This document shows positions 1 through 43,652 of a stretch of DNA of 43,652 nucleotides, piece after piece. Made by a program: the position numbers and the translations under genes. The DNA is from Blastococcus mobilis (GTDB lineage Bacteria; Actinomycetota; Actinomycetes; Mycobacteriales; Geodermatophilaceae), in assembly GCF_900188025.1 (NCBI RefSeq), contig NZ_FZNO01000033.1, positions 1 to 43,652 of the forward strand, in the 5' to 3' direction. The number at the start of each line of letters is the position of its first letter. Within the stretch, counting starts at the first letter, position 1. Below the pieces are notes generated by a model. It did no database searches. It was not told where the DNA came from and saw only the letters and a list, made by a program, of their open reading frames with translations.

Positions 1-102
1 GCCATCATCGCCACCGGCCTCGAGCAGTGCATCACCGCCGGCGAGGACGGCAACACCCTCGACCGCGCCCGACTCGAGAAGCTCTTCCTCTCCCTGGCCT
101 GA
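1..102 (+). CDS. C-terminal end of an unidentified protein (partial)
   Basis: An open frame enters from the left edge and ends at TGA 100-102, giving 33 residues that finish DRARLEKLFLSLA. The segment is helical in character but too short to name a family. It converges on the class II aldolase gene, whose corrected stop is at 120, leaving 17 bp between them. Frame and codon use fit a real high-GC gene. The function is unknown from what is visible. Confidence 0.6.
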   Translation, partial: AIIATGLEQCITAGEDGNTLDRARLEKLFLSLA

Positions 103-119
103 GTTCCCTCGTCCGAGGG

Positions 120-793
120 TCACGGCCGGGGTCGGACCCGCCCCATCGACTCACGTACTTTCCGCAGGGCATCGCCCGGGAAGTCCACTGCGCCACCGAT
201 GGCACTGGCCGCCAGCTCGGCCTCGCAGCTTCCTCCATCGCCACGACGAGACGAGCGGTCGAGAGCGGGTCTTCTCCGAAGCAGAGCAGCCCGTGATTGG
301 CCAGCAGAACTGCGCTGGTCGTCGGGGTCTCCGCGAGGAGAGCTGCGATGCCACGGACCGACACCTGGGATCCGCGCGGGCCCCAGGGTGCCACCGGCAC
401 CGGCTCAGCCTGCCCGAATCGCAGGAGCGGCTCGGCTCGGCACGGCAGCGGCTGGTGCGCAAGAGCGAACGCCGTGACGGCCGGTGAGTGTGTGTGGATG
501 ATGGCGGCCACGTCGGAGCGGGCCCGGTAGACAACGCTGTGCATGGCCACGATCTCAGCGTTCTCGGGCGCCAGATCGCCGTCCTCCACCGCACCTTCGA
601 CGGTCACCGTCGCCAACTGGTCAAAGCGCAGATCCCGGACGACACCCGTCGTGGTGAGCAAAAACCGCTGCGCGTCGATTCGCGCACTGAGGTTCCCGTG
701 GCCGGAATGGGACATCACCCCAGCGGTGAAGAGGGCGTTCGCCGCCCCGACCACACGACCGCGTAGCTCGTCGGCCTTCAACTGCCCCGACAT
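120..793 (-). pseudogene. class II aldolase/adducin family protein, frameshifted near its C-terminus
   Basis: The sequence matches the fuculose-phosphate aldolase/ribulose-5-phosphate epimerase fold: a phosphate loop HGNLSA (residues 32-37), catalytic Glu80, zinc ligands IHTHS (His100, His102) and a third ligand in ANHGLL. The start at 793 has AAGGAG six bases upstream; an ATG at 838 lacks this support. After MEEAA the frame becomes arginine-rich nonsense running to 32 and overlapping the neighbouring gene. Shifting by one base near 222-228 restores a normal ending, EAELAASAIGGAVDFPGDAL, and a stop at 120-122. The gene therefore has a one-base deletion or a sequencing error, and the active-site residues precede it. 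The substrate cannot be told; a sugar-phosphate aldolase or epimerase is likely. Confidence 0.75.
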
Positions 794-962
794 GGCGTCT
801 CCTTCGGTCGGTGCGACTGAGGAGGGCAAGCGCTGCAATCGTCGCCGGTCCCCGGGCAGCCGTGGCCGTCAGCGCGAGCCCGGATTCCCGTGGAGCCGGA
901 CACCTCCGTCAGCACTGGTCATCCACTGGTCATCCGGTGCGCGCACCGGCTCTCTCGGTCGG

Positions 963-2324
963 CTACTCGTCCTCCAGCCCCGCCTTCCCAGCGGCGTCGT
1001 AGGAGTCGTTGATCAGGACGATGGAGCGGCCGGGCCGGTCCAGCACCGAGGCGGCGATCGACGCCCGGTAGCCCGATCCGCAGTAGACCCACACCTCGCC
1101 CCGCGGCACCTCGTCGAGCCGGTCGGCGAGCTCGTGCAGCGGGATGTGCTGCGAGCCGCGCACGAAGCCGTTCGCCCGCTCGTCGTTGCGCCGGGCATCG
1201 AGGACCTGCACCGGCCCCCGCTCCATCGCCTCGGCCAGGCCGGAGAAGTCGCTGACCGGGTACGAGCGCAACGGCTGCCCGTCGGCGACGGACTCGATGT
1301 CCCCGATCGCAGCGCCGGCCAGCTCGTCGACGCCAATCCGCACCAGCTCGCGGCGGGCCTCGGCCACCTGCTCCTCGCTCTCGCCGATCAGGGTCAGCGG
1401 CGCTCCCCAGCGGTAGAGCCACCCGAGGTAGGTCACGAAGTTGGTGCCGAGCTCGAAGTTCATCGAGTCGGCCAGATGACCGGCGGCGAACGCGGTGCGC
1501 TCGCGCAGGTCGACCACCCACTCGCCGGCCTCGATCCGCCGGCGCAGCTCTCCCGGGTCGACCCGCTCCGGGAGGGAGAGGTCGACCGGCGCGGGCCCAC
1601 GCCGGTTGATCGGCGCCATGCGGGCGTAGTAGGCCGGGTAGACGTCCAGCCCCGCGAGGAGGGTGTCGACGTACTGCTGCTCGGCCTGCGTCAGCGCGGG
1701 GTTGACCCGCTGCTGCTCACCGATGGTCGACGACGTGCCGCTGGTCGGAGTGGCTGAGCAGAAGCTGCCGAAGCCGTGCGTCGGGAACACCTGCGCCTCG
1801 GCCGGCAGCTCGCGGGCCAGCCGCCGCACCGAGTGGTACTGCGCGTGGGTCAGCTCGTCGGTGGCCTCCGGGCTGACCAGGTCCGTACGGCCGGTGGCCC
1901 CGTAGAGCATCGATCCGCCGGTGAACACGGCCTGGACGGTGCCGTCGCTGCCGGCGAGGGCGTAGCTGACGTGGTGGTGGGTGTGGCCGGGAGTGTGCAC
2001 GACCCGCAAGCGCATCCGGCCCGCCTCGATCACGTCGCCGTCGGACACCGCGACGTGGTCGACCTCCACGCCGCTCCCGCTCGGGAGGACGTAGGCGGCG
2101 CCCGCCCGGCGCGCGAGCTCCGGACCGCCGGTCACGTAGTCGTTGTGCACGTGCGTCTCCAGGACATGGCTGATCCGCACGCCGCGTCCGGCGACCAGGT
2201 CCACCACCCGGTCGATGTCGCGCTGCGGATCGACCACGACGGCGACCTCGCCATCGTCGACGAGGTAGCTCCGGTCACCCAGGCTGGAGGTCTCGATCGT
2301 CTGCACGTCGAACATGCACGTCAT
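963..2324 (-). CDS. metallo-beta-lactamase fold / double rhodanese protein (persulfide dioxygenase-sulfurtransferase like)
   Basis: The 453-residue protein begins with a metallo-beta-lactamase domain carrying THVHNDYVTGG (His58, His60, Asp62) and the second metal motif HTPGHTHHH near residue 111. This is the ETHE1/CstB type. A rhodanese-like domain without cysteine (VVDLRERTAFAAGHL) follows, then a C-terminal rhodanese with an active loop CGSGYR. Family knowledge suggests oxidation of glutathione or low-molecular-weight persulfide to sulfite plus sulfur transfer between thiols, in the cytosol. An alternative start is ATG 2315. A palindrome overlapping the likely promoter at 2332-2345 points to control by a CsoR/CstR-type repressor. 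The next gene upstream is DUF302. Confidence 0.9.
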   Translation of the reverse strand: MTCMFDVQTIETSSLGDRSYLVDDGEVAVVVDPQRDIDRVVDLVAGRGVRISHVLETHVHNDYVTGGPELARRAGAAYVLPSGSGVEVDHVAVSDGDVIEAGRMRLRVVHTPGHTHHHVSYALAGSDGTVQAVFTGGSMLYGATGRTDLVSPEATDELTHAQYHSVRRLARELPAEAQVFPTHGFGSFCSATPTSGTSSTIGEQQRVNPALTQAEQQYVDTLLAGLDVYPAYYARMAPINRRGPAPVDLSLPERVDPGELRRRIEAGEWVVDLRERTAFAAGHLADSMNFELGTNFVTYLGWLYRWGAPLTLIGESEEQVAEARRELVRIGVDELAGAAIGDIESVADGQPLRSYPVSDFSGLAEAMERGPVQVLDARRNDERANGFVRGSQHIPLHELADRLDEVPRGEVWVYCGSGYRASIAASVLDRPGRSIVLINDSYDAAGKAGLEDE

Positions 2325-2331
2325 CGTTCCC

Positions 2332-2345
2332 TACCCCGTAGGGTA
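2332..2345 (-). promoter_or_regulatory. candidate CsoR/CstR-family operator
   Basis: TACCC-N4-GGGTA is a perfect inverted repeat lying 7 bases before the ATG of the metallo-beta-lactamase/rhodanese gene. On the coding strand TACCCT within it could be the -10 hexamer (TAnnnT), so a bound protein would block transcription. G/C-tract palindromes flanked by TA are typical of CsoR, CstR and related copper or persulfide sensors. No gene for such a sensor is seen in the window, so the regulator would act from elsewhere. Confidence 0.5.
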
Positions 2346-2367
2346 CAAACCACGAGCGCCCGGCGGC

Positions 2368-2757
2368 TCAGCGCCGGGGCGCGGCCAGCGCCGCGTCCAG
2401 ACGGCGACCGGCCTCGTCGGCCATCGGCTGCAACTCCGGCCGCCCGGTCATCGAGACCATGGTCTGCGGGTGCATGACCTGCACCGTCGAGCCGTCGCCG
2501 GTCTGGCTCACCACGACGTTGCACGGCAGCAGGACGCCGACGCCGCGCTCGATCTCCAGCGCCTGCTGTGCCAGGTCGGGAGCGCAGGCGCCCAGGATCA
2601 GGTAGGGCTCCATCTCCACTCCCCGCTTCTGGCGCAGAGTGGCCTTCACGTCGATCTCGGTCAGGACGCCGAAGCCCTGCTCGGCCAGCGCCTCTCTCGT
2701 GCGCGTCACCGCCTCCGCGAACGGTAGAGCGAGGTCGAGGGTGCGTCGGTACTCCAT
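2368..2757 (-). CDS. DUF302 domain protein
   Basis: The 129-residue product starts MEYRRTLDLALPFAEAV and contains the DUF302 core with LPCNVVV (residues 79-85) and the ending PELQPMADEAGRRLDAALA. The start at 2757 follows AAGGAG by six bases, so the longer upstream reading is not used. DUF302 proteins are small cytosolic or periplasmic proteins of unknown function that recur beside rhodaneses, sulfur oxidation genes and metal resistance genes. Here the gene lies 43 bp upstream of the metallo-beta-lactamase/rhodanese gene on the same strand, but the operator between them suggests the second gene also has its own promoter. Confidence 0.85.
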   Translation of the reverse strand: MEYRRTLDLALPFAEAVTRTREALAEQGFGVLTEIDVKATLRQKRGVEMEPYLILGACAPDLAQQALEIERGVGVLLPCNVVVSQTGDGSTVQVMHPQTMVSMTGRPELQPMADEAGRRLDAALAAPRR

Positions 2758-2929
2758 GCACGACTCCTTCCGGTCCTTCCGGGACGCCGCCCGACGACGC
2801 TGCGCGGTCCACCGGCCCGGGCCGCCGGTCGGTGCGACGAGGTCTTGCCGTCGGTACCCCCACCGCCGTCCTCGTACCCCGCGGATCCACGTGCCGACGA
2901 GGCACCACGGTCGCCCCTCACCTGCGACG

Positions 2930-2956
2930 TTGCCTCCTCGCTGCTCTCTGCATAAT
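2930..2956 (+). promoter_or_regulatory. possible leaderless promoter for a small ORF
   Basis: TTGCCT (2930-2935), 15 bases, then CATAAT (2951-2956) resembles a sigma-70 promoter with a short spacer. The ATG at 2965 lies eight bases after the -10 box, which is where transcription would begin, so the transcript could be leaderless. GCATAA and TTATGC (2950-2955 and 2976-2981) form an inverted repeat around the start and could be an operator. Confidence 0.35.
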
Positions 2957-2964
2957 CTCGATCC

Positions 2965-3075
2965 ATGTACTGGGGTTATGCGAGGAGCCGGCCCGCGTTC
3001 TGCGTGTGCCTGCTCGCGGTGACCCCGCTCATGGTCGACGACCGGCTGTGTCCGGCCGGCACGCCCTCCCGCTGA
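2965..3075 (+). CDS. possible 36-residue small hydrophobic peptide
   Basis: The frame begins MYWGYARSRPAFCVCLLAV and ends at TGA 3073-3075. It has a short hydrophobic stretch, three cysteines (two as CVC) and no Shine-Dalgarno sequence. A -10-like CATAAT sits eight bases before the ATG, so translation would be from a leaderless transcript. Cysteine-containing leaderless small ORFs act as attenuators of sulfur genes in mycobacteria, but no sulfur gene follows on this strand. It may be a free-standing small membrane peptide or a chance frame. Confidence 0.3.
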   Translation: MYWGYARSRPAFCVCLLAVTPLMVDDRLCPAGTPSR

Positions 3076-3125
3076 GCGACCCTCAGCGGCCCCCGCGTCC
3101 GCCCGCACGCCTGTCGAAGGACCCG

Positions 3126-3305
3126 TTGACCGAGATCACCGCTCCCGTTCCCACTCAGCCGTTCGGCCTCGGTCCCGCGGCCGACGTGGCCGCACCGCCC
3201 GCCGCCCCGGTCGAGAGCAGCTCCGCCTCAGCCCGCCGCCGTCTCCGGTGGCGGCGCCTGACCTCTGCCGTCGCGGACGCACACCGGGCGGCCGTTCCCT
3301 TCTGA
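3126..3305 (+). CDS. possible small hypothetical protein, TTG start
   Basis: A TTG codon preceded by GAAGGA opens a 59-residue frame: a Pro/Ala-rich N-terminus, then a basic segment ARRRLRWRRLTSAV, ending at TGA 3303-3305. It lies 50 bp after the 36-residue frame on the same strand and could share its transcript. No family is recognised. The low-complexity composition and rare start leave it uncertain, but no other gene explains this stretch between the DUF302 and CtaG genes. Confidence 0.3.
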   Translation: MTEITAPVPTQPFGLGPAADVAAPPAAPVESSSASARRRLRWRRLTSAVADAHRAAVPF

Positions 3306-3344
3306 TGGCGAAAGCAGCCCTTTCACGGCATGGGGCGCGCGCAC

Positions 3345-4199
3345 TCACCCGCCGGCGGGCACGCCGCTGAGCGCCGCACCCGGTTGCCGCGCGAGCGCGC
3401 GCCCCGTGCGGCGGTACCAGGTGGCGAACACCGCGACGAGAAGCAGCAGGTCCGCGACGTGGCCGCCGTAGTACATCAACTGCGCCGCGGCCTCGACCTC
3501 GGCGGCGGCGTGGCCACTGCCCGCCGGCAGGCTCGCGGCGCGGGAGTACAGCAGCTTGGCCAAGAAGGCGTGGGCGCCACCGGCTGCGACCAGGACCGCC
3601 AGCCGTACGCCCATCCCTGGACGGCGCGGAGCGGGATCAGGGCCGGCCACCGCCCAGGCGAACAGGTAGCCGGCCAGCAGGAAGTGCAGGTGCAGCAGGT
3701 GGTGCACGACCTCCGAGCGGATGCTGAGGGCGTACAGCGGCGTGAGGTAGAGCAGGTAGAGGCCACCGATGCTGAGCACAGCGGCGGTGGCCACGTGCGA
3801 CAGCGCGTGCAGTGGCCGGGACCGCAGGACCGCCGCGACCGGCCGACGCGCGGCGACCGGGAGCCCGGCCAGCAGCAGGGACAGCGGTGCACCGAGCACG
3901 AGCGCGATCGGGGCGAACATGCCCAGCAGCAGGTGCTGCGCCATGTGGCCGCTGGCCGTGTCCGCGTCGACCGCCGGGGTCAGCGCCGCGCCGACCAGGA
4001 CGGCCCCCAGCAGGAAGCTTGCCGTCCGACGGCTGCTCCACCCGCGGCCGTTGCCGTGCAGCCGGGCGAGGCCGACGAGGTATCCGGCAACCAGCAGGGC
4101 CGTGACCAGCACCGACGGCAGCCACATCGCGGCCGAGGCGCCGGCATCGTGGGAGCCGCCGTGGGCCAGGGGTACGAGGGCGACGCCCATGACGCTCAA
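3345..4199 (-). CDS. cytochrome c oxidase assembly protein, caa3-type CtaG family
   Basis: The 284-residue integral membrane protein has about seven hydrophobic segments and histidine-rich turns typical of the caa3-type CtaG family: GHMAQHLLLGMFAP, then EVVHHLLHLHFLLAGYLFAW and a later YYGGHVADLLLL. Family members assist insertion of copper into haem-copper oxidase. It starts four bases after the stop of the DUF2243 gene, so the two are almost certainly co-transcribed and translationally coupled. Actinobacteria have several paralogues; being outside an oxidase operon suggests an accessory or copper-handling role here. Confidence 0.85.
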   Translation of the reverse strand: MSVMGVALVPLAHGGSHDAGASAAMWLPSVLVTALLVAGYLVGLARLHGNGRGWSSRRTASFLLGAVLVGAALTPAVDADTASGHMAQHLLLGMFAPIALVLGAPLSLLLAGLPVAARRPVAAVLRSRPLHALSHVATAAVLSIGGLYLLYLTPLYALSIRSEVVHHLLHLHFLLAGYLFAWAVAGPDPAPRRPGMGVRLAVLVAAGGAHAFLAKLLYSRAASLPAGSGHAAAEVEAAAQLMYYGGHVADLLLLVAVFATWYRRTGRALARQPGAALSGVPAGG

Positions 4200-4203
4200 C
4201 GTC

Positions 4204-4686
4204 TCAACGTCTGGCAGCCGGCGTGCGCCCCTCGTCCCGGGAGCGCCAGATCATGAAGGCGCCCACCAGCAGCAGCACCACCGCGGCACCGTTCCAGGCC
4301 AGGTCGTAGGGCAGCAGGTCGACGCCGTAGCGGATCTGGTGCAGGCGCAGGATCTTGTGGTCGACGATCCCGTCGAACAGGTGGAAGGCGCCGAGGCCGA
4401 GCACGAAGCCGGCCCACGCGGACCGCGGTGCCAGGGTTCCGCGGCGGCGGAGGTCCGCGAACCAGAAGAACCCGGCGACCAACAGCACCAGGTAGGCCGT
4501 CTGGAACAACCCGTCCGACAGCAGGCTGATGTCAGGGGTCGACCGGTCGTAGAAGTGGTGCCAGCGCAGCAACTGGTGGAAGACGATCTCGTCGATCGCG
4601 GCCATGATCGCGACGCCGAGCATGATGCCGGTGAGCACCGACCGGCGGCGGTCGACGGTGACCGACAGGTGCTGGGTCGGGGTCAT
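4204..4686 (-). CDS. DUF2243 membrane protein
   Basis: The 160-residue product has four predicted membrane segments and the family signatures DEIVFHQLLRWHHFYD, GLGAFHLFDGIVDHKILRLH and a C-terminal hydrophobic helix. The histidines in these segments could bind metal or haem, although the family function is unknown. ATG 4686 is chosen because GGGAGG lies six bases upstream; a longer frame from 4824 lacks such a site. It precedes the CtaG-like gene by four bases. The pairing suggests a joint role in oxidase assembly or copper or redox homeostasis. Confidence 0.85.
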   Translation of the reverse strand: MTPTQHLSVTVDRRRSVLTGIMLGVAIMAAIDEIVFHQLLRWHHFYDRSTPDISLLSDGLFQTAYLVLLVAGFFWFADLRRRGTLAPRSAWAGFVLGLGAFHLFDGIVDHKILRLHQIRYGVDLLPYDLAWNGAAVVLLLVGAFMIWRSRDEGRTPAARR

Positions 4687-4936
4687 GCGCTGCCTCCCGC
4701 GTGATGAAACGCCGACGGGCCCGCGAAGCTGCAGGTACGGCGGAACCGAGTTTTCGGCGACCAGACCCGTCGCGGCCGACCAGATGGCCACGTGATTCCT
4801 TCCCAGGAACTGCCCCGCGGGCATAGCCCCTCATCGGCGGACCTACACCAGGCCGATGACCGGGCCCGTCCACGTCCGCGTCGCCGATATCCGTGCTGGT
4901 GCGGGCGGCACTCGCACGGCGCCTACGGCCCCGGAT

Positions 4937-5515
4937 TCAGGGGCGCTGCGCGAACAGGAGCGTGTCGACAGCGGTGCCGGAGTCGGTCGACCGGTCGATC
5001 CGATCGAGGCGTGAGATGCGCCAGCCGGGGACCGCCCCACCGAGCAGCTCCGGGTCGTAGAGCAGGTCAGGGTCCTGCGGGCCGCCGGTCCTGCGGGTGA
5101 TGTTCTCCCGGTCGTGGCCGAGGACCAGCAGGTGCCCGCCCGGGCGAACGGCGGCGGCGGAACGCGCCAGCACGTCGACCAGTCGGGCGCGCGGCAGGTG
5201 CAGGTAGAGCACCAGTACCAGGTCGAACTGCCCGTTGCCCAGGTCGGCGGTGATCACGTCGGCGACGCGCCACGTGACCTGCGCTCCCGGCGGCGCGTTC
5301 TCCTGCCCCCGGCGGAGGCCGACGGCCGAGAAGTCGATCGCCTCGACCTCCCACCCTCCGGCGGCCAGCCACAGCGCCATGCGTCCTTCACCGGTCGCGA
5401 CGTCCAGGGCCCGGCCGGGTGGCAGCGATCCAATCAGCTCTGCAGCAGTGCGGTTCGGCTCCACCGACCACTGCCGTGCCTCGGCGTAGCGGCGGTCCCA
5501 CTCAGCGGCGTCCAC
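4937..5515 (-). CDS. class I SAM-dependent methyltransferase
   Basis: The 192-residue protein begins VDAAEWDRRYAEARQWSVEP, typical of the TehB/thiopurine-like methyltransferase group. Motif I is ALDVATGEGRMALWLA, followed by an acidic strand end (VEAIDFS) and FDLVLVLYLHLP. GTG 5515 is preferred because GGGAGGA lies seven to eight bases upstream; the frame extends to 5587 without better support. It is the last gene of the dsbA-ccdA-CPVC run, 31 bp after the CPVC gene. The substrate is unknown; detoxification of a chalcogen or other small molecule is possible from context only. Confidence 0.85.
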   Translation of the reverse strand: MDAAEWDRRYAEARQWSVEPNRTAAELIGSLPPGRALDVATGEGRMALWLAAGGWEVEAIDFSAVGLRRGQENAPPGAQVTWRVADVITADLGNGQFDLVLVLYLHLPRARLVDVLARSAAAVRPGGHLLVLGHDRENITRRTGGPQDPDLLYDPELLGGAVPGWRISRLDRIDRSTDSGTAVDTLLFAQRP

Positions 5516-5546
5516 GTCGTCTCCTCCCGATCGGTTCCGGTCCGGG

Positions 5547-6047
5547 TCAGCGGGCCTGCCGCGCGGTCGGCGAAGCGGGCACAGCACACGCCCACTCCCC
5601 CCGCAGTCTGCGGGTCAGCGCCCACGCCAGCAGGAGCAGCGCGAGAACGGAGAGCACCGGCTGGACCGGCTCGAAGTACGTCATCGCACCGCTGGCGCCC
5701 AGGGCCAGCAGGACCAGCTTGTTGCAGACCGGACAACCCACGGCGAAGAAGGTCAGGAGTCCGCCGGCACCGCCCCACAAGCGCGACCGGCGCTCGTCCT
5801 CGTCCGGAGCCGGGCCCGGCGAACCTGGTTCCCGCGCGTAGGTGGCCACGAGCAACCCGGCGAGCACCGCGCTCGCCAGCAGAGCCGGCCAGGACCACCA
5901 CGTGGGCGGCACTTCCCGGCTGAAGACCGGCGTGTCGATGAGGTCGGTCGGGACGGCGACCACCACCACGCCGACCGCGGTCATCGCGAGCGCCGTGAGC
6001 CAGCGCCGGCGGCCCCAAGCCCGGAGCGCCAGGTACATCGAGGTCAT
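5547..6047 (-). CDS. small membrane protein with intramembrane CPVCNK motif
   Basis: The 166-residue product has four hydrophobic segments (about 18-35, 50-69, 93-116 and 126-145). The third carries GCPVCNKLV with Cys105 and Cys108, a dithiol at the membrane. No named family is certain. It overlaps the ccdA-like gene by 4 bp (ATG 6047, ccdA stop 6044) and is followed by the methyltransferase. Its place between a CcdA-like electron carrier and a DsbA-like thioredoxin suggests that it passes electrons or disulfides in the same relay. Similar CPxCNK proteins are usually annotated as hypothetical. Confidence 0.75.
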   Translation of the reverse strand: MTSMYLALRAWGRRRWLTALAMTAVGVVVVAVPTDLIDTPVFSREVPPTWWSWPALLASAVLAGLLVATYAREPGSPGPAPDEDERRSRLWGGAGGLLTFFAVGCPVCNKLVLLALGASGAMTYFEPVQPVLSVLALLLLAWALTRRLRGEWACAVPASPTARQAR

Positions 6048-6949
6048 CGGGACTCCTGTCGGTCGAGCACATCGAGCCTGTCGTCGTCAGTGCAGGCATC
6101 AGTGGTCCCGTTCCGGATCCGGTGCAGGCGGAGCGCGATGACGCCGAGGAGGAGCGCCGCGGCGGCCGCCAGCAACCAGACGTCGAGATCGCGCGCGGAC
6201 AGCTCGGTGATCCAGCGCTGCGCCTCGAACTCGAGGTCCGTGGTATCCCCGAACCCGAGGACGCCGGTGATGCCGGCGGTGCCGTCGAAGCGGAGGAACA
6301 GCCAGCCGATGGCGACGAACAGCGCGCCGGAGATCAGCTGGCTCGTGTGCAGCTGCCGGCCGCCGATGCGCAGCGGGCGGCCGCGCAGCCACCGGCGCCG
6401 TCCGAGGTCGAACCGGTCCCACAGCAGCGCGAGCACGAACATCGGCGCCGCCATCCCGAGGGCGTAGACGGCCAGCAGCAGCCCTCCGCCGACCACGCCG
6501 CCGTCGGTCGCGGCGAGGGTGAGGACGGCGCCGAGGATGGGCCCGGAGCAGAATCCGGCGAGGCCGTAGACCGCGCCCAGCGCAAAGGTCCCCGCCCACC
6601 CACGGGCCCGGCCCGGGGTGGCGACCCGGGCGCGGAGCCGGTCAGCTCCCGGCAGGCTGAAGCCGCCACCGAGGAGCTGCACCATCCCGAGAGCGATGAT
6701 CGTCCAGCCGGCGACGGCGATCAGCACCTCCCGGTGCCCGTAGAAGAGCGTCGAGACAAGCGCCGACCCCACCCCGAGGGGCACCAGGGTCAGGCAGAGA
6801 CCCAGCCAGAAGACGACGGTCCGGGCGAGCAGCTCACGCGGATGCGCGAAGGCGTAGGCGAAGAAGGACGGCAGCAGGAGCGCGCTGCAGGGGCTGATGA
6901 GCGTCAGCGAGCCGCCGAGGAACGCGGCCGCGAGTCCGAGCTCACCCAT
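6044..6949 (-). CDS. CcdA/DsbD-type cytochrome c biogenesis transmembrane protein
   Basis: The 301-residue integral membrane protein has the family's two active cysteines: ISPCSALLLPS (Cys21) in the first segment and GLAGFCSGPILG (Cys134) in the fourth. CcdA proteins carry reducing equivalents from cytosolic thioredoxin across the membrane to extracytoplasmic thiol proteins. A C-terminal extra segment (residues about 215-285) ends in a membrane helix and an arginine-rich tail. It overlaps the upstream dsbA-like gene by 8 bp and the CPVC gene by 4 bp, so the three are coupled. The natural partner is the DsbA-like protein upstream. Confidence 0.9.
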   Translation of the reverse strand: MGELGLAAAFLGGSLTLISPCSALLLPSFFAYAFAHPRELLARTVVFWLGLCLTLVPLGVGSALVSTLFYGHREVLIAVAGWTIIALGMVQLLGGGFSLPGADRLRARVATPGRARGWAGTFALGAVYGLAGFCSGPILGAVLTLAATDGGVVGGGLLLAVYALGMAAPMFVLALLWDRFDLGRRRWLRGRPLRIGGRQLHTSQLISGALFVAIGWLFLRFDGTAGITGVLGFGDTTDLEFEAQRWITELSARDLDVWLLAAAAALLLGVIALRLHRIRNGTTDACTDDDRLDVLDRQESR

Positions 6950-7718
6950 CGGACGCGGCCTGCTGGGCAGCCTGCTCGATGGCCTCGACGAAGGTGTCGG
7001 TGGGCTGCGCGCCCATGATCGGACGGCCGTTGACGAGGAAGGCGGGCGTGCCCGCGATGCCGAGTTGCTGACCCTCCTGGAAGTCGGCGGTGACCGCGTC
7101 GAGGGTCTGCTGCGACTGCATCGTCGCCGTGAACCGCTCGACGTCGAGGCCGAGATCTGCGGCGACCCCGGTCAGCACCTCGTCAGTCAGCTGCCCGCTG
7201 TTCGGCGGGAACCCCAAGGCGTACACCGCGTCGTGGTACTGCCAGAAGGCGCCCTGCTCCCCCGCCGCCCGCGCGGCCCGTGCCGCCTGGACCGACTGCT
7301 CACCGAAGTAGGGGAAGTCCCGCCACTCCAGCCGCAGGATGCCGTCCTCGACGAACCGGTCGACGAGCACGGGCTCGGTCTCCTGGGCGAACTTCGCACA
7401 GAAGGGGCATTGGAAGTCCTCCCACATGACGAGGACGACCGGCGCGTCGGCGTCCCCCTGGGCCAGCGGGTCGCCGGGGATGCGCCGGGCCAGCGTGTCG
7501 GCCGGTTCTCCCGTCTCGCTCCCGCCGTCGTGGCGCACGTCCGCGACCGGGGCGCCGCCACCATCCTTCCCGTCCCCGCGACCGAGACCCCAGACGACGG
7601 CGACGACGCCGAGCACGACGACCACGGCCAACGCGATGAGCGGCCCGCGCAGGGCCTGTGCCGTCGAGGATCGACCGGTGGCGGATCCGCTCCGCGTGGA
7701 TGGATCAGGGCTGGGCAC
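6942..7718 (-). CDS. membrane-anchored DsbA-like thioredoxin-fold protein
   Basis: The 258-residue protein has one N-terminal membrane anchor (residues about 24-46, LRGPLIALAVVVVLGVVAVV), an acidic linker, and a DsbA/Thioredoxin_4 domain with WEDFQCPFCAKF (Cys104, Cys107) and a cis-proline loop AGTPAFLVNG. It should act outside the membrane as a disulfide oxidoreductase. GTG 7718 is chosen because AGGGGG lies seven bases upstream; the longer frame from 7859 crosses the promoter and operator region. It opens the run dsbA-ccdA-CPVC-methyltransferase and is divergent from the gntR gene, with a palindromic operator between them. Confidence 0.88.
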   Translation of the reverse strand: MPSPDPSTRSGSATGRSSTAQALRGPLIALAVVVVLGVVAVVWGLGRGDGKDGGGAPVADVRHDGGSETGEPADTLARRIPGDPLAQGDADAPVVLVMWEDFQCPFCAKFAQETEPVLVDRFVEDGILRLEWRDFPYFGEQSVQAARAARAAGEQGAFWQYHDAVYALGFPPNSGQLTDEVLTGVAADLGLDVERFTATMQSQQTLDAVTADFQEGQQLGIAGTPAFLVNGRPIMGAQPTDTFVEAIEQAAQQAASDG

Positions 7719-7752
7719 GATGTTCCCCCTAGCGCGCCGAGGTCGGCGCGCC

Positions 7753-7766
7753 GTTGTCCAGACAAC
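7753..7766. promoter_or_regulatory. GntR/HutC-type operator between dsbA-like and gntR genes
   Basis: GTTGTCCAGACAAC is a perfect 6-bp inverted repeat with a CA centre. It resembles the GTCTAGAC core bound by HutC-subfamily GntR regulators such as DasR and NagR. It lies 35 bp before the GTG of the dsbA-like gene and 77 bp before the ATG of gntR, so one bound dimer could control both directions. A weaker related half-palindrome, TTGACCGTACAA, follows at 7777-7788. Confidence 0.65.
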
Positions 7767-7843
7767 CGATCTAGTGTTGACCGTACAAGGGCGGTTCGCT
7801 GAGGCGTTCCACCACCCGCCCAGGGTTCGGATCTGGAGGGCCG

Positions 7844-8659
7844 ATGTCGGAGGGACCATCCGGACCGCCGGCAGTACGGCTGGACCGAAGCTCTAGCACG
7901 CCGCTGTGGCGCCAGCTGGCCCACGATCTCCGGAGCCGGCTGGACCGAGGGGAGTTCGGTCGCGGCCTCCCGGGTGAGTTCGAGCTCGGCCTCCAGTACT
8001 CGGTCAGCCGGCACACGGTCCGGGAGGCGTTGCGCCAGTTGCGTGTCGACGGCGTGATCAGCACCGGGCGCGGGCGGCGACCACGGCTCGCCGCACCCGA
8101 CCCGGTCATCGCCCAGCCCACAGGGGTCGCCTACTCGCTGTTCTCCTCCGTGGAGGCCCGCGGGTTGGTGCAGACATCTGTGGTCCGCGTGCTGACCGTG
8201 CGGGCCGACGGCGTCATCGCTCCCCGGCTGGGACTGGAGGAGTCGACACCCCTCGTCCACCTCGAGCGGCTACGCCTGGCCGACGACCGGCCGCTGGCCC
8301 TCGACCGCGTATGGCTGCCCGCGTCCGTCGGCGAACCGCTGCTGGACGTCGACTTCCGCCGCACCAGCCTCTACGAGGAGCTCGCCCGGACCGGCATCGC
8401 CATCACCGGCGGGCAGGAGACGGTCCGGGCGGTCATCCCGAGCCGCGCTGAGCACGACGCACTCGGCCTGCAGCCACCGTCGGCAGTCTTCTCGGTCCAG
8501 CGGACCGGAACGAGCTCCGGCGTCCCCATCGAGTGGCGGCACACCCTCATCCGGGCCGACCGCTTCGCACTGACCAGCACGCTGAACCCCGGGCCCGGAG
8601 CGACCGAGCCACCCAGCGGCGGGATCCCCGTCTCGACGCTCACGCCGAGCTTCGGCTGA
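7844..8659 (+). CDS. GntR family transcriptional regulator, HutC subfamily (UTRA domain)
   Basis: The 271-residue protein has an N-terminal winged helix (residues about 20-85; TPLWRQLAHDLRSRLDRGEF, YSVSRHTVREALRQLRVDG) and a C-terminal UTRA effector domain (about 95-245) with ESTPLVHLERLRLADDRPLA and VPIEWRHTLIRADRF. ATG 7844 follows GGAGG by four bases. HutC regulators sense small ligands and bind short palindromes; a fitting site lies upstream at 7753-7766. It heads the run gntR-rhodanese-tauE and is divergent from dsbA-ccdA. The effector is unknown; the neighbours suggest a sulfur compound, although the family usually senses sugars, amino acids or related metabolites. Confidence 0.92.
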   Translation: MSEGPSGPPAVRLDRSSSTPLWRQLAHDLRSRLDRGEFGRGLPGEFELGLQYSVSRHTVREALRQLRVDGVISTGRGRRPRLAAPDPVIAQPTGVAYSLFSSVEARGLVQTSVVRVLTVRADGVIAPRLGLEESTPLVHLERLRLADDRPLALDRVWLPASVGEPLLDVDFRRTSLYEELARTGIAITGGQETVRAVIPSRAEHDALGLQPPSAVFSVQRTGTSSGVPIEWRHTLIRADRFALTSTLNPGPGATEPPSGGIPVSTLTPSFG

Positions 8660-8678
8660 CCCCAAGGAAGGAACGACC

Positions 8679-9032
8679 ATGACCGAGGCGTCCCCGCCCA
8701 CCCGGCTCCCCGACCTGAATCCCGTCGAGGCCGCCGAGCTGCTCGAACGAGGCGAGGCAGTGCTGCTCGACGTCCGCGAGCCGCAGGAGTGGGCAGCCGG
8801 CCACGCCCCCCAGGCCGAGCACCTCCCGCTCGGCCAGGTCACCCCGGCAGCGGTTCCGCAGGCGCAACCGGTCATCGCCATCTGCCGGTCCGGCAACCGC
8901 TCCGGCAAGGCCGCCGACACCCTGGCCGCAGCAGGGGTGCGGGTGCACAACCTGACGGGCGGCATGAAGGCGTGGGCCCAGGCGGGCCTGCCGGTCGTCA
9001 CCGACGACGGGAAGCCGGGCGCGGTCGCGTGA
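8679..9032 (+). CDS. single-domain rhodanese (sulfurtransferase)
   Basis: The 117-residue protein is one rhodanese domain with VLLDVREPQEWAAGHAPQAE and an active loop CRSGNRS (Cys69). It ends GGMKAWAQAGLPVVTDDG, typical of GlpE/PspE-like enzymes that move sulfane sulfur to thiols or cyanide. ATG 8679 has AAGGAAGGAA upstream. It lies 19 bp after gntR, and its TGA overlaps the GTG of the TauE/SafE gene by 4 bp, so sulfur transfer and anion transport are translationally coupled. Confidence 0.93.
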   Translation: MTEASPPTRLPDLNPVEAAELLERGEAVLLDVREPQEWAAGHAPQAEHLPLGQVTPAAVPQAQPVIAICRSGNRSGKAADTLAAAGVRVHNLTGGMKAWAQAGLPVVTDDGKPGAVA

Positions 9033-9820
9033 CCGTCGCCGCGGTCGGGCTCGGACTGCTCATCGGCCTGAGCCTGGGCGCACTCGGCGGCGGCGGCTCG
9101 ATCCTGACCGTGCCCGCCCTGGTGTACGTCATCGGCCAGGACGCCCGTGCCGCGACGACCAGCAGCCTGTTCATCGTCGGCATCAGCTCGGTCATCGCCG
9201 CGCTCGGCCACGCCCGCAGCGGGCAGGTGCGCTGGGGCGTCGGCGTCGTCTTCGGGGCCACCGGCATCGCGGCCGGCTTCGCCGGGACCGCCGCCAACCA
9301 GCTCGTGGACCCCGACGTCCTCCTGCTCGCCTTCGCCGCGGTCATCGTCGTCGCCGCAGTGGGCATGCTCGCCAACAGTCGAGGCGAGGAGCCCGCGCCG
9401 CCGCAGCAGAACGACGCTCAAGAGCCCGCACGGCGCTGGACACCCGGACGGATCGGAAAGGTCGGCGGCGCCGGTCTGGTGGTCGGCTTCATGACCGGCT
9501 TCTTCGGCGTCGGCGGGGGCTTCGTGATCGTCCCGGCCCTCACCCTCGCCCTAGGCATGTCCATGCCACAGGCGGTCGCCACGTCACTGGTCGTCATCTC
9601 GATCAACTCCGCCGGCGCGCTGCTGGCGCGGGCCGGCACGGCCCACTTCGACTGGGCCGTGATCGTCCCGTTCACGCTTGCTGCCATCGCGGGGTCGCTG
9701 GGCGGCAAGACGGTGACCGACCGCGTCCCCGGCACGACCCTCACCCGCGCCTTCGCCGTCCTGCTCATCGCCGTCGCGGTCTACACCGCCACGTCGAGCC
9801 TGGTCTCGCTCCTCGGCTGA
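9029..9820 (+). CDS. TauE/SafE family sulfite or organosulfonate exporter-like permease
   Basis: The 263-residue membrane protein has the two-fold repeated family core: GLLIGLSLGALGGGGSILTV near the N-terminus and GFMTGFFGVGGGFVIVPALT after residue 150, with about eight membrane helices. Members export sulfite or sulfoacetate or move related anions. GTG 9029 overlaps the rhodanese stop by 4 bp; a longer frame from 8789 would run through the rhodanese gene. With a cytosolic persulfide dioxygenase-like enzyme encoded nearby, export of sulfite is a reasonable proposal, though the substrate is not shown by sequence. Confidence 0.92.
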   Translation: MTVAAVGLGLLIGLSLGALGGGGSILTVPALVYVIGQDARAATTSSLFIVGISSVIAALGHARSGQVRWGVGVVFGATGIAAGFAGTAANQLVDPDVLLLAFAAVIVVAAVGMLANSRGEEPAPPQQNDAQEPARRWTPGRIGKVGGAGLVVGFMTGFFGVGGGFVIVPALTLALGMSMPQAVATSLVVISINSAGALLARAGTAHFDWAVIVPFTLAAIAGSLGGKTVTDRVPGTTLTRAFAVLLIAVAVYTATSSLVSLLG

Positions 9821-9850
9821 CTGTGAGCATGGCCGGGTCGGTGTCCATCG

Positions 9851-10250
9851 GTGATGAGCTGGCGGCCGGTGGCAGCGGGCGTGACCCTTCGGCTGACTGG
9901 TTTCGTGCCTTGCTGTGGACTGATTGACGCCTACACCGGCGGAGTGCTGGCCCGAGCCACCGTGCCTGCTGATCCTGACGACTACGTCGAACTGTCCGGC
10001 TCAGCCTGGCGGCAGACCGGCTTCGTGTTCACCACCGAGTTCGGCGACCCGTGCGATCCGCGGAACGCCTTTCGGGCGCTCCGGGTCGCCGCCGCCAAGG
10101 CCGGGCTGCCGCACGCCGGGCTGCACACGCTGCGCCACTCGGCGGCCAGCGTCATGCTCACCCGCGGCGTCCCGCTCAAGGTGGTGGAGAAGCGGTCAGG
10201 GGCCGTTCCGGATCTCTCCGGAACGGCCCCTGAGCTGCGGTTCCCGCTGT

Positions 10251-10258
<8 letters not shown>
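9851..10258 (+). pseudogene. tyrosine recombinase (phage-type integrase) remnant
   Basis: The frame preserves part of the catalytic domain: GFVFTTEFGDPCDPRNAFRA, then GLHTLRHSAASVMLTRGVPL with the HxLRH box. Before residue 50 similarity fades, and after VVEK the frame reads into a hairpin and stops inside the tRNA-Pro gene, so the catalytic tyrosine and second histidine region are lost. It lies against the 3' end of tRNA-Pro, the usual target of such integrases. It is best read as the scar of an integrated element that supplied the accessory genes to its left. It is not expected to be active. Confidence 0.8.
10196..10233 (-). terminator. perfect 16-bp hairpin, likely tRNA-Pro terminator
   Basis: TCAGGGGCCGTTCCGG (10196-10211), a six-base loop, and its exact complement (10218-10233) form a very strong hairpin 17 bp past the 3' end of tRNA-Pro on the minus strand. 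No T-tract follows, as is common in GC-rich actinobacteria. The integrase remnant's last codons are read through it, which shows that this ending is not original integrase coding sequence. Confidence 0.75.
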
Positions 10259-10323
<65 letters not shown>

Positions 10324-10398
10324 AGCGCCGGGCGGCTCACACCGCCCGATCGCTGCAGGAGCAGGTTACCGCACACGTCGTCCCGCACCGCCCGGTGG

Positions 10399-10941
10399 TC
10401 AGCCCCTCGCCGGCATGGGATCCAGCCGGCGACGGTGAGGACCTGGCGCAGCGCGGCGGCGAATGCGTCCGGCCCCCCCGTCACGCCGTACTCGCCGCCG
10501 AGGAAGCCGCCCTGGTCGCCGGGGAACGTGAGGGGCTCGTTCCCCGGCAGTTGGGCGACGGCGGCGCGGTGAGCCAGCTGGCCCTCGGAAGCGGCACCAG
10601 CGGCCGAGATGACGCGCGTCGACGCCGCAGAGAGGGCGGCGAAGTCGTGTTCGTGGTGCGTGCAGGACACAATCGTTCTGTCCGACCAGCCGGATGAACG
10701 TCGCCATCGCCGGGCCCAGGCCACTGCGCCGGTAGGTCCGGTGCACGTGCCGGCACGCAGCGACTGCCGCTCCGCGATCCGGCAGGACTTGGGCCGCCAG
10801 GGGCTCGCGGGCGACGAGCGTGCGGACCTGCTCCGGATGACGGGCCACGAGAACCAGCGGGTTGACGGGGCCACCGCTGGTGACGAAGCCGTCCACCGGC
10901 CCGACCCGGTCGTCCCGATCCTGTCGCCCCGATACCGACGA
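10399..10941 (-). pseudogene. decayed alpha/beta hydrolase
   Basis: One frame reads PVDGFVTSGGPVNPLVLVAR, HPEQVRTLVA and SGLGPAMATFIRLVG, typical of the nucleophile elbow (degenerate GxSxG, here VTSGG) and cap region of alpha/beta hydrolases. After about 10680 the similarity passes to a different frame with NEPLTFPGDQGGFLGG and DAFAAALRQVL, the family C-terminus with its histidine region changed. The N-terminal third before the elbow is missing. The gene thus has a truncation and at least one frameshift. It fills the gap between tRNA-Pro and der. Exact ends are uncertain. Confidence 0.65.
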
Positions 10942-10951
10942 CCCGGCCGGT

Positions 10952-12298
10952 TCAGCCCTTCGGTCGGTCGCTCCCCCGGCCCTCGCGGACCTTCACCGAG
11001 ACCTCGATCGGCGTCCCCTCGAATCCCCACCTTTCCCGGATCTTGCGCTCGAGGAACCGGCGGTACCCGGCCTCGAGGAAACCGGTCGAGAAGACCACGA
11101 ACCTGGGCGGCCGGATGTCGGCCTGGGTGACGTACTTGATCTTCGGGGCGCGCCCGCCGCGCGCTGGTGGCGGCGTCTCCTGGACCAGGGCCCGCACGAA
11201 CGAGTTCAGCTCGGAGGTGGGCACGCGGGACTCCCACGAGGCCAGCGCCGCACGCAGGTGGTCGGCGAGCTTGTTGACGCCGCGCCCGGACTGTGCCGAG
11301 ATGTTCACCCGGGACGCCCAGCGCACGCGGGAGAGCTCGCGTTCGATCTCCTTCTCCAGCTGGATGTGCCGGTCCTCGTCGAGGGTGTCCCACTTGTTGA
11401 TCGCGATCACCAGCGCCCGGCCGGCGTCGACGACCTGGCTGATGACGCGCTGGTCCTGCTCGCTGATCACCTCGTCGGCGGCCAGGAGGACGACGGCGAC
11501 CTCGGCCGCCTGGATGGCGGCCTCGGTGCGCAGGCTGGCGTAGTACTCCATGCCGCTGGCGGTGTTCACCTTGCGGCGCAGCCCGGCGGTGTCGACGAAC
11601 CGCCACTCCTCACCGCCCAGGGTGACAATCGAGTCGACCGGGTCCACCGTCGTCCCGGCGACCGAGTCGACGACGGACCGCTCGTCCTTGGCCAACCGGT
11701 TGAGCAGGCTGGACTTGCCGACGTTCGGCCGGCCGACCAGCGCGACCCGTCGCGGACCCTCCTCCACGAGCTGTTCGCGCGGCGCCTCGGGCATGGCCTC
11801 GAGGACGAGGTCGAGGAGGTCGCCGCTGGCGCGGCCGTGCAGCGCGCTGACCGGCTGCGGCTCCCCCACGCCGAGCGACCAGAGCTCGGCGGCGTTGGCC
11901 TCGCTGCGCTCGTCGTCGACCTTGTTGGCGACGAGGATCACCGGCCGGTCACTGCGGCGCAGGATGCGGGCCGCGGCGAGGTCGGTGTCGGTGGCGCCGA
12001 CCTGGCTGTCGACCACGAAGACGATGACGTCGGCGGTCTTCATCGCGTGCTCGGCCTGACGGGTGATCGACGCACCGAGCCCGCTGGCCTTCGGGTCCCA
12101 GCCGCCGGTGTCGACGACGGTGAACCGCTTGCCGTTCCAGAGGGCCTCGTAGCTGATCCGGTCGCGGGTCACGCCCGGGGTGTCCTGGACGACGGCGGCG
12201 CGGCGGCCCAGGAACCGGTTGACCAGCGTCGACTTGCCGACGTTGGGGCGACCCACGATCGCGACCACGGGCAGCGGCCCGGAAGTCTCCTCCGTCAT
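10952..12298 (-). CDS. der: ribosome biogenesis GTPase Der (EngA)
   Basis: The 448-residue protein has two tandem GTPase domains. The first P-loop is GRPNVGKST (16-24) with DTPGVTRDR and NKVDDE; the second is GRPNVGKSS (about 190) with DTAGLRRK and NKWD. A KH-like C-terminal domain ends [20 protein letters not shown] and an arginine-rich tail. Der is an essential GTPase of 50S subunit assembly. It overlaps cmk by 4 bp (ATG 12298, cmk stop 12295), and this cmk-der pairing is standard in actinobacteria. Length and motifs are normal. Confidence 0.98.
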
Positions 12299-12990
12299 GA
12301 CCGCTCCCCCACTCCTACCGCGGACCCGGCGAGCTCGACGATCCGCTCGATCACGCCCTGCTGGTCCAGGTTCGTGCTGTCCACCACGACGGCGTCGTCG
12401 GCGGGACGCAGGGGGCTGTCGGCCCGGCTGCTGTCGTACTCGTCGCGACGACGGAGGTCCTGGGCGAGCGCGGCGATCTCCTCGGCGTCGGTGATGCCGA
12501 GCTGGCCGGCCCGCCGCTCGGCGCGGACCTCGGGGGCCGCCGTCAGGTAGATCTTCAGTGTCGCGTCGGGCAGGACGACGGTGCCGATGTCGCGGCCCTC
12601 GACCACCACCGCGTCGGCGGCAGCCACCAGCCCGCGCTGCTGCTCCACCAGCTGACGGCGCACGGCGGGAACGGCGGAGACGGCGGAGACGTGGCGGGTC
12701 ACCTCGGCGCCGCGGATGCGGGTGGCCACGTCCACCCCGTCGACCAGCACGAGCTCGACGCCCGACTCCGTGCCCACCTCGATCCGCGCCCCGGCGACCG
12801 TGCGGGTCACCGCGTCGGCGTCCTCGGGGTCGACACCGGCATCGAGCACCGCCACGGTCGCCGCGCGGTACATGGCCCCGGTGTCGAGGTAGGCGGCGCC
12901 CAGGCGACCGGCAACGCCGCGGGCGACGGTGGACTTGCCGGTGCCCGACGGCCCGTCGAGAGTGACCTGCCCACGGAAGCTGGCGCTCAC
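12295..12990 (-). CDS. cmk: cytidylate kinase
   Basis: The 231-residue enzyme phosphorylates CMP and dCMP with ATP. It has the P-loop [11 protein letters not shown] (11-21), [25 protein letters not shown] and the lid [17 protein letters not shown] 12990 is chosen because it overlaps the stop of the upstream chorismate mutase gene by 4 bp (GTGA) and begins just before the P-loop strand; the longer frame from 13131 would run through that gene. It is coupled to der downstream. Confidence 0.97.
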
Positions 12991-13349
12991 TGCGCGATGT
13001 CCCGGCGCAGGGCGGTCGCGCCGCGGAGGTACACGTGCTGGACCTCGGCCCGGGTCTTTCCCGTCTCGACGTGCGCCATCAGCCGCAGCACCCGCGGGAG
13101 CGCGTGCGGCACGTCCATCTCGGTGGCGCACATGAGCGGCACGTCACCCATACCGAGCTCGCGCGCGGCCAGGGCGGGGAACTCTGACACGAGGTCGGGC
13201 GTGGCTGTGAACAGGATGCTGATCACGTCGTCGTGGGCCAGTTCGTTGCGCTCCAGCACGGCGCTGACCAGCTCACGGGTGGCCTCGAGCACCTGCTCCC
13301 GGTCGTCTGCGTCGACCTGCGTCGCACCCCGGATGGCTCGGACGGCCAT
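12987..13349 (-). CDS. aroH: monofunctional chorismate mutase, AroH class
   Basis: The 120-residue protein is the trimeric AroH type: [20 protein letters not shown] at the N-terminus with active Arg residues, [19 protein letters not shown], and the ending [14 protein letters not shown]. It converts chorismate to prephenate for phenylalanine and tyrosine. It precedes cmk with a 4-bp overlap. A 168-bp gap separates it from rluB; that gap holds short GC-rich imperfect repeats of the type CGGTCGC/GCGACG and no frame I would call a gene. Confidence 0.95.
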
Positions 13350-13517
13350 GCACTCCTCCTCGTTCGTCGATGTGACCGGTCGCCTCCGCGGTCGCTCCGC
13401 TGCTCGCTGCGACGCTCACGACCTGTCGGCTCCGTCGGCGTCCGGATCGCCGGAGCCTCGTCGAGTCTAGGTTCGCCGCTCCCGGCGTCCGCCCCGTCGC
13501 GGAGGCGGTACCACCCC

Positions 13518-14363
13518 TCACAGGCCGACGAGCTCCTGGAGCGTGCCGAGTTCCTCCTTGGTCAGCTTGCGGATCGACCCCGAGCGCATCCGCTGCAGCT
13601 GGATGGGGCCGACGGCGGTGCGCGTGAGCCGGGACACCGGGAGGCCGACGTGCGCCAGCAGACGCCGGACGATGTGCTTGCGACCCTCGTGCAGCACGAC
13701 CTCGACCACCGACTGCCCGGCGTGGGTGTCCACCACCCGGAACGCGTCCACCGCGACGGGGCCGTCCTCCAGCTCCACCCCGGCCCGCAGGCGTCGGGCC
13801 ATGTCGCGCGGCACCGAACCGGAGACCTGGGCGAGGTAGGTCTTGCGGACCTCGTAGGACGGGTGGGCCAGCCGGTGCGCCAGCTCGCCGTCGTTGGTGA
13901 GGAGCAGCAGGCCCTCGGTGTCCTGGTCCAGCCGGCCGACGTGGACCAGGCCCTTGGCCAGGTCGCCCACCATGTCGCCGACGGTCGGCCGGTTGCGGTC
14001 GTCGCTCATCGCGGTGATCACGCCCGGGGGCTTGTTCATCGCGTAGGTGACGCGATCCTCGCGGACCTCGATGCGCACGCCGTCCACGGCGAACTTGTCC
14101 TTGGCCGGATCGACCCGCATGCCCTGCACGGTGACCTGCCTGCCGTTCACGCTGATCCGGCCGGCCTCGATCATGTCCTCGCAGACCCGCCGGGAGCCGA
14201 CCCCCGCACGGGCCAGCACCTTCTGCAGCCGCTCACCCTGGCGGTCGTCGCCGGGCTCGGCGGACGGCCGGTCGCCGGGGTGTACCGGTGCCAGCTCCAT
14301 GTCTTCCGACCAGCCGTCGCCGGCCTCGGTGGTGCTCTCGTCGTTCGGTGTCGCTGAGTTCAT
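13518..14363 (-). CDS. 23S rRNA pseudouridine synthase, RluB/RsuA family
   Basis: The 281-residue protein has an acidic N-terminal extension (about 45 residues), an S4 RNA-binding domain (ERLQKVLARAGVGSRRVCED), and a pseudouridine synthase domain with the catalytic aspartate in VGRLDQDTEGLLLLTNDG. Its end, LTKEELGTLQELVGL, is typical. ATG 14363 gives a normal family length; a longer frame reaches into scpB. Position after scpB agrees with RluB, which modifies the 23S peptidyl-transferase region, but sequence alone does not separate RluB from close paralogues. About 200 bp without a gene lie upstream. Confidence 0.93.
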   Translation of the reverse strand: MNSATPNDESTTEAGDGWSEDMELAPVHPGDRPSAEPGDDRQGERLQKVLARAGVGSRRVCEDMIEAGRISVNGRQVTVQGMRVDPAKDKFAVDGVRIEVREDRVTYAMNKPPGVITAMSDDRNRPTVGDMVGDLAKGLVHVGRLDQDTEGLLLLTNDGELAHRLAHPSYEVRKTYLAQVSGSVPRDMARRLRAGVELEDGPVAVDAFRVVDTHAGQSVVEVVLHEGRKHIVRRLLAHVGLPVSRLTRTAVGPIQLQRMRSGSIRKLTKEELGTLQELVGL

Positions 14364-14532
14364 CGCCACCCAGTCTCCCACCCGCGGGGAACCCTCTTTC
14401 CCACAGGACGCAGTTCTCGCCCGGCTGAGGCAGCCCGGGCCGTCGAAGGTGACCAAGGTCGCCGTTCTCGCCACGTCCGGGCCGAGGACCGGGCCGCACC
14501 GGCACGCCCGCTCACCCGACGTCTCTCGTTCC

Positions 14533-14547
14533 CCGAAACGCTTTCGG
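14533..14547 (-). terminator. short hairpin after scpB
   Basis: CCGAAA-CGC-TTTCGG is a perfect small stem 13 bases past the scpB stop, with outer arms GTTCC/GGAAC extending it imperfectly. It could end or attenuate the parA-scpA-scpB transcript before rluB. The stem is short, so the call is tentative. Confidence 0.3.
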
Positions 14548-14560
14548 ACGAGGGAACTGG

Positions 14561-15424
14561 TCAGCTGTCGGGGTGCTCGTCGAGCATGGTCGAGGTCTCG
14601 GGCAGCAGCGGTGCCAGCTCCGGCAGGTCCTCGAGGCTGCGGAGGCCGAGCCGCTCCAGGAACAGGGGTGTCGTCGCGTAGAGGCGACCGCCGCTGTCGG
14701 GATCGCTGCCCACCTCGTGCACCAGTCCGCGCGTGAGCAGGGTGCGCATGACGCCGTCGACGCCGACGCCCCGGATGGCGGAGACGCGGGCGCGGGTGAC
14801 CGGCTGGCGGTAGGCGATGACGGCGAGGGTCTCCAGGGCCGCCTGCGTGAGCCGGCTGCGCTGGCCGTCGATCAGGTAGCGCTGGACGACCGGGGCGTGC
14901 TCGTCCCGGGTGTAGAGGCGCCACCCCCCTCCCACCTGCCGCAGCGTGAGCCCGGACCGCCGCTGGTCGTAGCCGTCGGCGAGCGCGGACAGGCCCGCGC
15001 GGACCTCCGCGACCGGGCAGCGCAGGGCCGCCGCGAGGGTCTCCTCGTCGACCGGGTCGTCCATGACGAACAGCAGCGCCTCGAGCCCGCCCTGCAGCTC
15101 CTCGGGGGTGAGCAGCTCCAGCGGCTCGTCCGCCGGCACCTCGTCCGCCGGCACCTCGGGCGCCGGCTCCCCCGCCGGGACGTCCGCCGGCGTCGGGTCC
15201 TGCGGAGGCTCCGGCTCCACCGGCACGGGCGCCGGCTCGGGCGGCGCGTCGACCGGCTGCTCGGCCACCCGGGCCGCCAGCTCCGCCGCGACCGCGTCCC
15301 ACGTCCCCGGGTCGTGCTCGTCGCGTCGAGCGTCGACCTCACGAGTGGCCGCGAGCTCGGCCGCCAGCACGTCCCAGGAAATGGGGGAACGGTCCTCGTC
15401 CGGTCCTGCCTGCTCCGGGCTCAC
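14561..15424 (-). CDS. scpB: segregation and condensation protein B
   Basis: The 287-residue protein carries the tandem winged-helix ScpB core from about residue 105: LTPEELQGGLEALLFVMDDP, then RSRLTQAALETLAVIAYRQP and IRGVGVDGVMRTLLTRGLV. ScpB binds ScpA in the SMC condensin. The N-terminal hundred residues are unusual: two similar segments, SWDVLAAELAA and TWDAVAAELAA, then a Pro/Glu-rich linker with repeated PADEVPADE. GTG 15424 overlaps the scpA stop by 4 bp, fixing the start and keeping this extension in the protein. Confidence 0.95.
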   Translation of the reverse strand: MSPEQAGPDEDRSPISWDVLAAELAATREVDARRDEHDPGTWDAVAAELAARVAEQPVDAPPEPAPVPVEPEPPQDPTPADVPAGEPAPEVPADEVPADEPLELLTPEELQGGLEALLFVMDDPVDEETLAAALRCPVAEVRAGLSALADGYDQRRSGLTLRQVGGGWRLYTRDEHAPVVQRYLIDGQRSRLTQAALETLAVIAYRQPVTRARVSAIRGVGVDGVMRTLLTRGLVHEVGSDPDSGGRLYATTPLFLERLGLRSLEDLPELAPLLPETSTMLDEHPDS

Positions 15425-16254
15425 ACGTACTCCTCGTCCACGTCCGCAGAGTCCTCAACCGCGCCGTCCACGTCGTCGCTGTGGCGGTCCGCTGGCGCCG
15501 TGCCACCGGTCCAGCGCACGTGCAGCTCCCCCAGGGGGGTCAGCTGCTCGAAGACCACCCGCTGCTGCCGGTAGAGCTCCAGCAGCGCCAGGAAGCGCGC
15601 GACGATCTCCAGGGTGTGGCCGCAATCGGCGGTCAGTGCGCGGAAGGTGGCGGTGCCCGAACGCACCAGGTGGTTCCGGACGGCCAGCAACTGCTCGGAG
15701 ACGCTCACCGGCGGCGCGTGCAGGTGCGAGACGCTCACCACCTCCGGCGCCTTGGGGGCCAGGACCCGCGCGGCCAGGGCGGCGAACTGCTCGGGGGTCA
15801 GGTCGAGGGCCACCTCCGGCACCAGCTCGGCGAACCGTGGCTCGAGCGCGGCCGAGCGGGCGAAACGGTGCGCGGCCTCGGTCTCCCGCTCCCGCAGGAA
15901 CAGGGCCGCCTGCTTGTAGGCCTTGTACTGCAACAGCCGGGCGAAGAGCAGATCGCGGGCCTCGAGGAGTTCCAGGTCCTCCTCGTCCTCCACGTCGGCG
16001 GCCGGCAGGAGCCTGGCCGCCTTCAGGTCGAGCAGGGTGGAGGCGACCACCAGGAACTCGCTGGCCTGGTCCAGGTCCAGCTGGTCCCCGAGCGCCCGCA
16101 GATGGGCGATGAACTCGTCGGTGACCTTCGACAGCGCGATCTCGGTGACGTCGAGCTTGTGCTTGCCGATCAACTGCAGGAGCAGGTCGAACGGGCCCTC
16201 GAAGTTGGTGAGCTTGACCGTGAAACGCGAACCCGCCTGCGCCTCGGTCACCAC
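15421..16254 (-). CDS. scpA: segregation and condensation protein A
   Basis: The 277-residue kleisin begins with FTVKLTNFEGPFDLLLQLIG, the classic ScpA N-terminal motif that binds the SMC neck, followed by KHKLDVTEIALSKVTDEF and EFLVVASTLLDLKAARLLP. The C-terminal winged-helix part contains RFLALLELYRQQRVVFEQ, which binds the SMC head. Two adjacent GTG codons (16254, 16251) can serve as start. It overlaps scpB by 4 bp. About 165 bp separate it from the ribbon-helix-helix-like gene upstream. Confidence 0.96.
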   Translation of the reverse strand: MVTEAQAGSRFTVKLTNFEGPFDLLLQLIGKHKLDVTEIALSKVTDEFIAHLRALGDQLDLDQASEFLVVASTLLDLKAARLLPAADVEDEEDLELLEARDLLFARLLQYKAYKQAALFLRERETEAAHRFARSAALEPRFAELVPEVALDLTPEQFAALAARVLAPKAPEVVSVSHLHAPPVSVSEQLLAVRNHLVRSGTATFRALTADCGHTLEIVARFLALLELYRQQRVVFEQLTPLGELHVRWTGGTAPADRHSDDVDGAVEDSADVDEEYV

Positions 16255-16420
16255 CGCAGCCTAGAGAAGGTCGACGACACGATCCGTGGTCGCGACGAGC
16301 GGGGCGCGCAGCGCGGCGCGGGACGGACGCCACGGGTCCGCGCGACCAGGACGGCACCCGGCCGCCGGTGTCGGCAGGACGGCGACCCGCACGGTGTCGT
16401 CCGCCAGGACGACACCGTGC

Positions 16421-16933
16421 TCAGTTCCCGCGCAGCCGCTGGACGAGGATCGAGTCGTCCCCGCGCTCACCGAGGTCCGCGAGCAGGACCGAGATCGCCT
16501 CGCGGACGATGCGGCCGCGGTCGGCGGCCAGCCCGTGCTGTCCGCGAAGGGTCAACCGGGCGCTCTCCAGGGCCAGGAGCTCGTCGGCGGAGATGTAGAC
16601 GGTGATCTTCTCGTCGTGCTTGGCGCGGTCCGTACGACGAGCCGGGCGGCCCCGGGTCGGGACGGCCGGGCGCAGGGGTGGCGCCGGCTGGGGCGCGCCA
16701 CGGAAGCCGGCGAGCTGGTCCTCCTGGGCCGCCGCGCCGCCGGGCACCAGCGTGAGGGGGGAGCCGGCTGCGGACTCCCCCACCTCGTCACGGCGGGGCG
16801 ACGTGCTCCGCAGGGCAGGCGAGCTGGTGGTCACGCTCAGGCTCGGCAGCTCGGTCACCTCGGGGGCCGAGGATCCCGAGTCGGTGCGTCGGAACAGCTC
16901 CGAGGCACCCGGCAGAACGGGCCGGCGAGTCAC
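16421..16933 (-). CDS. ribbon-helix-helix-like protein, partner of ParA-like ATPase
   Basis: The 170-residue protein has a disordered Ser/Pro/Ala-rich N-terminal half and a conserved C-terminal third: DEKITVYISADELLALESAR, LTLRGQHGLAADRGRIVREA and ISVLLADLGERGDDSILVQR. A basic strand followed by two helices fits a ribbon-helix-helix DNA-binding fold. GTG 16933 overlaps the parA stop by 4 bp. Small DNA-binding proteins next to ParA ATPases commonly act as their centromere-binding or stimulating partner, which I infer here from position. No biochemical role is known to me for this gene. Confidence 0.75.
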   Translation of the reverse strand: MTRRPVLPGASELFRRTDSGSSAPEVTELPSLSVTTSSPALRSTSPRRDEVGESAAGSPLTLVPGGAAAQEDQLAGFRGAPQPAPPLRPAVPTRGRPARRTDRAKHDEKITVYISADELLALESARLTLRGQHGLAADRGRIVREAISVLLADLGERGDDSILVQRLRGN

Positions 16934-17832
16934 AGAGCCAGCACCTCCTTGGCGAGGTCGCGGTACGCCGCGGCGCCCGTCGACGTGGGCGCCCACGTGG
17001 TGATCGGCTGGCCGGCGACCGTGGTCTCCGGGAATCGCACGGTGCGCTGGATGACGGTCTGGAAGACCGTGTCGTCGAAGGCCTCGACGACCCGGCTGAA
17101 GACCTCGCGGCAGTGCACGGTCCGCGTGTCGTACATCGTCGCGAGGATCCCGGAGATCTCCAGCGACGGGTTCAGCCGTTCCTTGACCTTGTCGATCGTG
17201 TCGACCAGGAGGGCGACCCCGCGGAGGGAGAAGAACTCGCACTCCAACGGGATGATCACGCCCTGTGCGGCGGTCAGCGCATTGACCGTGAGCAGGCCCA
17301 GCGAGGGCTGGCAGTCGATGAGGATGTAGTCGTACTCGTTGCGGACGTCGGCCAGCACCCGCAGCAAGGTCTGCTCGCGCGCCACCTCGCTGACCAGCTG
17401 CACCTCGGCCGCCGAGAGGTCGATGTTGCTGGGCACCAGGTCCAGCCGCGGGATGTCGGTGTGGACGCGCACGTCGGCGAGCGTCGTCTTCCGCTCCATC
17501 AGGGCGTTGTAGATGGTCCGATCCATGTTCTGGGCCGGGATGCCGAGGCCGACCGACAGCGCCCCCTGGGGGTCGAGGTCGATCAGCAGGACGCGCCGGC
17601 CGTACTCGGTCAGGGCGGCGCCCAGGTTGATGGTCGACGTCGTCTTGCCGACGCCGCCCTTCTGGTTGCACAGCGCGATGATGCGGGCAGGCCCGTGCTC
17701 GGTGAGGGGCTTCGGCTCGGGCAGCGGGCGCTGCCGTGCCCGCGCCGGGTCCTGCCGCGCGGCCGCACCCATCTCGGGGCCGCTGTCGTGCGGGCGCGCG
17801 ACGGCAGAGGCCGCGTCCGCTCGGATAGCCAT
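16930..17832 (-). CDS. ParA/Soj-like ATPase next to scpAB
   Basis: The 300-residue protein has a deviant Walker A, CNQKGGVGKTTSTINLGAAL, a switch VLLIDLDPQGALSVGLG, and DYILIDCQPSLGLLTVNA. The N-terminal 65 residues are variable. ATG 17832 is preceded by GGAGG eleven bases away; the frame remains open to 17961. It is the orphan ParA that accompanies scpA-scpB in actinobacteria rather than the origin-proximal parAB copy, and the gene after it encodes a probable DNA-binding partner. The likely role is in chromosome organisation or segregation. Confidence 0.93.
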   Translation of the reverse strand: MAIRADAASAVARPHDSGPEMGAAARQDPARARQRPLPEPKPLTEHGPARIIALCNQKGGVGKTTSTINLGAALTEYGRRVLLIDLDPQGALSVGLGIPAQNMDRTIYNALMERKTTLADVRVHTDIPRLDLVPSNIDLSAAEVQLVSEVAREQTLLRVLADVRNEYDYILIDCQPSLGLLTVNALTAAQGVIIPLECEFFSLRGVALLVDTIDKVKERLNPSLEISGILATMYDTRTVHCREVFSRVVEAFDDTVFQTVIQRTVRFPETTVAGQPITTWAPTSTGAAAYRDLAKEVLAL

Positions 17833-17958
17833 GGGTCTTGTTGCCTCCACGTCGAGCCCGATCCCGGTCGATCCGGATGCGGTCAGCCGTGCTGCCCGCT
17901 CGGGTGATGAGGACGCTACGAAGCGTGGCCGACGTTCCGACGCAGGCACGCCGGACCA

Positions 17959-17970
17959 CATGTCGACATG
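17959..17970. promoter_or_regulatory. perfect 12-bp palindrome upstream of parA
   Basis: CATGTCGACATG lies 126 bp before the ParA start in the gap after xerD. It is a perfect palindrome and may be an operator. It is not the parS consensus. A direct repeat GTGAC-N8-GTGAC follows nearby at about 17978-17995. No regulator can be assigned. Confidence 0.3.
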
Positions 17971-18046
17971 GCGACCAGTGACAACTCCTGTGACTGCTCA
18001 AGCCGAGTCGGCGCCAGATCCTGCCAAGATGGAGCCCCGCCCGGTG

Positions 18047-18997
18047 TCAGGTCAGGGCCCTCGGGTGACTGGTCGCGTAGACCTCCCGGAGGCGGTCGAC
18101 GGTGACCAGCGTGTACACCTGCGTCGTCGTCACCGAGGCGTGACCGAGGAGTTCCTGCACCACGCGCACGTCGGCCCCACCGTCGAGCAGGTGGGTCGCG
18201 AAGGAGTGGCGCAACGTGTGCGGTGACACCTCGTCAGGCAGGCCGGCGCGCTCGGCCGCGGACCGGAGGATCGTCCAGGCGCTCTGCCTGGAGAGCGGCC
18301 CGCCCCGGACGTTGAGGAACAACGCCCCGCCCCGGACACCGCCCCGCCCGTTGGCGGCCAGTGCCGGGCGGGCCCGCACGAGGTAGTCCTCCACGGCGCG
18401 CAGCGCGTAGCTGCCCACGGGCACGACCCGCTCCTTGCCCCCCTTGCCCGCCAGCCGGACCGCCGCCTGCCCCCGGTCGACGTCGTCGACGGCCAAGCCC
18501 ACCGCCTCGGAGATGCGCGCCCCGGTGCCGTACAGCAGCTCGAGCAGGGCCCGATCACGCAGCCCGCGCGGCCCCTCGACGCCGCCCGCCGCCTCGATGA
18601 GCGCCACGACCGATTCCACGGGCACCGCCTTGGGCAGCCGGCGGGCCGGGGTCGGCGGGCGCACCTCGTGCGCCACGTCGTCGGGGACGAGCCCGTCGAG
18701 CAGGGCGAACCGGTGCAGTCCCCGGACGGCGACCACCGCGCGGGCCGCCGACGTCGCCGACAGCGCCGGGTGCTCGTCGTCGCCCGCGCGGAGGGCAGTG
18801 AGGAATCCGGAGACGTCGGACTCGGCGACCTCGCCCAGGCCGCGGACGCCCGCTGCAGCCAGGTAGGCGGTGTACCGGCGCAGGTCCCGGCGGTAGGAGG
18901 CGATCGTGTTGGCTGCGAGCCCGCGCTCCACCGTCAGGTGGTCCAGGTAGCCGGTGACGACCCGCTCCAGCGCCGGGCCGGTCGTCGCTGTCGTCAG
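18047..18997 (-). CDS. xerD: site-specific tyrosine recombinase XerD
   Basis: The 316-residue enzyme resolves chromosome dimers at dif. It has the SAM-like N-terminal domain ([20 protein letters not shown]) and a complete catalytic domain: Arg in [12 protein letters not shown], Lys in [42 protein letters not shown] with the nucleophilic tyrosine. No ATG, GTG or TTG in frame gives a full N-terminal domain. CTG 18997 does: it overlaps the ald stop as CTGA and has AGGAGG seven bases upstream. The next usable GTG would cut off about 20 residues, into the conserved helix. Confidence 0.93.
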
Positions 18998-20109
18998 GAC
19001 AGCACCTCCTGGAGCGGCACCGCCGTCATGCCGTGCGCCTCGGCGACCTCCGGCAGGACGACCTGTCCGGCGACCACGTTGACCCCGTGGGCCAGTGCCG
19101 GATTGCCCCGCGTCGCGGCGGCGGTGCCCTCGTTGGCCAGCGCCATCACGTAGGGCAGCGTGACGTTGGTCAGCGCGTGCGTGGAGGTGTTCGGGACGGC
19201 GCCGGGCATGTTGGCCACGCAGTAGAAGACCGAATCGTGCACCCGGAAGGTCGGGTCGTCGTGCGTGGTGGGTCGGGTGTCCTCGAAGCAGCCGCCCTGG
19301 TCGACGGCGATGTCCACGAGGACCGATCCCGGCTTCATCCGGGACACCAGCTCGTTGCTCACCAGGGTGGGTGCCTTGGCGCCGGGCACGAGGACCGCGC
19401 CGATGACCAGGTCGGCGTCCAGGACGGCGCGTTCGACCTCGTAGGCGTTGGACGCGACGGTCTGCAGGTGCCCCTGGTAGATCCGGTCGGCGGCTCGCAG
19501 CTTGTCGATGTCCCGGTCGAGGACGACGACCTCCGCCTGCATGCCCAGGGCGATGGCGGCGGCGTTCATCCCGGAGACGCCGGCACCGATGACGACGACC
19601 TTGGCCGCATAGACCCCCGAGACTCCGCCGAGCAGGACGCCGCGACCGCCGTGGGCCCGCTCGAGGCTGTGCGCGCCCACCTGCGGTGCCATCCGGCCGG
19701 CGACCTCCGACATCGGGGCGAGCAGCGGGAGCGCCCCGTCCGCCGTCTGCACCGTCTCGTAGGCGATCGCGGTCGTGCCCGACGCCACCAGCGCGTCGGT
19801 GCACTCCTTCGACGCGGCCAGGTGCAGGTAGGTGAACAGGGTCTGGCCCGCCCGCAGCCGGTCGTACTCCTCGGCGATCGGCTCCTTGACCTTGAGCAGC
19901 AGATCCGCGTCGGCCCAGACATCGTCGGCATCGGCCACGATGCGGGCGCCCGCGGCGGCGAAGTCGGCGTCGGGGATCGAGGAACCCTCCCCCGCGGCGC
20001 GCTCGACGAGCACCTCGTGCCCGGCGCGGACCAGCTCGGTCACCCCGGCCGGGGTGAGCGCCACCCGGTATTCACGGTTCTTGACCTCTCGGGGAACCCC
20101 GACCCGCAT
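18994..20109 (-). CDS. ald: alanine dehydrogenase
   Basis: The 371-residue NAD-dependent enzyme interconverts L-alanine and pyruvate plus ammonia. It opens [20 protein letters not shown], has catalytic Lys75 (KVKEP) and His96 (TYLHLA), and a Rossmann motif [19 protein letters not shown]. The end [18 protein letters not shown] is typical. ATG 20109 is chosen from family length, with GGGAG upstream; the frame runs on to 21069 through a divergent gene. It precedes xerD with a 4-bp overlap, a pairing that seems to be about expression and not function. Confidence 0.97.
19005..19010 (-). promoter_or_regulatory. ribosome binding site that fixes the CTG start of xerD
   Basis: AGGAGG, a perfect anti-16S match, lies within the last codons of ald, seven bases before the CTG at 18997. 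No other conventional start codon is in range in either frame, so this site is best explained as the initiation signal of xerD. Confidence 0.65.
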
Positions 20110-20382
20110 CCTCGACTCTCCCTGCGCTGTGGCGGGCACTTCCCCGACGGTGACGGGGACCCTTCCCGCGGCGTGGGCGGCCCGGTCCGGACGCGCCTCG
20201 GGCGGAGTGTAGGCACGGACACACCCGTGACCCGTGCACGCGGGCGCTTCTCCCTCCCACCGGGGCACGTCCCGCCGGCGCCCGCCTGGCCAACCGGACC
20301 GTCCTGGGCGCTCCGGAGAGCGCGTCGGCCCGTGTCGCCGACAGCACCTGCGCGCCGGGCCACCGCGCCGGAGGATGCAGCG

Positions 20383-20991
20383 ATGCAGCTCTACGCCAAG
20401 CACCCGCCCCAGCGCGCCCGTCAGGCGGCCGCGGACGCCGGGATGCTCGTCTGGGTCCTGATCTGGGTGCTCGTGGCGCGAACCGTCCACGGAGCGGTAC
20501 TGGAGCTGGCCGAACCCGGCCGTGCCGTCGAGAACCTGGGCGACTCGGTCGCCCGCAACATGGAGTCCGCTGCCGGTGTCGCCGAGGACGTCCCGGTCGT
20601 CGGCGACGAGCTGGCGACGCCGTTCGACGCCCTCGCCGAGGCGGGCGGCTCGGTGACGGGCGCGGGTCAGGTCGCCCAGGAGGCCGTCGACACGCTGGCC
20701 ACCGTCCTCGCCGTCGTCCTCGTGCTGCTGCCGGTGGGCTGGCTGCTGATGCGCTGGCTCACCTGGCGGCTGCGGTGGGCGCGGGACACCGGAGCCGCGC
20801 AGCGGCTGCTGGCCGGCACGCCGGACCTGCACGTGCTCGCCGCCCGGGCGCTGGCCACCGCCCCGCTCCACCAGCTGGCCGCGCTCCCGGGCGGGACCGG
20901 CGCGGCGTTGCAGGCCGGCGACCCGGCCGCCGTCCGGGCGCTGGCGGCCCTGGAGCTGCGCCGGCTCGGCCTGCGCCTGCCGGACCGGTGA
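20383..20991 (+). CDS. hypothetical membrane protein
   Basis: The 202-residue protein has two clear membrane segments, AGMLVWVLIWVLVARTVHGA (20-39) and LATVLAVVLVLLPVGWLLMR (about 106-125). Between them is an amphipathic, valine- and alanine-rich stretch (DSVARNMESAAGVAEDVPVV) likely to lie outside the cell. A basic cytosolic tail with helical repeats ends LELRRLGLRLPDR. ATG 20383 has GGAGG eight bases upstream. It is divergent from ald. I recognise no named domain. Confidence 0.8.
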   Translation: MQLYAKHPPQRARQAAADAGMLVWVLIWVLVARTVHGAVLELAEPGRAVENLGDSVARNMESAAGVAEDVPVVGDELATPFDALAEAGGSVTGAGQVAQEAVDTLATVLAVVLVLLPVGWLLMRWLTWRLRWARDTGAAQRLLAGTPDLHVLAARALATAPLHQLAALPGGTGAALQAGDPAAVRALAALELRRLGLRLPDR

Positions 20992-20993
20992 CC

Positions 20994-21030
20994 GGCTGGC
21001 ACGGCCACCCTTCAGGGACCCGCGCCGAGC
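20994..21030. repeat. dispersed hairpin repeat, copy A (half copy)
   Basis: GGCTGG.ACGGCC followed by CAGGGACCCGCGCCGAGC matches the first half of the copy at 35308-35375 almost exactly. It lacks the second arm and lies directly before copy B. It begins two bases after the stop of the membrane protein gene at 20383-20991. Confidence 0.6.
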
Positions 21031-21041
21031 CTGCTGACGTA

Positions 21042-21110
21042 CTGGAACGGCCTCTCTGCAGGATCCCACGCTGAGCCTGCGAAGCGCGGGGGGCAGAGAG
21101 GTCCTTCTAC
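21042..21110. repeat. dispersed hairpin repeat, copy B, between convergent genes
   Basis: Arms CCTCTCTGC (21051-21059) and GCAGAGAGG (21093-21101) pair around a 33-base loop, in the gap between two convergent genes, so it may act as a bidirectional terminator. The flanks TGGAACGGC and GGGGGGCAG are shared with the copy at 35308-35375. The arm sequences differ from that copy by changes that keep pairing. Confidence 0.65.
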
Positions 21111-21114
21111 CTCG

Positions 21115-21728
21115 TCAGCCGGCGTCGGCGGGCCGCAGGCGCGGGGCGCTGTTGCGGACCTGGGCTGCCGCCAGCACGCCGACGACGGCCGAGGAGTTGC
21201 GGATGTCCCCGTCGAACACGCGCTGGACCGCCTCGGCCAGCGGCACGCGCTCGACCGTCATGTCCGCCTCCTCGTGCTCGACGACGAAGCCGTCGGGGCG
21301 GACCGCGTCGGAGAGCTCCTCCGCGAGGTAGATCAGCACGAGCTCGTCGCTGAAGCCCGGGGAGTTGTAGACGCTGGTGAGCAGCGACCAGCGGCCGGCC
21401 GCCAGCAGCGCCTCCTCGGCGAGTTCCCGCTGGGCGGTGCGGAGCGGCGGCTCCCCGTTCTCGTCGCGGAGCCCGGCCGGCAGCTCCCACAGGTGGGTGG
21501 CGACGGGGTGGCGGTACTGGCGCAGCAGCACGACGCGGTCCTGGTCGTCGAGCGCGACCACCGCGACCGCGCCGGGGTGCGTCACGATCTCCCGCACGCT
21601 GTCGCCCCCGCCAGGCATCGCCACCGTGTCCCGGCGCAGCGAGATGACGTGCCCCTCGAAGAGGGTTTCGCTGGCGAGCACCCGGAACTCGTGCGGACGG
21701 TCGTCGGCGTCCACCCCCGGCCCGGGCA

Positions 21729-21729
<1 letters not shown>
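21115..21729 (-). CDS. Nudix hydrolase, ADP-ribose pyrophosphatase type
   Basis: The 204-residue protein has the Nudix box GEPPLRTAQRELAEEALLAA (REL.EE present; the usual glycine after EE is replaced by leucine) preceded by LWELPAGLRDE. The family hydrolyses ADP-ribose and related nucleoside diphosphates with magnesium. ATG 21729 overlaps the pyrG stop by one base (TGATG), so it is coupled to pyrG. It is the last gene of the eight-gene minus-strand run starting at steA and is followed by the hairpin repeat copy B. Confidence 0.93.
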
Positions 21730-25799
<4,070 letters not shown>

Positions 25800-25803
<4 letters not shown>

Positions 25804-26951
25804 GGGGCGCCGTCTGCCGGAGCGCCCAGCAGCTCCCGGTAGATCGCGATCAGCTGCCGGCCCGCCGCGGCCTCGTCGGGCCAGGTGGCCGCCTGCCGCG
25901 GGCCGGCCGCGGCCAGCCCCGCCGCGTGGGCAGGATCGGTGAGCACCCGGACGACGGCGTCGGCGAGCGCCCTCGGATCACCGACGGGCACCAGCGAGGC
26001 GGCGTCGCCGAACAGCTCGGGCATGCCGCCGGCGCGGGTGGCGACCAGCGGCGTTCCGGCCCGCAGCGCCTCCTGCCCGGTGAAGGGACTGCCCTCCCAG
26101 CGCGAGGGGAGCACACACAGGTCCGCGGCGCCCAGCAGATCGGCGATGTCGGAGCGCCGCCCGAGCAGCAGCACGGGGAGCCGCTCGGCGCGGATGCGAT
26201 CGGCCAGCTGGGCCTCCAGCGGGCCGTCGCCGGCGATCGCCACCAGGGGGGCCGGGCGCAGACGGCCGTCGGCCTCCCACCGCGCCACGGCGTCGAGCAG
26301 GATGTCGTAGCCCTTCTGCGGGTGCAGCCGGCCCACGGCCACCACCAGAGGCCGCCCGGCGTCCAGTCCCAGCTCCTCCCGCACCTCGTCGCGGGTGCGC
26401 GTGGCAGGGGGCTGCGGCGGGGCGAGCGCGGGCACGACCCGCACGTCGCGCGCGCCGAGCCGGCGGGCGTTGTCGGCGAGGTCGCCGGAGACGGCCAGCA
26501 CCATGTCGGCGGCGCGGATCGTCGTCCCCTCGCCCGCGCGGAGCACCTGATGCCGGACCCCCGCGCTGTCCTGGAGGGCGTTGTGCAGGGTGAGCACGAG
26601 GGGCCGTCGCCGGTCACCCGAGAGCCGCCGGGCGACCGCGGCGACCAGCCCGGCCCGCAGCCCGTGGGCGTGCAGCAGGTCGAAGCCCGCCACGGCATGC
26701 CGGAGCTGGGCCACGGCTCGGCTGTCGGCGATCGGCGCCAACCCGGTGGAGATGCCGACGGGGCGGAAGTCGGCCCCCGTGGCGGTGAAGCCGAAGAGCT
26801 CCTCCGTCGCCGGTGCGCCACAGACCCGCACGATGGCGCCGGCCGCCCGCAGAGCGGGAACGATCGTCCGGACGTGGCTGCCGACGCCGCCCGCGCTCGT
26901 GGCGAGAACCTCGGCGATGCGCCGACCGTGCAGGGGCGACCGCTCAGTCAC
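25800..26951 (-). CDS. glycosyltransferase, GT4 family
   Basis: The 383-residue GT-B fold enzyme has the N-terminal nucleotide-fold start RIAEVLATSAGGVGSHVRTI, the donor-site segment VAVGRLHPQKGYDILLDAVA, and the EX7E motif in RWEGSPFTGQEALRAGTPLV. It is cytosolic and would transfer a sugar from a nucleotide donor to a lipid or other acceptor. It overlaps the MurJ-like gene by 8 bp and the large membrane protein gene by 4 bp. Acceptor and sugar cannot be read from the sequence. Confidence 0.9.
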
Positions 26952-28626
26952 CGTGCACCTCCTGTCGATCGGACGACGGCCTCAGCCGGGGAACGGGCGG
27001 GTGCGCCTCGCCGTCCGGCGGGCCCTGGCGCTCGGCTGCGCGCAGCGTTTGCCATGCCTCCGCCAACGGGCGACGCGCCGTGCCCATCATGACGGCCAGG
27101 GCGACGGCCAGGGCGACCGCGCCGGTGAGCAGGCCGGTGATGACGGCCGCTCCGAGCCCCCCGGGGACCGGGTCGGCGCCGAGCGCACGGGCGGTGAGCA
27201 TCCCGGCGCCGGCGCCGAGCGTGGCGGCGGCCAGCGCGGCGAGACCGCTGCGCCCGACGCCGGTCAGCGCACCTGGACCGGCGGCGCGGGCCACCACGGC
27301 CAGCAGAGCCAGTCCGGCGACGGTGACGCCCAGGCTGTGGCCGGCGGCGAGCGCGAGCCCCCGGTCCTGCGGCGCCAGCAGCCGGGCCAGGACGAGGTCA
27401 GCGGCCACGGCCAGCAACCAGCCGCCGACGACGCAGACCGTCGGCGCCTTCCAGAGCCCCCGTGCGTACAGGGCGCGGGTCAACAGCGCGACGAGCGCGT
27501 AACCAGGGAGACCGGGCGCGAAGGCGATGATCGTGTCGCGCAGCGCCGCCACCACCGGTACGGGGGCGCCGGTCAGGAAGATCCGTGCCATCGGACCGGA
27601 GACGGCCACCAGCAGGCCGGCCGCCACCGCAGACGCGGCGACGACGAGCACCGCGACCGGCGCCAGGGCGCGGCGGTACCCGGCCGCGTCACCGGCGTCG
27701 GCCCGCTCGGCGAGCCCGGGATAGGCCGAGGTGGCCAGCGGGACGGCGAGGGCCGCCCACGGCACCAGGAACAGCGTGAGCCCCGCGGCGTACACGACCT
27801 GCGTGCCGTCCGGTCCGTCCGCGGCCAGCCGGATGGCCACCACGGCCACGAGCTGCTGGCCGGCCAGGGTCAGGACGCCGGCGACCGCGAGCCGCCGGAC
27901 GCGCGGCGCCGCCCCCACGGGGAAGCGCAGTGACGGCCGGATCCCGAGGCGCAGTCCGCGCACCGGGACGAGCAGGCTCAGGCTCAGCGCCGCCACGCCG
28001 AGCGTCGTCCCGACGCCCAGGACCAGCGCGGCGGGGCGGGTGAGGTCGTCGACGTCCCGCGCGCCGCCGATGGCGGCGAACAGCAGGTACGCCCCGGCGA
28101 CGACCAGGCTCGACAACAGCGGGGCGATCGCCGGCCCGGCGAAACGGCGGTGGGCCTGCAGCACGCCGGTGAGGACGATCCCGATCCCGTACAGCACCAC
28201 CTGGGGGGCGAACACCAGCAGGAAGCGGGCGGCCAGCTCCACCTCGGCCTCACCGCCCGAGCCCAGCAGGACGCGGGCGATCGGCTCGGCGAGCAGCGCG
28301 ATCACCACGGCGAGCGGGGTGAGGACCAGCAGCGTCCAGCCCAGGAGCGCCGATGCGGTCCGGCGCACCTGCTCCCGGTCCCCCGCCGCGATGCCGCCGG
28401 CCAGCATGGGGACGACGAGGCTGGCCAGCGCGCCGCCGGCGACGACCTCGAAGACGATGTTCGGGACGGTGTTCGCCGCCTGGTAGGTGTCCCCGGTGCT
28501 GTCGGCGCCCACGGTGTTGGTGAAGACGAGGGTGCGGCCGAACCCGGCGAGCCGGGCCAGCAGCGTGAGGACGGCGATCAGGGCCGCCGCGCCGGCGACC
28601 CCCTGGGCGACCGTGCGACGGTTCAC
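26944..28626 (-). CDS. MurJ-like lipid flippase (MVF/MviN family)
   Basis: The 560-residue integral membrane protein has 13 or 14 helices and the MviN features: LTLLARLAGFGRTLVFTNTV at the N-terminus, ANTVPNIVFEVVAGGALASL and VQAH-like GVLQAHRRFAGPAIAPLLSS. MurJ proteins flip lipid II or other undecaprenyl-linked sugars. GTG 28626 overlaps the stop of the sugar-phosphate transferase gene by 4 bp (GTGA). Actinobacteria usually keep a second mviN near the chromosome replication end; this copy lies with an initiating transferase and a glycosyltransferase, so it may flip a different lipid-linked glycan. Confidence 0.9.
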   Translation of the reverse strand: MNRRTVAQGVAGAAALIAVLTLLARLAGFGRTLVFTNTVGADSTGDTYQAANTVPNIVFEVVAGGALASLVVPMLAGGIAAGDREQVRRTASALLGWTLLVLTPLAVVIALLAEPIARVLLGSGGEAEVELAARFLLVFAPQVVLYGIGIVLTGVLQAHRRFAGPAIAPLLSSLVVAGAYLLFAAIGGARDVDDLTRPAALVLGVGTTLGVAALSLSLLVPVRGLRLGIRPSLRFPVGAAPRVRRLAVAGVLTLAGQQLVAVVAIRLAADGPDGTQVVYAAGLTLFLVPWAALAVPLATSAYPGLAERADAGDAAGYRRALAPVAVLVVAASAVAAGLLVAVSGPMARIFLTGAPVPVVAALRDTIIAFAPGLPGYALVALLTRALYARGLWKAPTVCVVGGWLLAVAADLVLARLLAPQDRGLALAAGHSLGVTVAGLALLAVVARAAGPGALTGVGRSGLAALAAATLGAGAGMLTARALGADPVPGGLGAAVITGLLTGAVALAVALAVMMGTARRPLAEAWQTLRAAERQGPPDGEAHPPVPRLRPSSDRQEVHGD

Positions 28627-29474
28627 GACGGTCGGCGGCCGAGACGGTCCAGTTCGCGCAGTCCCGGCGTGGCCTCGATGACCTTGGTGAAGCTGACCTT
28701 CTCGCTGGCGAGGGTGAGAGCCACCACCCCGGCGAGCAGTCCGGCGCGGGAGGCCCGCCCGCGCAGGGCGGCCAGTCGCAGCCCGAGCAGCGCGCCGACG
28801 GCGTTGGCGCCGCAGTCGCCGAGCATGACCTGCTCCCCCAGGTCCGCGGGCAGCACCGCCAGGGTGGCGCCGAGGGGGCCGGCGACGAGCCCGCCGGCCG
28901 CTCCCCCGAGGCCGGCCGCCGCCACGAGGGCACCGGCCTTCCCGGCCCGACCGGGCCGCAGGTCGAGCAGGTTGACCAGGTTCGCGGTCCCCGCCACCAG
29001 GCCGGTGGACAGGACACCGTCGACGATGGCTCCCGGGCCGGACCCCCGGCGGGTGAGGACGGCGGCTGCGGCGGCCGCGGCCCCGATGCCCGCGACCTTC
29101 ACCGCACCGGCCGAGATGCGCCCGGCCCTCAGGGCGGCGAGATGGCCGGCGAACCCCTTGTCTCGGGCCTGCTCGGGGCGGGCACCCGCCAGGTCGTCGT
29201 ATCCCCCGACCAGGCCGGAGACCGCACCGACGAGGGCGGCCGCCGCCCGCGTGCCGACGGGGGCGCCGAGCACCGCGGTGGCCGTGGCGGAAGCGGCGAG
29301 AGCCGGCCCGCCGAGCAGGGTCACCGGGCGCCCCGCGTAGTTCACGCGGCGCCACGGGGCACCGGCGGAGCGGGCGGTCAGCGCGCCGGCCCCGGCCAGG
29401 GCCGCGCGCGCGGCAGCCGCGCCCGCGAGCGCGAGCCGCACCCTGCGGCCGGCTGTCACCGCCCGCCGGCTCAC
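28623..29474 (-). CDS. MraY/WecA-like polyprenyl-phosphate sugar-1-phosphate transferase
   Basis: The 283-residue protein has hydrophobic helices and the family's catalytic landmarks: VGGYDDLAG (the Asp pair), ANLVNLLDLRPGRAGK and MLGDCGANAVGALLG. These match the PNPT superfamily, which loads a sugar-1-phosphate onto undecaprenyl or decaprenyl phosphate. It is shorter and more alanine-rich than WecA or MraY. GTG 29474 overlaps the mctB stop by 4 bp. It probably starts a lipid-linked glycan for the GT4 and flippase genes that follow, an inference from operon structure. Confidence 0.8.
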   Translation of the reverse strand: MSRRAVTAGRRVRLALAGAAAARAALAGAGALTARSAGAPWRRVNYAGRPVTLLGGPALAASATATAVLGAPVGTRAAAALVGAVSGLVGGYDDLAGARPEQARDKGFAGHLAALRAGRISAGAVKVAGIGAAAAAAAVLTRRGSGPGAIVDGVLSTGLVAGTANLVNLLDLRPGRAGKAGALVAAAGLGGAAGGLVAGPLGATLAVLPADLGEQVMLGDCGANAVGALLGLRLAALRGRASRAGLLAGVVALTLASEKVSFTKVIEATPGLRELDRLGRRPS

Positions 29475-30421
29475 GGGGCGGCGGCGGGCACCGGAGGCAC
29501 CGGCTGGGTGCCCTCACCGGTGCCGTACGCGCCTGAGGTGCCCTCGCCCTCCCGGCCCAGGGCCAGGACGGTGCTGATCCGGCCGGCCGGCGTACCCACG
29601 TTGTCGACGGTGGAGATCGCCGCCGACAGGGTGGGGTCGGAGCGCACGGCGCCGATGAGGCCGTTCTCCCCGGCGGCTGCGGCGTCGCCGGCGACGACGG
29701 CTCCCGACCCGGCCGTGTCCAGGGCGGAGACGAGTTCGACGAGGGTGTCGTTGCGCTCAGCGGCGTCGTCCCCGGTGAAGGCGCCGGCGGTCAGGACGAC
29801 GGCGTAGTCGGCGGGCGCCACCGTGTCGCTGTCCTGGGACAGCACGTCCAGCGCGGTCAGGCCGGCGAGCACCGAGGACACGGCCGTGGCGTCGGCTGCC
29901 GCCCCGCCGCCGGCCGGCTTCATGAGCACCTGACCGATCAGGCTGGCGACCAGCTCCCCGGCGTCGTCGGTCTCGGGAAGCTGCAGGCCCGCGGGCCGCC
30001 CGGGGCCGGTGACGTAGTTCTGCAGCCCGGAGGCGCTCGACGGGTCGCTGTACTCGGGCCGGAGCGAGATCGCGCCGTTCACCGTGCCACCGGCCTCGGC
30101 GACGATCGCCGTCATCTGCTCGACGAGCTCGGGGGCGACGTCCTCGTTGGCGCTGACCAGCAGGACGCTGCGCCCGGCCAGGGCGTCCGCGACGAGCGCG
30201 GGGGCGACGGCCTGCTCGAAGGAGTCGGCGGTGTCCAGCTGCGTCTGCAGCAGCTGGGTCCGGTCCTCCAGCGCCCGCTTGTCCTGCTCCAGGTCGGCGA
30301 CCTGGTTCTCGATGTCGGCGAGGATCGGCTCGTTGAGGGCGGTGGTGCCGATGACGATCCCCAGCGCGACCGCCAGGAAGACGGCGATCAGCGAGACCAG
30401 GTGATAGCGGAAGTCGATCAC
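29471..30421 (-). CDS. mctB: MctB/SteB-like copper transporter family membrane protein
   Basis: The 316-residue protein begins IDFRYHLVSLIAVFLAVALG, the hallmark of the MctB (Rv1698) family: one N-terminal membrane helix, a coiled coil (residues about 35-70, NQVADLEQDKRALEDR) and a large outer domain. In mycobacteria it is linked to copper release; in Corynebacterium the homologue SteB works with SteA. GTG 30421 overlaps the steA stop by 4 bp. The C-terminal tail is Pro/Gly-rich. The family assignment is firm, the transport role less so. Confidence 0.9.
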   Translation of the reverse strand: MIDFRYHLVSLIAVFLAVALGIVIGTTALNEPILADIENQVADLEQDKRALEDRTQLLQTQLDTADSFEQAVAPALVADALAGRSVLLVSANEDVAPELVEQMTAIVAEAGGTVNGAISLRPEYSDPSSASGLQNYVTGPGRPAGLQLPETDDAGELVASLIGQVLMKPAGGGAAADATAVSSVLAGLTALDVLSQDSDTVAPADYAVVLTAGAFTGDDAAERNDTLVELVSALDTAGSGAVVAGDAAAAGENGLIGAVRSDPTLSAAISTVDNVGTPAGRISTVLALGREGEGTSGAYGTGEGTQPVPPVPAAAP

Positions 30422-31605
30422 GAGAAGAGGTTCTCCAACCAGAACACGAAGCTGTTCCATTGGTCGAGCAGAAGGTCGAGGTACACCCGCCCGACCGCGG
30501 ACACCGCGAGGGCCGAGCCGATGGCGATGAACGCGGCGAGGACGAGCACCACCAGGGCAGCGGTGGAGATGCGGCTCTTGTAGAGGCGGCTCACGCCCTT
30601 GGCGTCGACGAGCTTGCCACCCAGGCGGAGCCGGGTGAGGAAGGTCGAGGCCATGCCGCCGCGTCCCTTGTCCAGGAACTCGACCAGGGTGGCATGCGTC
30701 CCCACGGCGACGATCAGGGTGGCCCCCTTCTCGTCGGCGAGCAGCATGGCGATGTCCTCGCTGGTAGCCGAGGCCGGGAAGGTGATCGCCTCGACCCCGA
30801 GGTCCTGGACGCGCGCGAGGCCGGGGGCCCGGCCGTCGGCGTAGGCGTGCACGACCACCTCGGCCCCGCAGGTCAGCGAGTCGTCGCTGACCGAGTCCAT
30901 GTCGCCGACGATCATGTCGGGCTGGTACCCGGCCTCCCGCAGCGCGTCGGCACCGCCATCGACCCCGATGAGCACGGGCCGGTAGTCGCGGATGTAGGGG
31001 CGGAGGGCGTGCAGGTCCTCCTTGTAGTCGTAGCCACGGACGACGACCAGCACGTGCCGGCCCTCGATCGGCGTCTCGACGTCGGGGACGCCCACACCGT
31101 CGAGCAGGAGCGCGCGCTCCCGCTTCATGTACTCCATGGTGTTGGTGGCGAAGGCCTCCAACTGCGTGGAGAGCCCGGCCTTGGCCTCGGCCATGGCCAG
31201 CGCGACCGAGGCACTGTCGTGCACGGTGCCCTCGGCGACGACCTCGCCGTCCTCGGTGAGCAGCTGGTTGCCGTCGAGCCGGACGTGCGCGCCCTCCTTG
31301 CAGCGGGCGAACACGTCCTTGCCGACGTCGTCGAGCAGCGGGATGCCGGCGTTGATGAGAATCTCGGGGCCGAGGTTGGGATAACGGCCGGAGGTGCTGG
31401 GCGAGGCATTGACGACCGCGGCGACTCGGCAGGCGACCAGCGCGTCAGCGCTGACCCGGTCGATGTCGACGTGGTCGATGACGGCGATGTCACCGGGCTG
31501 CAGTCGCTTGGTCAGGTTCTTCGTGCGGCGGTCCAGCCGGACGGTGCCGGCGACGCCGGGGCCGATGTCCTGTGCCCGACCGCGCCGAAGGGTGCCGATG
31601 CGCAT
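30418..31605 (-). CDS. steA: cytokinetic ring protein SteA
   Basis: The 395-residue protein has a thiamine-pyrophosphokinase-like fold (VLIGVDGGADALREAGYQPD, MIVGDMDSVSD) and a C-terminal membrane helix (TAALVVLVLAAFIAIGSALA) followed by a short amphipathic end, WNSFVFWLENLF. It matches SteA of corynebacteria, where SteA and SteB assist daughter-cell separation by acting on peptidoglycan hydrolases. It heads the eight-gene run and is divergent from the TetR gene across 146 bp. The kinase motifs appear without evidence for thiamine phosphorylation. Confidence 0.93.
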   Translation of the reverse strand: MRIGTLRRGRAQDIGPGVAGTVRLDRRTKNLTKRLQPGDIAVIDHVDIDRVSADALVACRVAAVVNASPSTSGRYPNLGPEILINAGIPLLDDVGKDVFARCKEGAHVRLDGNQLLTEDGEVVAEGTVHDSASVALAMAEAKAGLSTQLEAFATNTMEYMKRERALLLDGVGVPDVETPIEGRHVLVVVRGYDYKEDLHALRPYIRDYRPVLIGVDGGADALREAGYQPDMIVGDMDSVSDDSLTCGAEVVVHAYADGRAPGLARVQDLGVEAITFPASATSEDIAMLLADEKGATLIVAVGTHATLVEFLDKGRGGMASTFLTRLRLGGKLVDAKGVSRLYKSRISTAALVVLVLAAFIAIGSALAVSAVGRVYLDLLLDQWNSFVFWLENLFS

Positions 31606-31739
31606 GCCTCGATGCTTTCACGATGCCGTGAGCGGCCGGTCTTCCGACGCGCCTCGGCGACCTCTCAGTCACGCACCGTGTCCGACACCACGGTGGCAGC
31701 GACACGCCCGTAGCGGCGCTTCGGGGGCATGAGCGGGAC

Positions 31740-31761
31740 CGTTACCGAGTCGTGACTAACG
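31740..31761. promoter_or_regulatory. possible TetR operator overlapping its start
   Basis: CGTTA-N12-TAACG spans the GTG start of the TetR gene at 31752. An inverted repeat there, facing the divergent steA gene, could serve for autorepression. The arms are only five bases, so this is tentative. Confidence 0.35.
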
Positions 31762-32615
31762 TTGCAGGCGTGACTGGAGTGGCCCACGCCGTGCCTCGAC
31801 CCACCCCCGCCCCCGGCTCCCCGGCCGGGCAGGACGCGACCGCGGTGGTCCCGACCGGGGCCGTGATCAGGGCGGTTCCCACGGTTCGCCCGGAGGCCGA
31901 GGTCGCGCCCGCGGTGCGGACACCGGCTACCCCGGCACCGGTCGAGCCCTCGCCGGAGGGACGCGAGAAGCAGAAGGCCGGACGCGGTGCGGGGGCGCGC
32001 GAGCGGCGCCGGCAGGAGACGCGAACCAAGATCGTCGATGCCGCCACGGACCTGTTCGCCGAGCGGGGCTTCGATGCGGTCAGCGTGATGGAGATCGCAC
32101 GGCGGGCGGGCGTGGTGGAGAAGACCGTCTTCAACCACTTCCCGGTCAAGGAAGGACTGGTCTTCGACGCCGACCCGCCGATGCGGGCCGCGCTCCTGGA
32201 CGCGGTGCGCCGGCGTCCGGCCGGGGAGTCGGTGTCCGCGGCGGCCGGCAGCTTCGTCGTCGCCGCGGTCAGCCTGCTCGGCCGCCCCGAGGCTGCCGTG
32301 GGCGTCGCGCGCATGGCCCGGGTCATCCGGGGCAGTCGCACGCTGCAGGTGCGGGAGCGGGAGATCCTGGGCGACCTCACCAACGCCCTCGCCGAGCTGA
32401 TCGCCGAGGAGACCGGCGCGCGCCCCGACCAGGTGGAGCCGTGGCTGGCCGCGCACGCCGTCCTCGGGCTGTACGCCTCCCTGCTCGAGCTTGCCCGCGA
32501 CCGCGTCCTGGCCGGCGTGGGCGGGCTGGAGCTGTCCGCCGAGCTGCGCCGGCAGGGTCGGCGAGGCCTCTCTCTGCTGCAATTCGGTCTGGCGGGCTAC
32601 GCCAAGCGGCGGTGA
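31752..32615 (+). CDS. TetR family regulator with long disordered N-terminal extension
   Basis: The 287-residue protein has a TetR helix-turn-helix at about residues 83-133 (TKIVDAATDLFAERGFDAVS, MEIARRAGVVEKTVFNHFPV) and a C-terminal ligand-binding helical domain. Residues 1-80 are Pro/Ala/Val-rich and low in complexity, far longer than the few residues normal before the HTH. GTG 31752 and GTG 31770 are both possible starts; neither removes the extension. No Shine-Dalgarno sequence is seen, so the message may be leaderless. It is divergent from steA. The ligand is unknown. Confidence 0.88.
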   Translation: MTNVAGVTGVAHAVPRPTPAPGSPAGQDATAVVPTGAVIRAVPTVRPEAEVAPAVRTPATPAPVEPSPEGREKQKAGRGAGARERRRQETRTKIVDAATDLFAERGFDAVSVMEIARRAGVVEKTVFNHFPVKEGLVFDADPPMRAALLDAVRRRPAGESVSAAAGSFVVAAVSLLGRPEAAVGVARMARVIRGSRTLQVREREILGDLTNALAELIAEETGARPDQVEPWLAAHAVLGLYASLLELARDRVLAGVGGLELSAELRRQGRRGLSLLQFGLAGYAKRR

Positions 32616-32689
32616 CACTTGTCGTCCTCCGGACGACGACCGCGGCCACGTGCCGTTTCCCCGTTGCACTGAGCCCTTGTCTTCCCCGC

Positions 32690-32781
32690 CTCGGGGACCC
32701 TCCGGGCCCCGCTCGTCGGGTCGCCTCGCAGGGCGGCTTCCTGACCCTCCTCGGGGACCCTTCGGGCCCCCTCGTCGGGTC
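32690..32781. repeat. two copies of a 33-bp palindromic element
   Basis: CTCGGGGACCC.TCGGGCCCC and the shared tail CTCGTCGGGTC occur at 32690-32722 and 32750-32781, 60 bp apart. Each copy can fold GGGGaCC/GGcCCC. They lie between a TetR gene and a convergent methyltransferase gene and could be bidirectional terminators. The second copy touches the methyltransferase stop codon. Confidence 0.65.
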
Positions 32782-33490
32782 AGAGCTGCAGCGCGCGGAG
32801 GAGCTGGTCGGCGCGGTCGCCCGGGACGTCCGGGTTCCGGGTGAACAGGGCGACGGCGACCATGTACTCGTCGTCGCCGGCCCAGCCGCGCCCCTCGGCG
32901 CACATCCGGCGGATGTGGTCGCGGACCTTCGGCTCGCTGCTGTAGGCGCCGAAGTCCAGCCCCATCGCGAGGAAGTTGGCCACACGGTAGCCGAGGTCAC
33001 CGGCCGTGCGCACCGTCTCGAGCGGGTCGGAGTAGCTCGCCACCGCGGCGATCACGTTGTCGTAGCCGGCCTTGAGCAGCTGCAGCATCAAGTCGTTGCC
33101 GTGCACGCCGCCCCAGAGCTCGGGCATGAGGATGTTCCGGTCGGGAGCGGGGATGTAGGGCGGGTTGGAGATGACCGTCGAGACGGGCGCACCGCCGGCG
33201 GAGTCGGCCTGGTCGAAGAAGTCCCCGAGCTCGACGGTGTAGCGGTCGGCCACGCCGCGGGCGGCGATGTTGGCCCGGGCGGTCTCCACCGACGGGGCAC
33301 TGATGTCGAAGCTGCGGACCCGCAGTCCCGGCAGGGAAGCGACGACGTCCGCGATGGCGGTGGCGTCACCCGTGCCGAGCTCGACGACCCCTTCCTCCTC
33401 CCACCGCAGCTGCGAGCGGTAGTGCTGCAGGAGCATGCAGACCGAGAAGCCGAAGTGAGCGGACTCGTCAGCCGAGGAAAAGCAGGTCAC
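32780..33490 (-). CDS. SAM-dependent methyltransferase with NPPY motif
   Basis: The 236-residue protein has motif I VVELGTGDATAIADVV (35-50), the acidic strand SFDISAPSVETA and VISNPPYIPAPD (NPPY 109-112), as in the N6-adenine and glutamine methyltransferases of the HemK/PrmC type. It is shorter than PrmC and lacks its N-terminal helical domain. GTG 33490 is the longest start and has no clear Shine-Dalgarno sequence. The substrate could be a protein glutamine, a base or a small molecule. It is separated from recN by 84 bp. Confidence 0.85.
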   Translation of the reverse strand: MTCFSSADESAHFGFSVCMLLQHYRSQLRWEEEGVVELGTGDATAIADVVASLPGLRVRSFDISAPSVETARANIAARGVADRYTVELGDFFDQADSAGGAPVSTVISNPPYIPAPDRNILMPELWGGVHGNDLMLQLLKAGYDNVIAAVASYSDPLETVRTAGDLGYRVANFLAMGLDFGAYSSEPKVRDHIRRMCAEGRGWAGDDEYMVAVALFTRNPDVPGDRADQLLRALQL

Positions 33491-33574
33491 GGCCGGCGAC
33501 TACCCCGCGAACAGGTGGGGCACGCGCCGATCACCCGTCCGTGGCGTGTGCCACACGGCACGCCGGGCTTCCGG

Positions 33575-35404
33575 TCAGGTGCGGGTGGCAGCCACCGCGA
33601 GCAGTTCCCGGGCGTGGGCCTGCCCGGTGTCGCTGTCGGCGAGGCCGGAGAGCATCCGCGCCAGCTCCCGCACCCGGTCCTCACCCCCGACGGCCCGGAT
33701 GTCGGTCGCGGTGACCCCGGCGCCGGCGTCGGGCGACTTGTCCACGACGAGGTGGGTGTCGGCGAACGCCGCGACCTGCGCGAGGTGGGTGACGACGACG
33801 ACCTGGTGGTCGCGGGCCAGCCGCGCCAGGCGGCGCCCGATCTCACCGGCGGCCTGGCCGCCGACGCCCGCGTCGACCTCGTCGAAGACCATGACCGGGA
33901 CCGGATCAGCGCCCGCGAAGACCACCTCGATGGCGAGCATGACGCGCGACAGCTCACCCCCGGAGGCGCCCTTGTGGACCGGACGTGGCGGGGCGCCCGG
34001 ATGGGCGGCCAGCAGGAGGGCCACCTCGTCGATGCCCTCGGGGCCCGGGTCGTCCGGGTGGCTGTCGACGGAGAAGGAGACGGTCGCGCTCTTCATCGCC
34101 AGGCCGGCCAGTTCAGCGCCCACCTCCGCGGCGAAGCCCTCGGCGGCCGCGCGCCGGCCGGCGGAGATCGCCGCGGCGAGCTCGTCGACCTCGGCGCGCG
34201 CGGCGTCCCGCGCGTTCGCCAGCGACGCCAGGGCCTCGTCGGAGACGTCGAGCTCCGACAACCGCCGGCTCGCGTCCTCCGCCCAGGCGAGCACCCCGGC
34301 CAGCCCCTCCCCGGGATCGGCGTACTTGCGGACCAGAGCGGTGATGGCGGCGCGCCGGTCCAGCACCTCGGCCAGCCGACCTGGGTCGGCGTCCAGGTCG
34401 GCCACGTAGCCGGCCAGCTGCGCGGCCACGTCGGACACCACGGCGACGGCATCGGCGAGGTCCTGGGCCAGGAGGACGAGCGTCGGATCGTCGGACCCGG
34501 CCAGCGCACGGCCGGCAGTGGCCAGGGAGGTCGTGGCGTCCTGGGGCACCTCTCCCCCGCCCAGATCCCCGGTGACGTCGCCGACCAGCGCCATGCGCGC
34601 CTCGTCGGCCGCGGCGCGGAGGGCGTCGGCGTCGGCCAGCCGCTTGGCCTGGGTGTCGAGGGCCTCGTCCTCACCGGGTTCGGGTGCTGCGGCGGAGATC
34701 TCCTCGAGTCCGTGCCGCAGGACGTCCGCGGCCTGCGCCAGCTCACGAGCCTGGCTCTGCCGCCGCTCGAGGTCGGCGGCCAGCTGCCGCCAGCGCTGGT
34801 GGACCTCGCGGTAGCGGTCCAGCAGAGCGAGGTGCGCCGGTCCGGCGTAGCGGTCGAGGGCGCGGCGTTGCTCGGCCGGTCGGGAGAGCCGGAGCTGGTC
34901 GGTCTGCCCGTGCACGGCGAGCAGGCCCTCGGCGAGCTCGGAGACCACACCGACCGGGACGCTGCGGCCGCCCAGGAACGCTCTCGACCGACCTTCTGCG
35001 CTGACGGTGCGGGCGAGGATGAGGCTGCCGTCGTCGTCCGGGTCGGCCCCCGCGTCGGCGGCCCGCTCCCAGGCCGGCGACTCCGGCGGGAGAACGAGCC
35101 GTCCCTCGACGCCGGCCTTGCCGCTGGCCCGGACACGCCCCGGATCCGCCCGGCCGCCGAACAGCAACGTCAGCCCCGTGACCACCATCGTCTTGCCGGC
35201 GCCGGTCTCCCCGGTGACGACGGTGAGGCCGGGGCCGAGCTCGAGCGTGGCGTCGTCGATCGACCCCAGGCCACGGATCCGGAGCTCGGTCAGCCGGCCA
35301 GGTGACGGGCTGGAACGGCCCTCCTGCAGGGACCCGCGCCGAGCGTCAGCAAGGGGTGGGGGGCAGGAGGGTCCTCTTTCAGGCGTCGTCGTGCGAGCCG
35401 GCAC
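33575..35404 (-). CDS. recN: DNA repair protein RecN
   Basis: The SMC-like ATPase has Walker A VVTGETGAGKTMVVTG, central coiled coils (residues about 150-360), the signature KGASGGELSRVMLAIE, Walker B VMVFDEVDAGVGG and the D-loop region VTHLAQVAAFAD. It acts in double-strand break repair. Family similarity begins at LTELRIRGLGSIDD, whose first codon is CTG 35293 (572 residues). No ATG, GTG or TTG lies in frame between the Walker A region and GTG 35404, which is the end drawn here (609 residues). The intervening codons are repeat copy C, so the true start is probably CTG 35293. Confidence 0.93.
   Translation of the reverse strand: MPARTTTPERGPSCPPPLADARRGSLQEGRSSPSPGRLTELRIRGLGSIDDATLELGPGLTVVTGETGAGKTMVVTGLTLLFGGRADPGRVRASGKAGVEGRLVLPPESPAWERAADAGADPDDDGSLILARTVSAEGRSRAFLGGRSVPVGVVSELAEGLLAVHGQTDQLRLSRPAEQRRALDRYAGPAHLALLDRYREVHQRWRQLAADLERRQSQARELAQAADVLRHGLEEISAAAPEPGEDEALDTQAKRLADADALRAAADEARMALVGDVTGDLGGGEVPQDATTSLATAGRALAGSDDPTLVLLAQDLADAVAVVSDVAAQLAGYVADLDADPGRLAEVLDRRAAITALVRKYADPGEGLAGVLAWAEDASRRLSELDVSDEALASLANARDAARAEVDELAAAISAGRRAAAEGFAAEVGAELAGLAMKSATVSFSVDSHPDDPGPEGIDEVALLLAAHPGAPPRPVHKGASGGELSRVMLAIEVVFAGADPVPVMVFDEVDAGVGGQAAGEIGRRLARLARDHQVVVVTHLAQVAAFADTHLVVDKSPDAGAGVTATDIRAVGGEDRVRELARMLSGLADSDTGQAHARELLAVAATRT
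35308..35375. repeat. dispersed hairpin repeat, copy C, between NAD kinase and recN
   Basis: Arms CCCTCCTGC (35319-35327) and GCAGGAGGG (35363-35371) enclose a 35-base loop. The flanks match the copy at 21042-21110 (TGGAACGGCC, GGGGGGCAG), while three pairs in the stem differ and remain paired. It lies between the NAD kinase stop (35379) and the first recognisable RecN codon (35293), so it may have displaced the original recN start region. Confidence 0.7.
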
Positions 35405-36437
35405 CGGTCACCTCCGCCGCGGGGACGTCGTCAGTCGCGCCGTTACCCGTCACGACGTCGCGACTGAGCACGCTGTGGCTGGTGTAGATCTCGTGGCCGG
35501 GACCGGCGTGGTGCCGTGCGTCGCGGAAACCGCGGACCGGCAGGCCGAACTTCGCGACCAGCCGGTCCCCGAAGGTCGAGGCGTGCACGCGGGCGATCCG
35601 CACCGGGCGGTCCGCGCGCCGCACGTCGACCCGGCCACCGTCGGGCACCTCCACCATCCGGCGGCCGTCGGCCGAGACCCGCGACCGGTTGCCGTCGGCC
35701 GGGACGGCGACGGTCAGCACCGAGTTCGGCGAGGTGACCAGCGGCCGGGCGAACAGGGCGTGGGCGTTGCTGGGCACGAGGAGCAGCGCCTCGACGTCGG
35801 GCCAGACGACCGGGCCGCCGGCGGAGAACGCGTAGGCCGTGGAGCCGGTCGGCGTCGCGCACAGGACTCCGTCGCAGCCGAAGCTGGTCAGCGGCCGTCC
35901 GTCGATGGCGAGGACGACGTCGAGGACCCGGGAGCGCTGGGCCTTCTCGACGGACACCTCGTTGAGGGCCCACGTGCCGCCCACGACGGAGCCGCTGCCG
36001 TCGAGGACGCCGACCTCCAGGGCGAGCCGCTCCTCGACGGAGTACTCGCACCGCTCGATCGCCAGGAGGGTCTCCTCGACCGCCTCGGGCTCGGTTTCGG
36101 CGAGGAAACCCACCCGGCCGAGATTGACCCCCATCAGAGCGGCGTCGGTGTAGCGCGCGAGTTCCGCGGCGCGCAGGAAGGTCCCGTCGCCACCGAAGAC
36201 CATGACGATCTCCGCGCCCGCGGCCGCTGTGGAGTCGGCCGCCACCACCTCGGCGTCGTGGATGTCGAGGTCGTCCGCCTCGTCGGCGAGAACCCGGACG
36301 ACGATCCCGGCCGCGGTCAGCCGCGCGGCCGACGTGCGGGCCAGTTCGACGATGTCTCGGCGCCCGGTGTGCACGGTGAGGAGGACGCGGCGGGACTCCG
36401 CACGCGGTGCGGACGTGCCCTCGCTGAGCTGTGTCAC
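35379..36437 (-). CDS. nadK: NAD kinase
   Basis: The 352-residue enzyme phosphorylates NAD to NADP. It has VMVFGGDGTFLRAAEL (GGDGT 82-86), LNEVSVEKAQRS and ATPTGSTAYAFSAGGPVVWP. GTG 36437 follows GGAGG by four bases, whereas the frame from 36572 lacks such a signal and has an arginine-rich run before it. The C-terminal 40 residues, ending DVPAAEVTGAGSHDDA, are an extra tail relative to most homologues. It precedes recN on the minus strand, as is common in actinobacteria. Confidence 0.96.
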   Translation of the reverse strand: MTQLSEGTSAPRAESRRVLLTVHTGRRDIVELARTSAARLTAAGIVVRVLADEADDLDIHDAEVVAADSTAAAGAEIVMVFGGDGTFLRAAELARYTDAALMGVNLGRVGFLAETEPEAVEETLLAIERCEYSVEERLALEVGVLDGSGSVVGGTWALNEVSVEKAQRSRVLDVVLAIDGRPLTSFGCDGVLCATPTGSTAYAFSAGGPVVWPDVEALLLVPSNAHALFARPLVTSPNSVLTVAVPADGNRSRVSADGRRMVEVPDGGRVDVRRADRPVRIARVHASTFGDRLVAKFGLPVRGFRDARHHAGPGHEIYTSHSVLSRDVVTGNGATDDVPAAEVTGAGSHDDA

Positions 36438-36510
36438 TTGGCCTCCTCGCCGGCGCCCGGCGCCCGCGTTCGCGACGGTGCTCTGTCTGTGCCCGAGCTC
36501 GCGAGCTGGC

Positions 36511-37307
<797 letters not shown>

Positions 37308-37308
<1 letters not shown>

Positions 37309-37514
37309 CAGAGCTGGTCGATCGTGCCGAGCTCGCGCTGGAGCCGGGCGTGCTCGGTCTCGAAGACAGCCACGTGCTCGGCGATGGGCCGGTCGGCGAG
37401 GTCGGCGAAGCGATCCTCTGCCCCGGCGGCGGGCGCCGGAGCAGCAGGGGTGTCCGGGCGCGGGCCGGGGCGCGGCGGACCCGGGACAGGTCGCGACGGG
37501 CTCGGCTCGGTCAT
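37308..37514 (-). CDS. small conserved protein upstream of tlyA
   Basis: The 68-residue product has a Pro-rich first half (SRPVPGPPRPGPRPD) and a helical second half (LADRPIAEHVAVFETEHARL ending QRELGTIDQL). Similar small genes sit before tlyA in many actinobacteria. TGA overlaps the tlyA ATG, so it is translated with tlyA. The C-terminal helix could be a protein interaction module. The function is unknown. Confidence 0.7.
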
Positions 37515-37686
37515 CGCGCTCGCCTTCCGCTGTGAGGGGCACCGGTGCGGCGCCGGGGCGGCCCGATCGGCTGATTCGGTTCGCAGGCGAGATTACCGGC
37601 CGGGGACGACGGGCACGGTCACACGAGCGGGGCGATAGCGTTCCAGGTCCGGCAACAACCCTGTGCAGCGTTGGAGGCCCGCCCGC

Positions 37687-38025
37687 GTGGCGACGATGGA
37701 TCAGTGCATGAAGGCCCTCCAGGCCATCCTCGGGGATCTCGCGGCGAACCCCGCGGCGGAGGGACTGGACCGCAGTCTCTCCTGCCGGTTGACCGACCTG
37801 GACGAGGTCGTGGTCGGCCGGCTCGGTTCCGGAGCGGTGCGGGACCTGCGCGTGTTGCCGCACGGCCCCGCGGTGCCGAGGGCCGACATCCGGCTCACGA
37901 TGACCAGCGACGACCTCGTGGCGCTGACCAACGGCAAGCTTCACTTCGGGCCCGCCTGGGCGACCGGACGGGTGAAGCTGGAGGCCGGTCTCCGCGACCT
38001 GCTGCGTCTGCGCAAGCTGCTCTGA
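37687..38025 (+). CDS. SCP2 sterol-binding-domain-like protein
   Basis: The 112-residue protein has an SCP2-like end, RLTMTSDDLVALTNGKLHF-type (residues about 65-85), with APAWATGRVKLEAG-like GPAWATGRVKLEAGLRDLL after it. It is a small cytosolic fold that binds hydrophobic ligands. GTG 37687 has GGAGG nine bases upstream; ATG 37696 is also possible. It is divergent from the tlyA operon, and its stop lies 13 bp from the end of the convergent HAD gene. Confidence 0.85.
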   Translation: MATMDQCMKALQAILGDLAANPAAEGLDRSLSCRLTDLDEVVVGRLGSGAVRDLRVLPHGPAVPRADIRLTMTSDDLVALTNGKLHFGPAWATGRVKLEAGLRDLLRLRKLL

Positions 38026-38038
38026 GCCCCCGGCGGGG

Positions 38039-39139
38039 CTACTCGGCGGCCGAGGGCGGGATCAGGCCCCAGCGGCCGAGCGCGTCCTCCGCGCGGGAGC
38101 CGGTTGCCACGACCCGCACGGGAGTGCCGTCATGGGGGTGCCGGGACCAGTGCGCCGCGCAGAGCGCCCGCAGCCCGTCCAGGCCGTCGCTCCGGCCGTC
38201 CGCGCCCCCGGCCTCCAGGACGAGGAGGTCCTCTCCTTCGGCAGCCTGGACCGACCACGTCCCGCACCGCCAGGACGCCCCGTCCACGCAGACCGCTGGG
38301 TGGGGACGCAGCAGGCCGGCGGCATCGGCGGCGATCAGGTCCGGGCGGTGCTGCGGGGCCGCGGTGAGCAGCAGGGCAGGGTCGGTGACCCCCGAGAACA
38401 CCAGCAGGCTCGCCGCACCGACCCTGCGGGCTCCCTCGATGTCGGTGTCGAGGCGGTCGCCGACGACGAGGGGTCGTCGAGCCCTGGTCCGGCGAACGCA
38501 CTCGGCGTGCATGGCCGGATCGGGCTTGCCGGTGATCAAGGGCGGCTGTCCGGTCACCGCGGTCACGAGTCCCACCAGCGCCCCGTTGCCGGGCAGCGGG
38601 CCGCGGGGTGAGGGAATGGTGAGGTCGTTGTTCGTGGCGACGTGACGGGCGCCCCCGCGGACCGACACCACTGCCTCGGCCAGCTGGATCCAGCCGACCT
38701 CGCTGCCGTAACCCTGGACGACGGCGGCAGGGCTGTCCTCGGCGCGCGCCACGACGGTGAGACCGGCCGCCGTCAGCGCGGCCGCGACCCCGGGCCCGCC
38801 GACGGCCAGGACGGGGGCGCCCGGCTCGAGCAGCTCCGCCACCACGGTGGCAGCCGCCTGCGAGCTGGTGATGACCTCGGTCGCCTCGGCCGGCACACCC
38901 AGCCGGGTCAGATGCGCGGCGACCTCGTCCGGCGGCCGGGAGGCGTTGTTGGTCACGAAGCCCAGTCGCATGCCGGCGGCCCGGACGGCGCTCAGGGCAG
39001 CGGGGACGCCCGGAACGGCATCCGGTCCGACGTACACGACACCGTCGAGGTCGAGCAGCGCGACGTCGTAGACCTCGCACGGTGGAGCGCTGCTGCCCGC
39101 GGCGATCGAACTCATGGCTCCAGGATCGACGGCGGTCAT
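38039..39139 (-). CDS. HAD-IIA family phosphatase (NagD/PGP-like) with extra C-terminal region
   Basis: The 366-residue protein has the HAD motifs ALLDLDGVVYVGPDAVPG, FVTNNASRPPDEVAAHL (a motif II region), GKPDPAMHAEC with motif III lysine, and VVGDRLDTDIEGARRVG. The class IIA cap lies between. About 100 residues follow the normal end of the fold, including AAHWSRHPHDGTPVRVV, a feature of the actinobacterial subgroup. ATG 39139 overlaps the TPR stop by 4 bp. It would dephosphorylate a phosphoglycolate- or nucleotide-like substrate. Confidence 0.93.
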   Translation of the reverse strand: MTAVDPGAMSSIAAGSSAPPCEVYDVALLDLDGVVYVGPDAVPGVPAALSAVRAAGMRLGFVTNNASRPPDEVAAHLTRLGVPAEATEVITSSQAAATVVAELLEPGAPVLAVGGPGVAAALTAAGLTVVARAEDSPAAVVQGYGSEVGWIQLAEAVVSVRGGARHVATNNDLTIPSPRGPLPGNGALVGLVTAVTGQPPLITGKPDPAMHAECVRRTRARRPLVVGDRLDTDIEGARRVGAASLLVFSGVTDPALLLTAAPQHRPDLIAADAAGLLRPHPAVCVDGASWRCGTWSVQAAEGEDLLVLEAGGADGRSDGLDGLRALCAAHWSRHPHDGTPVRVVATGSRAEDALGRWGLIPPSAAE

Positions 39140-39528
39140 GAGGACTGCGCCGCCCGCCGTGCACGCACACCGCGCAACGCCCGGGCGTAGTGGCTCGCGT
39201 CGGGACGCATCGCCACCGCGAGGGCGAGGTGTTCGACCGCCAGCCGCAGCTCTCCTGCCCTGCTGGCGGACAGCCCGAGGCCGAAGTGCGCGTAGTCGTC
39301 GGTGGGGCTGACCGCTGTCAGGGCGGTGAAGCTGATGACTGCCTCCTGGTAGCGGCCGGCGTCGTACTGGGCTCGCGCCAGCGCCTCGAGGATGCTGCGC
39401 GAGCCCGGCTCGGCGTCGGCGGCACGGCTGAGCAGGGTGGCGGCAGCGGCGGGATTGCCGTCGCGCAGGAACTGGACGCCGCGCTGGTACCACTCGTACA
39501 CGTCGCCCTCGGGAGAAGTCTCCGGCAC
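39136..39528 (-). CDS. tetratricopeptide repeat protein
   Basis: The 130-residue protein contains three TPR-like helical pairs, for example YEWYQRGVQFLRDGNPAAAA and EALARAQYDAGRYQEAVISF, then AHFGLGLSASRAGELRLAVE. GTG 39528 is used with GGGGG upstream. It is coupled to the HAD phosphatase gene by a 4-bp overlap. TPR proteins bind partners; the coupling suggests that the phosphatase may be one. Confidence 0.88.
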   Translation of the reverse strand: MPETSPEGDVYEWYQRGVQFLRDGNPAAAATLLSRAADAEPGSRSILEALARAQYDAGRYQEAVISFTALTAVSPTDDYAHFGLGLSASRAGELRLAVEHLALAVAMRPDASHYARALRGVRARRAAQSS

Positions 39529-39547
39529 CCCTGCCCCCTTCTCCCTC

Positions 39548-39593
39548 GTCCGGGCCGGGCGGACCCGCCCTACCCGGCCCGCCCGGCCCGGAC
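39548..39593. other. perfect 15-bp inverted repeat between divergent genes
   Basis: GTCCGGGCCGGGCGG (39548-39562) and its exact complement (39579-39593) flank a 16-base loop in the gap between the TPR gene and the DUF1015 gene. A hairpin in a divergent gap is not a terminator for either gene. It may be an operator or a structural element. Confidence 0.5.
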
Positions 39594-39627
39594 GGACCGC
39601 TCACGGCGGGCTGGATCGGCTCGCTCC

Positions 39628-39633
39628 TACGAT
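39628..39633 (+). promoter_or_regulatory. -10 box of a leaderless transcript
   Basis: TACGAT sits seven bases before GTG 39641, the first codon of DUF1015. In actinobacteria this spacing places transcription start on the start codon, and no Shine-Dalgarno sequence is present. The mRNA is therefore probably leaderless. Confidence 0.6.
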
Positions 39634-39640
39634 CGACCCC

Positions 39641-40954
39641 GTGGTGGAGTCGTCGTCGTCCCTCTCGTCCGTGTCGGCGACGGGACTCGACGTCCGTCCG
39701 TTCCGTGCCCTGACCTATCGGCAGCAGGACCCCGAGCATCTCGCGCGGGTGAGTTCGCCAGCCTACGACCTGGTGACGCCCGCCGGCCGCGACCGACTGG
39801 CCGGCGCCGACCCGCACAACGTCGTGCGGCTCATTCTCCCGGTACCCGACTCTCACCCCGGCGCCACGGGGGATCCCGCCGGGCGCTCCGCGGAGCTGGC
39901 CGCCACCACCCTGCGCCGCTGGCAGGACGAGGGCGTCCTGGTCCGGGACCAGGAGCCGGCGCTGTGGCTGTACGAACTGCGCCCGGGCGGAGGTGGATCG
40001 GCGACGGCCGGCTGGCTGGGCGCCGTCACGCTGCCCCCGCCCGGTTCGTCGGCGGTGCTGCCCCATGAGGACACCTACCCCGCGGCCGTCGAGGGCCGGC
40101 GGGCGCTGCTGGCTGCGACCGGGACCGATCTGGAGCCGATCGTGCTGGCCCATGATCCGGACCGGGAGGTGGCCGGCGTCACCGAGGTGGTGCGGCAGGG
40201 TCCGCCGACCATGACGGTGGACGACGCGGACGGGGTGGGGCACCGGCTGTGGCGGGTGACCGAGCGCCCGATGCTGGATCGGCTCACCGCCGCCTTCGCC
40301 CGGACCGGGGCCGTCATCGCCGACGGCCACCACCGCTTCGCCGCGGCCCGCGCCAACGGCCGTACGCGTGACACCCGGGCCAGCGGCGGAAGCGTGCTGG
40401 CGCTGGTGACGCCGATGGGGCCCGGAGGCCTGCGCGTCGACCCGATCCACCGCGTGGTTCCCGACCTCGACCTGGACGCCGCGGTCCGTGCCGCAGCGAC
40501 CGGCTTCCGGGTCAGTGAGTTGTCGACGGACGACGGGAGGGGGATCCCCGACGCGGTCGACCGGTGGGTGACCGACCCCGGCGAGCGCGACTTCCTCGTC
40601 TCCGACGGCGCGCGACTGATCCGCCTCAGCCATCCGTCCGACGCCGTTCTGGCGGCCGTGCCGTCCGAAGCGCCCCCTGCCTGGCGCGGGCTGGATGTCG
40701 TCCTGGCCCACCACGGTCTCCTGGACCTGCTCTGGCACCGCCGGGACGATCCCGACTCGGTGCTGATCGCCCACTCCGCCGAGGAGGCCCTGCGGCTGGC
40801 GACCGAGCGCGCCGGTGTGGCGCTGCTGCTGCGGGCGCCATCCCCGAGGGACGTCGCGGCGGTGGCACGGGCCGGTGCACGCATGCCACGGAAGTCCACG
40901 CTGTTCGTGCCCAAGCCCCGGACCGGTCTGGTGCTGCGCCCTCTGGCGGACTGA
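39641..40954 (+). CDS. DUF1015 family protein
   Basis: The 437-residue protein begins with the DUF1015 start VRPFRALTYRQQDPEHLARV and SSPAYDLVTPAGRDRL, and contains the family signature IADGHHRFAAARANGRTRDT and PIHRVVPDLDLDAAV. It ends ARMPRKSTLFVPKPRTGLVL, as usual. The family is widespread and uncharacterised; the DGHHR motif suggests an active or binding site. GTG 39641 (or 39644) is chosen because the -10 box predicts a leaderless start there. It converges on the SSB-like gene with a 14-bp gap. Confidence 0.95.
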   Translation: MVESSSSLSSVSATGLDVRPFRALTYRQQDPEHLARVSSPAYDLVTPAGRDRLAGADPHNVVRLILPVPDSHPGATGDPAGRSAELAATTLRRWQDEGVLVRDQEPALWLYELRPGGGGSATAGWLGAVTLPPPGSSAVLPHEDTYPAAVEGRRALLAATGTDLEPIVLAHDPDREVAGVTEVVRQGPPTMTVDDADGVGHRLWRVTERPMLDRLTAAFARTGAVIADGHHRFAAARANGRTRDTRASGGSVLALVTPMGPGGLRVDPIHRVVPDLDLDAAVRAAATGFRVSELSTDDGRGIPDAVDRWVTDPGERDFLVSDGARLIRLSHPSDAVLAAVPSEAPPAWRGLDVVLAHHGLLDLLWHRRDDPDSVLIAHSAEEALRLATERAGVALLLRAPSPRDVAAVARAGARMPRKSTLFVPKPRTGLVLRPLAD

Positions 40955-40968
40955 CCGGGGTCTCGGCT

Positions 40969-41328
40969 TCACGCCGTCCGCTCGCTGGAACCGGGGGCGG
41001 ATCGCGGGACCTTCCGGCCCTTGCGGCAGTTCACCTCGCAGACCGAGGCGGTGCCGCTGCCGGTGCGCCAGAACCGCCGCTGCAGCGCCCCCTCGACCTC
41101 GACGACGTCGCCCGGTTGCCACATCGCCGCGCGCCGCTGCAGGCCGCGGTCGTAGGTGATGCAGGTCAGCACGTCCACCGACTGACCGCGGGCCCGCGGC
41201 ACGGGTCGCCGCACGACGAGCCGGAAGGTCAGCAGCGAATCACCGCTGGGCAGGGTGCGGATCTCCGCCGGGGCGGACACCCGCCCGCGGAGGACCACGT
41301 CGTTCCGATCGATCACAGCCACGCTCAT
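40969..41328 (-). CDS. ssb: single-stranded DNA-binding protein (paralogue without acidic tail)
   Basis: The 119-residue protein is an OB fold: NDVVLRGRVSAPAEIRTLPS, GDSLLTFRLVVRRPVP and VDVLTCITYDRGLQRRAAMW, then VVEVEGALQRRFWRTGSGTA and VCEVNCRKGRK. It has no C-terminal acidic DDxPF tip, which in the main SSB binds repair proteins, so it is a short paralogue of the type used in actinobacterial development. It converges on DUF1015. Confidence 0.85.
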   Translation of the reverse strand: MSVAVIDRNDVVLRGRVSAPAEIRTLPSGDSLLTFRLVVRRPVPRARGQSVDVLTCITYDRGLQRRAAMWQPGDVVEVEGALQRRFWRTGSGTASVCEVNCRKGRKVPRSAPGSSERTA

Positions 41329-41407
41329 GCAGCGAGGGTGCTGGACCGGCGGTGACCGCCCGGGGGCTCAGCGGCATCTGTGGACGCCGCCGAGCACTGT
41401 GGACGAG

Positions 41408-41430
41408 GAGCCCCCGAACGTCGGGGGCTC
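41408..41430 (-). terminator. hairpin at the end of the repeat-rich TPR gene
   Basis: GAGCCCCCGA (41408-41417), ACG, then TCGGGGGCTC (41421-41430) form a perfect 10-bp stem overlapping the stop codon of the minus-strand gene at 41429. The stem is GC-rich and has no long T-tract. It is likely to terminate that transcript. Confidence 0.6.
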
Positions 41431-43456
41431 AGTGCATGTCAGCGGCTGGCTCATCGCCGTCCGCAGCGGATCCGTCCGACGGCGGATCGGTCTCGCCGAG
41501 GAGTTCGGCCACCTCCGCCTCCACCTCCTCGTCGAAGCTCCGACCCTGGCGGTGGTCGTCCTCGGGCAGCGGACGCACCACCTCCGGAGCGGCCGGCTGC
41601 CTGGACGGCTGCGCAGCATCAGCGTTGTCCTCGGTCCCGAGGCCGTCGCTGTCGACGTCTTCGTCGAGCTCGTCCTCGAGATCGGTGAACTCGATGCCGA
41701 GGCGGTCGACGGCGCCGGTGAGGTCCTCGGGATCGGCCGCGGCGATGGCGACGAACCACGCCATGGCGCGCTCGTTCTCTCCCTGGATCTGAAGGAGATC
41801 GGCGTAGGCGGCGGCGAGCCGAAGCCGGGGCGCATCCCCCGGCACGAGAGATGCCGGGTCGAGCGGGCTGCCGAGCGCACCTTCGAGCACGAGCCGAGCG
41901 GCGGCAGCCTCACCGAGGTCCAGCCGGGCGCCGGACTCCACGATCCGGAGCTCGGCGGTCTCCTCCGGGTCCGGATCGTCCGCGAGCGCCTCGGCGACGA
42001 GACGCAGAGCCACCTCCGGTCGCCCCAGCGCCCGCTCGCAGTCGGCCAGGACGGCGCGGTAGCTCGCGTCACCGCTCATCCGGCGGTAGGCGCGCAGCTC
42101 CCGAGCCGCCTCGGCGTAGTCCTCGGCGTGGTAGGCAGCGACGCCCACCGCCTCGCGGACCGCCGCCACGCGCGACGCCCGGTCGCGAGCCGCACGGGCG
42201 TGGGCGAGCGCCGCAGCGGGGTCCTCCTCCACGAGGGTCCCGGCGGCGACGAGGTGCCCGGCTACCCGCTCGACGTTCCGGGGGTCGAGGCCGCGGAGAG
42301 CGCCGCGCACGGCGGGATCGAGATCGCGGGCATCCACCCAGTCCGGGATCTGCGGCCCGGGAGGCAACGGCGGGCGCCGCTCCTCACCAGCCGTGGATCG
42401 GCCGGCGCCCCGTGCCGGAGCACCGCGTCGGTCGTCGGAGGGACGGCGCTCCCGCCAGTTGCCACGATCGCCACCCGGAGCGCCGGACCGCTGCGCGCGG
42501 TCCCCGGTCGACCGGTCGGAGCGAGGACCCGAGGCCCGCTGCGGTCGGTCACCCTGCGGACGACGGTCCTGCCACTGCGGACGGTCACCCGTGGGACGGT
42601 CACCCTGCGGACGACGGTCCTGCCACTGGGGCCGGTCCCCGTGAGGGCTGCTGCGTTCGGTCCGCTCCTGCCACTGACCGCGAGCGTTCCGCGAGCCCGG
42701 GGCGCGCTCGGGCGCGGCACGGCCGGGACGGTCAGTGCGGTCACCCTGCGGACGACGGTCCTGCCACTGCGGACGGTCACCCGTGGGACGGTCACCCTGC
42801 GGACGACGGTCCTGCCACTGGGGCCGGTCCCCGTGAGGGCTGCTGCGTTCGGTCCGCTCCTGCCACTGACCGCGAGCGTTCCGCGAGCCCGGGGCGCGCT
42901 CGGGCGCGGCACGGCCGGGACGGTCAGTGCGGTCACCCTGCGGACGACGGTCCTGCCACTGCGGACGGTCACCCGTGGGACGGTCACCCTGCGGACGACG
43001 GTCCTGCCACTGCGGCCGATCACCGGCGGACCGACCACTGCGCGGAGCACCGGGGCGTGCGGAGCCACCGCCAGTCGGACGGTCACCTTGCGGACGACGG
43101 TCCTGCCACTGCGGACGGTCACCCGCGGGACGGTCACCCTGCGGACGACGGTCCTGCCACTGCGGCCGATCACCGGACGGGCGGCCGGACTGTGGTCGGC
43201 GCTCCTGCCAGGTCGACTTTTCGTCACGCGAGGAATCAGCGCCACGGCCGCCCGCTGCCCGACCGCCGGATCCGCCGACGGAGCCCCGTGACGAACCGGC
43301 TCCTCCATGGCGCGCTCCACCCCCGGAGGGCGCACTGCCACGACCGGCGGCGCCACCACGAGGGGTGCCTGCCTTGCCCTTACCTGCGGCGCCTCGTCCC
43401 GCTCCGGAGCTGCGATCGTCGCGCGCTCCACCCGATCCGCGTCGCGGTGATGTCAT
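41429..43456 (-). CDS. TPR protein with repeat-encoded Arg/Gln/Pro-rich N-terminus
   Basis: The 675-residue protein has a disordered basic N-terminal half (about 1-365) built of units such as GDRPQWQDRRPQGDRPT, then a TPR-like helical domain (about 370-590; RNVERVAGHLVAAGTLVEED, AYHAEDYAEAARELRAYRRM) and an acidic C-terminal tail with FTDLEDELDEDVDSDG. ATG 43456 opens MTSPRRGSGGARDD. Related actinobacterial genes carry a similar TPR core and are often called hypothetical or, loosely, primosomal. The basic tail fits binding of nucleic acid, and the gene lies next to an rRNA operon. Confidence 0.85.
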   Translation of the reverse strand: MTSPRRGSGGARDDRSSGAGRGAAGKGKAGTPRGGAAGRGSAPSGGGARHGGAGSSRGSVGGSGGRAAGGRGADSSRDEKSTWQERRPQSGRPSGDRPQWQDRRPQGDRPAGDRPQWQDRRPQGDRPTGGGSARPGAPRSGRSAGDRPQWQDRRPQGDRPTGDRPQWQDRRPQGDRTDRPGRAAPERAPGSRNARGQWQERTERSSPHGDRPQWQDRRPQGDRPTGDRPQWQDRRPQGDRTDRPGRAAPERAPGSRNARGQWQERTERSSPHGDRPQWQDRRPQGDRPTGDRPQWQDRRPQGDRPQRASGPRSDRSTGDRAQRSGAPGGDRGNWRERRPSDDRRGAPARGAGRSTAGEERRPPLPPGPQIPDWVDARDLDPAVRGALRGLDPRNVERVAGHLVAAGTLVEEDPAAALAHARAARDRASRVAAVREAVGVAAYHAEDYAEAARELRAYRRMSGDASYRAVLADCERALGRPEVALRLVAEALADDPDPEETAELRIVESGARLDLGEAAAARLVLEGALGSPLDPASLVPGDAPRLRLAAAYADLLQIQGENERAMAWFVAIAAADPEDLTGAVDRLGIEFTDLEDELDEDVDSDGLGTEDNADAAQPSRQPAAPEVVRPLPEDDHRQGRSFDEEVEAEVAELLGETDPPSDGSAADGDEPAADMH
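42551..43012 (-). repeat. 192-bp tandem repeat within the TPR gene
   Basis: Copies begin at 42551, 42743 and 42935; the third matches for about 78 bp and then diverges at 43012. The unit encodes 64 residues containing two 17-residue blocks of the GDRPQWQDRRPQGDRPT type. As the unit is a multiple of three, gain or loss keeps the frame. The two full copies appear identical, which suggests recent duplication. Confidence 0.9.
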
Positions 43457-43523
43457 GACCTGGAGTACCTCTTCGGTTGGCGGCGCTCATCGGCAGAACG
43501 CCGACGGCAGAACCGGACACAAC

Positions 43524-43560
43524 GAACGGGGGCCAGAGCACGTGGCTCTGACCCCCGTTC
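43524..43560 (-). terminator. rRNA operon terminator after 5S rRNA
   Basis: Arms 43524-43539 and 43545-43560 pair over 16 bases (GCTCTG.CCCCCGTTC) with one G-U pair on the minus strand and a five-base loop. The hairpin starts 11 bases after the predicted 3' end of 5S rRNA, and is followed on the minus strand by a T-rich GTTGTGT. It should end the rRNA transcript. Confidence 0.85.
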
Positions 43561-43570
43561 GGGAATGGTT

Positions 43571-43652
43571 GTCCGGCGGCGTCCTACTCTCCCACCCCGT
43601 CTCCGGGGCAGTACCATCGGCGCTGAGAGGCTTAGCTTCCGGGTTCGGAATG
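43571..43652 (-). rRNA. 5S ribosomal RNA (partial, 3' part)
   Basis: The minus strand reads CATTCCGAACCCGGAAGCTA, then CCGATGGTACTGCCCC and GGGAGAGTAGGACGCCGCCG, the conserved 5S sequence. The 3' end is set at 43571 by the terminal GCCGCCGGAC. The 5' third lies beyond the window edge. It is transcribed toward the TPR gene and away from the presumed 16S-23S genes to the right. Confidence 0.97.

Follow-up and report, generated by a model that had tools for sequence, protein, structure and literature searches.

A probable reactive-sulfur island in Blastococcus mobilis carries a MerT-like membrane dithiol protein

We analyzed a stretch of 43,652 nucleotides from Blastococcus mobilis (the window) and find that it carries a conserved block of genes which, with a probability of roughly 0.6, forms an island against reactive (sulfane) sulfur. 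The island would combine persulfide oxidation and export in the cytosol, a CcdA-DsbA relay in the envelope, and a sulfur hand-over by a small membrane protein, CPVC. According to this model, the cytosolic half would convert persulfides to sulfite, which would then be exported. In the envelope half, thioredoxin would feed CcdA so that an outer DsbA-like protein stays reduced, and the MerT-like CPVC protein would hand sulfane sulfur over the membrane to cytosolic rhodaneses. The cargo of CPVC is the weakest element of this explanation.

DNA homologous to positions 968-9824 of the window is present in Blastococcus and Klenkia; these limits almost coincide with those (963..9820) that a preliminary description had assigned to a thiol, persulfide and sulfite module. 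In three relatives (L005-L007) the homology is 82-89%, with its onset at 968 and its stop at 9824. By DNA comparison, gene order and content are kept in a Klenkia (L005) and a Blastococcus (L006), and gene order is kept up to the contig limit in L007; L004 and L008 have the block in parts only. Given this homologous DNA and shared gene order, the block is a real unit, beyond chance. Conservation thus reaches beyond one strain, the lack of which the preliminary description had named as grounds against its proposal, and every gene family that it listed is present in the window and matches its family. PDO (persulfide dioxygenase), CstR, TauE and dsbA-ccdA-CPVC occur together again in Nocardioides, Arthrobacter, Pseudonocardia and Streptomyces, in varying gene orders. 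A 24-residue remnant of a gene that we take to belong to DUF1440 lies at 4723-4794 (minus strand) and was absent from that description; a Pfam search gave no match for the remnant, and the gene is intact in L005-L008.

In the cytosolic half, PDO1 (963-2324, minus strand) matches the metallo-beta-lactamase (MBL) and rhodanese families and resembles type III persulfide dioxygenases. Its MBL fold matches solved PDOs with E values of 8.8e-65 (3tp9), 2.6e-44 (3r2u), and 6.4e-18 (ETHE1, 4chl). The Asp of the GD motif, a metal-site residue in ETHE1, is missing from PDO1, which has Gly there instead. This position is G in all 29 readable sequences of 30 fetched from relatives, and G in 18 and D in 13 of the named set; the GG-type site of PDO1 raises the question of the metal ligand in actinobacterial persulfide dioxygenases. 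A DUF302 protein (2368-2757, minus strand), a single-domain rhodanese with its active-site Cys (CRSGNR; 8679-9032, plus strand), and a TauE/SafE sulfite-exporter family protein (~9029-9820, plus strand) likewise match their families, and the last two genes overlap by 4 bp. At 17 of 93 places, the window counted, DUF302 and a PDO gene are no more than 10 kb apart.

This half of the block is already known: it is the published Streptomyces coelicolor circuit, in which, according to the available text of PMC7533328, persulfide is oxidized by ScPDO, with TauE and a rhodanese, under ScCsoR. As far as that text goes, the circuit and the window share a CsoR-family repressor, which at the loci of Streptomyces-sized genomes has no copper His, an MBL-rhodanese PDO, TauE, and a single rhodanese, the last three all in one window locus, as well as a palindromic TACC-n6-GGTA before pdo. 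Beyond that circuit, the window has DUF302, DsbA-CcdA-CPVC with GntR, a methyltransferase, and CtaG-DUF2243. The earlier proposal of persulfide oxidation to sulfite followed by export is thus supported by the published CsoR-PDO-TauE-rhodanese parts and by a piece of the regulator gene, and we infer that PDO1 yields sulfite.

The regulator piece (1-102, plus strand), found by tblastn and translation, is the 3' end of a gene for a repressor of the CstR type, a persulfide-sensor family. As the contig start cuts the gene, its last 33 codons and stop remain; these keep the C-terminal sensor Cys, have Gly at the position of the copper CsoR His, and share 91-93% DNA identity with CstR of L004-L008. 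Pfam did not recognize the short piece alone. Seven bases before the PDO1 start codon lies a palindrome, TACCC-N4-GGGTA (2332-2345), which from its sequence is likely a CstR operator. The core TACCn6GGTA of the published ATACCn6GGTAT is present here; both outer letters, A and T in the published site, are G when read on the gene strand. Neither the CstR 3' end nor this site appeared in the preliminary description. The dsbA-ccdA-CPVC-methyltransferase operon of the window has no TACCC-N4-GGGTA site.

Named CPVC loci in what follows are the best 80 of 282, which are partly near-copies. Within these best 80, the operator pattern has 96 sites, compared to 3 for the backward pattern. Sites stand no more than 200 bp upstream of PDO in 22/45 cases, of CstR in 22/32, of thioredoxin in 19/25, and of CPVC in 17/80; with limits wider than 200 bp, a predicted operator lies directly before CPVC in 24/80, as it does in 7/21 further class loci. 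A CstR-type regulator is found near CPVC in 24 and an ArsR-rhodanese in 16 of the same best 80. Across 27 CsoR-family loci, the site is nearby in 10 of the 15 lacking the copper-ligand His and in none of the 12 that have it; these counts lend no support to the idea that the operator responds to copper. The TACCC-N4-GGGTA sites would be bound by CstR.

In the envelope half, a DsbA-like thioredoxin-fold protein (6942 to ~7718, minus strand) has an N-terminal membrane anchor and a CPFC site, with a likely GTG start at 7718. It is followed by CcdA (6044-6949, minus strand), matched by the DsbD_TM profile at 47 bits against a cut-off of 27.1, and by CPVC (5547-6047, minus strand). The overlaps noted in the preliminary description are there in the sequence, with 8 bp between DsbA and CcdA and 4 bp between CcdA and CPVC, as is that of rhodanese and TauE. 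A SAM methyltransferase (4937-5515, minus strand; family match) starts ~31 bp after CPVC and hence does not overlap it. Divergent from dsbA is a GntR/UTRA gene (7844-8659, plus strand), likely the regulator of the dsbA-ccdA-CPVC-methyltransferase operon. The earlier idea of a DsbA-CcdA envelope relay, which presumably runs in the reducing direction, has support from genome context only. According to the available text of PMC11921322, polysulfides cause proteins, DsbA among them, to form disulfides.

CPVC looks like the novelty of the block, a MerT-like membrane dithiol protein. It has ~166 residues, about four membrane helices, a GCPVCNK motif, and a C-terminal Cys. The Pfam MerT profile (PF02411) scores 21.1 bits on the window protein, below the 32.9 cut-off, and matches 84/107 family members at E up to 0.01. 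The alignment covers MerT positions 13-81 and takes in the CPVC helix as well as the Cys at the C terminus. MerT has two cysteine sites, one of them a vicinal Cys pair; in CPVC, the CPVC motif replaces that pair, and N-terminal helices are extra. DsbD_TM is missing among the 11 Pfam families matched by the 107 members, only 2/107 touch Sulf_transp at E up to 0.01, and a fold search with CPVC gave no match.

We sampled 246 genomes phylum-wide and 246 class-wide, and CPVC is present in 19 and 27 of them, respectively. In the co-occurrence check that the preliminary description had suggested, CPVC and PDO share genomes: PDO is found in 17/19 genomes with CPVC versus 77/227 without (p 2.4e-6, kinship uncorrected), and in 19/23 CPVC genomes of a second sample. 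On the tree, 58 of the 67 rows of the starred clade stand in a sulfur or DsbA-CcdA context. CPVC also adjoins DsbA-CcdA or lipoprotein rhodaneses, the latter directly after CPVC in Cryobacterium, where CPVC has a site of its own, and in the Rubrobacter marinus family. At the 19 CPVC places of the phylum-wide sample, we find no operator and no CstR-type regulator, DsbA plus CcdA at 3, and PDO at 1; 6 of the 21 further class loci have no mark whatsoever.

What does CPVC carry? Sulfane sulfur is our best guess because of the MerT-like cysteine layout and the lipoprotein rhodanese that follows CPVC in two distant lineages, and we put the chance that CPVC moves it at about one in three. In such a relay, an outer rhodanese or a DsbA-like protein would donate persulfide sulfur to the membrane CPVC pair, and the sulfur would move on through a cytosolic Cys to cytosolic rhodanese and PDO; that the family is a new transmembrane relay of this kind, under CstR, ArsR-rhodanese or GntR, is a tentative proposal. 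It is also possible, though we would not favor it, that CPVC is a dithiol redox partner rather than a sulfur carrier, exchanging electrons with an outer DsbA-like, TlpA-like or rhodanese protein. Such a protein might be a small DsbB/VKOR analogue or a CcdA helper that repairs polysulfide-oxidized envelope thiols. The overlapping or adjoining dsbA-ccdA-CPVC genes fit electron exchange, as do TlpA-like thioredoxin-fold proteins, one 3 bases downstream of CPVC in L112 and another near L178. An enoyl-CoA hydratase-family gene, by eye presumably menB-like, adjoins CPVC in L096 and L098 and may hint at quinones. However, in Demequina and others, CPVC stands alone under the predicted operator with no dsbA or ccdA nearby, its Pfam matches are weak ones to MerT rather than to DsbB, VKOR or DsbD, and lipoprotein rhodanese partners suit sulfur transfer better.

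The MerT matches could instead point to a carrier of a soft metal, copper or mercury, in an island that handles copper-sulfide stress with CtaG and DUF2243. Copper or metal genes do surround CPVC on plasmids of Rhodococcus, Streptomyces mirabilis and Rubrobacter, and at L171 and L177; in 12 of 53 matching plasmid records, metal or copper genes surround CPVC in 5 regions and neither context in 1. However, CopA or a copper CsoR lies within 8 kb in only 4/61 loci of the sulfur group, compared to 5/5 of the metal group (tree labels), and the operator's absence near all 12 copper-type repressors also makes a metal cargo unlikely; no mer gene came to notice next to CPVC. We think it improbable that chance has piled up two or three units without relation to each other (PDO-DUF302, CtaG-DUF2243, dsbA-ccdA-CPVC, rhodanese-tauE) in a rearranged stretch of 9 kb. 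Integrase remnant and tRNA-Pro adjoin each other at 9851-10323 (absent from the preliminary description), and contig C41 carries a rearranged, partly decayed copy of the region, as would suit a pile-up; against it, the joint recurrence of PDO, CstR, TauE and dsbA-ccdA-CPVC runs through various orders. For CtaG-DUF2243 alone, the pile-up reading is probably right. Caa3_CtaG (3345-4199, minus strand), of a copper/oxidase assembly family, and the DUF2243 membrane protein (4204-4686, minus strand) both match their families. Genomes with DUF2243 have PDO somewhat more often than those without (16/25 vs 78/221, p 0.005), but PDO is within 10 kb at only 2/28 DUF2243 places, one of them the window, so DUF2243 is not a regular PDO neighbor. 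CtaG-DUF2243, which mostly lies apart from PDO, seems to be a pair of its own that travels.

Returning to the island against sulfane sulfur, the presence of DUF302, CcdA and DsbA beside the cytosolic half is already known from Arthrobacter plasmids (PMC6305408). In the available text of that paper, the SUL and CYT modules on plasmids from Antarctic Arthrobacter share with the window a CsoR regulator, PDO, rhodaneses, TauE, and DUF302 adjoining CcdA and a DsbA-family protein; they differ in having their own DsrE, MFS and BlaI-type regulator, and DsrE, which belongs to the CYT part, has no match in the window at E 1e-3. The text lists two CcdA proteins, one of which, by gene count, is probably CPVC, and Arthrobacter plasmid pA58H2 carries a CPVC gene too. 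The combination, which the preliminary description did not recognize, is thus mostly a known one; CPVC as a family of its own and its operator link are undescribed in the available text of PMC6305408. The Staphylococcus aureus cst operon, as given in the accessible part of PMC5480029, shares CstR, a CstB-type PDO and TauE with the window and has CstA and SQR as further members, which we did not note among the genes of the block. For the job proposed for CPVC, the importers YeeE/TsuA and SoxT are a near likeness in the portion of PMC11582611 at hand: the proposed role in common is import of sulfane sulfur or thiosulfate to the cytosol by means of membrane cysteines, but YeeE/TsuA and SoxT have nine helices and 330-350 residues, compared to the ~166 residues of CPVC.

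In sulfur oxidizers, the entry of sulfur into the cytosol and its sensing by regulators are called poorly understood in that same portion of PMC11582611. CPVC is small, has no Pfam family of its own, and stands repeatedly beside a likely persulfide operator or outer thiol proteins, which makes the family a concrete candidate, testable by single-gene deletion. This little-studied protein likely passes sulfur or electrons over the membrane and, if so, would add a new component to the sulfur defense of bacteria.

Every gene in the thiol, persulfide and sulfite module that the preliminary description had placed at 963-9820 was found in the window, each matching its family, and the overlaps it described are present: 8 bp between dsbA and ccdA, and 4 bp both between ccdA and the CPVC gene and between rhodanese and tauE. 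Its coordinates proved to delimit a conserved block that is interrupted once, as DNA homology to Klenkia (locus L005) and Blastococcus (L006) spans 968-9824 (pieces 968-4653 and 4937-9824, 84-87% identity). Identity of the window pieces to all five related loci, L004-L008, is 82-89%; beyond the borders, the sole match to these loci is the window's first 103 bases. At the break, a gene resembling a family that we take to be DUF1440 is reduced to 24 residues. The stretch from methyltransferase to CtaG is missing from L004, and L008 is without PDO1, the persulfide dioxygenase-like gene (963-2324, minus strand), and most of dsbA-ccdA.

Two regulatory elements had been overlooked. Positions 1-102 (plus strand) hold the end of a gene for CstR, the persulfide-sensor type of CsoR-family repressor, with 91-93% DNA identity to CstR of L004-L008, and a TACCC-N4-GGGTA site, likely the CstR operator, lies 7 bases upstream of PDO1. 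The latter is the window's only such site with one mismatch allowed (0.2 expected by shuffling). A class II aldolase-like gene (32-838), not present at this place in L004-L008 and with a C-terminal part unlike its family, lies between CstR and PDO1. The window begins at base 1 of its contig, and contig C55 of the same genome breaks off within a second tauE gene; in L006 the corresponding position is ~0.5 kb from the CstR piece. Thus, judged from this layout, the sulfur locus probably continues on C55. There, a second cluster of operator-rhodanese-PDO2-rhodanese-TauE2 with a GG-type PDO (6982-9967) is cut by the contig end. The genome carries 6 operator sites, versus 1 for the backward pattern: before PDO1, before rhodanese-PDO2, 26 bases before thioredoxin and ~120 bases before a rhodanese gene adjoining a NicO nickel transporter gene, with no clear sulfur gene at the other two. 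On contig C41, a rearranged, partly decayed second copy (9485-13759) contains operator-thioredoxin, CPVC and methyltransferase fragments, and NicO and rhodanese with an operator, followed by DUF1440-like, DUF2243 and CtaG genes.

Near-identical blocks recur across genera. A 16.4 kb stretch is 99.8% identical between Klenkia L005 and Blastococcus L006, and one of 9.7 kb, which takes in the entire sulfur block, is 99.97% identical between Nocardioides allogilvus and Knoellia remsis; as the Knoellia contig is only 10.5 kb, contamination may lie behind this second match. Near-complete versions are borne on plasmids of Arthrobacter (pA58H2 and two typed as conjugative, pLDW-10 and pAD51), Pseudonocardia (pPA12743CP) and Streptomyces (NBC_01197), and a Rhodococcus plasmid carries GntR, DsrE, CcdA, DsbA, CPVC, DUF302 and TauE. 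In the six other plasmid regions examined, CPVC sits amid metal genes in five and with neither a sulfur nor a metal set in one. Next to the window's block, the C-terminal remnant of a phage-type integrase (9851-10258) abuts and slightly overlaps tRNA-Pro (10249-10323) on the opposite strand, a layout as after an old integration.

The operator accompanies CstR, not copper CsoR. Across the named CPVC loci, chosen as the best 80 of 282 and including some near-copies, there were 96 strict sites versus 3 backward ones. A site lay within 200 bp upstream of 22 of 45 PDO, 22 of 32 CstR, 19 of 25 thioredoxin, 17 of 80 CPVC, 8 of 36 rhodanese, 3 of 24 DUF302 and 1 of 12 lipoprotein rhodanese genes. No DsbA (38), CcdA (38), TauE (30), GntR (23), ArsR-rhodanese (20), CtaG (7), DUF2243 (7) or methyltransferase (6) gene had one there; scoring was gene by gene, so downstream operon genes count as lacking a site. 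The backward pattern gave zero for every gene type in this test. Among 27 CsoR-family loci, from 16 of the 17 genomes searched, a site was near 0/12 with the copper-ligand His and 10/15 without it, and this His is missing, as read by eye, from all 24 regulators clustered near CPVC. S. coelicolor ScCsoR is reported to bind ATACCn6GGTAT before its PDO gene (PMC7533328).

The CPVC protein (5547-6047, minus strand) is MerT-like and ~166 residues long. In 107 homologues the G, C, P, V, N and K of its GCPVCNK motif are invariant, and the second motif Cys and a C-terminal Cys are each present in at least 90%; 112 more distant rows have GCPVCNK (101), another GCPxCNK (9) or neither (2). Pfam has no family of its own for it: MerT matches 84 of the 107 (E up to 0.01), with the window member scoring below cut-off. 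In a tree of the 112 rows, the window falls in a clade of 67 (support 98/92), of which 54 have an operator, CstR, ArsR-rhodanese, PDO or lipoprotein rhodanese nearby, 4 have DsbA+CcdA only and 9 have none. The 45 rows outside comprise 8 with sulfur marks, 3 with DsbA+CcdA only, 29 with none and 5 in metal surroundings.

The partner of CPVC varies with lineage: DsbA-CcdA in the window, Arthrobacter and Nocardioides; a TlpA-like protein in L112; and a following lipoprotein rhodanese in Cryobacterium, Rubrobacter marinus (L148, the same DNA as L107) and, under the same family code, L108 and L109 (the L109 signal judged by eye). In Cryobacterium, a CPVC paralogue with C-x-x-C near its C-terminus (motif in 10/10 sequences, one from Paenarthrobacter) often intervenes between the two. 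Cryobacterium clusters L042, L047, L053, L065, L072, L073 and L081 combine thioredoxin, PDO, TauE, CstR, operator and CPVC, six of the seven with paralogue and lipoprotein rhodanese. In L096 and L098 (two genomes), CPVC adjoins an enoyl-CoA hydratase-family gene, menB-like by eye, a possible link to quinones. CPVC relatives in L032, L038, L043, L064, L069 and L080 (the last alone with an operator) are surrounded by a conserved but unrelated gene set that includes BioY-like (by eye) and peptidase-like genes. Actinobacterial CPVC genes in records titled Rubrivirga (L038), Bifidobacterium breve (L040) and Acidobacteria (L076) are probably on wrongly binned contigs.

Wider samples set the reach of this association. 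CPVC occurred in 27 of 246 genomes class-wide; 24 of its 30 places were taken and 3, the same DNA as named loci, excluded. With the limits used for the 112 rows, 7 of these 21 loci have an operator 24-124 bp upstream (backward control 0), 6 adjoin DsbA+CcdA, 2 have CstR and PDO nearby, and the remaining 6 show no operator, DsbA+CcdA, CstR or PDO mark, two of them near copper genes. PDO was present in 19 of 23 class-wide CPVC genomes, a sample with no baseline rate. Phylum-wide, CPVC occurred in 19 of 246 genomes, and at the 19 places covered, from 18 genomes, neither an operator nor CstR was seen, with DsbA+CcdA at 3 and PDO at 1; the operator and sulfur link therefore holds for the actinomycete clade, not the whole family.

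The proposed co-occurrence stood in part (kinship uncorrected throughout). Genomes with CPVC more often carry PDO (17/19 versus 77/227, p 2.4e-6) and DUF302 (14/19 versus 62/227, p 8e-5), and CPVC was not associated with DUF2243 (3/19 versus 22/227, p 0.3). DUF2243 and PDO share genomes (16/25 versus 78/221, p 0.005) but lie within 10 kb at only 2 of 28 places, and CtaG is within ~1 kb of DUF2243 at at least 8 of 28 (by eye). We take CtaG-DUF2243 as a separate unit that joined the island; that it spares a copper oxidase under sulfide is speculation.

The cytosolic CstR-PDO-TauE-rhodanese circuit and the SUL/CYT combination are already published. Among open-licence titles we found none on the CPVC protein in the persulfide response, and that literature yielded no paper on DUF2243. 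The window PDO has Gly where 3tp9 and 3r2u have Asp, and the same Gly is found in PDOs of four loci, with TauE and with paired sites upstream of PDO, from large genomes of one genus (probably Streptomyces); from kinship, this GG type is expected to be active as a persulfide dioxygenase.

In the mechanism we propose, CstR would be released by persulfide, and sulfane sulfur would be converted by PDO and rhodanese to sulfite, to be exported through TauE. Protein thiols, those of DsbA among them, are turned into disulfides by polysulfides (PMC11921322). Electrons passing from thioredoxin, whose gene on C41 carries an operator of the PDO1 type, through CcdA to the anchored DsbA-like protein could reverse such disulfides. 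On rival readings, the CPVC protein may be an electron transfer protein or a metal transport protein; most likely, it would hand sulfane sulfur from outside to the cytosolic rhodanese.
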